A stretch of 46,177 nucleotides of DNA from Campylobacteraceae bacterium (GTDB lineage: Bacteria; Campylobacterota; Campylobacteria; Campylobacterales; Sulfurospirillaceae): the NCBI GenBank assembly GCA_026988975.1, contig JALSKH010000162.1:1-46177 (forward strand). Direction: 5' to 3'. Shown here one piece after another: positions 1 through 46,177 of this stretch. The notes under the pieces are model-generated. The model saw only the letters and a program-made list of their open reading frames with translations. It did not search any database and was not told where the DNA came from. A program made the position numbers and the translations under genes. Within the stretch, counting starts at the first letter, position 1, and each line of letters opens with the position of its first letter.

Positions 1-140
1 GGGCTAAGCTTGAAGTAACTTTTGACTCTGTTTTTTAGATTTTTCGCTTTGCCTACATATAGAAGTTTTTCGGATTCGTCAAAATATTGATATACGCCAC
101 TGCTAGAGGGTAAATTTTTCAAACTATCTTTCAAGCTCAT
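1..140 (-). CDS. uvrC: UvrC excinuclease subunit C, N-terminal fragment (runs off window)
   Basis: Only the first 46 codons are in the window. They translate to a start resembling the GIY-YIG nuclease domain of UvrC: a '[12 protein letters not shown]' segment followed by '[18 protein letters not shown]', which is the YVGKAKNL(R/K)xRV signature of that family. UvrC makes both incisions around bulky lesions in UvrABC nucleotide excision repair. The ATG (138-140) lies in an ATGA overlap with the stop codon of the upstream 148-residue gene, so the two are translationally coupled. The product is assumed complete beyond the window edge; the helix-hairpin-helix and RNase H-like parts cannot be seen. 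Confidence 0.85.
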
Positions 141-583
141 GACTGTTTTTTTACTTCTTGGCGTATTTTTTCAAAGATATCTCTTAATTCCTCGTCACTT
201 ATCTCGTTTTTAAACTCTCCTTTTGCTCTCTCTTTGTATGTTAAGTGTTCTATTTTTGAGTTATTTTGCTTTTCGGTGTAGATTTTATTTGTTACAAATG
301 CTTTTATTTTGGAAGAATTCATAAAAATACACTTTGGATTTACAAGAATCAGCGTTTTTAATATACTCTTTATCAAATTACTCTTATAATTAAACTCCAT
401 TTTTATACCCGGATGGTTGAGCACAAAAAACAGAGTGTCATTTTTGTGATACAAAAATCTTGTATTTTCTCTCAAACTGTTAGGTAAAAGTGACAGTAGT
501 TGATTGTAACAGTCAATATGCTCTAAATTTTTTAAAAAAGGTCTGTTTTTTAAATGAGAAATTATCTGATTTGCTTTTTTCAT
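137..583 (-). CDS. DUF721 (DciA-like) small protein
   Basis: A 148-residue basic protein. The N-terminal two thirds has the layout of DUF721/DciA proteins: a helix, a '[12 protein letters not shown]' segment, then short beta strands ('[10 protein letters not shown]') and a helix ending in a further strand ('[16 protein letters not shown]'). The last 40 residues are highly charged and likely disordered or helical. DciA proteins are DnaB helicase loaders; I infer the family from pattern only and the true function may differ. It directly precedes uvrC with an ATGA overlap. There is no ribosome binding site before the ATG, and a perfect TATAAT lies only 6 nt upstream, which suggests a leaderless transcript. 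It could also simply be a lineage-specific hypothetical protein. Confidence 0.6.
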
Positions 584-589
584 GTTCTA

Positions 590-595
590 ATTATA
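590..595 (-). promoter_or_regulatory. -10 box of the DUF721-uvrC operon
   Basis: On the minus strand TATAAT is followed by TAGAAC and then the ATG of the DUF721 gene. The expected transcription start falls at or within 2 nt of the start codon, and no AGGAG-like sequence is present. Confidence 0.5.
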
Positions 596-672
596 TCATC
601 TCTAGCCTTTAGTTTTTTAGGGTGTGGATATAAAACTCCACCAATATATAAATCTACAACAAAGACAACCAA

Positions 673-2133
673 ATGAAACTTAAACATGATGTGATCATAA
701 TAGGAGCAGGAGTTGCAGGGTTGCACACAGCTTTGAGTTTAGATGACGATATGGATGTACTGGTTTTATCAAAAGATTACGCTTGGGAGTGCAATACCTT
801 TTACGCGCAAGGCGGAGTAGCAGTCGCAGTCGATGAAGAGGATATCCCATACCACATAAAAGATACGCTAAATGCGGGAGCTGGACTTTGTGATGAGGGC
901 GCGGTCGATATCTTGTGTCACGAAGGACCCGTGGTCATAAAAGAGTTTATGGAGCATGGTTTTGAGTTTGATAAAGATAGAGATGGAAATATTTTATACA
1001 CAAAAGAGGCAGCCCACTCAAGAAATAGGATAGTTCATGCCGGTGGTGATGCAACAGGGAGATATATACATAAATTTTTAATGGATTTGTTAAAGTTTCC
1101 GATTCTTTACAACACTCAAGTAACTGATCTTTTGATAGAAGATGGGGAGTGTTACGGCGTGAGAGTCTTTCACAATAATGAGATTTTTAATATCTATGCG
1201 AAAAAAGTGGTAATCGCAAGTGGTGGAGTGGGCTCTGTTTATGAGTACCATACAAATGCCAGGACCATCAGCTCCGATATGCAAGGTATCTGCGTGAGTC
1301 ACGATATCCCACTGCGAGATATGGAGATGATGCAGTTTCATCCTACGGTTTTTATTAAGAGTAGTGCAGTCAGAAAACAGCTCTTGAGTGAATCTTTGAG
1401 AGGTGAGGGAGCAAAGATAGTGGATGAAGATGGCAGAAGATTTCTGTTTGATTATGATAAGAGAGGGGAGTTAAGTCCTAGAAATATCGTTTCTCAAGCT
1501 ATTTTCGATTTCCAACAAAAAACAGGCAAAAAAGTCTTTTTGGATCTAAATAATTTTGAAGAGGGATTTTTTATGAAAAGATTCCCTAGTATCTACTTTA
1601 ATATGGGAAATATGGGGTATAATCTCCCAATCGATTTAGTACCAATTTCTCCAGCTTTTCACTATGCCATGGGCGGTATTAAGAGTGATTTATTTGGTAG
1701 AGTTGAAGGAGTAAACTCCCTCTATGTAGTTGGGGAAGCTGCAAATACAAGAGTTCATGGGGCAAATAGATTGGCTAGCAACTCTTTGTTGGAGGGTTTT
1801 GTCTTTTCAAAAAGAGTAGCGCTTGATATAAAATTGACTCTTAAAGAACACAAAAAAAGTGTAGAGTTTGATGAGGTAGAGCCTAGTTTGATAAAACCAA
1901 GTGACAAAGATCTCAAAAATGAACTACGAGATTTGATGTGGAGGAGTGCAGGAATCATCAGGAATGTAAATAATTTGCAAAAGGCTTTGATTAGAGTGGA
2001 AGAAATGTTAAAATTGCCAATAGGAAAACTTTTGAGACTTAGATTGTTAAGTTCAAGAGAGATTATAAAAAGTGCATTAGCGAGAAAAGAGTCTTTAGGT
2101 GCACATTATATTTTAAAAGGAGATGATATATGA
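673..2133 (+). CDS. nadB: L-aspartate oxidase
   Basis: Flavoprotein that oxidises L-aspartate to iminoaspartate, the first step of de novo NAD synthesis. The N-terminus has the FAD dinucleotide fold (GAGVAG, residues 11-16) and the 'TFYAQGGVA' motif (42-50) seen in NadB and the succinate dehydrogenase flavoprotein family. The 'AAHSRNRIVHAGGDATG' segment (113-129) is the NadB version of the substrate-site region. A 'GEAANTRVHGANRLASNSLLEG' type stretch near residue 360 is diagnostic for the family. At 486 aa it is shorter than the E. coli protein, mostly at the C-terminus. No nadA or nadC is nearby. It overlaps nhaD by 4 nt (ATGA), so they probably share a transcript. Upstream 584-672 is an AT-rich divergent promoter region. 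Confidence 0.95.
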   Translation: MKLKHDVIIIGAGVAGLHTALSLDDDMDVLVLSKDYAWECNTFYAQGGVAVAVDEEDIPYHIKDTLNAGAGLCDEGAVDILCHEGPVVIKEFMEHGFEFDKDRDGNILYTKEAAHSRNRIVHAGGDATGRYIHKFLMDLLKFPILYNTQVTDLLIEDGECYGVRVFHNNEIFNIYAKKVVIASGGVGSVYEYHTNARTISSDMQGICVSHDIPLRDMEMMQFHPTVFIKSSAVRKQLLSESLRGEGAKIVDEDGRRFLFDYDKRGELSPRNIVSQAIFDFQQKTGKKVFLDLNNFEEGFFMKRFPSIYFNMGNMGYNLPIDLVPISPAFHYAMGGIKSDLFGRVEGVNSLYVVGEAANTRVHGANRLASNSLLEGFVFSKRVALDIKLTLKEHKKSVEFDEVEPSLIKPSDKDLKNELRDLMWRSAGIIRNVNNLQKALIRVEEMLKLPIGKLLRLRLLSSREIIKSALARKESLGAHYILKGDDI

Positions 2134-3479
2134 AAATACTTGGAGTGTTGCTGTTTTTTACAGCTAGTCTGTTTGCAGAAGGAGGAGAGCATCTCACAAC
2201 CACATTTGTAGGAATTTTTTCTTTGGTAGTATTTGTGTTGGGTTATTATGTGATTGCTGCTGAGGAGAAATTTCGTATAAACAAAGCTATTCCGGCACTT
2301 TTTATCGGAACTTTTATATTTATGATGATTGGAGTTTACTATTGGGTAAATGGTATGGACAGAGAACCTCTAGCTCTTGAAGTCGATCGTTTGATTTTAG
2401 AGATTGCAGAGATTTTCTTTTTCTTGATGGTTGCTATGACATATATAGAAACTCTCATAGAAAGAAATGTTTTCAACGCCTTAAAATATACTCTTACATC
2501 AAAAGGCTATTCATACAAAAAATTATTTTGGCTAACGGGTTTACTTGCTTTTTTTATAAGTCCTGTTGCTGATAACCTTACAACAGCACTGATACTTTCA
2601 ACAGTGCTTATCACTATTGAAAAAGAGAGAAAAGAGTTCTTAGTGCCCTCAGCTATAAATATAGTAGTTGCGGCAAATGCAGGAGGAGCTTGGAGTCCTT
2701 TTGGAGATATTACTACGCTGATGGCATGGACTGCTGAAAAAGCTGGATTTGTTGACTTTTTTTACCTCTTTCCCGCATCATTTATTGGTTGGGTAGTAAC
2801 AGCTTGGTTATTGTCGCTATTTGTTCCAAAAGATAAACCACATTTTGATGCTACAAAAGAGAAAAAAGAGGAGATATATCCAGGTGGTAGAGTAACTATG
2901 ATACTAGGCGTAGTGACTATAGTAAGTGCAGTTTTATCTCATCAGCTATTTCATCTGCCTGCCATGTGGGGGATGATGTTCGGATTATCTCTTCTTAAAC
3001 TATATTCGTACAGATTAAAAAGAAAGTACAATACGGAGATCAATATCTTTCAATCAATTAGTAAAATTGAACATGATACGCTACTCTTCTTTGTAGGTAT
3101 TTTAGCAGCAGTTGGAGGGTTACATTTCCTTGGATTTTTAGATTTGGCTGCAAAATTATATACCACCGTAGGACCAGATGCTGTAAATATCGGTGTTGGA
3201 TTTCTATCTGCCATTGTAGATAATGTACCGGTTATGAGTGCAGTTTTAAAATCAAATCCAAATATGGGTATGGACCAGTGGCTGCTTGTAACGATGACAG
3301 CAGGAATCGGAGGAAGTCTCATCAGCTTTGGTTCAGCCGCCGGAGTCGGTGTTATGGGAAAATTAAGAGGAATTTATACATTTGGAGCACATTTAAAATA
3401 TGCTTGGACCATATTAGTAGGTTATATACTCTCTATCGTAGTTTGGTATATTCAATTTGAAGTTTTTAAAGATTTTTAG
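2130..3479 (+). CDS. nhaD: NhaD-type Na+/H+ antiporter
   Basis: A 449-residue inner-membrane protein with a cleavable-looking signal (residues 1-16, ending LFA), then about 12 hydrophobic segments. Motifs fit the NhaD branch of the ion transporter superfamily: 'SPVADNLTTALILS' (near 145) and 'NAGGAWSPFGDITTLMAW' (near 185), the half-site loops with conserved polar residues, and the mirrored 'SAIVDNVPVMSAV' near 355. NhaD exports sodium in exchange for protons, giving salt and alkali tolerance. The ribosome site AAAGGAGAT (2116-2124) lies just ahead of the ATG, which overlaps the nadB stop. Coupling to nadB is positional; I see no functional link. Confidence 0.9.
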   Translation: MKILGVLLFFTASLFAEGGEHLTTTFVGIFSLVVFVLGYYVIAAEEKFRINKAIPALFIGTFIFMMIGVYYWVNGMDREPLALEVDRLILEIAEIFFFLMVAMTYIETLIERNVFNALKYTLTSKGYSYKKLFWLTGLLAFFISPVADNLTTALILSTVLITIEKERKEFLVPSAINIVVAANAGGAWSPFGDITTLMAWTAEKAGFVDFFYLFPASFIGWVVTAWLLSLFVPKDKPHFDATKEKKEEIYPGGRVTMILGVVTIVSAVLSHQLFHLPAMWGMMFGLSLLKLYSYRLKRKYNTEINIFQSISKIEHDTLLFFVGILAAVGGLHFLGFLDLAAKLYTTVGPDAVNIGVGFLSAIVDNVPVMSAVLKSNPNMGMDQWLLVTMTAGIGGSLISFGSAAGVGVMGKLRGIYTFGAHLKYAWTILVGYILSIVVWYIQFEVFKDF

Positions 3480-3489
3480 GAGTTAAATA

Positions 3490-5046
3490 GTGAGAGATAA
3501 CCATGTGCCGATAATTGTTCTAGATTTTGGATCACAATATACACAGTTGATAGCAAGAAGAATGAGAGAAGAGAAGGTTTATTGTGAAATTTTACCATAT
3601 AATGAGCCGCTAAATGAGATAAAAAAGAGAAATCCAAAGGGGATAATTCTCTCAGGCGGCCCTGCATCAATCTATGATGAGGATGCATACAGGATTGATG
3701 ATGAGATTTTTGAGTTAGGTGTGCCGATTTTAAGTATCTGCTATGGTATGCAGCTTATAGTTGATCATTTTGGAGGCGAGATAGTACCGGCTTTACGCCA
3801 TGAGTATGGAAAAGCAAATATAGAGTTTGATGAGATAGATAGTGAAATTTGCTCCATCTTTAAAAATACGCAAAACAATCAGATAGTCTGGATGTCTCAT
3901 GCAGACAAAACCGAGACTCTGCCAAATGGATTTGTGAAAATCGCTCACTCTGCCAACTCCCCATATGCTGCAATCGCAAATGAAGAGAAAAAGATATACG
4001 CTTTGCAGTTTCATCCTGAAGTGTCACATTCACAGTGCGGTGGAGATATACTTAGAAATTTTGCAAAATATATCTGTGGATGTGAAACAACATGGAATAT
4101 GGGTTCATTTGCCAAAGAGCAGATAGATAAAATTCGCTCAACCGTAAAAGATGGCAAAGTTTTATGCGCAGTAAGTGGCGGAGTCGATAGCTCTGTTGTG
4201 GCAGCTTTGTTAAATGAAGCTATAGGCGATAAATTAGTGGCTATATTTGTAGATACTGGACTTTTGCGTGCAAATGAGAGAGAAGATGTGGAAAATATGT
4301 TCAAAACTAAGCTAAAAATTCCTCTCATAACTATCGATGCAACACAGACTTACCTAACTCGTCTAAAAGGCGTCACAGATCCAGAAGAGAAAAGAAAGAT
4401 AATAGGACACACTTTTATAGAGCTTTTTGCAAGCGAGGCAAAAAAACATGATAACATAAAATATTTAGCCCAAGGAACTTTGTATCCGGATGTTATCGAG
4501 TCAGTTTCAGTAAAAGGTCCTAGTAAAACTATCAAATCTCATCACAATGTTGGAGGGCTTCCGGATTGGATGAAGTTTGAACTCATAGAGCCTTTAAGAG
4601 AACTTTTCAAAGATGAGGTTAGAGCCTTAGGCTTGGAGCTTGGAATTCCAAAAGAGATGATAGCAAGGCATCCATTCCCTGGACCAGGACTTGCTATACG
4701 CATCATGGGTGAAGTAAACAGTGAAGATTTGACGCTTCTTAGACTTGCTGATGTGATTATGCTAGATGAGCTTAAATCAAGTGGGTATTATGATAAAACA
4801 TGGCAAGCTTTCACGGTTTTGTTAAATGTAAAAAGTGTTGGCGTTATGGGAGATAACAGAACTTATGACAATGCTGTTTGTGTCAGAATCGTAGAGAGCG
4901 TAGATGGCATGACTGCTACCTTTGCACACTTGCCTCATAAGCTGCTAGAGAGAATGAGCAGTAGAATCATAAATGAGGTGGAGGGTGTTAACAGAGTAGT
5001 CTATGATATCAGTTCAAAACCGCCTGCAACCATAGAGTGGGAGTAG
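3490..5046 (+). CDS. guaA: GMP synthase (glutamine-hydrolysing)
   Basis: Converts XMP to GMP using glutamine and ATP. The 518-residue protein has the three expected parts: class I glutamine amidotransferase (nucleophile C84 in 'SICYGMQ', H175 and E177 in 'FHPEV'), ATP-pyrophosphatase with PP-loop SGGVDSS (229-235), and a C-terminal dimerisation domain ending '...KPPATIEWE', the canonical GuaA end. '[10 protein letters not shown]' is the XMP/ATP site motif. The start is GTG (3490) with TAGGAG seven nt upstream; this is the best start because the amidotransferase domain begins almost immediately. It follows nhaD by 10 nt. Confidence 0.97.
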
Positions 5047-5049
5047 GGT

Positions 5050-5685
5050 TTGGGCAGAATTTATCTTCTAAATGACGATAAATATGAAGGCGTGACAAAT
5101 TTGCCAGTGATAAAGATCAATTTTTTTAATAAAAAGATTGATCTTAGTCAGTACGATGCTCTAATCTTTACCTCAAAAAATGGTGTACGAGCGATAGAAA
5201 AGATAGATAGACAGTGGAGAGGAAAAGAGATATACTCCATAGGAAAAGGGACATCCAAAGAGATACAAAAGTATGATGCAAATCTAGCATATACTGCAAA
5301 AAACTCATATGGAGATATGTTTGCTAGTGAGATAAAAGAGAAGCTAAAAGATAAAAAAGTTCTTTTTTTAAGGGCAAAAGAGGTAACTTCAAAACTAAAT
5401 CAGATACTACTAGAAGCAGGGATAAACTTAAAAGAGGAGATTGTTTACGAGACTACATGTAGAGCTTACAAACAAGATAAATCCTCTTTTGACGATGCAG
5501 TAGTTATCTTTACCTCTCCGTCAACCATAAAGTGCTTTTTCAAAAATTTTAATTGGACCTCTACATGTAGAGCAGTCTGCATAGGAAAAGTCACAGCAAA
5601 GGCAATGCCAGAAAATATAAAGTATGCTTTATCAAAACAACAGACAATCCAAAGCTGCATAGAGCTTGCAAAAAGTATAAATTAA
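5050..5685 (+). CDS. hemD: Uroporphyrinogen-III synthase
   Basis: A 211-residue protein matching HemD by its two-lobed pattern: 'YDALIFTSKNGVRAIE' in lobe one, 'GDMFASEIK' and 'KVLFLRAKEV' in the middle, 'VVIFTSPSTIKCFF' in lobe two and 'AVCIGKVTAKA' near the end. HemD cyclises hydroxymethylbilane to uroporphyrinogen III in haem and sirohaem synthesis. Sequence conservation in this family is weak, so the call rests on these lobe motifs. Translation starts at TTG (5050), 3 nt after the guaA stop, with GGAGTAGGG overlapping the guaA end as ribosome site. Two copies of the CTACATGTAG palindrome lie inside the gene (5453 and 5561), reading as TTCR and STCR. Confidence 0.85.
   Translation: MGRIYLLNDDKYEGVTNLPVIKINFFNKKIDLSQYDALIFTSKNGVRAIEKIDRQWRGKEIYSIGKGTSKEIQKYDANLAYTAKNSYGDMFASEIKEKLKDKKVLFLRAKEVTSKLNQILLEAGINLKEEIVYETTCRAYKQDKSSFDDAVVIFTSPSTIKCFFKNFNWTSTCRAVCIGKVTAKAMPENIKYALSKQQTIQSCIELAKSIN
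5453..5462. repeat. CTACATGTAG palindrome, copy 1 (in hemD)
   Basis: Reads in frame as Thr-Thr-Cys-Arg. Right flank extends the match to CTACATGTAGAG; the left flank (GA) breaks the longer palindrome. Confidence 0.8.
5559..5572. repeat. CTCTACATGTAGAG palindrome, copy 2 (in hemD)
   Basis: Perfect 14-bp palindrome reading Ser-Thr-Cys-Arg, 106 bp downstream of copy 1 within the same gene. Confidence 0.8.
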
Positions 5686-5720
5686 TCATAAATTAATAAT
5701 TGTTTCAATAAAATTAAATT

Positions 5721-8700
5721 ATGTTTAATTTTAAAAATTACTCTATAAGAGTAAAACTACTCATTGTTTTTATAATATTTAAGATTATACCACTTTTGGT
5801 TTTAGCGACTATTGGTATAAGTAGTTTTTATGCATTAGAGGGATTGCTGTATAAAAATTCACAAAAGATTATCCATAAAAGCCAAGAGTCTATCTCAAAA
5901 GTTGCCAATATAGCCATAAACGATAGTGTAAAAGCGCTAAATAAAAAATCACAAGAAGCACTAGAAAGAGAGACTGTATCTATAGCAAACAGAGTTGCCA
6001 ATTTTCTAAAAAGAAGAGATAAAGATTTGCTTCTTTTGTCCAAAACAAAAATCACTAAAAGAGTTTTATGATAATAAAAAAGGGTATCTGTTTGTGCCAT
6101 CTAAATATTACTATGATAAAAATAGCGACACATGGAAGCCTGTTATTAAGACGACAAGAGAGCATATGAGTCAAAATGCCGACTTGAAAGACAATAGTAA
6201 AGATTTTCATAAAGACAAGATTATAGACAATAAGAAAATTTTAAAACCTATATATAAGGAGATTTCATATTATAATCCTAAAGGAGATGAGATATATAAG
6301 GTTTCAAGTTTGGATGCAAAATTAAAAAATATTTCAGACAAAAACAATACATATTTAAAAGCAGAAAACTACTATGAAAAATCACTTAAACTAAAAAGAG
6401 GAGAGATATTTGTCTCTCATGTGATTGGTGAGTATGTTAGTTCACCTGTGATAGGAAAATTTTCAAAGAAAAAAGCAAAAAAAGCGGGCATTGCATTTGA
6501 TCCTAAAAAGTATGGATATGCTGGTGTTGAAAACCCAAAAGGTAAAAAATTTAGTGCAATTATAAGATTTGTGACGCCTGTTTTTAGTGGAGACAAGCTT
6601 AAGGGATACCTGACTTTGGCACTTGATCATAGTTTTGTCATGGATTTTACAGATTATGTAGATCCTATGAGTGTAAATTCTTTAAATATAAGTGATGCTA
6701 GTAGTGGAAATTATGCTTTTATGTGGGATAATAACTTTGGTTGTATATCTCATCCAAGAGACTATTTTATCATGGGTTATGATGCCAAAACAGGAAAGAG
6801 AGTTCCAGGATGGATCGACTCGGAGATGCAGAAAAAATTCAAAAAGAGTCATATAAAAGATTTAAATACTTTTTTACAAACACAGCCACATTTTTTAAAT
6901 CAATCTCTTAAAAAAAGACCAAATATGGAGCAGCTAAAAAAAGGTGAAGTTGGATTGGATTGTCGTTATCTAAACTTTGCTCCACAGTGTGATGGTTGGC
7001 ACCAACTAGTAGATGATGGCGGGTATGGTTCATTTGTTATCTTCTGGAGTGGAGTTTGGAAGCTAACAACAGCGGCTACTATACCATACTATACAGGTGA
7101 TTATGCAGACTCGAAAGTAGGGTTTGGTTTTGTGACTATGGGTGCAAATGTAGATGAATTTCACAAATCCGCAACTCAAACAAAAGAGAAGATAAAGACG
7201 GTATTAGATAGTGAAAAAAACAATATACAAAATAGTATAGTAAAGATTTCATCAACAATATTTAAAAAGATAAAAGAACAAATAAACCATATATCCATAA
7301 TCACAATTTTACTCTCTATGTTGGTGATTTATATAGCCATAATTCTTTCAAACTACATAACAAACAGACTAAAAGATATAATAATCGGCACAAAAAAAAT
7401 CAAAAATCAAAATTTTAACTATGAAATTAAGAAAACATCCAAGGATGAATTGGGAATTTTGATTGATTCATTTAATGAGATGGCAAAATCAATATATGAA
7501 TTAAACAAAGACTTAAATAACAAGCTATATACGGATGATTTGACAAATCTAAAAAATAGAAGATCATATAAAGAAGATGTAAAATTATCTAAAAATCCTA
7601 TTTTGTACCTTATAGATATAGATTTTTTCAAAAATATAAATGATTACTATGGCATCGAAGCTGGCAATTTTGTTCTTAAAGAGTTTGCCAAGAGCATTAA
7701 AAAGTTTGCAAATATTTATGGTTTGAAAGCGTACAGAGTTGGCTCAGATGAGTTTTTACTTTTGCAAGATGAACAGTTTTCGCAAGAGGTTGCAAATAAA
7801 GTTGTGAAAGAGTTTACTGATTTGATATTGAATAAAAAGTTTATAGACCAAAAAGAAAATATTGATATAATGCTCAGTGTTACTTTTGGTATATCTTACG
7901 GTGAGGGCAATCTTTTAGAAGAGTCAGATTTAGCACTAAATGAGGCAAAAAATAAAAAAGTACCTTATATGATCTTTAACAACACAAACTTGCATATGAA
8001 CAGGCATAAAGAGCATCTCTTATGGAGGCAGAAGATTCAATATGCTGTGGAAAATGATCTTATTGTTCCATTTTTTCAAAAAATAGTTGATTTAAAGAAT
8101 CCTCAAAATGAAAAATATGAATCTCTTATAAGAATGATTGACGAAGATAAAATCATATCGCCATTTATGTTTTTAGAGATAGCAAAAGAGACGAAACTAT
8201 ACCCTGAGTTAACTAAAATAATGATAGAAAAAACATTTAAAATTTGCTCAAAAAGAGATGCTACTTTTTCAGTAAATCTCTCCATGGATGATATATCAAA
8301 TACTCAAACGATTAATTTTATAAGAAAAAAACTTGATGAGTATGATGTGTCGGATAAAATTATTTTTGAAATTTTAGAATCCGAAGAGATATATGACTTT
8401 AGTATCGTCTTATCTTTTATACAAGAGATGAAAAAAAGAGGTATCAGATTTGCTATAGATGATTTTGGCTCAGGTTATTCAAATTTTTCATATCTTTTGC
8501 AGATTGAACCGGATTTTATAAAAATTGATGGCTCTATAATAAAAAACCTAAGAGAAAATTCAAATGAGTATCATATAGTTAGTGCCGTAGTAAAGTTTGC
8601 TAAAGCACTAAATGCAAAAATAGTTGCTGAGCATGTTAGTTCCAAGGAGATAGTCGATATATTGCAAAAATTTGATATAGACTATATGCAAGGTTACTAT

Positions 8701-8724
8701 TTTAGTGAGCCGACAACTATCTAA
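5721..8724 (+). pseudogene. Cache-HAMP-GGDEF-EAL c-di-GMP protein, split by a frameshift
   Basis: Two reading frames make one protein. Frame A (5721-6072) gives a membrane anchor and start of a periplasmic sensor, ending at TGA just after 'LLLLSKTKITK'. Frame B is open from the same place and continues 'SLKEFYDNKKGYLFVPSKYYYD', which fits as direct continuation. The switch falls in the A-rich stretch 6041-6060; one extra base there explains it. The sensor region runs to about 7270, a second membrane segment follows ('IITILLSMLVIYIAIILS'), then HAMP, GGDEF-like and EAL domains. The GGDEF site reads GSDEF, so cyclase activity is doubtful. The EAL part has a changed signature (ESL) but keeps the other metal and catalytic residues (NLS, ILESEE, DDFGSGYS, KIDG, AEHV, QGYYF), so a phosphodiesterase is plausible. 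Frame B also has a GTG at 6094 that could make a soluble-start fragment. True mutation and sequencing error are both possible. Confidence 0.8.
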
Positions 8725-8751
8725 TCAATATTATCTTAAGCAAAATTGCCT

Positions 8752-8757
8752 TATAAT
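8752..8757 (+). promoter_or_regulatory. -10 box of the 6S-like RNA
   Basis: Perfect TATAAT with no clear -35, as is usual for Campylobacterota sigma-70 promoters. It predicts a start near 8763-8765, at the base of the folded RNA. Confidence 0.55.
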
Positions 8758-8762
8758 TACAT

Positions 8763-8955
8763 TGTATCTGAGTGAAGCGATAGCGTTTTATGAGGGTCCA
8801 ACATATTGTTATTTGTGGAACGGGTGTTTTGTTGGTGCGTCTGCATTTTTGTTTGAGTCTCTTGCGAGATTAGAATCTGCAGCCTAAAGACAAAATTAGT
8901 TCTACATCGTTGGCTTGATTAGGGCCAAAGAATAAACGAACGCCCACTTGGGTTA
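8763..8955 (+). ncRNA. ssrS: Probable 6S RNA
   Basis: This 190-nt gap holds no convincing gene but folds as a long interrupted hairpin, the layout of 6S RNA, which mimics an open promoter and sequesters housekeeping RNA polymerase. Visible pairing from outside in: AGTG (8771-8774) with CACT (8945-8948), GCGTT (8783-8787) with AACGC (8938-8942), an open central region, TTTTGT (8827-8832) with ACAAAA (8890-8895), CTGCA (8841-8845) with TGCAG (8878-8882), and an apical TCTC-TTGC-GAGA hairpin (8858-8869). 'GTTGGTGCGTCTGCA...GCAGCCTAAAGAC' resembles the E. coli 'GTTGGTGAGCATGC...GAAGCCTTAAAAC' part. It sits before purD, and 6S genes often neighbour purine or one-carbon genes. Promoter and terminator bracket it. 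Identification is from structure and context only. Confidence 0.7.
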
Positions 8956-8987
8956 GCAGTACATGTTCTACATGTACTGCTTTTTTT
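8956..8987 (+). terminator. Rho-independent terminator after the 6S-like RNA
   Basis: Perfect 11-bp stem GCAGTACATGT / ACATGTACTGC with a 3-nt loop (8967-8969), followed by seven T. It ends directly before the purD ribosome site, so purD is either expressed by read-through or from another start. Confidence 0.9.
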
Positions 8988-9000
8988 AGGAGAATTTTTT

Positions 9001-10272
9001 ATGGATATATTGATAGTTGGTGGGGGCGGTAGAGAGTATTCTATGGCTCTTTTTTTAAAAAAAGATGAAGCTGTAGATAAGATATATATGGCTAGCGGAA
9101 ATGGAGCATCAAGTGAATTTGCCCAAAATATAGATATAAAAGATTTTGATAAATTAGCTGATTTTGTAGTAGAGAAAAATATAGAGTTGACTATAGTTGG
9201 ACCGGAAGCACCTTTGGTGGATGGCATAGTTGATGTTTTTAAAAAAAGAGGGCTTTTGATCTTTGGCTCTAGTAAAAATGCCTCTAGGCTAGAGGGTTCA
9301 AAAATCTTCATGAAAAACTTTCTTAAAAAGTATGACATTCCTACAGCTGCATTTATAGAGACAGATGAATTCCAAAAGGCAGAAAAATTTATAGATACTT
9401 TAGAGTTGCCTATAGTTGTAAAAGCAGATGGCCTATGCGGCGGTAAAGGCGTTGTTATAGCGAGTAGCGGGGATGAAGCAAAAGAGGTAGCCAAAGATAT
9501 GCTTAGTGGTAAAAGCTTTGGAGAGGCGGGTCGTTCTATCATCGTAGAAGAGTTTTTAGATGGTTATGAACTCTCTGTTTTTGCAGTGTGTGATGGTAAA
9601 AACTATAAAATTTTACCAGCAGCCCAAGACCACAAAAGACTTCTTGATGGAGATATAGGACCAAATACCGGCGGTATGGGAGCTTATGCCCCAACACCTT
9701 TGATAGATGAAGATTTATATAAAAAGATTGAAAATTTAGTGATAAAACCAACTCTTAGTGGTATGACGCAAGAGGGCTGTCCGTTTGAGGGCGTTCTTTT
9801 TATCGGGCTTATGATTGTGGGTGGTGAGCCAGTTGTGCTAGAGTATAATGTGAGATTTGGAGATCCGGAATGTGAAGTTTTGATGCCACTTTTAAAGACT
9901 CCTGTGAGTCAGCTTTTCTATAAAGCTGCAAAAGGAGAGCTTGAAGATTTGGATTTGGAATTTTACGATAAGTATGCTGTAGCTGTTGTGATGGCAAGTG
10001 AAAATTACCCCTATAAAAGCTCAACTCCATCAGAGATAATAGTAGATAAAAGCGTGCATGAAGAGCTTAGCGGAACTCATATATCATATGCTGGAGTTAG
10101 CAAGGAAGATGAAAAACTTTATGCAACAGGTGGCAGAGTTTTGTTGAGCGTTGGAGTAGGCGAGAGCATAAAAGAGGCAAGAGATAAAGCTTATCTACTT
10201 TGTGGACAGATACATTTTGCAGGAAAGCAGTTTAGACAAGATATCGCTTATCAGGCTCTCAAAAATGACTGA
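9001..10272 (+). CDS. purD: Phosphoribosylamine-glycine ligase (GAR synthetase)
   Basis: ATP-grasp enzyme of purine synthesis: phosphoribosylamine + glycine + ATP to GAR. The 423-residue protein starts with 'ILIVGGGGREYSMA' (usual form GGGGREHA), has 'GPEAPLVDGIVD', the ATP-grasp segment 'VVKADGLCGGKGVVIA' (140-155), 'GGMGAYAPTP' and 'VLEYNVRFGDPECEV' with metal ligands, and a C-terminal 'TGGRVLLSVGVG' region. The ribosome site AGGAGA (8988-8993) follows the T-run of the preceding terminator. The stop overlaps the following RDD gene by 8 nt, opening a run of closely spaced genes through to pnp. Confidence 0.96.
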   Translation: MDILIVGGGGREYSMALFLKKDEAVDKIYMASGNGASSEFAQNIDIKDFDKLADFVVEKNIELTIVGPEAPLVDGIVDVFKKRGLLIFGSSKNASRLEGSKIFMKNFLKKYDIPTAAFIETDEFQKAEKFIDTLELPIVVKADGLCGGKGVVIASSGDEAKEVAKDMLSGKSFGEAGRSIIVEEFLDGYELSVFAVCDGKNYKILPAAQDHKRLLDGDIGPNTGGMGAYAPTPLIDEDLYKKIENLVIKPTLSGMTQEGCPFEGVLFIGLMIVGGEPVVLEYNVRFGDPECEVLMPLLKTPVSQLFYKAAKGELEDLDLEFYDKYAVAVVMASENYPYKSSTPSEIIVDKSVHEELSGTHISYAGVSKEDEKLYATGGRVLLSVGVGESIKEARDKAYLLCGQIHFAGKQFRQDIAYQALKND

Positions 10273-10720
10273 TGAACAAATCATAGAAGAGTTTGAGAGA
10301 GAAAATATCTCATTAGCTACTATAAAAAGTAGAGCTTTTGCCTATACTGTAGATGAGATTTTGATTACTATTTTATTTATGATTATATTTTTTGGAAAAA
10401 TTCCTCAAGATGCGAGTTATGAGCAGACGCTAAATCTTTTAAATTCACTCTTTTCTTATGTTATTTTACTAAAAATTATTTATCAAGCCTTTTTTGTTTG
10501 GTATTATGGCGCAACTCCAGGCAAGATGATGGCAAAGATACGAGTTATCTCTACGATAGATTTGGAAAATCCAAAGATTATATATGCGATAAATCGTGCA
10601 ATTGTAAGAATCATAAGTGAAACTTTTTTTTATATCGGTTTTTTATGGGCACTGACAAACCCAAAAAAAGAGACTTGGCACGACAAAATTGCTAGAACGC
10701 TGGTTGTGAATGCATATTAG
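10265..10720 (+). CDS. RDD-family membrane protein
   Basis: A 151-residue protein with three hydrophobic segments (about 30-50, 65-85, 115-135). The RDD signature is seen as 'SRAFAYTVDEIL' (Arg and Asp in helix one), 'TPGKMMAKIRV' in the loop and 'NPKKETWHDKIARTLVV' at the end. RDD proteins are integral membrane proteins of poorly defined role, some linked to ion transport. I use ATG 10265 rather than an earlier in-frame start inside purD because the downstream sequence 'MTDEQIIEEFERE' gives a natural cytoplasmic N-terminus. It overlaps purD by 8 nt and lptD by 11 nt. Confidence 0.8.
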   Translation: MTDEQIIEEFERENISLATIKSRAFAYTVDEILITILFMIIFFGKIPQDASYEQTLNLLNSLFSYVILLKIIYQAFFVWYYGATPGKMMAKIRVISTIDLENPKIIYAINRAIVRIISETFFYIGFLWALTNPKKETWHDKIARTLVVNAY

Positions 10721-12776
10721 ACTTCTCCTTTTACTGGTTCTGTTCTTTTCGCTCTCTTTTGCCCAAACTCAAAATGTTGAGGTTTTAGCAAAAAATGTCA
10801 AAAAGAGTGGAGATGTGATTCATGCAAAGGGCAGTGTTGTTCTATACTCACAAAAGTATTTGATCACGGCTGATAGAGCCAATTATAACCAAAAAACTGG
10901 AGATTTGCATCTTTATGGAGATATAACAGTTCTTGAAGGTTTGCAATACTCTTCAAAAACAGGAGAAGCAACACTAAACTTAAATAGCGATATAGGCTCA
11001 TTTGCACCGCTATTTTTCTTCAATGACCTTTCAAATTTATGGATAAGTTGCCAAAGTGCAACAATGAGTCCAGAGTATTATATAACAAAAAAATCTATAG
11101 TTTCAAGTTGCAATGTGCAAAAGCCAGATTGGAAGATAGATTTTAGCAGTGGAGAATTAGATAGAAAAAACAGATACCTAAGTGTCTATAATGCCGTTTT
11201 TTATGCAGGGAAGATACCACTGCTATATCTTCCGTACTTTGGATTTTCTACAAATAGAGATAGAAAATCAGGATTATTAAGACCAAAGATAGGGCTTAGC
11301 AGTTCTGAAGGCTTGTACTATTCACAATCTCTATATCTTGCTCCATATGTAAATTGGGATTTACAATTTATACCTCAAATAAGAACACAAAGAGGTGTGG
11401 GGATAAATAGCGTATTTAGATATGTTGATTCCCCATACTCAAACTTAAATGTGCAATCTGGTGTTTTTAATGAATATAGCAAATATGTACAAGATAACTC
11501 ACTGGTCAATAGTTCTCACTACGGTCTTGAGATAAACTATGACAGAAGTAAGCTTTTTAGCGGATATTTTAAGAGTGCTGAAGATGGGTTGTATCTTGAT
11601 TTTATCTATATGAATGATGTGGATTATTTAAATACTAAAGCAAACAATGGCGCTTCATATAGCCAACTTGCAACTTCAACGCTAAATTACTATTTTAAGC
11701 AGGATTTGAACTATTACGGAATGTATATGAAGTATTATATTGATACCGCAAAAGAGTCAAACAGCAATACACTGCAAGAGTTACCAACTTTACAGTATCA
11801 TAGATTTACTAACTCTATGTTTTTTGATAATTTACTATACTCTGTAGATACAAAGGTAAAAAATTATGAGAGAAAAAAGGGCTTAAATGCAACTCAATAT
11901 GAATTAAATATTCCTCTGACCTATTATCTCTCTTTTCTAGACGATTATATGCACTTCTCGTTTTCAGAAAATATATATTTGACCTATGTTGATTATTCAA
12001 ACGATTCTACTGTGCAAAGTTATGGACAGTACTCTAGAAATTATCATAAATTTTCATTATATACTGACCTTTCAAAGGCGTATGATACTTTTTATCATAC
12101 ACTATATCTAGGTTTGGATTATGTGGTTCCTAGTAAAGAGAGTAGAAGCGGGTATTTTGCAGATTTTATTCCACTTGACACCCAAGAGAAGAGTATCTCT
12201 TTAAATTTAGCCCAATATTTTTACAATCAAGCCGGAGATAAAAAAGTAAGCCATACTCTAAAACAAAACTATTATTTTAGTGATTATAGATATAAATATG
12301 GTGACTTGGAGAACAATATAAAGATATATTTCAATAAAAACATAGACTTTTCAAACACTACATTTTACTCATTTGAATTTTCTAGATTTTCAAAAATTCA
12401 AAACACTTTGCACTTTTCAAACAGTTTTTTTGATGCGAGCATAATCCATACATACGAAAATAGTACAACAAGCGATACAAACTTTATAACTCTTGATGTC
12501 GGTACCGATTATTATAGAAACTACAATATCTTTGCCTCGATGAACTATGACTTAAAAAACAGCTTTTTTAAGTCTTGGAAAATTGGTTTTAAAAAGAGGA
12601 AAAAGTGTTGGGATTATTCACTCGTTTATAGTGAAAATACAACACCTCAGTTAACAAGTTCATCTCAAAATTCCATAAATAAAAAGGGTATATATATTTT
12701 ATTTAATCTTTACCCTATCGGAAGTATAGATTATACCTTTTCAAAAGAAAGAGATATGACAAGTGGTGGTATATGA
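10710..12776 (+). CDS. lptD: LPS-assembly protein LptD
   Basis: Outer-membrane translocon that inserts lipopolysaccharide in the outer leaflet. A signal peptide (1-18, ending SFA) precedes an OstA/LptA-like jellyroll ('VEVLAKNVKKSGDVIHAKGSV', 'ITADRANYNQKTGDLHLYGDI', residues 23-75), then the LptD-specific block 'PDWKIDFSSGELDR', 'IPLLYLPYFGFSTNRDRKSGLLRPKIG' around 150-200 and a long aromatic beta-barrel to residue 688. A cysteine pair in the N-terminal part (113 and 133) may form a disulfide, as in other LptD proteins; I infer this. Length is within the range for this class. Translation is coupled upstream (RDD) and downstream (4-nt ATGA overlap). Confidence 0.9.
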   Translation: MHIRLLLLLVLFFSLSFAQTQNVEVLAKNVKKSGDVIHAKGSVVLYSQKYLITADRANYNQKTGDLHLYGDITVLEGLQYSSKTGEATLNLNSDIGSFAPLFFFNDLSNLWISCQSATMSPEYYITKKSIVSSCNVQKPDWKIDFSSGELDRKNRYLSVYNAVFYAGKIPLLYLPYFGFSTNRDRKSGLLRPKIGLSSSEGLYYSQSLYLAPYVNWDLQFIPQIRTQRGVGINSVFRYVDSPYSNLNVQSGVFNEYSKYVQDNSLVNSSHYGLEINYDRSKLFSGYFKSAEDGLYLDFIYMNDVDYLNTKANNGASYSQLATSTLNYYFKQDLNYYGMYMKYYIDTAKESNSNTLQELPTLQYHRFTNSMFFDNLLYSVDTKVKNYERKKGLNATQYELNIPLTYYLSFLDDYMHFSFSENIYLTYVDYSNDSTVQSYGQYSRNYHKFSLYTDLSKAYDTFYHTLYLGLDYVVPSKESRSGYFADFIPLDTQEKSISLNLAQYFYNQAGDKKVSHTLKQNYYFSDYRYKYGDLENNIKIYFNKNIDFSNTTFYSFEFSRFSKIQNTLHFSNSFFDASIIHTYENSTTSDTNFITLDVGTDYYRNYNIFASMNYDLKNSFFKSWKIGFKKRKKCWDYSLVYSENTTPQLTSSSQNSINKKGIYILFNLYPIGSIDYTFSKERDMTSGGI

Positions 12777-13042
12777 TGAATCACTTTGAGATGGTTAATA
12801 TCTCACTTAAAACGATGGGATTGCCAGCTTTTATATCGATCAAAGAGTTAAAAGAGAGGTATAGAGTTTTGGCAAACCAAAATCATCCAGATTTTAGTGG
12901 CAGTCCAGAAAAAATGGCGGAGATAAATGACGCATATAATTTACTAAAAGAGTATATGCAAAATTATAAATTCTCTTTTTCAAAAGATGAGGTAAACAGA
13001 CAATTTCCACAGGATGAGTATGCCAGTAGATTTAGATTCTGA
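12773..13042 (+). CDS. J-domain (DnaJ-like) small protein
   Basis: An 89-residue protein that is little more than a J domain: helix II 'IKELKERYRVLANQNHPD' with the HPD tripeptide at 38-40, then helix III 'PEKMAEINDAYNLLKEYMQNY'. J domains stimulate DnaK ATPase. No zinc-finger or client-binding domain follows, so it would act by recruiting DnaK to a specific partner, perhaps related to its neighbours (inference). Start ATG 12773 overlaps the lptD stop; ATG 12776 is equally possible. The end overlaps the next gene by 29 nt in another frame. Confidence 0.85.
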   Translation: MMNHFEMVNISLKTMGLPAFISIKELKERYRVLANQNHPDFSGSPEKMAEINDAYNLLKEYMQNYKFSFSKDEVNRQFPQDEYASRFRF

Positions 13043-13724
13043 ACTCTTTAAAGATAGGGCTGATGCAGCACAACAGCTGATGGATATATTGCCAAAAGAG
13101 AGGATGCAGCAGGATGATTGGGTTATAATAGCTACAAGTCAAGCGGCTATCCCACTAGCAAACATATTGGCACTAAAGCTAAAACTATCGTATGACATAT
13201 TATTTAGCGAGCCGATTATGGCACCTAACAATGATGATTGCGAGATAGCAATAGTTAGTGAGATACAAGAGATAGTTATAAATGAAAAACTACTCAATTC
13301 ATTTGAGATAAATCTAGATTATGTTTATGGGCAGGCAAGAAGATTGTATGAAGAGAAGATAATCCCTAGAGTATATAAGTATAGAAAAGGAGAGTTGATA
13401 GATTCGTTGAAAGACAAAAATGTACTGTTTGTTGATTTTGGTAGTGAGACAGGTTTGGGTATCATTTCATGTGCCAAAAGTGCAATAAAAACAAAAGTAA
13501 AGTCGGTCATGTATGCAACAACCGTTATGGCATCAGATGTATATGATTCGCTTGAGCTTATAGTGGATGAGATATTTTGTGTAAAAAAGATAGAAAATTT
13601 TGTAAATGTTGATTTTTATTATAAAAATATGCAAGAGTTAGTAGAAGATGATATAATAGAGATTTTAAATAATTCTAAAGGGTACTTGCCCTTTGCGAAA
13701 AATAGGAGTGATGATGGAATATAA
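13014..13724 (+). CDS. Phosphoribosyltransferase-like protein
   Basis: A 236-residue protein with the COG1926-type layout: N-terminal '[16 protein letters not shown]' (family form: F-DR--A---L---L), '[17 protein letters not shown]' replacing the usual GGVPVA motif, and '[24 protein letters not shown]' in place of the PRPP loop VILVDDGxATG. The second acidic residue of the loop is lost (DFGSETG), so PRPP binding may be weakened. Substrate unknown. Start ATG 13014 lies inside the J-domain gene; ATG 13020 is an alternative. A 6-bp hairpin (13677-13694) lies near its end, just before the pnp ribosome site. Confidence 0.75.
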
Positions 13725-15945
13725 AGTAGAAGTAAACAACCAAGTAGAGATATACGACATTGGAAAGGTGGCAAAACAAGCTGCAGGTGCAGTGATGTTA
13801 AAGATAAAAGATACAGTTATATTAGCTGCAGTTTCAAGAGATGATGATCAAGTAGATGGCAATTTTGTACCACTTACAGTTCAATATATAGAAAAAACTT
13901 ATGCTATGGGTAAATTTCCAGGAGGTTTCATAAAAAGAGAGACAAAGCCTAGCGATTTTGAGACTCTTACTTCAAGAGTGATAGACAGAAGTCTTAGACC
14001 TCTATTTCCAGATGGATACGCCTATCCGACACAATTGACAGTTTTTGTACTTAGTTGTGATCCCCAAGTTGATCTGCAAGTAGCAGCTTTAAATGCAGCC
14101 AGTGCGGCACTTTATATCTCTGATATTCCAGTAAATAAAGCAGTTTGTGGAGTTAGGATTGGAAAATTAGATGGCAAACTAGTAGTAAATCCATCAAATT
14201 CGCAGCTTGAGAACTCTAGTTTGGATCTGTATGTTGCAGGTACAAAAGAGGAGCTTCTCATGATTGAGATGAGAGCGATTGCGACCATGGATACAGAAAT
14301 GATTCCACCAGTTGCTATGGATCCTATGATAGACCCAACTATGAGTGAAAATCTGATAGCAACTCAAAAGATAAATGAAGCAAGCGAAGATGAGATACTT
14401 GAAGCTATAGATGCAGCACAAGATGCGATTTCAAAAGGTGCAACTGCTTATGAAGAGGCATTTGTTTCTGTCAAAAAAGAAGACGCAGTTTTAGACTATA
14501 AACAAGAGTTGCTTGATGACTCTATCAAGGCTTATATAGATGAATTTTATAAAGATGCCATCAAAGAGGCGATATCTCAAATGGCAAAAAGCGAGAGAGC
14601 AACGGGACTCAAAAAGATAGCAAAAAGCGTGATGAGTGACGAGATAGCAAAAGAGGAAGAGTGGGATGAAGATGTTGTCAAAAATGTTATAAACGACTAC
14701 AAAAGAACAATCGTTAGAAAGATGATTGTCGATGAGAAAGTTAGGGCAGATGGAAGAGCACTTACGGAAGTTAGACCTATCTCTATAGAGACAAATCTTC
14801 TTCCAAGGACTCATGGTTCTTGCCTCTTTACAAGGGGTCAGACTCAAGCTCTTGTGACTGTTACTTTGGGTGGTGACAAAGATGGACAGATGTATGAGAG
14901 ATTGACTTCTAAAGGAAATCTGACTGAGAATTTTATGGTTAACTATAATTTTCCTGGTTTTTCAGTTGGAGAAGCAGGCTTCATAAGAGCTCCGGGCAGA
15001 AGAGAGCTAGGACATGGCAATCTAGCTAGAAGAGCGTTAGAGCCGACACTAAATATAGACAGAATGCAGACTATTAGACTAGTTTCAGAGATCTTAGAGT
15101 CAAATGGCTCATCTTCACAGGCAACCATATGCGGGGGTTCACTTGCACTAAAAGCTGCCGGAGTAGAAGTCAAAAAACTAGTAGCGGGCATCGCCATGGG
15201 AGTTGTTTTCGAGGATGACAAACATGCGATACTCACCGATATAATGGGCTTAGAAGATCATGATGGAGATATGGATTTTAAAGTTGCAGGCACAAGAGAT
15301 GGCATAACTGCACTTCAAATGGATATAAAATTAGGTGGTATATCAAGAGATACTCTAAAAGAGGCACTTTATCAAGCAAGAGATGGTAAAAATCATATAC
15401 TTGACATCATGGAAGAGGCGGCTCAAAACATACATGTAAACAATGCAGTTTTACCAAAATTGGAGCTTTTCAACATAGACCCTTCTAAGATAGTCGATAT
15501 CATAGGAAAAGCCGGAGCTACTATAAGAGAAATCATAGAGAAGTTTGAAGTATCCATTGATTTGGATCGTGATAAGGGCGAAGTAAAAATAGCTGGTGAC
15601 AACAAAGAGAAAGTAGAAGCTGCCAAAAAACATATAGAAGGAATCGCAAATCAACCTTCAAGGGGAAGAGGTGGTAGAGATAACCATAGAGGTGGGCATC
15701 GTGATAGAAAACCAATTCCAAAATTTGTTCAAGATGAGGTAATTGACGGTGTCGTTAAAAGAATCGTTGATTTTGGGGCATTTGTAGAACTTCCAGGAGA
15801 GATAGATGGTTTATTACATATATCTAAAATCGCCGATCATAGAGTAGAGAAAGTAAGTGATTACCTAGAGATTGATCAAAAAGTAAAAGTAAAAGTTTTG
15901 AAACAAGATGGCAATAAAATATCATTGGCTTTAGTTAAAGATTAA
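13714..15945 (+). CDS. pnp: Polyribonucleotide nucleotidyltransferase (PNPase)
   Basis: 3'-5' phosphorolytic exoribonuclease and degradosome partner. The 743-residue product has RNase PH-like domain 1 ('[34 protein letters not shown]'-type region, about 65-100), the helical linker, RNase PH domain 2 with '[17 protein letters not shown]' and '[22 protein letters not shown]', a KH domain with IGKAGAT (near 593) and a C-terminal S1 domain (near 677-743). A Gly/Arg/His-rich linker lies between KH and S1 (about 650-667). I place the start at ATG 14 nt after the A of 'TAGGAG' region: AGGAG 13704-13708 gives a 5-nt spacing to ATG 13714. A small hairpin upstream (13677-13694) could serve in PNPase autoregulation, as known in enterics, but this is inference. 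Confidence 0.97.
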
Positions 15946-15983
15946 ACATACTTTAACGATAGATTAGTTAAAATGACGCCCAA

Positions 15984-16025
15984 ACAAAGTGATAAGTAGG
16001 GATACGCAAGCCGAACGGACTTTGT
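15984..16025 (+). other. Stem-loop between pnp and atpE
   Basis: ACAAAGT (15984-15990) pairs with ACTTTGT (16019-16025) around a 28-nt loop. No T-run follows, so it is not a typical terminator; role unknown. Confidence 0.3.
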
Positions 16026-16046
16026 AAAAAAATTTAAAGATTGAGA

Positions 16047-16128
16047 TAAAATAATTCTTCTTGGCGAAGCCAAAGCTTTAGTGAGAGGAATTGTTAAAGA
16101 TTTCACATCTTTAACAAGGAGAAAACGG
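16047..16128 (+). promoter_or_regulatory. atpE promoter and structured leader
   Basis: A -10-like TAAAAT (16047-16052) predicts a start near 16059. The leader would hold two hairpins: TTGGC-GAA-GCCAA (16061-16073) and a perfect 11-bp stem TTGTTAAAGAT / ATCTTTAACAA (16091-16101 and 16107-16117). The second stem ends on the first two bases of the ribosome site AAGGAG (16116-16121), which otherwise stays free. Confidence 0.5.
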
Positions 16129-16434
16129 ATGAAAAAAGTTGTATTTTTATTGATTGCATTTGCAGGATTTGCATTTGCAGGTGAGGGCGATAGTGTGATT
16201 AAGGCTTACTCAGTAGTTGCTGCTGGTTTGGGTCTTGGACTAGCTGCTCTTGGTGGAGCTATTGGTATGGGACACACTGCAGCTGCTACTATAGCGGGAA
16301 CTGCTAGAAACCCAGGTCTTGGTGGAAAGCTAATGACAACAATGTTTATCGCTCTAGCGATGATCGAAGCACAAGTTATCTATGCACTTGTTATCGCGTT
16401 GATAGCACTATATGCAAATCCTTTCTTAGGATAA
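16129..16434 (+). CDS. atpE: ATP synthase F0 subunit c
   Basis: Proteolipid of the ATP synthase rotor. The 101-residue product has an N-terminal signal-like segment (1-17, ending AFA) then the two-helix hairpin: helix one with the glycine-rich 'GLGLGLAALGGAIGMGHT' (33-50), polar loop 'ARNPGLGG' (59-66) and helix two with the ion-binding carboxylate E80 in 'ALAMIEAQVIYALV'. No sodium-site residue follows the Glu (Ala81), pointing to a proton ring. Longer c-subunits with a signal are usual in Campylobacterota. Start ATG 16129 follows AAGGAG; an upstream in-frame GTG at 16081 would add an unlikely leader. It stands alone, as often in this phylum. Confidence 0.95.
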   Translation: MKKVVFLLIAFAGFAFAGEGDSVIKAYSVVAAGLGLGLAALGGAIGMGHTAAATIAGTARNPGLGGKLMTTMFIALAMIEAQVIYALVIALIALYANPFLG

Positions 16435-16440
16435 ACTTTA

Positions 16441-16712
16441 TAGCTGACCTTACGCACTATAAACACACCTAGGTGATAAAAGTTGCACTCTAATGCAAGG
16501 AAGTATAGCAAAATTGTAGTTAAACTACCATGAAGCTATGACTCCACAGCAGTAGGGTGCAAATTTTATCATCCGTAGGACAGAATGATAAAGCACCATC
16601 TGCTTCGTTAGTTCACTTTCACCGTAGCTACGGCTACGCTAAAAGCAAACTGCCTCGCATATGATGCTTTCTCATTCTGCCTAGGTGTGTTTATAGTGCG
16701 TAAGGTCAGCTA
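16441..16712. repeat. Multi-hairpin element, copy 1
   Basis: A 272-bp intergenic structure. The outermost arms are a perfect 33-bp inverted repeat (16441-16473 and 16680-16712). Between them lie two further imperfect hairpins: arm A (about 16474-16571, closed by TGATAAAA-TTGCAC against its complement with few mismatches) and arm B (about 16581-16679, closed by CAGAATGA-AAAGCA against TGCTTT-TCATTCTG). The whole would fold as a three-way junction in single-stranded DNA or RNA. Arm B contains a 57-bp core (16602-16658) shared, reverse-complemented, with copy 2 at 42569-42625. The core centre is CGTAGC-TACG-GCTACG (16623-16638). No protein is encoded. Confidence 0.85.
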
Positions 16713-16715
16713 ATA

Positions 16716-16735
16716 GTAGAGGCTTTTGCCTCTAC
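16716..16735 (+). other. Hairpin before tRNA-Leu
   Basis: Perfect 8-bp stem GTAGAGGC / GCCTCTAC with a TTTT loop. It lacks a T-run. It may be the original end structure of the atpE transcript, now separated from atpE by the inserted element. Confidence 0.45.
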
Positions 16736-16751
16736 AACTTCAAACACACAC

Positions 16752-16836
16752 GCGACCATGGTGGAACTGGTAGACACGCTATCTTGAGGGGGTAGTGCCT
16801 TCGGGTGTGCGAGTTCAAATCTCGCTGGTCGCACCA
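16752..16836 (+). tRNA. tRNA-Leu (anticodon GAG)
   Basis: Complete 85-nt class II tRNA with acceptor stem GCGACCA / TGGTCGC, discriminator A and encoded CCA (16834-16836). The anticodon stem CTATC / GGTAG encloses loop TTGAGGG, anticodon GAG, reading CUC and CUU. A long variable arm (TGCCTTCGGGTG) and the T-loop TTCAAATC are present. It lies between the multi-hairpin element and the IS200/IS605 element. Confidence 0.96.
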
Positions 16837-16913
16837 CTCATAATCTTACTTTAACATTTTAAATAGCTGAAATCCCAATCGTCTTTAGCGGTTGAGCTGA
16901 AAGCTATAAGGCG

Positions 16914-17336
16914 TTAGCCTTGATTTTGTATATATTTTCGTATTGTCTCAGGACTAGCCTCTCCAACACTACATACAAAATATCCATCAGTCCAGAATGT
17001 TTTTTCTTTCCAAAAGTGTTTTTGTAGAAATTGTTGATATAATTTCCAAATTCTTTTAGTGGATATAGATTTGATACGATTAACAATAGAAGATATAGAA
17101 ACTCTTGGAATGTATTGTATCATCAAGTGAATATGGTCTATATCTGTTTCCATCTCAATTATATCAAAATCACTATTAATCTCTATATCTCTAATAATAC
17201 TCTTGATATTTGTTTTTAACCCTTGTTTTAGCAACTTTTTTCTATATTTGCATACTAATATTAAATGCACTTTCAAATTGTGTTTAGCCCTATTTGTGGT
17301 CTGATAACCATATAGTTTTTTATTGTTTTTCTTCAT
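16914..17336 (-). CDS. tnpA: IS200/IS605 transposase TnpA (HUH, Y1)
   Basis: A 140-residue single-strand DNA transposase. The HUH motif is 'DHIHLMI' (H68, H70) and the catalytic tyrosine lies near the end in 'TIRKYIQNQG' (Y135). 'FWTDGYFVCSVG' is the usual family block. All catalytic residues are present, so the enzyme looks intact and of normal length. It is transcribed away from tnpB, with 57 bp between the two starts containing TATAAT-like boxes for both directions. Confidence 0.93.
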   Translation of the reverse strand: MKKNNKKLYGYQTTNRAKHNLKVHLILVCKYRKKLLKQGLKTNIKSIIRDIEINSDFDIIEMETDIDHIHLMIQYIPRVSISSIVNRIKSISTKRIWKLYQQFLQKHFWKEKTFWTDGYFVCSVGEASPETIRKYIQNQG

Positions 17337-17393
17337 TGCTTTACTTTTTATAATATTGTAGTATAATTACATAAAGTTATAAAGGAGTTAAGA

Positions 17394-18455
17394 GTGCTAA
17401 AGGCATATAAATATAGAATTTATCCAACTAAAACACAAATAACCCTTATCGAAAAACACTTTGGTTCTACTAGATTTCTATATAATTATTTTTTAGATTA
17501 TAGACAAAAAGAATACGCTAAAGGCAATAAAAAAGTTAATTATAATTCCACTCAATCAATGCTTACAAAATTAAAAAAACAAGATGAATATATATGGCTT
17601 AATGAGTGTGGAAGTCAAGCTTTGCAGATGTCACTTAGAGGCTTAGACACAGCATTTCAAAGATTTTTCAAGAGACAAGGTGGCTATCCTAAATTTCATT
17701 CAAAAAGAAACACTCATCAAAGTTTTACCGTTCCTCAAAACATAAAAGTTGCTAACAATAGAGTATATTTCCCAAAGTTCGTAAAAGATGGTATAAAAAC
17801 CAAAGTGCATAGAGATATACCAGATAATGCAACACTAAAACAAGCAACTATATCACGACAAAATAACCAATATTTTATATCTATACTTATTGATGATGGC
17901 ATAGACATACCAAAACCCATCAAAGCAAAAAATGCAGTAGGTATAGATATGGGATTAACTGATTTACTAATCACAAGTGATGGTGTAAAATATGAAAACA
18001 AAAAATATACTATAAAATCTCAAAAAAAACTAAAAAAACTTCAAAAAAGATTATCTAAAAAACAACATAGCAGAAAAAAAGGAGACACAACACCTCAAAG
18101 CAGTAACTATAAAAAACAAAAAGCTAAAATTCAAAAACTTCATACCAAAATTACAAACCAAAGAAAAGACTATCTGCATAAAATATCAAACGAGATAACC
18201 AATCAATATGATATTATATGTTTAGAAACTCTACATGTAAAGGGTATGATAAAAAATAGAAAACTAGCCAAAGGCATAGCAGATGTAGCATGGAGTGAGT
18301 TTATGAGGCAACTTGAATACAAATCAAGTTGGCTAGGTAAAACAGTTATCAAGATAGACAAATGGTTTCCTAGTTCTCAAATATGTGCAGTATGCGGAAG
18401 CAATACAGGTAAAAAACCATTACATGTAAAAAATATAAAATACTTAAAAAATTAA
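17394..18455 (+). pseudogene. tnpB: TnpB RNA-guided nuclease, C-terminally truncated
   Basis: 353 residues of a TnpB (OrfB) protein. The N-terminal WED/REC part is complete ('MLKAYKYRIYPTKTQ', 'GYPKFHSKR'). RuvC-I aspartate is D185 ('GIDMGLTD') and RuvC-II glutamate is E278 ('CLETLHVKGM'). The first zinc-knuckle pair is present (C331, C334), but after 'GKKPLHV' the expected second CxxC and the RuvC-III 'HDRDxNA' are replaced by 'KNIKYLKN' and a stop. The nuclease should therefore be inactive. GTG start has AAGGAG 6-7 nt upstream. A repurposed DNA-binding role is conceivable, but the linked intact tnpA suggests simple recent decay. Confidence 0.85.
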
Positions 18456-18467
18456 AAATGAGACAAT

Positions 18468-19382
18468 ATGAAATTACCACAAAGTGTTCAAATTATAGAA
18501 GTTGGTCCTCGAGATGGGTTTCAAAGCATAAAAGAGTGGATACCAACTGAGCTTAAACTCCAGATCATAGATAGCCTGATTGAGGCAAATTTTAAGAAGA
18601 TAGAGATTACCTCATTTGTTCACCCAAAAGCTATTCCGCAGATGCGAGATGCCAAAGATATTGTACAGACTCTTTTGCAAAGATATAGCGACAAAGATGT
18701 TGAATTTGTAGCTCTTGTGCCAAATCTTTTTGGTGCCAAGGCTGCTTATGAACTTGATGTAAAAGAGGTGACATATGTTATCTCTGCTAGTGAATCTCAC
18801 AATATGGCAAATGTAAAAAGAACTCCTGCACAATCATTTGAAGGCTTAGAAGAGCTCAAAAATACCCTACCAAATCTCAAGATAAACCTTGCTATTGCTA
18901 CTGTTTTTGGCTGTCCTTATGAGGGCGATATTAGCATAGAACAGGTAAAATGGATGGTGAAAAAAGCTCTACATGTAGAGGTTGATAGCATCACTTTAGC
19001 CGATACAATCGGAGTAGCAAATCCGAAGCAGATGCATAGTCTCTTGAATGAGCTTAAAAAAGATTTTAAAGATGTAGATTTTGCTCTGCATCTTCACGAT
19101 ACGAGAGGCATGGGGCTTGCAAATGTTTTGGCAGCCTTACAGTGCGGAGTGAGTAGATTTGAATCAGCCTTCGGAGGTCTTGGAGGTTGCCCGTTTGCTC
19201 CAGGAGCCGCGGGAAACATAGCTAGTGAAGATTTGGTAAATATGCTTGAAAATATGGATATAAAAACAGGCGTGAAGCTAGAGAAACTTTTAGATGTCGT
19301 TCAAACATTAAAAAACAAAATCAAACCAATCTTAACAAGCCATATGGCATATGTAGATAATTGTAAATTAGGAGAAAAATAG
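18468..19382 (+). CDS. mvaB: HMG-CoA lyase family protein
   Basis: A 304-residue TIM-barrel lyase. Motifs: 'VGPRDGFQS' (catalytic Arg/Asp near 14-15), 'EITSFVHPKAIPQM' (family form E-TSFVSPKWVPQM), 'HLHDTRGMGLAN' with the metal-binding His pair, and 'FGGLGGCPFAPGAAGNIASEDLV', the HMG-CoA lyase signature with the active-site cysteine. The family cleaves 3-hydroxy-3-methylglutaryl-CoA to acetyl-CoA and acetoacetate; some relatives use other branched acyl-CoAs. It is joined to a class III CoA-transferase by a 1-nt overlap and followed by TRAP transporter genes, so the likely role is catabolism of an imported acid. Its start lies 13 nt behind the truncated tnpB, with only a weak ribosome site, so its original promoter may have been lost or replaced. 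Confidence 0.88.
   Translation: MKLPQSVQIIEVGPRDGFQSIKEWIPTELKLQIIDSLIEANFKKIEITSFVHPKAIPQMRDAKDIVQTLLQRYSDKDVEFVALVPNLFGAKAAYELDVKEVTYVISASESHNMANVKRTPAQSFEGLEELKNTLPNLKINLAIATVFGCPYEGDISIEQVKWMVKKALHVEVDSITLADTIGVANPKQMHSLLNELKKDFKDVDFALHLHDTRGMGLANVLAALQCGVSRFESAFGGLGGCPFAPGAAGNIASEDLVNMLENMDIKTGVKLEKLLDVVQTLKNKIKPILTSHMAYVDNCKLGEK
18967..18980. repeat. CTCTACATGTAGAG palindrome, copy 3 (in HMG-CoA lyase gene)
   Basis: Perfect 14-bp palindrome reading Ala-Leu-His-Val-Glu. A one-mismatch relative, CTCTACATGTAAAG, occurs in tnpB at 18229-18242. Confidence 0.8.
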
Positions 19383-20578
19383 TGCAAGAACAACCACTTG
19401 ACGGAGTCAAAGTTTTAGAGTTAGGCAGCCTCATAGCAGGTCCGTTTGCAGGCAGGCTTTTTGGGGATTTTGGTGCTGAAGTCATAAAGGTAGAGCCTCC
19501 TAAGGTTGGCGACCCACTTAGAAAGTGGCGACTTTTAAAAGACGGAACATCTCTTTGGTGGTTCGTACAATCCAGAAACAAAAAGTGCATCACTCTAAAT
19601 CTAAGAAGCAAAGAGGGAAGTGAAATCATAAAAAAACTCGCTCGTGAAGTCGATATCATCATAGAAAACTTCAAACCCGGCACTTTGGAAAAGTGGGGAA
19701 TTGGCTACGAGGATCTAAAAAAGATAAACCCAGAGATCATAATGGTGCGAATTTCAGGTTATGGACAGTATGGACCATATAGCGCCAAACCCGGATTTGG
19801 CAGCATCGGTGAAGCTATGGGCGGCATCCGGTATCTTAGCGGATATCCAGATCTACCACCAGTTCGTACAGGCATCAGCATAGGAGACTCTATATCGGCA
19901 GTTTATGCCGTCATGAGTGCGATGATGGCACTGTATCACAGAGATATAAAAGGTGGAGAGGGTCAGTACATAGATGTAGCTCTATATGAAGCCATCTTTA
20001 GCATGATGGAGAGTATGGTTCCTGAATTTGACTACTTCAACTATATAAGAGAGAGGACGGGCAGTACGCTTCCCGGAATAGCACCTTCAAATATATATCT
20101 ATGTAAAGATGGCAAATATGTAGTCATAGGAGCAAATGGAGATAGTATATTTAAGCGACTTTGTGAAGCGATGGATAGAGAAGATTTGGCTTCAAATGAG
20201 GAGTTTGCTTCAAATGATGGCAGGGCAAAACATATGAAGTATCTTGATGGGCAGATAGAAGAGTGGACGAAAACTATGAGCATAGAAGATGCGCTTAAAG
20301 TCTTGGATGAGTATCAAATCCCAGCAGGCAAGATTTACAGTGTAGAAGATATGTTTAGTGATCCGCATTTTAAAGCTAGAGAGATGATAAAAAGTGTTGA
20401 GATAGATGACACTCAGAAGCTAAAAGTACCAGGAATCATACCAAAATTTAGCAAGACTCCTGGAACTATAAAATGGGCAGGCTTAAAGCTAGGACAAAGT
20501 AACCAAGAGATATATAGAGATATGTTAGGCTTTAGTGATGACGAGATAAAGCAGATGGAAGAAGAGGGTATTATCTAA
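19382..20578 (+). CDS. Class III (CaiB/BaiF) CoA-transferase
   Basis: A 398-residue family III CoA-transferase. The N-terminus 'LDGVKVLELGSLIAGPFAGRLFGDFGAEVIKVEPP' is typical, and the catalytic aspartate falls at D169 in 'GISIGDSIS', the same number as in formyl-CoA transferase. 'GEGQYIDVALYEA' and 'YQIPAGKIYSVEDMFSDPHF' are further family blocks. It moves CoA between a donor such as succinyl-CoA and a carboxylic acid. Start is GTG 19382, overlapping the lyase stop by one base with AGGAG upstream. Paired with the lyase it would activate a hydroxy-dicarboxylate (such as 3-hydroxy-3-methylglutarate) before cleavage; the exact substrate is inferred, not shown. Confidence 0.9.
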   Translation: MQEQPLDGVKVLELGSLIAGPFAGRLFGDFGAEVIKVEPPKVGDPLRKWRLLKDGTSLWWFVQSRNKKCITLNLRSKEGSEIIKKLAREVDIIIENFKPGTLEKWGIGYEDLKKINPEIIMVRISGYGQYGPYSAKPGFGSIGEAMGGIRYLSGYPDLPPVRTGISIGDSISAVYAVMSAMMALYHRDIKGGEGQYIDVALYEAIFSMMESMVPEFDYFNYIRERTGSTLPGIAPSNIYLCKDGKYVVIGANGDSIFKRLCEAMDREDLASNEEFASNDGRAKHMKYLDGQIEEWTKTMSIEDALKVLDEYQIPAGKIYSVEDMFSDPHFKAREMIKSVEIDDTQKLKVPGIIPKFSKTPGTIKWAGLKLGQSNQEIYRDMLGFSDDEIKQMEEEGII

Positions 20579-20638
20579 AACAATTATGTAACTTTTTGAA
20601 ACTTTTAACAATTTAATTTTAAAATAATATAAAATATA

Positions 20639-20668
20639 TTGACAAGTTGCAAAAGTTTATTGTAGGAT
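20639..20668 (+). promoter_or_regulatory. Candidate promoter of the TRAP operon
   Basis: TTGACA (20639-20644) and TAGGAT (20663-20668) with 18-nt spacing, 32 nt ahead of the dctP ATG. The surrounding 122 bp is AT-rich with no other structure seen. Confidence 0.4.
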
Positions 20669-20700
20669 AAGCTACACAAATTTTTTACAAATGGTTAAGT

Positions 20701-21699
20701 ATGAAGATAAGAAATATTCTTTTAAGTATCTTGGTATTGGTTGGCATGAGCCAAGCTTTAAATGCGGCAAAAACGATGAGAGTAACACTACAGTTGCCTA
20801 TAAAACATTCACTTGGTCAAAATTGGTTGGAGTTTAAAAAACTAGTAGAAAAAGGGACAAATGGCGAGATAAAAGTTGTTATATTTCCATCCGCTCAACT
20901 CTACAAAGACAAACAGGTTCCAGGTGCCGTTGGTAGTGGAGCAGTTGAAGCAGGTTCTGCTTTGATGCTTAGATTTACAGGCTCAGTTCCGGCGGTTGAT
21001 GTGGTTTCACTTCCGTTTTTCTTTAAAGATGAAGCAGCGCTTAGAGCTTCGATTAAAAATGGCTCTCACATGAGAACTATACTAGATAAAGATATCTTAA
21101 AAGAGACAGGCGCAAAAGTATTGTGGTGGCAAGCATATAGTCACAATGTATATCTAAACAATGGCAAACCTATAAGAGTTCCAGCTGATTTGAAAGGCAA
21201 AAAAGTAAGAACATACGGAAAGATTTTGGGTTGGACTGTTGAACAGTGCGGTGGATATCCGACCATCATGTCAGGTTCAAAGCAGTTTTTGGCTTATCAA
21301 CAACATGCAGTTGATGTAGGTATGACAGGACTTTCTGCTGTAAAGAGTAGAAAATTGTATGAAGTTATGCAAAATGTTACACTCTCATACGATAGTGTTA
21401 TAGAGTTTGTTGCGATTATTAACAATAAATTTTTCAATTCACTCTCAGCTAAAAATCAAAAAGTCATCATGGATGCTGCGGCTATTGTTGAAAAACACTT
21501 AAGAGATCAAGTCTATAATGGCGAGGCAAAACTAGCTAAAGAGTTGGAGAGCAAGATAAATGTTGTAAGATTGACTCCAGCAGAGAGAGCAAAATGGCAA
21601 AGTATCGCAAAGCCGGTAACTCAGAGATTTATAAAAGCAGTTGGACCGATGGCAGTCAAAGTTATAGATGCAGCTCATGCAGACGCTGCAGGCAAATAA
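20701..21699 (+). CDS. dctP: TRAP transporter substrate-binding protein
   Basis: A 332-residue periplasmic binding protein with a signal peptide (1-22, ending NAA). It shows the DctP pattern: 'LGQNWLEFKKLVEKGTNGEIKVVIFPSAQL', 'DVVSLPFFFKDEAALR', and 'LKGKKVRTYG' containing the conserved arginine that pairs with the ligand carboxylate. 'TGLSAVKSRKLYEVMQNVT' matches the helix-strand crossing. It delivers an organic acid to DctQM, using the sodium gradient. Its ligand is probably the substrate of the upstream CoA-transferase and lyase (inference from adjacency). A hairpin follows the gene, as is common where more binding protein than membrane subunit is needed. Confidence 0.93.
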   Translation: MKIRNILLSILVLVGMSQALNAAKTMRVTLQLPIKHSLGQNWLEFKKLVEKGTNGEIKVVIFPSAQLYKDKQVPGAVGSGAVEAGSALMLRFTGSVPAVDVVSLPFFFKDEAALRASIKNGSHMRTILDKDILKETGAKVLWWQAYSHNVYLNNGKPIRVPADLKGKKVRTYGKILGWTVEQCGGYPTIMSGSKQFLAYQQHAVDVGMTGLSAVKSRKLYEVMQNVTLSYDSVIEFVAIINNKFFNSLSAKNQKVIMDAAAIVEKHLRDQVYNGEAKLAKELESKINVVRLTPAERAKWQSIAKPVTQRFIKAVGPMAVKVIDAAHADAAGK

Positions 21700-21710
21700 T
21701 ATAAACATTT

Positions 21711-21733
21711 AGAGGCATTTAAAGCCTCTTTTA
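21711..21733 (+). terminator. Attenuator hairpin between dctP and dctQ
   Basis: AGAGGC (21711-21716) and GCCTCT (21724-21729) around a 7-nt loop, followed by TTTTATAAA. It resembles a weak terminator that would reduce dctQM relative to dctP. Confidence 0.55.
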
Positions 21734-21744
21734 TAAAGAGTGAT

Positions 21745-22260
21745 ATGATAAAGATTATAGATACTATTTCAGAGTTTTTTGGTAAGCTTTCGGCTTGGCT
21801 ATTTTTCTTTATAGGCATAATAGTAACTTATGAAGTTTTCGTAAGGTATCTGTTTGATAGCCCAACTATCTGGGTAGATGAAGTATCATCTATTACCCAG
21901 ATTTGGGCTACTTATATCGGTATAGCTTTTGCATTGAAACACAAAGATATGATCGTTATAGATATAGCTTTTAAAGATCACAACTCCTTGATGAGAAAGA
22001 TATTGGAAACTTTTTCGCTTCTTGTTATCATCTGTTTTAGCATCATAACTGTATATTATGGTTTTGAGATTTGGCTTGATTCTACTTTGAAAGGACATAG
22101 AACAGATACCTTTTTATCACTTCCAAAGTGGTTCACACAAGCTTCTATCTGGATCGGATTTTTGATACTATTTTTTCAGGCGGTAGCTGAGATAGTAAAA
22201 GTTTGGACAGTGGGAATAGAGCCAAATGAAGAGCTAGAAATGATAAGAGAGAGCGTCTGA
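21745..22260 (+). CDS. dctQ: TRAP transporter small permease
   Basis: A 171-residue membrane protein with four hydrophobic helices (about 15-35, 50-68, 88-108, 130-150). 'EVFVRYLFDSPTIWVDEVSSITQIWATYIGIAFALKHKDMIVIDI' is the DctQ family block between helices one and three. It partners with DctM in the membrane. It overlaps dctM by 1 nt (ATGA/TGATG arrangement), so the two are coupled. Confidence 0.92.
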   Translation: MIKIIDTISEFFGKLSAWLFFFIGIIVTYEVFVRYLFDSPTIWVDEVSSITQIWATYIGIAFALKHKDMIVIDIAFKDHNSLMRKILETFSLLVIICFSIITVYYGFEIWLDSTLKGHRTDTFLSLPKWFTQASIWIGFLILFFQAVAEIVKVWTVGIEPNEELEMIRESV

Positions 22261-23531
22261 TGAGTGCTTTTGTTATACTCTTTATCCTCATAATCATACT
22301 CGTTTTAAGAGTTCCTGTTGCTTTTGCATTGGCTGGGCTAGGAGCTGCGCTTTTAGCATACTATCCGCTTCCTCTAAATGCGATTCCTCAACGGCTATAT
22401 GGGACAATGGATAGTTTTGAACTGCTTGCTGTTCCTATGTTTTTGTTGATGTCAAATATCTTGCTTAAAGCAAAAGTGGGTAAAGATCTCTTTGAAGCGG
22501 TGCAGAGCTGGATCGGGCACTATCCTGGGGGTTTGGGAATTGCCACTATACTCTCATGCGGTATATTTTCTGCAGTTTCAGGCTCATCAGTAGCAACGGC
22601 AGCGACTATCGGAACAGTTGCGATTCCAGAGATGACAAAAAGAGGGTATCCTAGGCATTTTGTATATGGACTCTTAGCAGCTGGTGGAACTCTTGGGATT
22701 ATGATCCCTCCTTCGATTCCACTTATCATCTATGGGGTGATTTCAGAGACTTCGATTCCAAAGCTCTTTTTAGCAGGAATCGGACCGGGACTCTTTTTGA
22801 TATTTGTTTTTATCACTTATAGCGTGCTTTACTCAAAGATAAGTAAAAACTATCATCCGATAGAAAAAGTGAGCTGGAAGCAGAGATATAGTGCAACGCT
22901 TAGAGCTTTTCCAACCGTGCTGATAGCATCATCTGTTATAGGCTCTATCTATGCAGGGATCGCAACTCCATCTGAGAGTGCGGGAGTGGGGTTTGTTATC
23001 TCTATGATAGTTACTTTTTCTATGGGTAGGATGAACTTTTCTAAGCTAAAAGAGGCAGTTTATGACTCTGCTAAGACTACTATCATGATATTTATGATTA
23101 TAGCTGGAGCCAAAGTCTTTTCGTATGCTATAACGCTTTATATGATCCCTCAACATGTTTCAGAACTCTTGATAGAAAACATAACAAATCCAACCCTGTT
23201 TATCTTTGCTATTGGCTTGGTTTTGTTGATTGTCGGTTTTTTCTTGGAGTCATTATCTATGCTTTTGATTATGGTGCCAGTCCTTTTTCCGGCGATTTTA
23301 GAAAAGGGGATTGACGGCATCTGGTTTGGTCTATTTTTCGTTATATTGATAGAGACTGCACTCATAACTCCGCCAGTGGGTATGAATCTTTTTATCATTC
23401 AAGCCATATCAAATGCTAAGATAACAGAGATAGTCAGGGGCGTTTGGCCATTTGTGTTGATAATGTTATCTACCGCTATGTTGCTTTGGTTTTGGCAGGA
23501 TTTAGCTCTGTATATCCCTTATCATTTTTGA
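22260..23531 (+). CDS. dctM: TRAP transporter large permease
   Basis: A 423-residue protein with about 12 membrane helices, the sodium-coupled transport subunit. Family motifs: 'VPMFLLMSNIL', 'GIFSAVSGSSVATAATIGTVAIPEM', 'GTLGIMIPPSIPLIIYGVISETSIPKLFLAGIGPG', 'ATPSESAGVGF' and 'ITPPVGMNLFIIQAIS'. The two Ser/Gly-rich loops are the expected ion and substrate sites. Its last 30 nt overlap the convergent glycosyltransferase gene, so the two transcripts run into each other. Confidence 0.95.
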   Translation: MSAFVILFILIIILVLRVPVAFALAGLGAALLAYYPLPLNAIPQRLYGTMDSFELLAVPMFLLMSNILLKAKVGKDLFEAVQSWIGHYPGGLGIATILSCGIFSAVSGSSVATAATIGTVAIPEMTKRGYPRHFVYGLLAAGGTLGIMIPPSIPLIIYGVISETSIPKLFLAGIGPGLFLIFVFITYSVLYSKISKNYHPIEKVSWKQRYSATLRAFPTVLIASSVIGSIYAGIATPSESAGVGFVISMIVTFSMGRMNFSKLKEAVYDSAKTTIMIFMIIAGAKVFSYAITLYMIPQHVSELLIENITNPTLFIFAIGLVLLIVGFFLESLSMLLIMVPVLFPAILEKGIDGIWFGLFFVILIETALITPPVGMNLFIIQAISNAKITEIVRGVWPFVLIMLSTAMLLWFWQDLALYIPYHF

Positions 23532-24302
23532 GTATTTTTCAAAAATTTCAGAGTTATTGTGCTTTTTTGCACCTTTTACTAAGATGTTGCACTTTTTGAT
23601 TATCTCTTTTTTTACTGCGTCTTTATACTTGGAGTAAAGGAATTTTTCTAGCGAGTATATATGGTACCTGTCTATAGCAAAGATAGTGCTTGAGAGTTGA
23701 GGGTGTCCGGCGTATTTGGTGATAAGCCTCTCTTTGAGCAGTCCTATTTTATACTTTAGTGAAACTCTAAGCCACATATCAAAATCTTCACAAACTCGTA
23801 GCCCTTCATCAAAAAAGCCGATATCTTCAAATATGCTTTTGTGCATCATTACGGAACTTGCCGCAATCCTACATGTAGAGATATTTTGCAAGAAACACTC
23901 TCCACTTGGTTTCTTTAGTGATTTTGGATACTTTATCTCTTTACCTCTCCTTATCCACTTCTCTTCGCTATGAGAAAAGAGGATTTTTGGATTTTGCAGA
24001 TGAAAATCTATCTGCTTTTTTATTTTATCTTTTTGCCACTCATCATCACTATCCAAAAAAGCTATCCACTCATTTTTAGCCTCTTTTATGCCAACATTTC
24101 TAGCATGCGAGACACCTTGGTTTTTGGTTTTTATGACTTTTATATTTTTGTATGTTGCTAAGATAATGTCTGTATTATCATTTGAGCCGTCATTTACAAC
24201 TATAATTTCATCTACTTTATGGGTTTGAGTAAACACAGACTCTATAGCCCTCTGTATAAAATCTGCACGGTTATAAGTTGGAATGATGACTGAGAGTCTC
24301 AA
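23502..24302 (-). CDS. Family 2 glycosyltransferase
   Basis: A 266-residue GT-A fold enzyme. The start 'RLSVIIPTYNRADFIQRAIESVFTQTH' and 'IIVVNDGSNDNT' give the nucleotide-sugar site; D84 and D86 in 'FLDSDDEW' form the DxD metal motif. A 'EDFDMWLRVS' segment (ED near 166) is the usual catalytic-base region. It has no membrane anchor, so it acts at the cytoplasmic face on a cell-surface glycan, acceptor unknown. Its ATG overlaps the stop of the exonuclease gene (4 nt), making it the last gene of the symporter-DUF294-exonuclease transcript; a functional link is not evident. Confidence 0.88.
   Translation of the reverse strand: MRLSVIIPTYNRADFIQRAIESVFTQTHKVDEIIVVNDGSNDNTDIILATYKNIKVIKTKNQGVSHARNVGIKEAKNEWIAFLDSDDEWQKDKIKKQIDFHLQNPKILFSHSEEKWIRRGKEIKYPKSLKKPSGECFLQNISTCRIAASSVMMHKSIFEDIGFFDEGLRVCEDFDMWLRVSLKYKIGLLKERLITKYAGHPQLSSTIFAIDRYHIYSLEKFLYSKYKDAVKKEIIKKCNILVKGAKKHNNSEIFEKYSKMIRDIQS
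23869..23878. repeat. CTACATGTAG palindrome, copy 4 (in glycosyltransferase gene)
   Basis: On the coding (minus) strand it reads Ser-Thr-Cys-Arg. On + strand the right flank is again AG (CTACATGTAGAG), although the gene runs in the opposite direction. Confidence 0.8.
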
Positions 24303-24910
24303 ATATGCTCGATATTATTTAGTTTTATATAGATTAAAGCGGTCATTATAGCATCGCTTAGAGCGTCATGCTTGCCAAAGATAGGCAGATCCAAATCTTT
24401 CATAATGGAGTCAAATCTCAAGTCAATTCTACCCTCCGGCTGAGATCTCCTCTTTTTTTTATGATAAATTTGTGAAACTTCTATCATTTTGTTTGGAAGT
24501 TTAATCCCTAAAAGTGGCTTTAGATATCTATTGATCATCTTTACATCAAATTCTAAGTAGTACCCCACTAAAGTACTGTTTTGTATAAAATTTAGAAATT
24601 TTTCTATTGCGATTTTTGCTTCTACGCCATTTTGTAAATCTATATTTCTTATGTAGTGGATTTTTATACTCTCTTCGTCTATCTCTCTAGTCGGTTTTAA
24701 GAAAAGTTCAAATTTTTCAGATGTTAAAATTGTATTGTCTCTAATTTTAACCGCACCTATAGATAGGATTTCATCCTTTTTTGGGTTTAATCCTGTGGTT
24801 TCAGTATCAAATACCACTATATCCTTGCTTGGAACAGGATCAAAGAGAGATAAAAATTTTTTATCTTTCAACCTTTTTTTGGCTCTATTCTTAAAAAACC
24901 TATCTAGCAT
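24299..24910 (-). CDS. DnaQ-like 3'-5' exonuclease
   Basis: A 203-residue DEDDh exonuclease like the epsilon subunit of DNA polymerase III. ExoI: 'FDTETTG' (D35, E37); ExoII: 'GYYLEFDVKMINRYL' (D122); ExoIII: 'HDALSDAIMTALIY' (H181, D186). The first 30 residues are basic and not part of the fold. It is adjacent (no gap) to the DUF294 gene, an arrangement I recognise as recurring next to DUF4212-type symporters. Because a housekeeping dnaQ is usually elsewhere, this is more likely a specialised nuclease, perhaps linked to nucleotide or signal turnover (inference). Confidence 0.88.
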   Translation of the reverse strand: MLDRFFKNRAKKRLKDKKFLSLFDPVPSKDIVVFDTETTGLNPKKDEILSIGAVKIRDNTILTSEKFELFLKPTREIDEESIKIHYIRNIDLQNGVEAKIAIEKFLNFIQNSTLVGYYLEFDVKMINRYLKPLLGIKLPNKMIEVSQIYHKKKRRSQPEGRIDLRFDSIMKDLDLPIFGKHDALSDAIMTALIYIKLNNIEHI

Positions 24911-26734
24911 TTAGCTAACCATATCTGTTTTGAAGTGGTGGGCTATGAATTTTTTAAATGAATTTACAATCTTAAAACTATCCTTCAAGAGGTCTAGTTC
25001 GAGTTTGTTCAGACTGCTTGTATCTACTATATCTTTTTTGCTTTTTTTATCACTATTTAACTCTCTTAATCTCTGTTTTAATCTAAGGTTTATAAGGGTA
25101 TCAAACGATTCTATAAGTTCACTTGCAAATCTCTGTTCCAGTAAGCCCATCTTTACTAGCTCTTTTATTCTACTTACTGTATTTGTCTGTGTGATTTGAC
25201 TTTCCAAAGCAAGACTTCTTATGCCTTGGACAATTGGAAAAATCCCTCCTTTTTTTACATCAATCTTGTTGTGTTTGGTCTTCAGATTTGAAAAAAGTCC
25301 TATAGGCGTCTCGAACAGAAGTGATGCTTTTGCAAAATTTGCCATAATGACATCTTTGCCTTTTATCTCTTTAAAAATTTCAAGTTTTAAATTTTCCAAT
25401 AACTTTTTATCCCCTGCAACACAAATAGAGTCAAAAAATATCGCAAAATGCATATAATCATCTCCGCTAGGAGACTCCAACCATCTTTTTATCTCAGATA
25501 AAAAATCCTTTGCTCTTTTTCTCCAGTACGGGTTGGAGACCATTATACTGCCCTCGCATTTTGGAAAACCAAACTCTAAGAGAGTTTTGTTTAATTTTAA
25601 CATATATGGCTCAAACTCTTTTTCATCTTCAAAATCATCAATTATCAGAGCATTGTCTTGATCAGTCTTTAAAATCTGCTCTTTCCTTCCCTCACTACCC
25701 ATAACAATAAGAGCGGCTTTATCTGCTAGAGTTTTTGGTATAATCATCTCATATAGTCTCTCATATACTTTTTCATTTAATTCTGAGATTAGTTGCGAAA
25801 TATACTCTACTTTTGTGCCTTTTGAGTGTAGTTTTTTGATGATATTTATAAAGTCCAAGCAAGCATATTTTAACTCTTCTATATTTTGAGCTTTTTTGAT
25901 CTGTACAGATACTAGGTGTGAATGGTTTGCAAAGTAGCTTAAAAGATCCAGCTGCTCTAGTATGCCAAATACTTTTTTATCTCTCATGACTACAACTCTT
26001 TTTATGGAGTTTTTAGTCATAAGAAGTAGAGCATCAGATAAAAATTCACTATACTCAATAGTTATGATTGGATGTAATGCGATGGGACCTATGGGGTCAA
26101 ATTTACTATAATCATTAAAAAGAACATACTTTCTTATAGTGCTATCAGTTACGATTCCATACTCATAGTTTGTACCATTTTTTACGATTATACACTTGTT
26201 TTTTGTCTTTACCATCTTTTTAAGAGAAGTCATTATGGGAGTGCCAGCATCAACTATGCAAGGAGAGTGGATGTATGTATCGAAAACTTTTGCAACCATA
26301 AAGCTAGATAGTTCGCTACTATAAGCTTTTTGTTTAGCTGATTGTATTTTGTCTGCTAAGTCCTGTATAAAAAAGTTTTTAAAATTACTATTTGCATCAA
26401 GTAGCTTTAAAAAGATTTTTTTATCTAATTCAAAACAGATAAGCTCCTCAAGAACGACAAATGAATCCTCTGTCTTGTTATAAATCAAAGAGTTTGTATC
26501 AAATATATTTGAATCCCCATATACTTTTATGAGTTCATTGCCACTATATTCGCCTACCTCGCCTTTGACTATTATGAAAAGTTTGTTTGGTAGTTGTTCG
26601 CTAGATATCAGAGTTTCATTTTTTTTATAGTAGGTTATATTTAGAGAGTTTATGATTTGCTCTAATTCATTTTGAGTTAACATTTCAAACGGATGGATGG
26701 ATTTTATAAAAGATTCTTGGTTGTATAGGCTCAT
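24911..26734 (-). CDS. cNMP-binding/CBS/DUF294 nucleotidyltransferase-like regulator
   Basis: A 607-residue multidomain protein. A cyclic-nucleotide-binding-like domain is at about 15-125 ('KLFIIVKGEVGEYSGNELIKVYGDSNIFD'), two CBS repeats at about 155-270, and a GlnD-like nucleotidyltransferase (DUF294) with 'MGSEGRKEQILKTDQDNALI' where D358 and D360 form the DxD site; a helical DUF294_C domain ends the protein. The family is thought to sense ligands and may uridylylate or adenylylate a partner. Its place beside the symporter pair suggests control of solute uptake, which is inference. Confidence 0.88.
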   Translation of the reverse strand: MSLYNQESFIKSIHPFEMLTQNELEQIINSLNITYYKKNETLISSEQLPNKLFIIVKGEVGEYSGNELIKVYGDSNIFDTNSLIYNKTEDSFVVLEELICFELDKKIFLKLLDANSNFKNFFIQDLADKIQSAKQKAYSSELSSFMVAKVFDTYIHSPCIVDAGTPIMTSLKKMVKTKNKCIIVKNGTNYEYGIVTDSTIRKYVLFNDYSKFDPIGPIALHPIITIEYSEFLSDALLLMTKNSIKRVVVMRDKKVFGILEQLDLLSYFANHSHLVSVQIKKAQNIEELKYACLDFINIIKKLHSKGTKVEYISQLISELNEKVYERLYEMIIPKTLADKAALIVMGSEGRKEQILKTDQDNALIIDDFEDEKEFEPYMLKLNKTLLEFGFPKCEGSIMVSNPYWRKRAKDFLSEIKRWLESPSGDDYMHFAIFFDSICVAGDKKLLENLKLEIFKEIKGKDVIMANFAKASLLFETPIGLFSNLKTKHNKIDVKKGGIFPIVQGIRSLALESQITQTNTVSRIKELVKMGLLEQRFASELIESFDTLINLRLKQRLRELNSDKKSKKDIVDTSSLNKLELDLLKDSFKIVNSFKKFIAHHFKTDMVS

Positions 26735-26755
26735 ATGTTATACCTTTTTGCGAGA

Positions 26756-26786
26756 TTTGGTTGGTACATGTATTGTACCAACCAAA
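26756..26786 (-). other. Hairpin between symporter and DUF294 genes
   Basis: Perfect 13-bp stem (26756-26768 and 26774-26786), loop TGTAT. No T-run follows on the minus strand, so it probably acts as an RNA processing or stabilising element setting different levels for the two genes. Confidence 0.5.
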
Positions 26787-26791
26787 ATATT

Positions 26792-28693
26792 TTAATGAGC
26801 TGAAGCGCTTCCTGCTCCTCTTGGGATTCTGATTCTCTCTACCAACTCTTGTATATGTTTTGGAGGTGGTGGAGTTATTGAACTCACAACGATAGCTACT
26901 ATAAAGTGAAGTATCATACCTATGGTACCTATGCCTGTTGGAGCTATACCCCATAGATAATCAGCCTTGTCTCCACCCATGAAAACAAAATATACTATAT
27001 ATCCAAATGTAAAGATGAGTCCTGCTAGCATACCAGCTATCGCCCCCTCTTTATTCATTTTTTTATAAAATATACCAAGTATTATGGCAGGAAAAAATGA
27101 AGCTGCAGCCAATCCAAATGCAAATGCAACAACTTGAGCCACAAATCCAGGAGGATTTATGCCTAAATATCCTGCTACTATGATCGCCACAATCGCAGCA
27201 AGACGGGCAGCCATGAGTTCAGCTTTTTCGCTTAGTTTTGATCTGCCTGTTTCTGGATCTTTCATAAGAACCTGACCTAAAAGATCGTGTGAAATTGCAG
27301 TTGAGATTGCTAATAGTAATCCAGCTGCAGTAGATAGTGCCGCAGCCAATCCTCCAGCAGCGATGATTGCTATAACCCAATTTGGAAGACCTGCGATTTC
27401 AGGATTTGCAAGAACAATGATATCTCTATCAAGATAGACTTCATTTTCAATTTTTCCACTGTTTCTCATCTCTTGTGATGTTTTGTTTACTTTTGGAGCT
27501 GGGTTTGATGTAAGTCTCTCTCCGTTTGCTCCAGTTTTTCCATCAAAATGTGGTTTGCCTTTTTTGCCCATGAAAGCTTTTCCTGCTGCTATCTGTATCT
27601 TTCCATCGCCATTTCTGTCATTCCAACCGATAAGACCTGAGTTCTCCCATGTTTTGAACCATGAGCCTCTGTTTATCGTACCATCACTGTTTTTAACCTC
27701 ATTTTTTACAAATTTTGCATAATCTACATTTTGTAAATTTTTGATTAGGTTCAATCTTGCAAATGCTGCAACAGCAGGAATTTGAGTATATAAAATAGCT
27801 ATAAAAACTAGGGCCCAACCAGCACTGATTCTAGCGCCTTTTACAGTAGGAGTTGTAAAAAATCTAACGATAACATGTGGAAGACCAGCAGTTCCTAGCA
27901 TCAAAGCAGTTGTTAGCATAAATACATTCCAAGTACCCCCGTGACTTACTGTGTAAGCTGAAAAGCCAAGATCAGTCATGGAAGTGTCGAGTGCATGTAG
28001 CAGATATGTTCCACTATCTATCATTTTGACACCGTCATCAAATGCAAATGGTATCTTACCTCCTAGTCCAATCTGTGGCAAGAAAGTATCTGTAACTTGA
28101 AGTGAAAGAAAAATTGCAGGTACTGTAAAAGCAAAAATCATCACACAGTATTGGGCAACTTGAGTATATGTTATACCCTTCATTCCGCCTAGAACCGCAT
28201 ATATAAATACTATAAACATACCTATATATACACCCATATTTACATCTACCTGTAAAAATCGTGAAAATACGATTCCAACACCTCTCATCTGACCAGCAAC
28301 ATAAGTAAATGATATAAATATAACGCAAATTACGGCAACAGCTCTAGCAAAATCAGAGTAGTATCTATCACCTATAAAATCAGGAACTGTAAATTTTCCA
28401 AATTTTCTAAGATATGGCGCTAAAAGCATAGCCAAAAGTACATATCCACCAGTCCAACCCATGAGATATGCACCACCATCACTACCCTTTAGGGAAACAA
28501 TTCCTGCCAAAGAGATAAATGAAGCCGCACTCATCCAGTCAGCTCCAGTTGCCATGCCGTTCAATACCGGATGGACACCACCACCTGCTATATAAAATTC
28601 CTTAGTTGAGCCGGCCTTTGCCCAAATGGCTATACCGATGTAAAGCGCAAATGAGAGACCGACAAATAGATAAATTAAGTTTTGTAATTCCAT
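26792..28693 (-). CDS. Sodium:solute symporter, VC_2705/ActP type
   Basis: A 633-residue SSS-family transporter with about 13 helices. 'FYIAGGGVHPVLNGMATGADWMSAASFISLAG' and 'GGMKGITYTQVAQYCVMIFAFTVPAIFL' are SSS motifs; 'GLAAALSTAAGLLLAISTAISHDLL' is the sodium-site helix. The family includes acetate permease ActP; acetate would fit the neighbouring pyruvate synthase genes but the substrate is not proven. Unusual is a long soluble insert (about 315-430) between helices, holding an EF-hand-like loop 'DRNGDGKIQI' (359-368). It pairs with the DUF4212 gene 14 nt upstream. Confidence 0.9.
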   Translation of the reverse strand: MELQNLIYLFVGLSFALYIGIAIWAKAGSTKEFYIAGGGVHPVLNGMATGADWMSAASFISLAGIVSLKGSDGGAYLMGWTGGYVLLAMLLAPYLRKFGKFTVPDFIGDRYYSDFARAVAVICVIFISFTYVAGQMRGVGIVFSRFLQVDVNMGVYIGMFIVFIYAVLGGMKGITYTQVAQYCVMIFAFTVPAIFLSLQVTDTFLPQIGLGGKIPFAFDDGVKMIDSGTYLLHALDTSMTDLGFSAYTVSHGGTWNVFMLTTALMLGTAGLPHVIVRFFTTPTVKGARISAGWALVFIAILYTQIPAVAAFARLNLIKNLQNVDYAKFVKNEVKNSDGTINRGSWFKTWENSGLIGWNDRNGDGKIQIAAGKAFMGKKGKPHFDGKTGANGERLTSNPAPKVNKTSQEMRNSGKIENEVYLDRDIIVLANPEIAGLPNWVIAIIAAGGLAAALSTAAGLLLAISTAISHDLLGQVLMKDPETGRSKLSEKAELMAARLAAIVAIIVAGYLGINPPGFVAQVVAFAFGLAAASFFPAIILGIFYKKMNKEGAIAGMLAGLIFTFGYIVYFVFMGGDKADYLWGIAPTGIGTIGMILHFIVAIVVSSITPPPPKHIQELVERIRIPRGAGSASAH

Positions 28694-28707
28694 TTTGTTA
28701 TCCTTTT

Positions 28708-28962
28708 TTATTCGTGTACATCGTATTTTTCTTCAATTCTTTCCATCATTTTTGCATATACAAAAATAAGAATTACAAATACATATATTGAGCCTTGTTG
28801 AGCAAACCAAAATCCTAGTTTGAAACCACCAAATGTTATGGAATTTAACTCATCTATAAAGATGATTCCGCATCCATAAGAGACTACAAACCAGATAACT
28901 AAAAGTTTTAATATAGTGGTAATATTCTCTTTCCAATAAGCCTGTGCAGCACTATTGTCCAT
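28708..28962 (-). CDS. DUF4212 symporter small subunit
   Basis: 84 residues with two membrane helices (about 17-37 and 52-72). 'AYWKENITTILKLLVIWFVVSYGCGIIF' and 'GFKLGFWFAQQGSIYVFVILIFVYAKMME' are characteristic of the small subunit that accompanies VC_2705-type sodium:solute symporters. It starts the transcript that includes the symporter, DUF294 protein, exonuclease and glycosyltransferase. GGAG lies 6 nt ahead of its ATG. Confidence 0.9.
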   Translation of the reverse strand: MDNSAAQAYWKENITTILKLLVIWFVVSYGCGIIFIDELNSITFGGFKLGFWFAQQGSIYVFVILIFVYAKMMERIEEKYDVHE

Positions 28963-29083
28963 CGCTTCTCCTTTGTAAAATATTGTAATTAAATTTTAGT
29001 TGATTAAAATAGCATTATCGTAGCAAGTAGTGAAATATGTAAAAATTATGTATATAAGTGTGTAGATTTGTAACTATGGAGAG

Positions 29084-29113
29084 TTGAGATGATAGATTTT
29101 TCTATCATCTCAA
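29084..29113. terminator. Strong hairpin downstream of porB
   Basis: Perfect 13-bp stem (29084-29096 and 29101-29113) with a 4-nt loop, 5 nt after the porB stop. On the minus (coding) strand it is not followed by T; on the plus strand GATTTTTAT follows. It most likely ends or protects the por mRNA. Confidence 0.5.
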
Positions 29114-29118
29114 GATTT

Positions 29119-30069
29119 TTATATGCCTGCTTCTTCTCTTCTTTGAAGCAGTTCCCATTTTAGATCAACTGCTTTTTGCATTTCATCTATGATGTGTTGA
29201 TTCTCTTTTTTAAATAAGTGTTTAAATCTACCCTGAACCCCGAGATAGTCTCTTACTGGAACTATATTTCTAGGTCTGTATGTGATAGTGAGTTTGTGTC
29301 CATTTTCTATCTCATAAAGTGGAAAAACCAGTGAATCAGTTCCCAAATCACTCACATCTATAGTGTCTTGTGATGGAAATTTCCACTCAGTTGTACAAGC
29401 ACTCATGGCATTTATATAGACAGGTCCCTCGGTTGCGAGAGCTTTTTGATACTTTTTAACCATATCTTTCCATTTATTTGGAGCGACTTGAGCAACATAA
29501 GGAGCACCATGAGCTGCCATGATGGCAACCATATCTTTTTTGAATTTTTTATTTCCATAACTCACTCTTCCAGCAGGTGTAGTTGTAGTGCTTGAGCCTC
29601 TTGGAGTCGAACTACTTCTTTGTCCACCTGTATTTGCATAGACTTCATTGTCTAAACAGATATATGTAAAGTCATGACCCCTCTCAACAGCCCCACTTAA
29701 GAATTGAAATCCTATATCGTAAGTAGCACCATCTCCACCGAAAGCGACAAATTTGACCGGTTTATCTGGGTCTTTGAGTCTGCCTTTTCTTTTTAGGGTT
29801 TTATACATCGCTTCCGCTCCGCTTGCTGCTGTGGCAGCATTTTCAAACCCTATATGAATCCAAGAAGCATCCCATGAAGTATGAGGGTAAACCGCAGTAC
29901 AAACCTCTAAACAGCCTGTTGCATTTGCTATGACTAGATTGTCATCAGTACAGTTTAAAAGCTCTCTTACTATGATGGAGTGCGCACATCCAGGACATAA
30001 AAGGTGAGCACCTTCAAATCTATCATTTGATGTTGAAAATTGTTTTAAATTTTTTATAATTTTACTCAT
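29119..30069 (-). CDS. porB: Pyruvate:ferredoxin/flavodoxin oxidoreductase, beta subunit
   Basis: The TPP-binding subunit (316 aa). Cysteines C25 and C28 ('LCPGCAH') and C53 ('ATGCLEVC') are placed for a [4Fe-4S] cluster; the TPP/Mg motif is 'GGDGATYDIGFQFLSGAVERGHDFTYICLDNEVYANTGGQ'. The complex interconverts pyruvate and acetyl-CoA + CO2, and in autotrophic Campylobacterota runs as pyruvate synthase next to the reverse TCA cycle. Last gene of the porC-porD-porA-porB operon, 10 nt after porA. Confidence 0.95.
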   Translation of the reverse strand: MSKIIKNLKQFSTSNDRFEGAHLLCPGCAHSIIVRELLNCTDDNLVIANATGCLEVCTAVYPHTSWDASWIHIGFENAATAASGAEAMYKTLKRKGRLKDPDKPVKFVAFGGDGATYDIGFQFLSGAVERGHDFTYICLDNEVYANTGGQRSSSTPRGSSTTTTPAGRVSYGNKKFKKDMVAIMAAHGAPYVAQVAPNKWKDMVKKYQKALATEGPVYINAMSACTTEWKFPSQDTIDVSDLGTDSLVFPLYEIENGHKLTITYRPRNIVPVRDYLGVQGRFKHLFKKENQHIIDEMQKAVDLKWELLQRREEAGI

Positions 30070-30079
30070 TTAACTACTC

Positions 30080-31303
30080 CTAATTGAAAAAAGAGAGCTT
30101 AGGGCCTCTTAATCCACTAAATTGCTGCAATGGTGTTACCAGTTTGCCGGCATCTGCATTTTTCTTTGTGTCACTAAATATCTCTTTTAGCTCTTTTTGG
30201 GTCATATCTCTTCCGCCTAAACCATATATATAGTTGCTTATAACAGGTCTGTGCTCACTCTGATACATGCTAGCGCTTACTTCATTGTATAGCATTCCAA
30301 GTGTTCCACCAGGAGCACTTCGATCTAGTGTTGCTATAGCTTTGACGCCTTTTAAGGCACTTTGTACCTCTTCAAAAGGAAATGGTCTTATTACTCTAGT
30401 TGCTACAACTCCAGCTTTGATGCCTTCGCTTTCTCTTAAATCCTTAGCAGCTTGCACAGCACTCTCAACAGTGCTTCCAAGAGCTACTATCGCTACTTCT
30501 GCATCATCCATCATGTAGCTTTCGACACTTTTATAAGCTCTTTTTGTTAGTGTTTCAAACTCTTGAAAAACATCTTTTATGACTTTGGAAGAGTCCATCA
30601 AAGCTTTATGCTGTTTTGCTTTAAATTCAAAATGCCAATCCTCTTCAGTTTGCGCACCGTAAGTAACAGGTTTGCAAAAGTCAAGCATAGCATTTACCTC
30701 TTTGTACTCGCCTATGAAATTGTAAGCTACCTCATCTTGAAGTGGTTTTACATTTTGTGCTGTATGAGAAGTGATAAAGCCATCTTGATTTACCATAACA
30801 GGCAGTCTAACGCCCATATTTTCAGCGATTTTAAAACCCATAAGCATAAGGTCATAAGCCTCTTGCGCATTAAATGCGTCTATCATGATCCATCCAGCAT
30901 CCCTTCCAAGATACATGTCAGAGTGATCACCATTTACATTTAGCGGAGATGCTAAAGCACGATTTACCAAACCTAAAACGATAGGTAGTCTCATGCCACT
31001 TGCTTGATACAGAACCTCTATCATCAAAGCAAAACCTTGAGAACTTGTAGCAGTTGCGACTCTTCCACCTGCTGCTGCTGCACCTACACATCCACTCATA
31101 GCTGCATGCTCACTTTCAACTAAGACAAATTCTCCATCTATATAGCCATCTGCTAAAAATTTAGCATATCCATGCACTGTCGGAGTTGATGGAGTTATCG
31201 GATATGCCGCTACTACATCTATTTGAGCTTGTCTCATAGCTTGGGCAAACGCCATATTGCCGTCCCAAACTTCTACCTCTTGCAATTCTAATTTTTCTGC
31301 CAT
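30080..31303 (-). CDS. porA: Pyruvate:ferredoxin/flavodoxin oxidoreductase, alpha subunit
   Basis: 407 residues. 'AAYPITPSTPTVHGYA' (34-49) and 'VESEHAAMSGCVGAAAAGGRVATATSSQGFALM' (61-93) are the pyrimidine-binding domain of the TPP enzyme, followed by the 'RALASPLNVNGDHSDMYLGRDAGW' region that contacts substrate. The second half, 'VAIVALGSTVESAVQAAKDL', is the transketolase C-like domain. The ATG overlaps the porD stop by 1 nt. Confidence 0.95.
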   Translation of the reverse strand: MAEKLELQEVEVWDGNMAFAQAMRQAQIDVVAAYPITPSTPTVHGYAKFLADGYIDGEFVLVESEHAAMSGCVGAAAAGGRVATATSSQGFALMIEVLYQASGMRLPIVLGLVNRALASPLNVNGDHSDMYLGRDAGWIMIDAFNAQEAYDLMLMGFKIAENMGVRLPVMVNQDGFITSHTAQNVKPLQDEVAYNFIGEYKEVNAMLDFCKPVTYGAQTEEDWHFEFKAKQHKALMDSSKVIKDVFQEFETLTKRAYKSVESYMMDDAEVAIVALGSTVESAVQAAKDLRESEGIKAGVVATRVIRPFPFEEVQSALKGVKAIATLDRSAPGGTLGMLYNEVSASMYQSEHRPVISNYIYGLGGRDMTQKELKEIFSDTKKNADAGKLVTPLQQFSGLRGPKLSFFN

Positions 31304-31698
31304 TACTTTTCCTTCTTCTTTTTCTCAGGCCACTGAGATAGTACTGTGTCATTATCAACATTTTCGCTGAACATTATGAGTGATTTTGGATTTGTAGGGC
31401 AAACTTCTGCACAAATTCCACAACCTTTACAATGATCATAATCAATTCCAAGCATATTTTTATCTCTAGCGACTATCGCAGTATCAGGGCAAAATACCCA
31501 GCAATTTTGACAATCTATACAACTATCTTTACTAAAAACCGGTTTAAAAACTCTCCAATCAGCAACACTAGCTGTGTAGGAGTTTGTTTGAGCATAATTT
31601 CTATCTTCTTGTTTTAGGTCGACGATATCGCAGCTTGTATCTGCAAATGAAGGAACAACTGCCCCGACTTCAACCTGATCCCATCCTTTGTATTCCAT
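31303..31698 (-). CDS. porD: Pyruvate:ferredoxin/flavodoxin oxidoreductase, delta (ferredoxin) subunit
   Basis: 131 residues with two [4Fe-4S] motifs: C60-C63-C66 with C70, and C90-C93-C96 with C100. It relays electrons between the TPP site and an external carrier. The 55-residue N-terminal extension before the first cluster is usual for the separate delta subunit in this phylum. Confidence 0.94.
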   Translation of the reverse strand: MEYKGWDQVEVGAVVPSFADTSCDIVDLKQEDRNYAQTNSYTASVADWRVFKPVFSKDSCIDCQNCWVFCPDTAIVARDKNMLGIDYDHCKGCGICAEVCPTNPKSLIMFSENVDNDTVLSQWPEKKKKEK

Positions 31699-31709
31699 CT
31701 TTTACCTTT

Positions 31710-32267
31710 CTATTTCACTTCATTGTATGCGCGGGTTATCGCAGTCATATTTGCATCTATAATTTTTTGTGGAAATTTGCTTAAAACTTTAAGCATCGCA
31801 TTTTTAAAGTACTCTATGTCAAACATTCCAGATACCTTCATTAAAGCCCCAAGCATAGGAGTATTTGGTATAGCTCTGCCTATGGTTTCCATAGATATCT
31901 TCATGCAATCAACCGTATAGACCTCTTTACCTTGTAATTTTGGTACTAATTTAAGCAGTTCCTCTTTTGGAAGATGCGTGGTTATGATGTACTTTGTCTC
32001 CTCTTTCTCATGGGCTGTTATGTCAGCTGAGATGGCAAGAGCAGGATCTATCACAAGAACATAATCCGGAACCATATATTTTTCATGATTTATGATAGGT
32101 TTATCATCAATTCTATTGTAAGCTGTCATAGCAGCTCCTCGTTTTGCTGAACCATAAAATGCAAATGCCTGAACCTCTTTGCCAGTATTTGCAACCACAT
32201 CGCCTAATCCTTTAGCACCAGTTACAGCACCTTGACCAGCTCGACTATGCCATCTAATCTCTAACAT
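31710..32267 (-). CDS. porC: Pyruvate:ferredoxin/flavodoxin oxidoreductase, gamma subunit
   Basis: 185 residues, first gene of the operon. 'IRWHSRAGQGAVTGAKGLGDVV' at the N-terminus and 'AFAFYGSAKRGAAMTAYNRI' are the gamma domain signature (G-GGQG--T type), and 'NTPMLGALMKVSG' lies near the end. AAGGAG precedes the ATG by 6 nt. The 97-bp upstream gap (32268-32364) is AT-rich with short TTAAA/AAGCTT repeats and no clear operator. Confidence 0.94.
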   Translation of the reverse strand: MLEIRWHSRAGQGAVTGAKGLGDVVANTGKEVQAFAFYGSAKRGAAMTAYNRIDDKPIINHEKYMVPDYVLVIDPALAISADITAHEKEETKYIITTHLPKEELLKLVPKLQGKEVYTVDCMKISMETIGRAIPNTPMLGALMKVSGMFDIEYFKNAMLKVLSKFPQKIIDANMTAITRAYNEVK

Positions 32268-32364
32268 AAAATCTCCTTGAGGGTTATTTTGTCAAATAAG
32301 ACAAAAATCATCTTATTTTATGCTAAGATAACTTAAAATAAGCTTTTAGCTTAAAAAAGTTTTT

Positions 32365-33003
32365 TCAATATGTAAAATTAGGTGTATAATTTTGTGTTAT
32401 GATATCTGCTAAAGAGTTACTTAAAATTTTGTATCCTTTAGCATTTGGATGAACTTGATCTACTTTTAAGGAGTCATCATTCTCTATCTTTTCTAGTGAA
32501 GTATCATCTATCGGTATATTATATTTTTGAGCCAACTCATCATAAAAATCTGCCGTACTAAACCTAAGGTATTCGAGATAGGGAACGCCAACTAGGACGA
32601 CAAATATCTTTTGCTTTTGTGCTATCTCTATCATTTTTGCAAGATTTGCTTTGATGGAGTCAAACTTTTTGCTTCTCATTAAGTCATTTCCACCCTCGCA
32701 AATGATCAAAATCTGAGGCTTATATCTTTTTAAGACGCCAGGAAGTCTCTCTAACCCTTGCTTGGTTAGTTCTCCACTTACTCCGGCATTTATGACTTCG
32801 CTTTGGAGTAAATCCGAGAGCAATGAGGGGTAGTTTTTACTACTATCTACCCCGTTTCCCAAAGTGATACTATCGCCAAAAGCTACTATTTTTGTATTTA
32901 TCGGCAAAGATAGAGTGCCATCATAGCTATCTTCTTGATTGTTAAAATAGTTAAATGCAAAGATCACTATGAGGGCTAAAATCGCTAGTTTTAAAAAGCT
33001 CAT
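32365..33003 (-). CDS. SGNH/GDSL hydrolase (TesA-like esterase)
   Basis: 212 residues with an N-terminal hydrophobic helix (3-20) that is a signal anchor, placing the enzyme in the periplasm. SGNH blocks: S45 in 'AFGDSITLG', G74 in 'NAGVSGE', N106 in 'CEGGNDLM', and D182/H185 in 'VDQVHPNAKG'. These enzymes hydrolyse esters, thioesters or lysophospholipids. Its ATG overlaps the alcohol dehydrogenase stop by 4 nt, so it belongs to the ligase/ALDH/ADH operon; it might release the operon's substrate outside the cytoplasm (inference), for example by lipid headgroup or ester cleavage. Confidence 0.9.
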   Translation of the reverse strand: MSFLKLAILALIVIFAFNYFNNQEDSYDGTLSLPINTKIVAFGDSITLGNGVDSSKNYPSLLSDLLQSEVINAGVSGELTKQGLERLPGVLKRYKPQILIICEGGNDLMRSKKFDSIKANLAKMIEIAQKQKIFVVLVGVPYLEYLRFSTADFYDELAQKYNIPIDDTSLEKIENDDSLKVDQVHPNAKGYKILSNSLADIITQNYTPNFTY

Positions 33004-34172
33004 AGATTCAAGTCGCCTCTGTATGCGGCTAAAAACAGCATCTCCAAATCTTTTGCATCAACACTTTTTGCATTTGTCGCAGTTGATGGGTCTTTGTATG
33101 CTAACTCTCCTATCTCTTTTGCTCTTTCGTTACTTATATCTGCCTCTTTCAATGTGTGAGGTATCTCCAAAAGTTCTCTTAAAGAGAGTATAAACTCTAT
33201 AAAACTTTTAGTAGATGGGTTTTTGATATCTAAAAAATTACACAGTTTTACCATCTTTTCTTCAATCACATCTGCGTTTTGTTGTAGTGCATAAGGCAAA
33301 ATGATAGAGTTTGCCAAACCGTGAGGAGTATTAAACAGACCTCCTAATTGATGAGCTATGGAGTGGACTGAGCCCAAGCCTTTTTGAAATGCAGTTGCTC
33401 CCATCATCGCAGCAACCAGCATGTAGGCTCTTGCATTTTCATTATGTGGTTCTTTATATGCTACTATGAGATTCTCTTTGATGAGTCTTATGGCTTCCAT
33501 CGCGATTCCATCAGCCATAGGGTGAAATCCTGGAGCACAATATGCCTCGATGGCGTGAACAAGTGCATCTATGCCAGTCCATGCCGTTATTCGTTTTGGT
33601 AAGTTGTAAGTTAGAACTGGATCAAGTATGACGATAGAAGGTAGCATTTTTGGATGAAATATGATCTTTTTAGCGTGATTTATGCTGTCAGTTATAACCG
33701 TAGCTCTTCCAACTTCTGAGCCAGTTCCGGCGGTCGTTGGAATGGCTATGGTTTTTGCTATACCATTTTCATCTGCTTGGCTCCAATTATCTCCAACATC
33801 TTCAAAATCCCAAACACTAAGAGTTTGACCAGACATAAAAGCGATAGTTTTGCCAGCATCAAGTGCGCTTCCGCCTCCAAAAGCTATAACGCCGTCATTT
33901 CTGTTTTTTTTGTAAACCTCTACTCCATTTTGTACATTTTCGCCAGTTGGATTTGGTTGCACATCACTAAAAACAGTAAAGGGGATACCCTTGGCATTTA
34001 GTGCATCTAGCAAATCTTGCATGATCGGCAATTTTACCAAAGCATCATCTGTAACTATAAGTGGATTTTTGATATTTAGTTGAAGTAAAGCTTTGTCTAT
34101 CTCTTGAATTCTCTCTTTTCCAAACCAAACCGTAGTAGGATAGTTCCAATTTGTAGTTTGTATCATGATCAT
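33000..34172 (-). CDS. Iron-containing (group III) alcohol dehydrogenase
   Basis: 390 residues. NAD-binding 'GVIAFGGGSALDAGKTIAFM' (94-113) and 'TTAGTGSEV' (146-154), and metal ligands D202, H206 ('DALVHAIEAY'), H270 and H284 ('SVHSIAHQLGGLFNTPHGLANS') with the same 14-residue spacing as in FucO. It interconverts an alcohol and an aldehyde. The ATG overlaps the ALDH stop, with AAGGAAAT just ahead; a second ATG two codons later is possible. Co-transcription with an ALDH and a glutamine-synthetase-like ligase suggests oxidation of a glutamylated amino-alcohol, although the family often works in the reducing direction. Confidence 0.92.
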   Translation of the reverse strand: MIMIQTTNWNYPTTVWFGKERIQEIDKALLQLNIKNPLIVTDDALVKLPIMQDLLDALNAKGIPFTVFSDVQPNPTGENVQNGVEVYKKNRNDGVIAFGGGSALDAGKTIAFMSGQTLSVWDFEDVGDNWSQADENGIAKTIAIPTTAGTGSEVGRATVITDSINHAKKIIFHPKMLPSIVILDPVLTYNLPKRITAWTGIDALVHAIEAYCAPGFHPMADGIAMEAIRLIKENLIVAYKEPHNENARAYMLVAAMMGATAFQKGLGSVHSIAHQLGGLFNTPHGLANSIILPYALQQNADVIEEKMVKLCNFLDIKNPSTKSFIEFILSLRELLEIPHTLKEADISNERAKEIGELAYKDPSTATNAKSVDAKDLEMLFLAAYRGDLNL

Positions 34173-35551
34173 ATTTCCTTAAAATGAATTGATTTTAGTT
34201 TTGTGACATGATCAAATCCAAATGCAGAGAGAGTTACACCTCTGCCTGTCTCTTTGACTCCTGTCCATGCAAGGGCTGGATCAAGATAGTCACATCTGTT
34301 TAGATATACTGTTCCTGTCTCTATCTTTGTAGATAATTCTCTAGCTGCATTTATATCTTTTGACCAGATAGAAGCGGTCAGTCCATAGTCGCTGTCGTTC
34401 ATGAGCTCCAGTGCCTCTTCGTCACTCGATACTTTCATGATACCTACTACAGGACCAAAACTCTCTTCATTCATCACTCTCATGGTGTGGTCAACCCCAA
34501 CTAGAACGGTCGGAGCAAGATATGGTGTTCCCTCTTTGGAGTTTGGAAATAGTGATTCTTCTACCAAAGATACCGCACCTTTATCTAGTGCCTCTTTTAT
34601 CTGCTCTCTGACAAAATTTGCAGCACCTGTTTTGACCATAGGTCCAAGTGTTGTGCTTTTCTCCAATGGATTTCCAAGTTTATACTCTTTTGTTATCTTT
34701 ACAAATTTTTCGATAAACTCATCGTACACATCTTCGTGTACATATATCCTCTCTATTCCACAGCATGATTGTCCCGAGTTGAAAAAAGCACCATCTACAA
34801 GATTTTCGGCACTATAGTCTATATTTGCATCAGCTCTGACATACGCAGGGTCTTTGCCTCCAAGTTCTAGGCCACAAGGGATAAATTTATTTACGATTGC
34901 CTTTTGAACTTCATATCCACCCTTAACCGAGCCTGTAAAGTAAACTCCATCAACCCTAGAATCAGCCATAAATTTTGAAGCGTCACTATGTTGAAGATGA
35001 AGATATGAAAAAAGTCCACCAGGCAAACCAGCCTCATCAAAAGCCTCTTTATATCTGTGAGCTACCAATGGAGTTTGTGTGGAGTGCCTCAATATAACAG
35101 CATTTCCAGCTAAAAGGGCAGGAACTATGACATTTATGGATGTTAAAAATGGATAATTCCAAGGACTAAGCACTGCTACAATACCTAAAGGCTCCTTTAA
35201 AATATATCTTTCAAATCCACTCTTTTTTTCAGGATAAAAGGGCTTTAGAGAATCTTCTGCAATGCTAAGCATATACTCTGCCCTCTCTCTCAATCCTCGC
35301 ATCTCCAAGACTCCATAAGAGACAGGTCTTCCCATCTGATACGCGAGCTCTACTGCTATATCTTCACTTTTGGCAACTATCGAGTCTATAAATTTTTGTA
35401 TATACTCTACTCTTTTTTGCAATGGTTTGTTAGCCCACTCTTTTTGTGCTTTTTTAGCCATCTCTAGTGTGTTGTTTGTATCTTCTAGAGTGTTATACTC
35501 TAGCTCTTGATAAACAGTACCATCTATCGGTGTGATTGTTTTAAATTTCAT
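34169..35551 (-). CDS. Aldehyde dehydrogenase (NAD(P)+)
   Basis: 460 residues. 'VLSPWNYPF' (128-136) and 'VYFTGSVKGG' (203-212) bind the cofactor, E229 in 'LELGGKDP' is the general base and C263 in 'NSGQSCCGIER' is the nucleophile. The end 'SAFGFDHVTKLKS' is like succinate-semialdehyde/lactaldehyde type enzymes. It likely acts on the aldehyde made by the neighbouring alcohol dehydrogenase. Spaced 18 nt after the ligase gene, with a ribosome site AAGGAAAAT close to the ATG. Confidence 0.93.
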   Translation of the reverse strand: MKFKTITPIDGTVYQELEYNTLEDTNNTLEMAKKAQKEWANKPLQKRVEYIQKFIDSIVAKSEDIAVELAYQMGRPVSYGVLEMRGLRERAEYMLSIAEDSLKPFYPEKKSGFERYILKEPLGIVAVLSPWNYPFLTSINVIVPALLAGNAVILRHSTQTPLVAHRYKEAFDEAGLPGGLFSYLHLQHSDASKFMADSRVDGVYFTGSVKGGYEVQKAIVNKFIPCGLELGGKDPAYVRADANIDYSAENLVDGAFFNSGQSCCGIERIYVHEDVYDEFIEKFVKITKEYKLGNPLEKSTTLGPMVKTGAANFVREQIKEALDKGAVSLVEESLFPNSKEGTPYLAPTVLVGVDHTMRVMNEESFGPVVGIMKVSSDEEALELMNDSDYGLTASIWSKDINAARELSTKIETGTVYLNRCDYLDPALAWTGVKETGRGVTLSAFGFDHVTKLKSIHFKEI

Positions 35552-35569
35552 CTATTTTCCTTCGTACTT

Positions 35570-36934
35570 TTAAATTATCTCAAAATATCTGCTTAACTGC
35601 CAGTCTGTTATCGCTTTTAACTGTTCACTCTCTTCCCACTCTCTTGTCATTGCGTAATGGTCAATAAAAACATCACCAAAAATCTCTCTAGCAATAGTTG
35701 ATTTTTTCAATCTTCTAGCTGCATCTCCTAGTGTGCGTGGAAATGAAAACTCATCTTCTAGTTTTTGCTCATAGGCATTCCCATCTATCGGCTTAGTTGG
35801 TTCGATTCTATTTTTTATACCCCAGATTCCACTTCCAACAGCAGCGCTTAGTGCTATGTATGGGTTTATATCTGCTGCGGTTACTCTATACTCTACCCTT
35901 TGTGATTTTGCTTCTCCTGTTATGGCTCGTAAAGCACATGTTCGGTTATCTACTCCCCATGTAGCTTGCGTTGGAGCCCAAAAACCGGGAATCAATCTCG
36001 TGTATGAGTTGCAAGTTGGGGATATCATCGCTAGAAGTTCTGGCATCAGTTTTTGCTGCCCTCCTATAAACCAACGCATCTCATCTGAGATACTGTTTTT
36101 CTTGTTTTGATCATAAAATATAGATTTTCCATCACTATTTTGTGCCGATAAATGCAAGTGTCCCGATTGTCCAGGGTATTTGTTTGACCATTTTGCCATA
36201 AATGTTGCCATTAAGCCATTTTGTTGGGCCAAAACTTTAGTAAAAGTCTTGAAAAGAACAGCTTTATCTGCCGCTTTTAAGAGTTTATCATAATACAATG
36301 CCGCTTCTATGACACCGGGTCCTGTTTCAGTGTGAAGTCCCTCTATGGGCATATCCATCTCTTCACAAAGTTCAAGTAACTCTTCATAAAAGTTGGAATG
36401 AACACTGTTTCTAAGTAGTGAATACCCAAACATACCTGGCGTAAAAGTCTCTAGGTTTTTATAATCTTTTTCTCGTACACTTTTTGGACTTTCATTAAAA
36501 AGAAAAAATTCAAATTCAGCAGCTGCTGAAAAATTTATACCCATCTCTTTTGCTTCATCAATCATCTTTTTTAAAAGAGTTCTAGGGCAAACATCCTTAT
36601 GCTTACCTCCCTTTTGAAAATCAACCAAAAAGAGGATAGTATCTTTTTCGAGTGGCAACTCTCTACATGTAGAGATATCTATATGCCCCAAAGCGTCAGG
36701 AAATGCGTCATTCCAGCCAGTTATAGACTCTTTTGCATATAGTTCATCTCTGCTATCCCAGCCAAATATAACATCACAAAAGCCAAGTCCGCTTTGAAGC
36801 ACAGATTTGAATTTTTCTTTATTGATATACTTACCTCGTAAAATTCCATCTATGTCTGTAGTGGCAAGTTTGATCCGTTTTATGCCTCTTTTTTCTATCA
36901 AATCCAAAGCTTCTTGTGGTGTTGTTATATCCAT
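35570..36934 (-). CDS. Glutamine-synthetase-like gamma-glutamyl ligase
   Basis: 454 residues of the GS-I fold, but of the PuuA/GlnT-like branch rather than nitrogen-assimilating GlnA. 'IKLATTDIDGILRGKYI' replaces the typical GlnA N-terminal block, 'AAAEFEFFLF' (Glu metal ligands), 'HTETGPGVIEAAL' and 'GQSGHLHLS' are the central sites, and 'NRTCALRAI...RVEYRVTAADINPYIALSAAVG' the C-terminal core. There is no clear adenylylation-tyrosine segment. Such enzymes join glutamate to amines (putrescine, ethanolamine, others). It heads an operon with ALDH, ADH and an esterase. Confidence 0.85.
   Translation of the reverse strand: MDITTPQEALDLIEKRGIKRIKLATTDIDGILRGKYINKEKFKSVLQSGLGFCDVIFGWDSRDELYAKESITGWNDAFPDALGHIDISTCRELPLEKDTILFLVDFQKGGKHKDVCPRTLLKKMIDEAKEMGINFSAAAEFEFFLFNESPKSVREKDYKNLETFTPGMFGYSLLRNSVHSNFYEELLELCEEMDMPIEGLHTETGPGVIEAALYYDKLLKAADKAVLFKTFTKVLAQQNGLMATFMAKWSNKYPGQSGHLHLSAQNSDGKSIFYDQNKKNSISDEMRWFIGGQQKLMPELLAMISPTCNSYTRLIPGFWAPTQATWGVDNRTCALRAITGEAKSQRVEYRVTAADINPYIALSAAVGSGIWGIKNRIEPTKPIDGNAYEQKLEDEFSFPRTLGDAARRLKKSTIAREIFGDVFIDHYAMTREWEESEQLKAITDWQLSRYFEII
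36661..36674. repeat. CTCTACATGTAGAG palindrome, copy 5 (in ligase gene)
   Basis: Perfect 14-bp form; reads Ser-Thr-Cys-Arg-Glu on the coding strand. Confidence 0.8.
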
Positions 36935-36950
36935 AATTTCTCCAATAATT

Positions 36951-37364
36951 TTATCTTAATACATTTGTTAAAAAACCACTTTTTAGAGTGCGATATATGT
37001 CAAAATCACTATCTATGCTCGCTATTTTAGTGATTTTTTCTTTGTGCGCTATATATAAAAGTGTAGCGTCTGCCAGATCCATGGGTACATTTGTATATCT
37101 TTCCATCTGTGTGTAGATATGTTTTAATTCATTTTGCTCTATATTATAAATAAAAAGACCGCCGGTGTGAACCCATTTTAGAAAATCAATTTGTACTTGA
37201 AGATGAAAGTCTAACATATGCGAAACTTCAGTCAAAACTGCCCAGCTGCTTAGCAGTCTGCCGTTATAGTTCTTTAAAAACTCAAGCACAGACTTATGAT
37301 ATCTATCATTTTTGTCAAATAGAGCGATAAGCGGACCACTATCTATGAGTATCGTGTTTCGCAT
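36951..37364 (-). CDS. PIN-domain toxin (VapC-like)
   Basis: 137 residues. The acidic PIN site is complete: D8 ('ILIDSGPLIALFD'), E46 ('AVLTEVSHML'), D96/D99 ('MDLADATLLYIA') and D118 ('IASIDSDFDIYR'). VapC toxins cleave tRNA or rRNA. It overlaps the antitoxin gene by 26 nt, an unusually long overlap for translational coupling, and lies 16 nt ahead of the ligase gene, so read-through into that operon is possible. Confidence 0.87.
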   Translation of the reverse strand: MRNTILIDSGPLIALFDKNDRYHKSVLEFLKNYNGRLLSSWAVLTEVSHMLDFHLQVQIDFLKWVHTGGLFIYNIEQNELKHIYTQMERYTNVPMDLADATLLYIAHKEKITKIASIDSDFDIYRTLKSGFLTNVLR

Positions 37365-37599
37365 TGAGTTTCTCTTTTAGTTTTTGTTTATAAGTTGTGG
37401 ATAAGTCATCTCTCCCACTTCCATACTTTCCAAAGAGAGTTTGACCAAGTTTGTAGGAGCTTTTATCTAGTTCTGTAGTTTTTGTTTTAAAATATAGTAT
37501 CAGCGCTTCCTTAACAACATCAGTTTTGGTTTTTGCCAGTCCTTTTGTGACTCTAGTAAGCTCTCTTTCTAAATTTTCAGGTAGTCTTACGGCTAACAT
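37339..37599 (-). CDS. Ribbon-helix-helix antitoxin
   Basis: 86 residues from ATG 37599. The N-terminus 'MLAVRLPENLERELTRVTKGLAKTKTDVVKEALILYF' is an RHH DNA-binding fold (strand then two helices); the C-terminus is charged and would wrap the toxin. I prefer this ATG to a GTG nine nt upstream because the GTG lies in the ribosome site AAAGGTGGG. It likely represses its own operon through the repeats 17 nt upstream. Confidence 0.82.
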   Translation of the reverse strand: MLAVRLPENLERELTRVTKGLAKTKTDVVKEALILYFKTKTTELDKSSYKLGQTLFGKYGSGRDDLSTTYKQKLKEKLNAKHDTHR

Positions 37600-37615
37600 T
37601 ATACCCACCTTTCCT

Positions 37616-37639
37616 AGTGTATAACAAAGTGTATAACAA
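37616..37639. promoter_or_regulatory. Direct-repeat operator of the toxin-antitoxin pair
   Basis: Two perfect, abutting copies of AGTGTATAACAA in the 84-bp divergent region between the antitoxin and the EamA gene. A related GTTATGTTAC follows at 37651. Tandem 12-bp spacing suits two RHH dimers on the same face of DNA. Confidence 0.6.
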
Positions 37640-37683
37640 TTTTTCTTAAAGTTATGTTACAATTCCACCAAAAAAGAGAATTT

Positions 37684-38601
37684 GTGGTTAAAAAAGATAT
37701 TGATTGGCTTGGGGTTGGAGCATTGGTTGTTGCTATGATGGTTTGGGCTAGTTCGTTTGTGGCTTTGAAGTCAGCTATCGGTCCGCTAGGTCCGATGAGT
37801 GTGATATTTGGCAGGATGCTGTTTGCTAGTCTTTGTTTCGTCTATTTTATCAAACAATTTACAAAACTAAGTTTTACTAAAAAAGATTTAAAATACATAG
37901 CCGTTATGACGCTTTTTGAGCCTTGCATGTACTTCATATTTGAAGCCAAGGCACTCCAAAATACCTCTGCCGCACAAGCTGGAATCATCACTTCTATGAT
38001 GCCTTTAATCACAGCTGTTGGTGCGGGATTTATACTAAAAGAGGTGATAACAAAAAGAGTGATACTCGGCGCTGTTCTAGCCGTCATGGGAGCTATTTGG
38101 TTGAGTCTTAGCGCTAGCAGTGATGCAAATGCTATAAACCCGCTTCTTGGCAATACGCTAGAGTTTTTGGCGATGATTTGCGGTGCGGGATATGCCATAT
38201 CTGCTAGACATTTGAGTGCTAAATTTTCACCTCTGTTCTTGACTGCTATCCAAGCTTTTGTGGGAGCGATTTTCTTTTTGCCTTTTGCGATTTATGAGTA
38301 CAATACGATGGAGATGCACATAACTCAAAGTGCATTTTTATGGACTCTGTATCTTGGAGTGGTTGTAACGCTAGGTGGATATGGGATGTTCAATTTTGCA
38401 CTTGGTCGCATCGAAGCGAGCAAAGCATCTGTGTTTATAAATCTGATACCGATTTTTGCGGTCATCGCAGCATATATTCTTTTAGGAGAGAGGCTAAAAT
38501 TTGTTCAATTTCTAGCCTCAGGCGTGATACTGACAGGTCTTTTTATATCTCAAGCACCAATCCACAGGCTAAGACAACTCTATAGTTTTCTAAGAAAATA
38601 G
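37684..38601 (+). CDS. EamA/DMT-family transporter
   Basis: About 305 residues with ten hydrophobic helices in two EamA repeats ('GALVVAMMVWASSFVALKSAIGPLGPMSV' and 'NTLEFLAMICGAGYAISARHLS', second repeat ending 'LGERLKFVQFLASGVILTGLFIS'). These export amino acids, purines or other metabolites; substrate unknown. A -10 box TACAAT (37658-37663) makes GTG 37684 the likelier start, since the earlier in-frame ATG 37654 would lie in the promoter; that ATG gives 315 aa if used. The 3' end overlaps the convergent tolC-like gene by 22 nt. Confidence 0.85.
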   Translation: MVKKDIDWLGVGALVVAMMVWASSFVALKSAIGPLGPMSVIFGRMLFASLCFVYFIKQFTKLSFTKKDLKYIAVMTLFEPCMYFIFEAKALQNTSAAQAGIITSMMPLITAVGAGFILKEVITKRVILGAVLAVMGAIWLSLSASSDANAINPLLGNTLEFLAMICGAGYAISARHLSAKFSPLFLTAIQAFVGAIFFLPFAIYEYNTMEMHITQSAFLWTLYLGVVVTLGGYGMFNFALGRIEASKASVFINLIPIFAVIAAYILLGERLKFVQFLASGVILTGLFISQAPIHRLRQLYSFLRK

Positions 38602-39854
38602 TTGTTTCCTGCCATTAATGATATTTGAGCATATTGTAAAAAGATTTTTGATTTTATATCCTCTTTTTTTGCTTTTGTTTTTGCAAGTTCAGCTATGGCT
38701 CTACTTAGTTCATCTCCACTTGCTAGGGAGTTTTCAAACCTTCCGCTTGTCAGTTTATAGTAACTTTCGCTAGCTTCGACTTGTTTGTTTGCTGCTTTTA
38801 GTTGAGATTTTAGTGATTTTAGTCTTGAGAGTGCATTTTTTATGTTTTTGATTACGCCTCTTTGGTAGTCGGCAAAGTAGAGTTTTCTAGCTATTTTTTT
38901 CGCTAATGCTGCTTGTCTTTCGCCACTTTTTTCTCCTCCATCAAAAATGTTATAATTTAGCGTTGCTCCTATGTAGCTTTGGTCTGCATTTGAAAATCCA
39001 TTCCCATCTAGGCTTAAGTCATCTCCTTGCCTTTTTATAGCTCCAAAAATGGCGATATTTGGGTAGTATTTGCTTTTTGCCAACGCTATATCTTTGCTGT
39101 CAATTTTGAGTTGTGTTTTTATCGCTTTTATATCTGCTCTTTGACTAAGCGCCGTGGGTATCAAATCTTTTTTAGAAACAGTAAAGTTTGGCAATTTTTT
39201 CACATCTACTTTCATATTGGTTATATATAAAATATCATTTATTAAAGAGTTTTTTTGCTCTTTGTATGATGTTATAGATGAGATGATTTCGTATTTTTGT
39301 GCTTCGATTTTATATAAGTTCGATATATTTATAAAACCATTGTCATAGAGTCCTTTTGCTTTTTTGTATGATTTTTCTATCGCTGTTTTTGCTTCGTTGC
39401 TTGCTTTTATGGCTTGATTTAGTGAGTAAATTCCACTATATAGTGAAGCGATTTTTAGGTATAACTCTCTTTTTAACTCTTTTGTTTCAAGTCTGTTTTT
39501 TATGAGTTTTAGTTTAGCGATTTGGATAGAGTTGGTTATGGCATATCCTGTAAAAAGCGGATATGTTACAGCGATACTTGCATCTAGATTTGTTCTGGTT
39601 CCAACAGGAAGAGGATGATTTAGTCCAGGTATATGTAGAGTTGTAGTCGGAGTATCATACAGCCTAACTGCTTTTAGATGAAAATCAACAGATGGATAAT
39701 TTTTTGCCTTTTTTGCGCTTAAAAGTTTTTTTAGGGCTTTGCTCTGTTCTTGTTTTGATTTTACAAGCAGATTGTTATCGACACTCTTAATCAAATCACT
39801 AAAATTTGCCGAATACAAAAACAGAGGTAACAATAAAAATATATATTTTTTCAA
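38580..39854 (-). CDS. TolC-family outer-membrane efflux protein
   Basis: 424 residues with a signal peptide (1-16). Two OEP repeats with long coiled-coil helices: 'LKRELYLKIASLYSGIYSLNQAIKASNEAK...KAKGLYDNGFI' and 'QAALAKKIARKLYFADYQRGVIKNIKNALSRLKSLKSQLKAANKQVEASESYYKLTSGRFENSLAS'-type region near the end, with 'ATLNYNIFDGG' as the second strand block. It is the outer channel of the EmrAB-like pump encoded by the next two genes; it overlaps emrB by 4 nt. Confidence 0.9.
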   Translation of the reverse strand: MKKYIFLLLPLFLYSANFSDLIKSVDNNLLVKSKQEQSKALKKLLSAKKAKNYPSVDFHLKAVRLYDTPTTTLHIPGLNHPLPVGTRTNLDASIAVTYPLFTGYAITNSIQIAKLKLIKNRLETKELKRELYLKIASLYSGIYSLNQAIKASNEAKTAIEKSYKKAKGLYDNGFINISNLYKIEAQKYEIISSITSYKEQKNSLINDILYITNMKVDVKKLPNFTVSKKDLIPTALSQRADIKAIKTQLKIDSKDIALAKSKYYPNIAIFGAIKRQGDDLSLDGNGFSNADQSYIGATLNYNIFDGGEKSGERQAALAKKIARKLYFADYQRGVIKNIKNALSRLKSLKSQLKAANKQVEASESYYKLTSGRFENSLASGDELSRAIAELAKTKAKKEDIKSKIFLQYAQISLMAGNNYFLRKL

Positions 39855-41380
39855 TTTTTTTCCTTTAAAGGTTTAAATTTTACAAACAAAAGAGCAGTAA
39901 AAACAGAGCCGATAGCTCCCCAGATAGCTGCACTTGAAAAGACTGACGAGAAGCCATAGTTGTAGCTCATAAATGTCTCATATCTTCCAAAAGAGGCATA
40001 TGCCAAATCTTTTGATATGCCTAAAAAGTTTTGAAAGTTTTGGATGTATTGCATCACAAAAGCACTGTTTTGCAGTTCATTCATATGCAAAAAGTTGATA
40101 TTTTTAAAATACTCCATATTGTTTGTCGCAAGTGCGGTTCCAAAACTTCCACCGACAAATCTCACATAATCCATAAGAACGATAGCCAACTCTCCCTTCT
40201 CTTTTGGAACATTTTGCAAAAGCAAAACTGTAACAGGAGCAAAAAATAGTCCCATACCGATTCCAAAAGGGATAGTAAGAAGTTGAGCTTGTACCAATGG
40301 TGTGTAGTAGTTGAGCGTAGGAAGTATAAAAAATGATGTCAAAACATAAACAATCGTAGCCATCGCTACCACGGTTTTTGCACCTAGCTTGTCTGAGAGC
40401 ATACCGGCGATTGGCGAAAAGACTCCAATGAAAACAGCAAATACAAAGACTGATATACCAGCGTCCAAAGTAGGTAACATCTTTATATGTTCATAGTAAA
40501 CCGGGAGCAGGTAGAAGTATTGGTACATCCCAAAGCCTAGGATAAAAAAGTAGATTAAGATACCATTTGTAAAAGTTGGATTTTTGAAAAGCGAAAAGTC
40601 TATGAGCGTGTGTTTGGAGTACATTTCGCTTAGTATGTATATGAGGTAACCTATGATTGAGATAAAAAAGAGTGCTCCGATGAGTGAGTCGTTCATCCAG
40701 CCTCGCTGCTGACCTTTTGAGAGCATTATGAGGATGGAAATAGTACCAACTGCTATCCAAAAGAAGCTGAAAAAGTTGAAATTTATCTTTTTGAGATTTA
40801 ACTCTTTTGGTAAAAACATCAACCCTGCCGTGGTAAGAAGAAGTCCGACTGGAACATTGATGAAAAAAACCATCCTCCAGCTATAATACTCTGTCAAATA
40901 CCCTCCGATAGTAGGTCCAAGAGCTGGTGCGAAACTAACACCTAGTCCATAGATACCCATAGCAAAACCCTGCTTTTTTGGCGGAAAATATGAAAAGATC
41001 ATTATGTGGCTTGTGACCATGATAAGTGCTTCGCCAACACCTTGAAAAATCCTCGCAAAGATGATAAAAGTAAGGCTATCTGACATCCCGCACATAAGTG
41101 AAAAGAGTGTAAATAGTGCAACTCCAGAGATGAAGATGTATTTTGCTCCAAATCTTTTGATGAGGTACTCTGTGATCAAAAGTGCGATGGCAGCGGCAAT
41201 CATATAGCTAGTGATAATCCACTGAACCCCATACATATCGCTTGAGAGTGGACCCGTGAGTTTTGGTACAATCACATCAACCACAGTGGTATCTAGTATC
41301 GCCATGAAAGCTCCCGTCATGACAATGATACTAAAGATGACACGCTCTTTGGTGGTGATATCCCAACTCTGTTTTTGCAT
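39851..41380 (-). CDS. emrB: EmrB/QacA-type MFS drug exporter
   Basis: 509 residues with 14 predicted helices (DHA2 family). Motif D1/A pattern 'GAFMAILDTTVVDVIVPKL' in helix one (membrane Asp near 29), 'ITEYLIKRFGAKYIFISGVALF' (motif A), and motif C 'GLGVSFAPALGPTIGGYLTEYYSWRMVFFINVP'. It is the proton-driven inner-membrane pump. Its start abuts the emrA stop with no gap. Confidence 0.92.
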   Translation of the reverse strand: MQKQSWDITTKERVIFSIIVMTGAFMAILDTTVVDVIVPKLTGPLSSDMYGVQWIITSYMIAAAIALLITEYLIKRFGAKYIFISGVALFTLFSLMCGMSDSLTFIIFARIFQGVGEALIMVTSHIMIFSYFPPKKQGFAMGIYGLGVSFAPALGPTIGGYLTEYYSWRMVFFINVPVGLLLTTAGLMFLPKELNLKKINFNFFSFFWIAVGTISILIMLSKGQQRGWMNDSLIGALFFISIIGYLIYILSEMYSKHTLIDFSLFKNPTFTNGILIYFFILGFGMYQYFYLLPVYYEHIKMLPTLDAGISVFVFAVFIGVFSPIAGMLSDKLGAKTVVAMATIVYVLTSFFILPTLNYYTPLVQAQLLTIPFGIGMGLFFAPVTVLLLQNVPKEKGELAIVLMDYVRFVGGSFGTALATNNMEYFKNINFLHMNELQNSAFVMQYIQNFQNFLGISKDLAYASFGRYETFMSYNYGFSSVFSSAAIWGAIGSVFTALLFVKFKPLKEKN

Positions 41381-42496
41381 CTATTTTGATCTTTTTATAG
41401 CTATATTTGCACTCATACCGATAAGTAGATCTTTGGTCTTTTCAAGTTTGATTCTTATAGTAAACCTCTGGTCAAGTTTTGTAAATTCACCACTTGCGAT
41501 ATCTCTTGGGATGAGCGAAAATGTTGAAGCAGAAGTTGGCAGTATGCTTTGGACTTCGCCTTTAAATTCTCTGTTATTTAGTGCATCTATCTTGACACTT
41601 ACACTATCTCCTACTTTAACGCCTTTTAACTTTTTCTCAGATAAAAGCACCTCTACATGTAGAGCTTTTGGATCGACTATTGAGTATATAGGGTAGCCTG
41701 CTCTGACTACACTATTCGCATTTATAAACTTTTTGGCAATTCGCCCGCTAAATGGTGCTTTTAGTGTGCAGTAGCCAATCTTATTATCTACCTCTTGAAG
41801 TTGATTTTGCATTGATTTTATCTTTAGTTCAAGTGATTCTATACTCTTTTGTATCTCTTTTGTTTGTTGTTTTTTTATAGTTGAGAGAGTGAGTGCATTT
41901 TGGACATTTTTTAAGTTCAATGTTGCCGCAGTTTGATCTTTTTTGGCAGATAGTATCATATCTCTTAGTGAATTTGCCGCAGTCGATACTTTTTCATAAC
42001 TATTTTTAGATATAAGCTTCTGTTTTAGCATCTTCTTATATCTTTTTTTATCTAGTTCTAGTTTTTTTAGTTTAGTTCTGTTTGCTTTTATAGAGAGTCT
42101 TATAGCTGCGATTTTTTGCTTGTATGAGTCGATATTGTTTTTTGCTATCTTTTCATTTATATCAAGTTCGCTGCCTACTCTTTTTAGTTTTTCCTCAAGC
42201 GCCTCTTTGCTTTTTATAGTCGCTTTTATGGCATTTGAGATTTGCTCTTTGGCATTTAAAAAGTCCGTAGCATCGATTTTTGCTACAACTTCACCCTTTT
42301 TTACGCTATCACCTTCATTTTTAGCGGTCTTGATTATCTTGCCACTAACCTTAAAACTAAGCATAGTTATAGAGTCACTCTTAACAAAAGCAGCGTCACT
42401 GACAGCATTGGCTGATCTATACTTTAGATATACAAATGCCTCATAGCCAAAAAACAGTATCAATAAAACGATAAAAATAGTTCCAATTTTTTTCAT
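41381..42496 (-). CDS. emrA: EmrA/HlyD-type membrane fusion protein
   Basis: 371 residues with one N-terminal membrane helix (3-22), a biotinyl-lipoyl-like fold split by a long coiled coil (about 75-230: 'TIKSKEALEEKLKRVGSELDI', 'LKKLELDKKRYKKMLKQKL'), the return strand 'YCTLKAPFSGRIAKKFINANSVVRAGYPIYSIVDP', and a beta-barrel domain. It bridges EmrB and the TolC-like protein. First gene of the operon, GGAGC 5-9 nt ahead of the ATG. Its natural promoter region is now interrupted or supplied by the multi-hairpin element starting 20 bp upstream. Confidence 0.92.
   Translation of the reverse strand: MKKIGTIFIVLLILFFGYEAFVYLKYRSANAVSDAAFVKSDSITMLSFKVSGKIIKTAKNEGDSVKKGEVVAKIDATDFLNAKEQISNAIKATIKSKEALEEKLKRVGSELDINEKIAKNNIDSYKQKIAAIRLSIKANRTKLKKLELDKKRYKKMLKQKLISKNSYEKVSTAANSLRDMILSAKKDQTAATLNLKNVQNALTLSTIKKQQTKEIQKSIESLELKIKSMQNQLQEVDNKIGYCTLKAPFSGRIAKKFINANSVVRAGYPIYSIVDPKALHVEVLLSEKKLKGVKVGDSVSVKIDALNNREFKGEVQSILPTSASTFSLIPRDIASGEFTKLDQRFTIRIKLEKTKDLLIGMSANIAIKRSK
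41651..41664. repeat. CTCTACATGTAGAG palindrome, copy 6 (in emrA)
   Basis: Perfect 14-bp form, reading Ala-Leu-His-Val-Glu-Val on the coding strand, the same peptide as in copy 3. Confidence 0.8.
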
Positions 42497-42516
42497 AAAA
42501 GCTCCAAAAAATTTAC

Positions 42517-42787
42517 TAGATTTCTTATATAACCCCTTGCATTCTCAGTAACTCATAGATATGTCTGAGCGAGGCAGTTTATCTCTTGCGTAGCCAAAGC
42601 TACGGATGAGATGAACTAACGAAGCCTCAGGCTTATCTATGAGTTACCCGTAGGGAGAAACTAGAAGTAGCAATCTTGCACAAAACTTTTCATCGCCATA
42701 GCTTTGGCTATGACTCAAAAAAAGGTTTTGCACAATCTTACCACTTCTAGTTTCTCTGAGGCTACAAGGGGTTATGTAAGAAATCTA
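42517..42787. repeat. Multi-hairpin element, copy 2
   Basis: A 271-bp structure almost the same length as copy 1 but in the opposite orientation. Outer arms 42517-42548 and 42756-42787 match at 28 of 32 positions. Arm B (42549-42646) closes with TAACTCATAGATA / TATCTATGAGTTA and contains the 57-bp core 42569-42625 with centre CGTAGC-CAAA-GCTACG (42589-42604). A linker CCGTAGG leads to arm A (about 42653-42755), closed by GAGAAACTAGAAGT and its complement and centred on CCATAGC-TTT-GGCTATG. The outer stem and arm bases are unrelated to those of copy 1. It fills most of the divergent region between emrA and the TetR gene. Confidence 0.85.
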
Positions 42788-42790
42788 AAT

Positions 42791-42805
42791 GTGAATTATA
42801 TTCAC
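42791..42805. promoter_or_regulatory. Candidate TetR operator
   Basis: GTGAAT-TAT-ATTCAC, an inverted repeat with 6-bp arms, extended imperfectly by AAA/TTT outside. It lies between the element and the regulator gene. A second short palindrome CTTAATTAAG is at 42823-42832. Confidence 0.5.
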
Positions 42806-42880
42806 TTTTTTATAAACTTATTCTTAATTAAGTATATTTCTTTTATAATTAGCAAAAATATAAAGTATTTGGTGGATAAT

Positions 42881-43477
42881 ATGAAACAAAAAATTGCATC
42901 AAAAGTGAAAGATTTGAAAAAAGAGTTGATTTTGCAGGAAGCTAGTTCTTATTTTGAAGAGATTGGTTTTGAAAATATCAAGATGAGCGATTTGGCAAAA
43001 AAATGCGATATATCGGTGGGGCAGTTATATAAACTTTTTAGCTCTAAAGAAAATATCTATTATGAATATGTAAGTTTTCAGATAAGGCTATTTTTCGATA
43101 AACTGCAAAAAGAGTGTCTACATGTAGAGTCTCCTGAAGATAGACTTCTTGTCTATCTAAATATGAAATTTTCTACATTTAAAAGCAAAAGAAAGGTTTT
43201 TGAATCTCCTGTTATGGGGGACCCGCTCTTTTTTTCCAAGATGAATACAAAACAGGAAAAATTAGCCAAGCCGATATATGAATTTTTGAAACTTGAGTTT
43301 GAGAGATTGGCAAACAAACACGGTGTCTCAAAAGAGTTAGATTTTTTGCAAGTAGCATATGTTTTCAACTCATTTTCTATGGGCTATATCGAGCACTGGC
43401 TAAACACGCAAGGCGAACTTGACATAGATGTCAAGGATGTTTTGGATAGATTTATAAGTGGTTTTATATATGAATAA
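42881..43477 (+). CDS. TetR/AcrR-family repressor
   Basis: 198 residues from ATG 42881 (GGTGG 8 nt upstream). The N-terminal helix-turn-helix is 'ASSYFEEIGFENIKMSDLAKKCDISVGQLYKLFSSKENIYYEYV' (21-64). The ligand-binding part is unlike better-known TetR members. Divergent orientation to emrA-emrB-tolC indicates control of that pump. An in-frame open stretch extends upstream to 42704 into the multi-hairpin element, but that start has no ribosome site and would add repeat-derived residues. Confidence 0.88.
   Translation: MKQKIASKVKDLKKELILQEASSYFEEIGFENIKMSDLAKKCDISVGQLYKLFSSKENIYYEYVSFQIRLFFDKLQKECLHVESPEDRLLVYLNMKFSTFKSKRKVFESPVMGDPLFFSKMNTKQEKLAKPIYEFLKLEFERLANKHGVSKELDFLQVAYVFNSFSMGYIEHWLNTQGELDIDVKDVLDRFISGFIYE
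43118..43127. repeat. CTACATGTAG palindrome, copy 7 (in tetR gene)
   Basis: Reads Cys-Leu-His-Val-Glu; right flank AG again gives CTACATGTAGAG. Confidence 0.8.
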
Positions 43478-43534
43478 TGTTATACATATATCTAAGAAAA
43501 GTATTTTAATGATTTTAACAACGGAGTATCACGC

Positions 43535-44203
43535 GTGAATATTTTAATAGTAGAAGATGATATAAACATAGCTCAATATTTAAGTAATGGTTTGGTTGAA
43601 GAGTCTTTTATTGTTGATGTGGCAAATGATGGGGCTGAGGGTCTTGCAAAAATTAGGCAAAATGTTTATGACATAATCATTATGGATTGGATGCTTCCTG
43701 TATTAAGTGGTACTGAACTTTGTGTAATTGCAAGAAAAAATAGCGTCAATACTCCTATCTTGATGCTTAGTGCAAAAAGCGATATTCGAGATAGAGTAGA
43801 GGGTTTAAATTGTGGAGCAGATGATTATTTGCCTAAACCTTTCTCGTTTGATGAGCTGTTAGCAAGGATACATGCTTTAGTTAGGCGAAGAAAATTACAG
43901 CATGATTCTATTTTAAAAGTTTCCGATTTAGCTTTTAATGTTTCGAGCAGAAAAGTTCAAAGAGGCGAAAAAGAGATAAGATTAACCACTAAAGAGTATG
44001 AACTTTTAGAGATTTTGATGAAAAATCATGGGCATGTGGTGAGCATAAAAAAAATTACTACACATTTGTGGCAGGACGAAACTATTTCTGAGAGTATTAT
44101 AAAAGTTTTAGTACATCACTTAAGAAGTAAAATTGATAAAAACCAATCTAAAAAATTGATAAAAACTATTAGAAAAATCGGATATAAAATAGATGATATT
44201 TAA
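43535..44203 (+). CDS. OmpR/PhoB-family response regulator
   Basis: 222 residues. Receiver domain with acidic pocket E7/D8/D9, phosphoacceptor D51 ('IIMDWMLPVLSG') and K101 ('YLPKPFSF'); winged-helix DNA-binding domain from about 125 ('EIRLTTKEYELLEILMKNHGHVVSIKKI', 'IIKVLVHHLRSKIDK'). Start is GTG 43535 with GGAG about 10 nt upstream. It overlaps the kinase gene by 11 nt. Targets are unknown; the next gene downstream of the pair is a c-type cytochrome with a long regulated-looking leader. Confidence 0.94.
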   Translation: MNILIVEDDINIAQYLSNGLVEESFIVDVANDGAEGLAKIRQNVYDIIIMDWMLPVLSGTELCVIARKNSVNTPILMLSAKSDIRDRVEGLNCGADDYLPKPFSFDELLARIHALVRRRKLQHDSILKVSDLAFNVSSRKVQRGEKEIRLTTKEYELLEILMKNHGHVVSIKKITTHLWQDETISESIIKVLVHHLRSKIDKNQSKKLIKTIRKIGYKIDDI

Positions 44204-45560
44204 TAAAATCAAAAGTATAAAATTTAAAATCTTTTTTGCTTATAGTGCCATATCTATCATAGGTGTTTTTTTCTTTAATGCCGTATTGTATTACTCAGCA
44301 AAGCAAGATTATCGAGAGGATACTATAAAAGCTTTAAAAAGTATATCTAGAGATGTTATAGTAGATGACATAGAAGGCAAAAATTTAAAAAATAGTATGA
44401 AATTTGCTTCACATAAGTATAAATTTAGCATAGACAATGTTTATATTCAAGCTAGGTACAAAGACAAAATTGTACTGAAATCAGCAAATATGAAAAATTT
44501 TGAATTTCCAAGATATAAATTTTCACAGCAAAGCACTATTGTAGAGGCAAAGTTTGAAAATGTATCGAAGTATGATTTTATAATATACTCCACTAAAGTT
44601 TTTAGAAAAAGAGATTATGTTTTACAAATTGGAACAACAACTAGAGCCGAAAAAATTGAACTTAATGAAATTATAGAGAAAATGTTAATGGGGGACCCTT
44701 TAATTATCTTTATAATACTTGTTATTTTATATAAAATGCTTCAAGATATCATAAAGCCCATGAATACAATAATAGAGACAGCAGAACACATCTCCATCAC
44801 GGATTTGGATAAAAGGATACCATATACTGATAATGGCGATGAGTTTGCACAATTAGCTAAAACATTCAACAAAATGCTCTCACGCCTGCAGACATCTTTC
44901 GCACAAATAAAAAGATTTAGTGCAGATGCATCACATCAGCTGAAAACACCACTTACATCCATGCGTATTCAAACAGATATAGCTTTGAAGACAGATAGAA
45001 AGAATGAAGAGTATAAAGTCGTACTAAAATCTGTAAATGACGAGATCATATATCTACAAAATATGATAAATAATCTATTTATGCTAGCTCAAATGGATGA
45101 TGAAATAATAAAGCAAAATTTTAAGCAGATAGATTTGGATATAGTCTTAATGAATGCAGTAGAGGAGTTTGTTTTAGTGGCAAATAAAAAAGGTGTATCT
45201 TTGGATATAAAAGAGATAGAGCATACTGTGATCAACGCGGAAGACACTCTCATATCAATTCTCTGCTCAAACCTTATAGATAATGCTATAAAATATACAC
45301 CACTTAGTAAGAACATATCGATAGAATTAAAAGATAGTAAAATAACCATAGAAGATGAAGGTATAGGGATAGAAGAAAAAAATCTACAGGCTATTTTTGA
45401 TAGATTTTTTAGAGAAGACTCTAATAAGCTCAAGAGTGTCAAGGGTTTTGGTCTTGGTTTATCTATGGTTAAAATGATTGCAGATATCCATGGTGCAACT
45501 ATCAATATAGAAAGTAAAATTGGAATTGGAACTAAAATAGAAATTCAATTTACTACTTAA
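44193..45560 (+). CDS. Sensor histidine kinase
   Basis: 455 residues. Membrane helices at about 12-34 and 169-186 enclose a 130-residue periplasmic sensor domain; HAMP follows (about 187-240), then the H-box 'DASHQLKTPLTS' with H249, N-box 'LIDNAIKYTP' and G-boxes 'DEGIGIEEKN' and 'GFGLGLSMVK'. The layout is that of QseC/CusS-type kinases that phosphorylate OmpR-type regulators. The signal is not evident from the sensor sequence. Confidence 0.94.
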   Translation: MIFNKIKSIKFKIFFAYSAISIIGVFFFNAVLYYSAKQDYREDTIKALKSISRDVIVDDIEGKNLKNSMKFASHKYKFSIDNVYIQARYKDKIVLKSANMKNFEFPRYKFSQQSTIVEAKFENVSKYDFIIYSTKVFRKRDYVLQIGTTTRAEKIELNEIIEKMLMGDPLIIFIILVILYKMLQDIIKPMNTIIETAEHISITDLDKRIPYTDNGDEFAQLAKTFNKMLSRLQTSFAQIKRFSADASHQLKTPLTSMRIQTDIALKTDRKNEEYKVVLKSVNDEIIYLQNMINNLFMLAQMDDEIIKQNFKQIDLDIVLMNAVEEFVLVANKKGVSLDIKEIEHTVINAEDTLISILCSNLIDNAIKYTPLSKNISIELKDSKITIEDEGIGIEEKNLQAIFDRFFREDSNKLKSVKGFGLGLSMVKMIADIHGATINIESKIGIGTKIEIQFTT

Positions 45561-45913
45561 AAAATTACTTAACAGCCACTTTAAACATATTTTTATCTAC
45601 TTTTTAAAGACATATTTATGACATATATTTATACTTTTTAACAAATTATTAATATTTGATTAAGGTTATTGCCTACCAAACTTCTTTTAAAACTATTTCT
45701 TAGAGGATAAATCCTTCTTAAGACATCAAAATATGTTAATAAAAAATAACTTAAATTTGATCCTATCCTCAAACAATCTCATTATAATTATCTTGTTTAC
45801 TTTTTATTTAAATCGATTTGTTTTTTATTTAAAAAGCAGACAAAAAAGTACAGAAAATTGAACTAAATTTAAGTTTTATTTTTTGTACTTTAAAATAATT
45901 TTAGGAGGACGAA
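45561..45913 (+). promoter_or_regulatory. Long leader and promoter region of the cytochrome gene
   Basis: 353 bp, very AT-rich, no gene seen. It contains TATAAT (45783-45788), an inverted repeat GAGGATA (45703-45709) / TATCCTC (45764-45770) upstream of it that could bind a regulator such as the adjacent response regulator, and a hairpin near the start codon: AAAGTACA (45845-45852) with TGTACTTT (45884-45891), inner AACT/AGTT. The ribosome site TAGGAGGAC follows at 45902-45910. Confidence 0.5.
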
Positions 45914-46081
45914 ATGTTTCGTTTTTTACTTGTGTCGTTATCAATGTTGCTAGGTTTAGTTACTAGCTCGTATGCAATTCCTGCATTTGCTAGACAAGTG
46001 GGAGTTTCTTGTAGTGCATGTCACTCTGCAAATGGTTATCCTGCCTTAACAACCTCCATTCCCGCAAAATCATACCTATAA
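45914..46081 (+). pseudogene. c-type cytochrome, cut after the heme motif
   Basis: 55 residues: signal peptide 'MFRFLLVSLSMLLGLVTSSYA' type N-terminus (cleavage near 21), then 'FARQVGVSCSACHSANGYPAL' with the heme-binding CSACH (C33, C36, H37). In the family I recall, this continues as 'NxFGRxFKxxGY'. Here it turns into 'TTSIPAKSYL' and stops, so the gene is interrupted after about codon 45. The join lies near 46048-46052. A strong AGGAGG site and long leader show it was a well-expressed gene before disruption. Confidence 0.75.
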
Positions 46082-46177
46082 CCCATAAAATTTCCTAAAA
46101 CACGTACTTCAAAGCTAAAAACCAAGGTAAAATTAACCCAAACATAGGTATAATTATACCTATCAAGGAGTAAAAAA
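46050..46177 (+). mobile_element. End of an unidentified insertion element (runs off window)
   Basis: Sequence after the cytochrome break has no similarity to a cytochrome and carries promoter-like signals leading out of the window: a 20-bp perfect palindrome (46144-46163) containing TATAAT, then AAGGAG (46165-46170) just before the window edge, where a gene should start. Which IS family it is cannot be told from the visible part; a plain genomic rearrangement is the alternative. Confidence 0.5.
46144..46163. promoter_or_regulatory. Palindromic promoter/operator at the window edge
   Basis: ATAGGTATAATTATACCTAT, a perfect 20-bp palindrome overlapping a -10 box. A half-site ATACCTAT recurs at 46072-46079. 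This points to autoregulation by the protein encoded just outside the window. Confidence 0.55.

Follow-up and report, generated by a model that had tools for sequence, protein, structure and literature searches.

The 46,177-nt stretch of Campylobacteraceae DNA that was analysed (hereafter the window) contains two 57-nt cores with common ends, at 42569–42625 and, on the minus strand, at 16602–16658. They raise the question of what keeps two such sites self-complementary when the sequence around the cores differs completely. A preliminary description, made from the letters alone, had located these cores and had suggested selection on a DNA or RNA fold, or inverted copying of flanking DNA, with a HUH transposase as a speculative partner. 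The cores do lie at these positions, and the facing segments that differ between them remain pairable within each copy. Our analysis indicates that the two sites probably represent one family of non-autonomous, MITE-like transposons of ~265–270 bp, in which the fold is kept, the ends are exchanged and the hairpin may work as RNA.

Architecture of the two copies in the window

The region 42515–42790 folds with a z score of −12.0 and the minus strand of 16430–16740 with a z score of −16.4 relative to shuffled sequence, and no shuffle was as good in either case. Both copies fold into a four-way junction whose component sizes are equal although the stem sequences differ. The layout consists of a terminal inverted repeat (TIR) that forms an outer stem of ~31 bp, an arm of ~100 nt that harbors the core (arm 1, ~99–100 nt in the two copies), a CC-NNN-GG mini-hairpin and a second arm of ~100 nt (arm 2, ~98–102 nt). 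The features of copy 2 are as follows.

42518–42786, plus strand: complete element, 269 bp, TIR class A (AGATTTCTTATATAACCCC...GGGGTTATGTAAGAAATCT), from the TIR pair and the fold
42518–42547, plus strand: left TIR, the 5' strand of the outer stem (TIR pair, fold)
42548–42647, plus strand: arm 1, a 100-nt hairpin with the core (fold)
42569–42625, plus strand: core hairpin with a GAGGC / TAACGAAG internal loop, a covarying stem and a TAGC-CAAA-GCTA tip (82.8 bits with covariance model R1, below)
42648–42654, no strand assigned: junction mini-hairpin CCGTAGG (fold)
42655–42756, minus strand: arm 2, a 102-nt hairpin (fold; the strand accords with the mismatch types seen in its class)
42757–42786, plus strand: right TIR, the 3' strand of the outer stem (TIR pair, fold)

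Copy 1 is located between atpE and a tRNA-Leu gene.

16444–16709, minus strand: complete element, 266 bp, TIR class B (CTGACCTTACGCACTATAAACACACCTAGG...), from the TIR pair and the fold
16680–16709, minus strand: TIR, the 5' strand of the outer stem (TIR, fold)
16581–16679, minus strand: arm 1, a 99-nt hairpin with the core (fold)
16602–16658, minus strand: core hairpin (80.6 bits with model R1)
16572–16580, no strand assigned: junction mini-hairpin TCCTACGGA (fold)
16474–16571, plus strand: arm 2, a 98-nt hairpin with a diverged core motif on the opposite strand
16444–16473, minus strand: TIR, the 3' strand of the outer stem (TIR, fold)

The ends of copy 2 are of the AGACTTCTTGCATAACCCC type (class A), and those of copy 1 are CTGACCTTACGCACTATAA (class B). 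The arms and outer stems had been described as non-homologous; their sequences do differ and are self-complementary within each copy, but they share the same four-part geometry and are best seen as one architecture whose sequence has turned over. Likewise, the flanks of the cores are self-complementary but not arbitrary, as each 57-bp core forms the tip region within a complete element of ~270 bp. In class-A elements, arm 2 has its own conserved CAATCTTGCACAAAA / TTTTGCACAATCTTACC where the AGGC/AACGAA motif would stand (for example, at 42666–42745 of the window).

Distribution in the Campylobacterales

The preliminary description had proposed a scan with a covariance model of the core. Such a model, R1, was built from twelve cores and run across Campylobacterales genomes with a threshold of E ≤ 1e-3. 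It recovered many copies, with matches in 63 of 299 genomes and 25 of 81 genera; the 236 genomes of the same order that have no match serve as an internal control. Counts per genome refer to the best candidates scored, and genomes at 18 carry at least 18. The draft genome from which the window comes (G000, 243 contigs) contains 21 cores and 57 class-B terminal repeats, which are mostly paired, bound 266 bp and lie at unrelated intergenic sites. The exact core pattern is also found in Campylobacteraceae bacterium S145, Campylobacteraceae bacterium 131-447, Sulfurospirillum sp. 355-202 and S. arcachonense SZUA-1415. Exact-pattern matches on a Prevotella contig and a viral contig (L080 and L090) have no core-like fold and are due to chance, and a plasmid or phage origin was set aside since copy 2 has no similar DNA in the plasmid or phage collection.

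The geometry of the window copies recurs in 41 dissimilar elements, with an outer stem of ~31–38 bp (flank included), an arm 1 of mostly 96–102 nt, a spacer that is mostly CC-NNN-GG and is found in elements across the order, and an arm 2 of mostly 98–102 nt. Element length is mostly 262–270 bp, and the arm lengths are constant across about ten families. Arm 2 folds differently in four elements (L205, L206, L208 and L218), while in five others (L123, L124, L199, L200 and L202) the full core motif is present on both arms, inverted and ~108 nt apart.

Several related repeats were also observed. Genus g3 has shorter, ~164-bp class-A elements that form one long hairpin (L096, L098, L103, L108 and L132), with the tip GAGTCATAGC-NNNN-GCTATGGCGAT, which is also found in some cloverleaf arms. 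L136, L137 and L138 (genomes G001 and G003) contain a short class-B-ended repeat with an CTCGAAAAGTCCTACTTTTCG interior and no core. At L223 (G076:C39) a class-D element adjoins a reading frame that encodes YADDFVLF, a motif typical of reverse transcriptases.

Covariation and strand-specific conservation of the fold

In an alignment of 47 cores, which was fitted to the model structure and hence leans towards it, 17 of the 20 pairs change on both sides, and 94.1% are paired compared to 71.0% when shuffled and at most 43% once the partner is slid out of register. An ungapped alignment of twelve cores that was not fitted to structure gives the same picture. Full-length MAFFT alignments extend it to the rest of the element, with changes on both sides in 74 of 110 pairs among 20 class-A elements and in 74 of 100 pairs among 18 class-B elements. 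Nearly invariant are AGG(C) and AACGAA, which lie in an internal loop that is asymmetric, and the TAGC/GCTA of the tip. The core combines covarying stems with conserved loops, as structured RNAs do. Conservation of the fold in the element interior is well supported.

To assign the fold to a strand, we self-aligned the arm halves of the 41 dissimilar elements with an equal penalty for every mismatch, which introduces no folding-program bias; the premise is that a folded strand under selection should show more G.T than A.C. At the base of arm 1 we counted 58 G.T against 8 A.C, and in the whole arm 168 A.G against 5 C.T. The skew is opposite in arm 2, with 17 G.T against 69 A.C at the base and 18 A.G against 132 C.T in the whole arm. 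The outer stem shows little bias (43 versus 25, p = 0.04), as expected for double-stranded transposase sites. The opposite skews imply that selection acts on the top strand of arm 1 and on the bottom strand of arm 2, and the data support well that each is held as a folded single strand there. The element is therefore a dyad in which, reading inward from either end, the proper hairpin is the first arm. Together, the covarying stems and the strand-specific mismatch bias bear out the earlier suggestion of selection on a fold.

These data also bear on a simpler explanation, that the elements are plain IS-derived MITEs whose stems are matched by quasipalindrome correction during replication, with no selection on the fold. 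Template switching in replication can create, repair and maintain matched hairpin stems (PMC8794818), and one element of the window's genome (L036, G000:C60) carries a local inverted duplication, AATGAGAAAAGCTCATT, at the base of arm 1, the footprint expected of a template-switch mutation. There are also many deletion derivatives at the stem base. Collapsed copies, which are palindromes of ~40–80 bp made of two joined outer stems, are found in several genomes (L070, L129, L130, L133, L141, L149, L150, L156, L161 and L169), and their frequency is expected from slippage at the hairpin base. However, this explanation predicts no strand bias, whereas the G.T/A.C and A.G/C.T counts show a strong skew whose sense is reversed between arm 1 and arm 2, and it leaves the invariant unpaired AGGC/AACGAA, the conserved tips and the constant arm lengths unexplained. 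We regard it as quite improbable. Since template switching alone predicts neither the strand bias nor the conserved loops, selection on the fold is needed in addition.

Ends, target duplications and transposases

To detect target duplications, the flanks were compared at every duplication length, with shuffled pairings as the control. For class A the excess is greatest at 3 bp, where 42 of 64 are perfect and 19.7 would be expected (z = 7.3). For class B it is greatest at 7 bp, where 29 of 78 have no more than one mismatch and 8.9 would be expected (z = 8.0), with weaker shoulders at 6 and 8 bp. The duplications hold for the classes; those of the window copies themselves are poor, with five of seven positions matching in copy 1 and none clear in copy 2. 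Two-base covariation in the flanks of class B had appeared as a candidate sign of inverted copying of the flanks, and 7-bp duplications in TTNNNAA-like targets account for most of it.

The window's genome contains a 909-bp IS5-family IS with a class-A TIR, and two overlapping frames encode its HTH_Tnp_4 and DDE_Tnp_4 domains. This IS occupies L092 1501–2409 (G000:C63), and the split of its transposase suggests a programmed frameshift or decay. Class-A copies have ~16–22 bp of TIR in common with the IS5-family IS of the same genome. Multi-copy ISs of the class-A kind in G011 and G024 have similar ends (AGACATCTTGCAAAACT) with AGT, AAT or ATT on both sides, that is, A-N-T duplications. The core is absent from the class-A ISs. 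By ISfinder rules, the class-A ends presumably belong to the ISL2-like subgroup. Copy 2 thus has the TIR of an IS5-family IS and, at class level, its 3-bp A-N-T duplication. Copy 1 departs from the 3-bp duplication of IS5-family (ISL2-like) MITEs, as the class-B excess lies at 7 bp. The loci examined, including complete genomes with about 11 copies, yielded no IS with class-B ends; candidates in G074, G039, G196 and G021 were single TIR matches beside ordinary genes with no transposase and were rejected.

The elements are short and non-coding, with TIR stems of ~31 bp and target duplications at class level, the properties of MITEs. The TIRs and duplications indicate mobilisation by transposases acting in trans, and mobility of the family is well supported. 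Given their different duplications, of 3 and 7 bp, classes A and B very probably need different transposases.

Probable exchange of ends on a conserved interior

By sequence, the TIRs fall into at least six classes, A (22 elements), B (28), C (5), D (9), E (4) and F (2). A tree of the 70 cores requires at least 14 changes of TIR class, where five would suffice if each class were one clade, and class A as a single clade is rejected on it (p-AU 0.013). In one genome, G304, the cores of L222 (class A) and L274 (class B) group with 100/94 support, and the core of copy 2 (class A) is nested in a supported group of 12 with class-B cores that include copy 1. The tree is built on 57 columns, its paired sites are not independent and many of its forks are poorly resolved. 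Within these limits it supports one conserved interior that appears to carry exchangeable, unrelated ends.

Such an exchange could begin when one side of the element captures a transposon end. Foldback copying, by template switching across the junction, would then write the captured end, inverted, at the other side, and the same process may help to keep the stems matched. Inverted copying of this kind is a plausible, indirectly supported source both of the matched stem changes and of the matched new ends.

The HUH transposase question

A HUH (Y1) transposase that recognises the hairpins as single-stranded DNA, in a REPIN-like system, had been proposed as the partner of the elements. The layout of two inverted hairpins per element is indeed REPIN-like (PMC3116915). 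Y1_Tnp genes are found in 42 of the 63 carrier genomes and in 96 of the 236 non-carriers (odds ratio 2.9, p = 3e-4), a comparison that does not control for relatedness and that may reflect it. Moreover, an IS200/IS605-type tnpA (Y1_Tnp), with tnpB/OrfB in divergent orientation, occupies window positions 16914–18455, ~200 bp away from copy 1; the genome has only one other Y1 gene. RAYT-like Y1 transposases of ~260 residues are common in the order, often one per genome (L356–L375).

Other data speak against such a partner. As 21 of the 63 carriers have no Y1_Tnp gene, including the multi-copy genomes G021, G052, G069 and G264, the enzyme is not required. None of 20 RAYT-like Y1 loci in carrier genomes has a core within about 2.5 kb. 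The 3- or 7-bp target duplications are typical of DDE rather than HUH enzymes, and the ends of one class match an IS5-family IS. The GTAG/CGTC tag is absent, and the foot of the core is instead AGGC / AACGAA. This proposal is largely refuted, and we consider it very improbable. As far as the data show, the tnpA beside copy 1 belongs to an ordinary IS200/IS605 element and its proximity is a coincidence.

Possible roles of the hairpin

We infer a role for the hairpin as either RNA or single-stranded DNA. As RNA, which we favor as the weaker part of our proposal, it would act in read-through transcripts that run into the element from one side or the other, and the hairpin may bind a host RNA-binding or RNA-processing factor. 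A function available from either side would explain the orientation-independent layout. No ORF spans any of 52 elements, with ORFs called by a simple length rule rather than by annotation. The neighboring genes are divergent at 14 elements, convergent at 7, with the core at 9 and against it at 13, which gives no consistent orientation; a terminator or regulatory placement was discarded because these 52 elements show no bias of orientation or location.

The main alternative keeps the same family and changes only the folded molecule, which would be DNA. Hairpins extruded on the lagging-strand template during replication would recruit a host replication or repair factor and thereby raise transposition or survival. 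The strand assignment, 5' to 3' inward from each end, gives a dyad suited to a DNA element, the elements are all intergenic with no orientation bias, and, as the collapsed copies show, the palindrome is subject to change during replication. The tolerance of G.T and G.A is compatible with both molecules. The conservation of internal loops with G.A and G.T mismatches is equally seen in structured RNAs. We judge the DNA alternative rather unlikely.

A special case of the RNA role is a cis-regulatory or self-cleaving, ribozyme-like RNA that is spread by transposons, with one 5'-arm copy per strand. The two purine-rich internal loops, the few invariant unpaired bases and the covarying stems are typical of small structured RNAs, and the layout yields a functional hairpin in either direction of transcription. 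Against this, the elements have no Rfam match and no placement bias relative to genes, and we hold the special case to be improbable.

Relation to known elements

No Rfam family exceeds its gathering score for the elements; the weak matches were mostly to eukaryotic microRNA models, which fit any long hairpin, and were dismissed. The sole Rfam match in the window is a purD RNA motif (RF01069) at 8824–8953. Bacterial MITEs that have been reviewed are end-pairing stem-loops, with the exception of the two-armed CIR elements of Caulobacter and Brucella (PMC2229807). The latter resemble the elements described here in their conserved secondary structure and in having two hairpin arms and a linker, but have a GANTC motif and no established TIR, belong to an unrelated lineage and are described without exchange of ends (PMC2229807). 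Correia/NEMIS, ERIC and RUP are likewise short non-coding elements with TIRs, whose transcripts fold and may be processed by RNase (PMC2229807); however, they are described as armless end-to-end stem-loops, and exchange of ends between families is not known for them. REPINs and the REP-RAYT system also have two inverted, strand-specific hairpins per unit with compensatory changes and are non-autonomous (PMC3116915), whereas our elements are ~270 bp long with TIRs, target duplications and 100-nt arms, have no GTAG/CGTC tag and are not linked to RAYT genes. GTAG and CGTC REPs have been reported in Sulfurovum (PMC3733652); at 20–40 bp these are a different type of repeat from the cloverleaf elements.

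The closest relatives in their ends are IS5-family (ISL2-like) MITEs, with which class-A copies share the IS5-family TIR and the 3-bp duplications. Unlike them, the elements have a conserved cloverleaf as interior rather than IS sequence, and at least five further TIR classes, including one that duplicates 7 bp, are found on this interior. A search of the open-licence literature returned no comparable MITE or palindromic family for Campylobacterota, and a description elsewhere is possible. The suggestion of an undescribed family therefore holds, and as far as searched the elements form a previously undescribed, widespread family of structured non-autonomous transposons in Campylobacterales.

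MITEs are usually viewed as deletion derivatives of one IS, the interior of which is irrelevant. Here this picture is reversed, with an interior structure that is conserved in 25 or more genera and ends that change. It makes testable the switching of transposases by a non-coding element, the building of new inverted ends by template switching and the use of a strand-specific hairpin to a DNA transposon. In addition, the R1 alignment provides a model with which to annotate a repeat family in otherwise unexplained intergenic regions of Campylobacterales. More tentatively, and as a possibility that we place short of probable, the two-hairpin core may be a modular selfish element that works in either orientation, persists on the time scale of the order by serially capturing the ends of unrelated transposons and has its identity in the fold. 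If so, it would represent a class of mobile element that is defined by structure and is parasitic on many transposases in turn.
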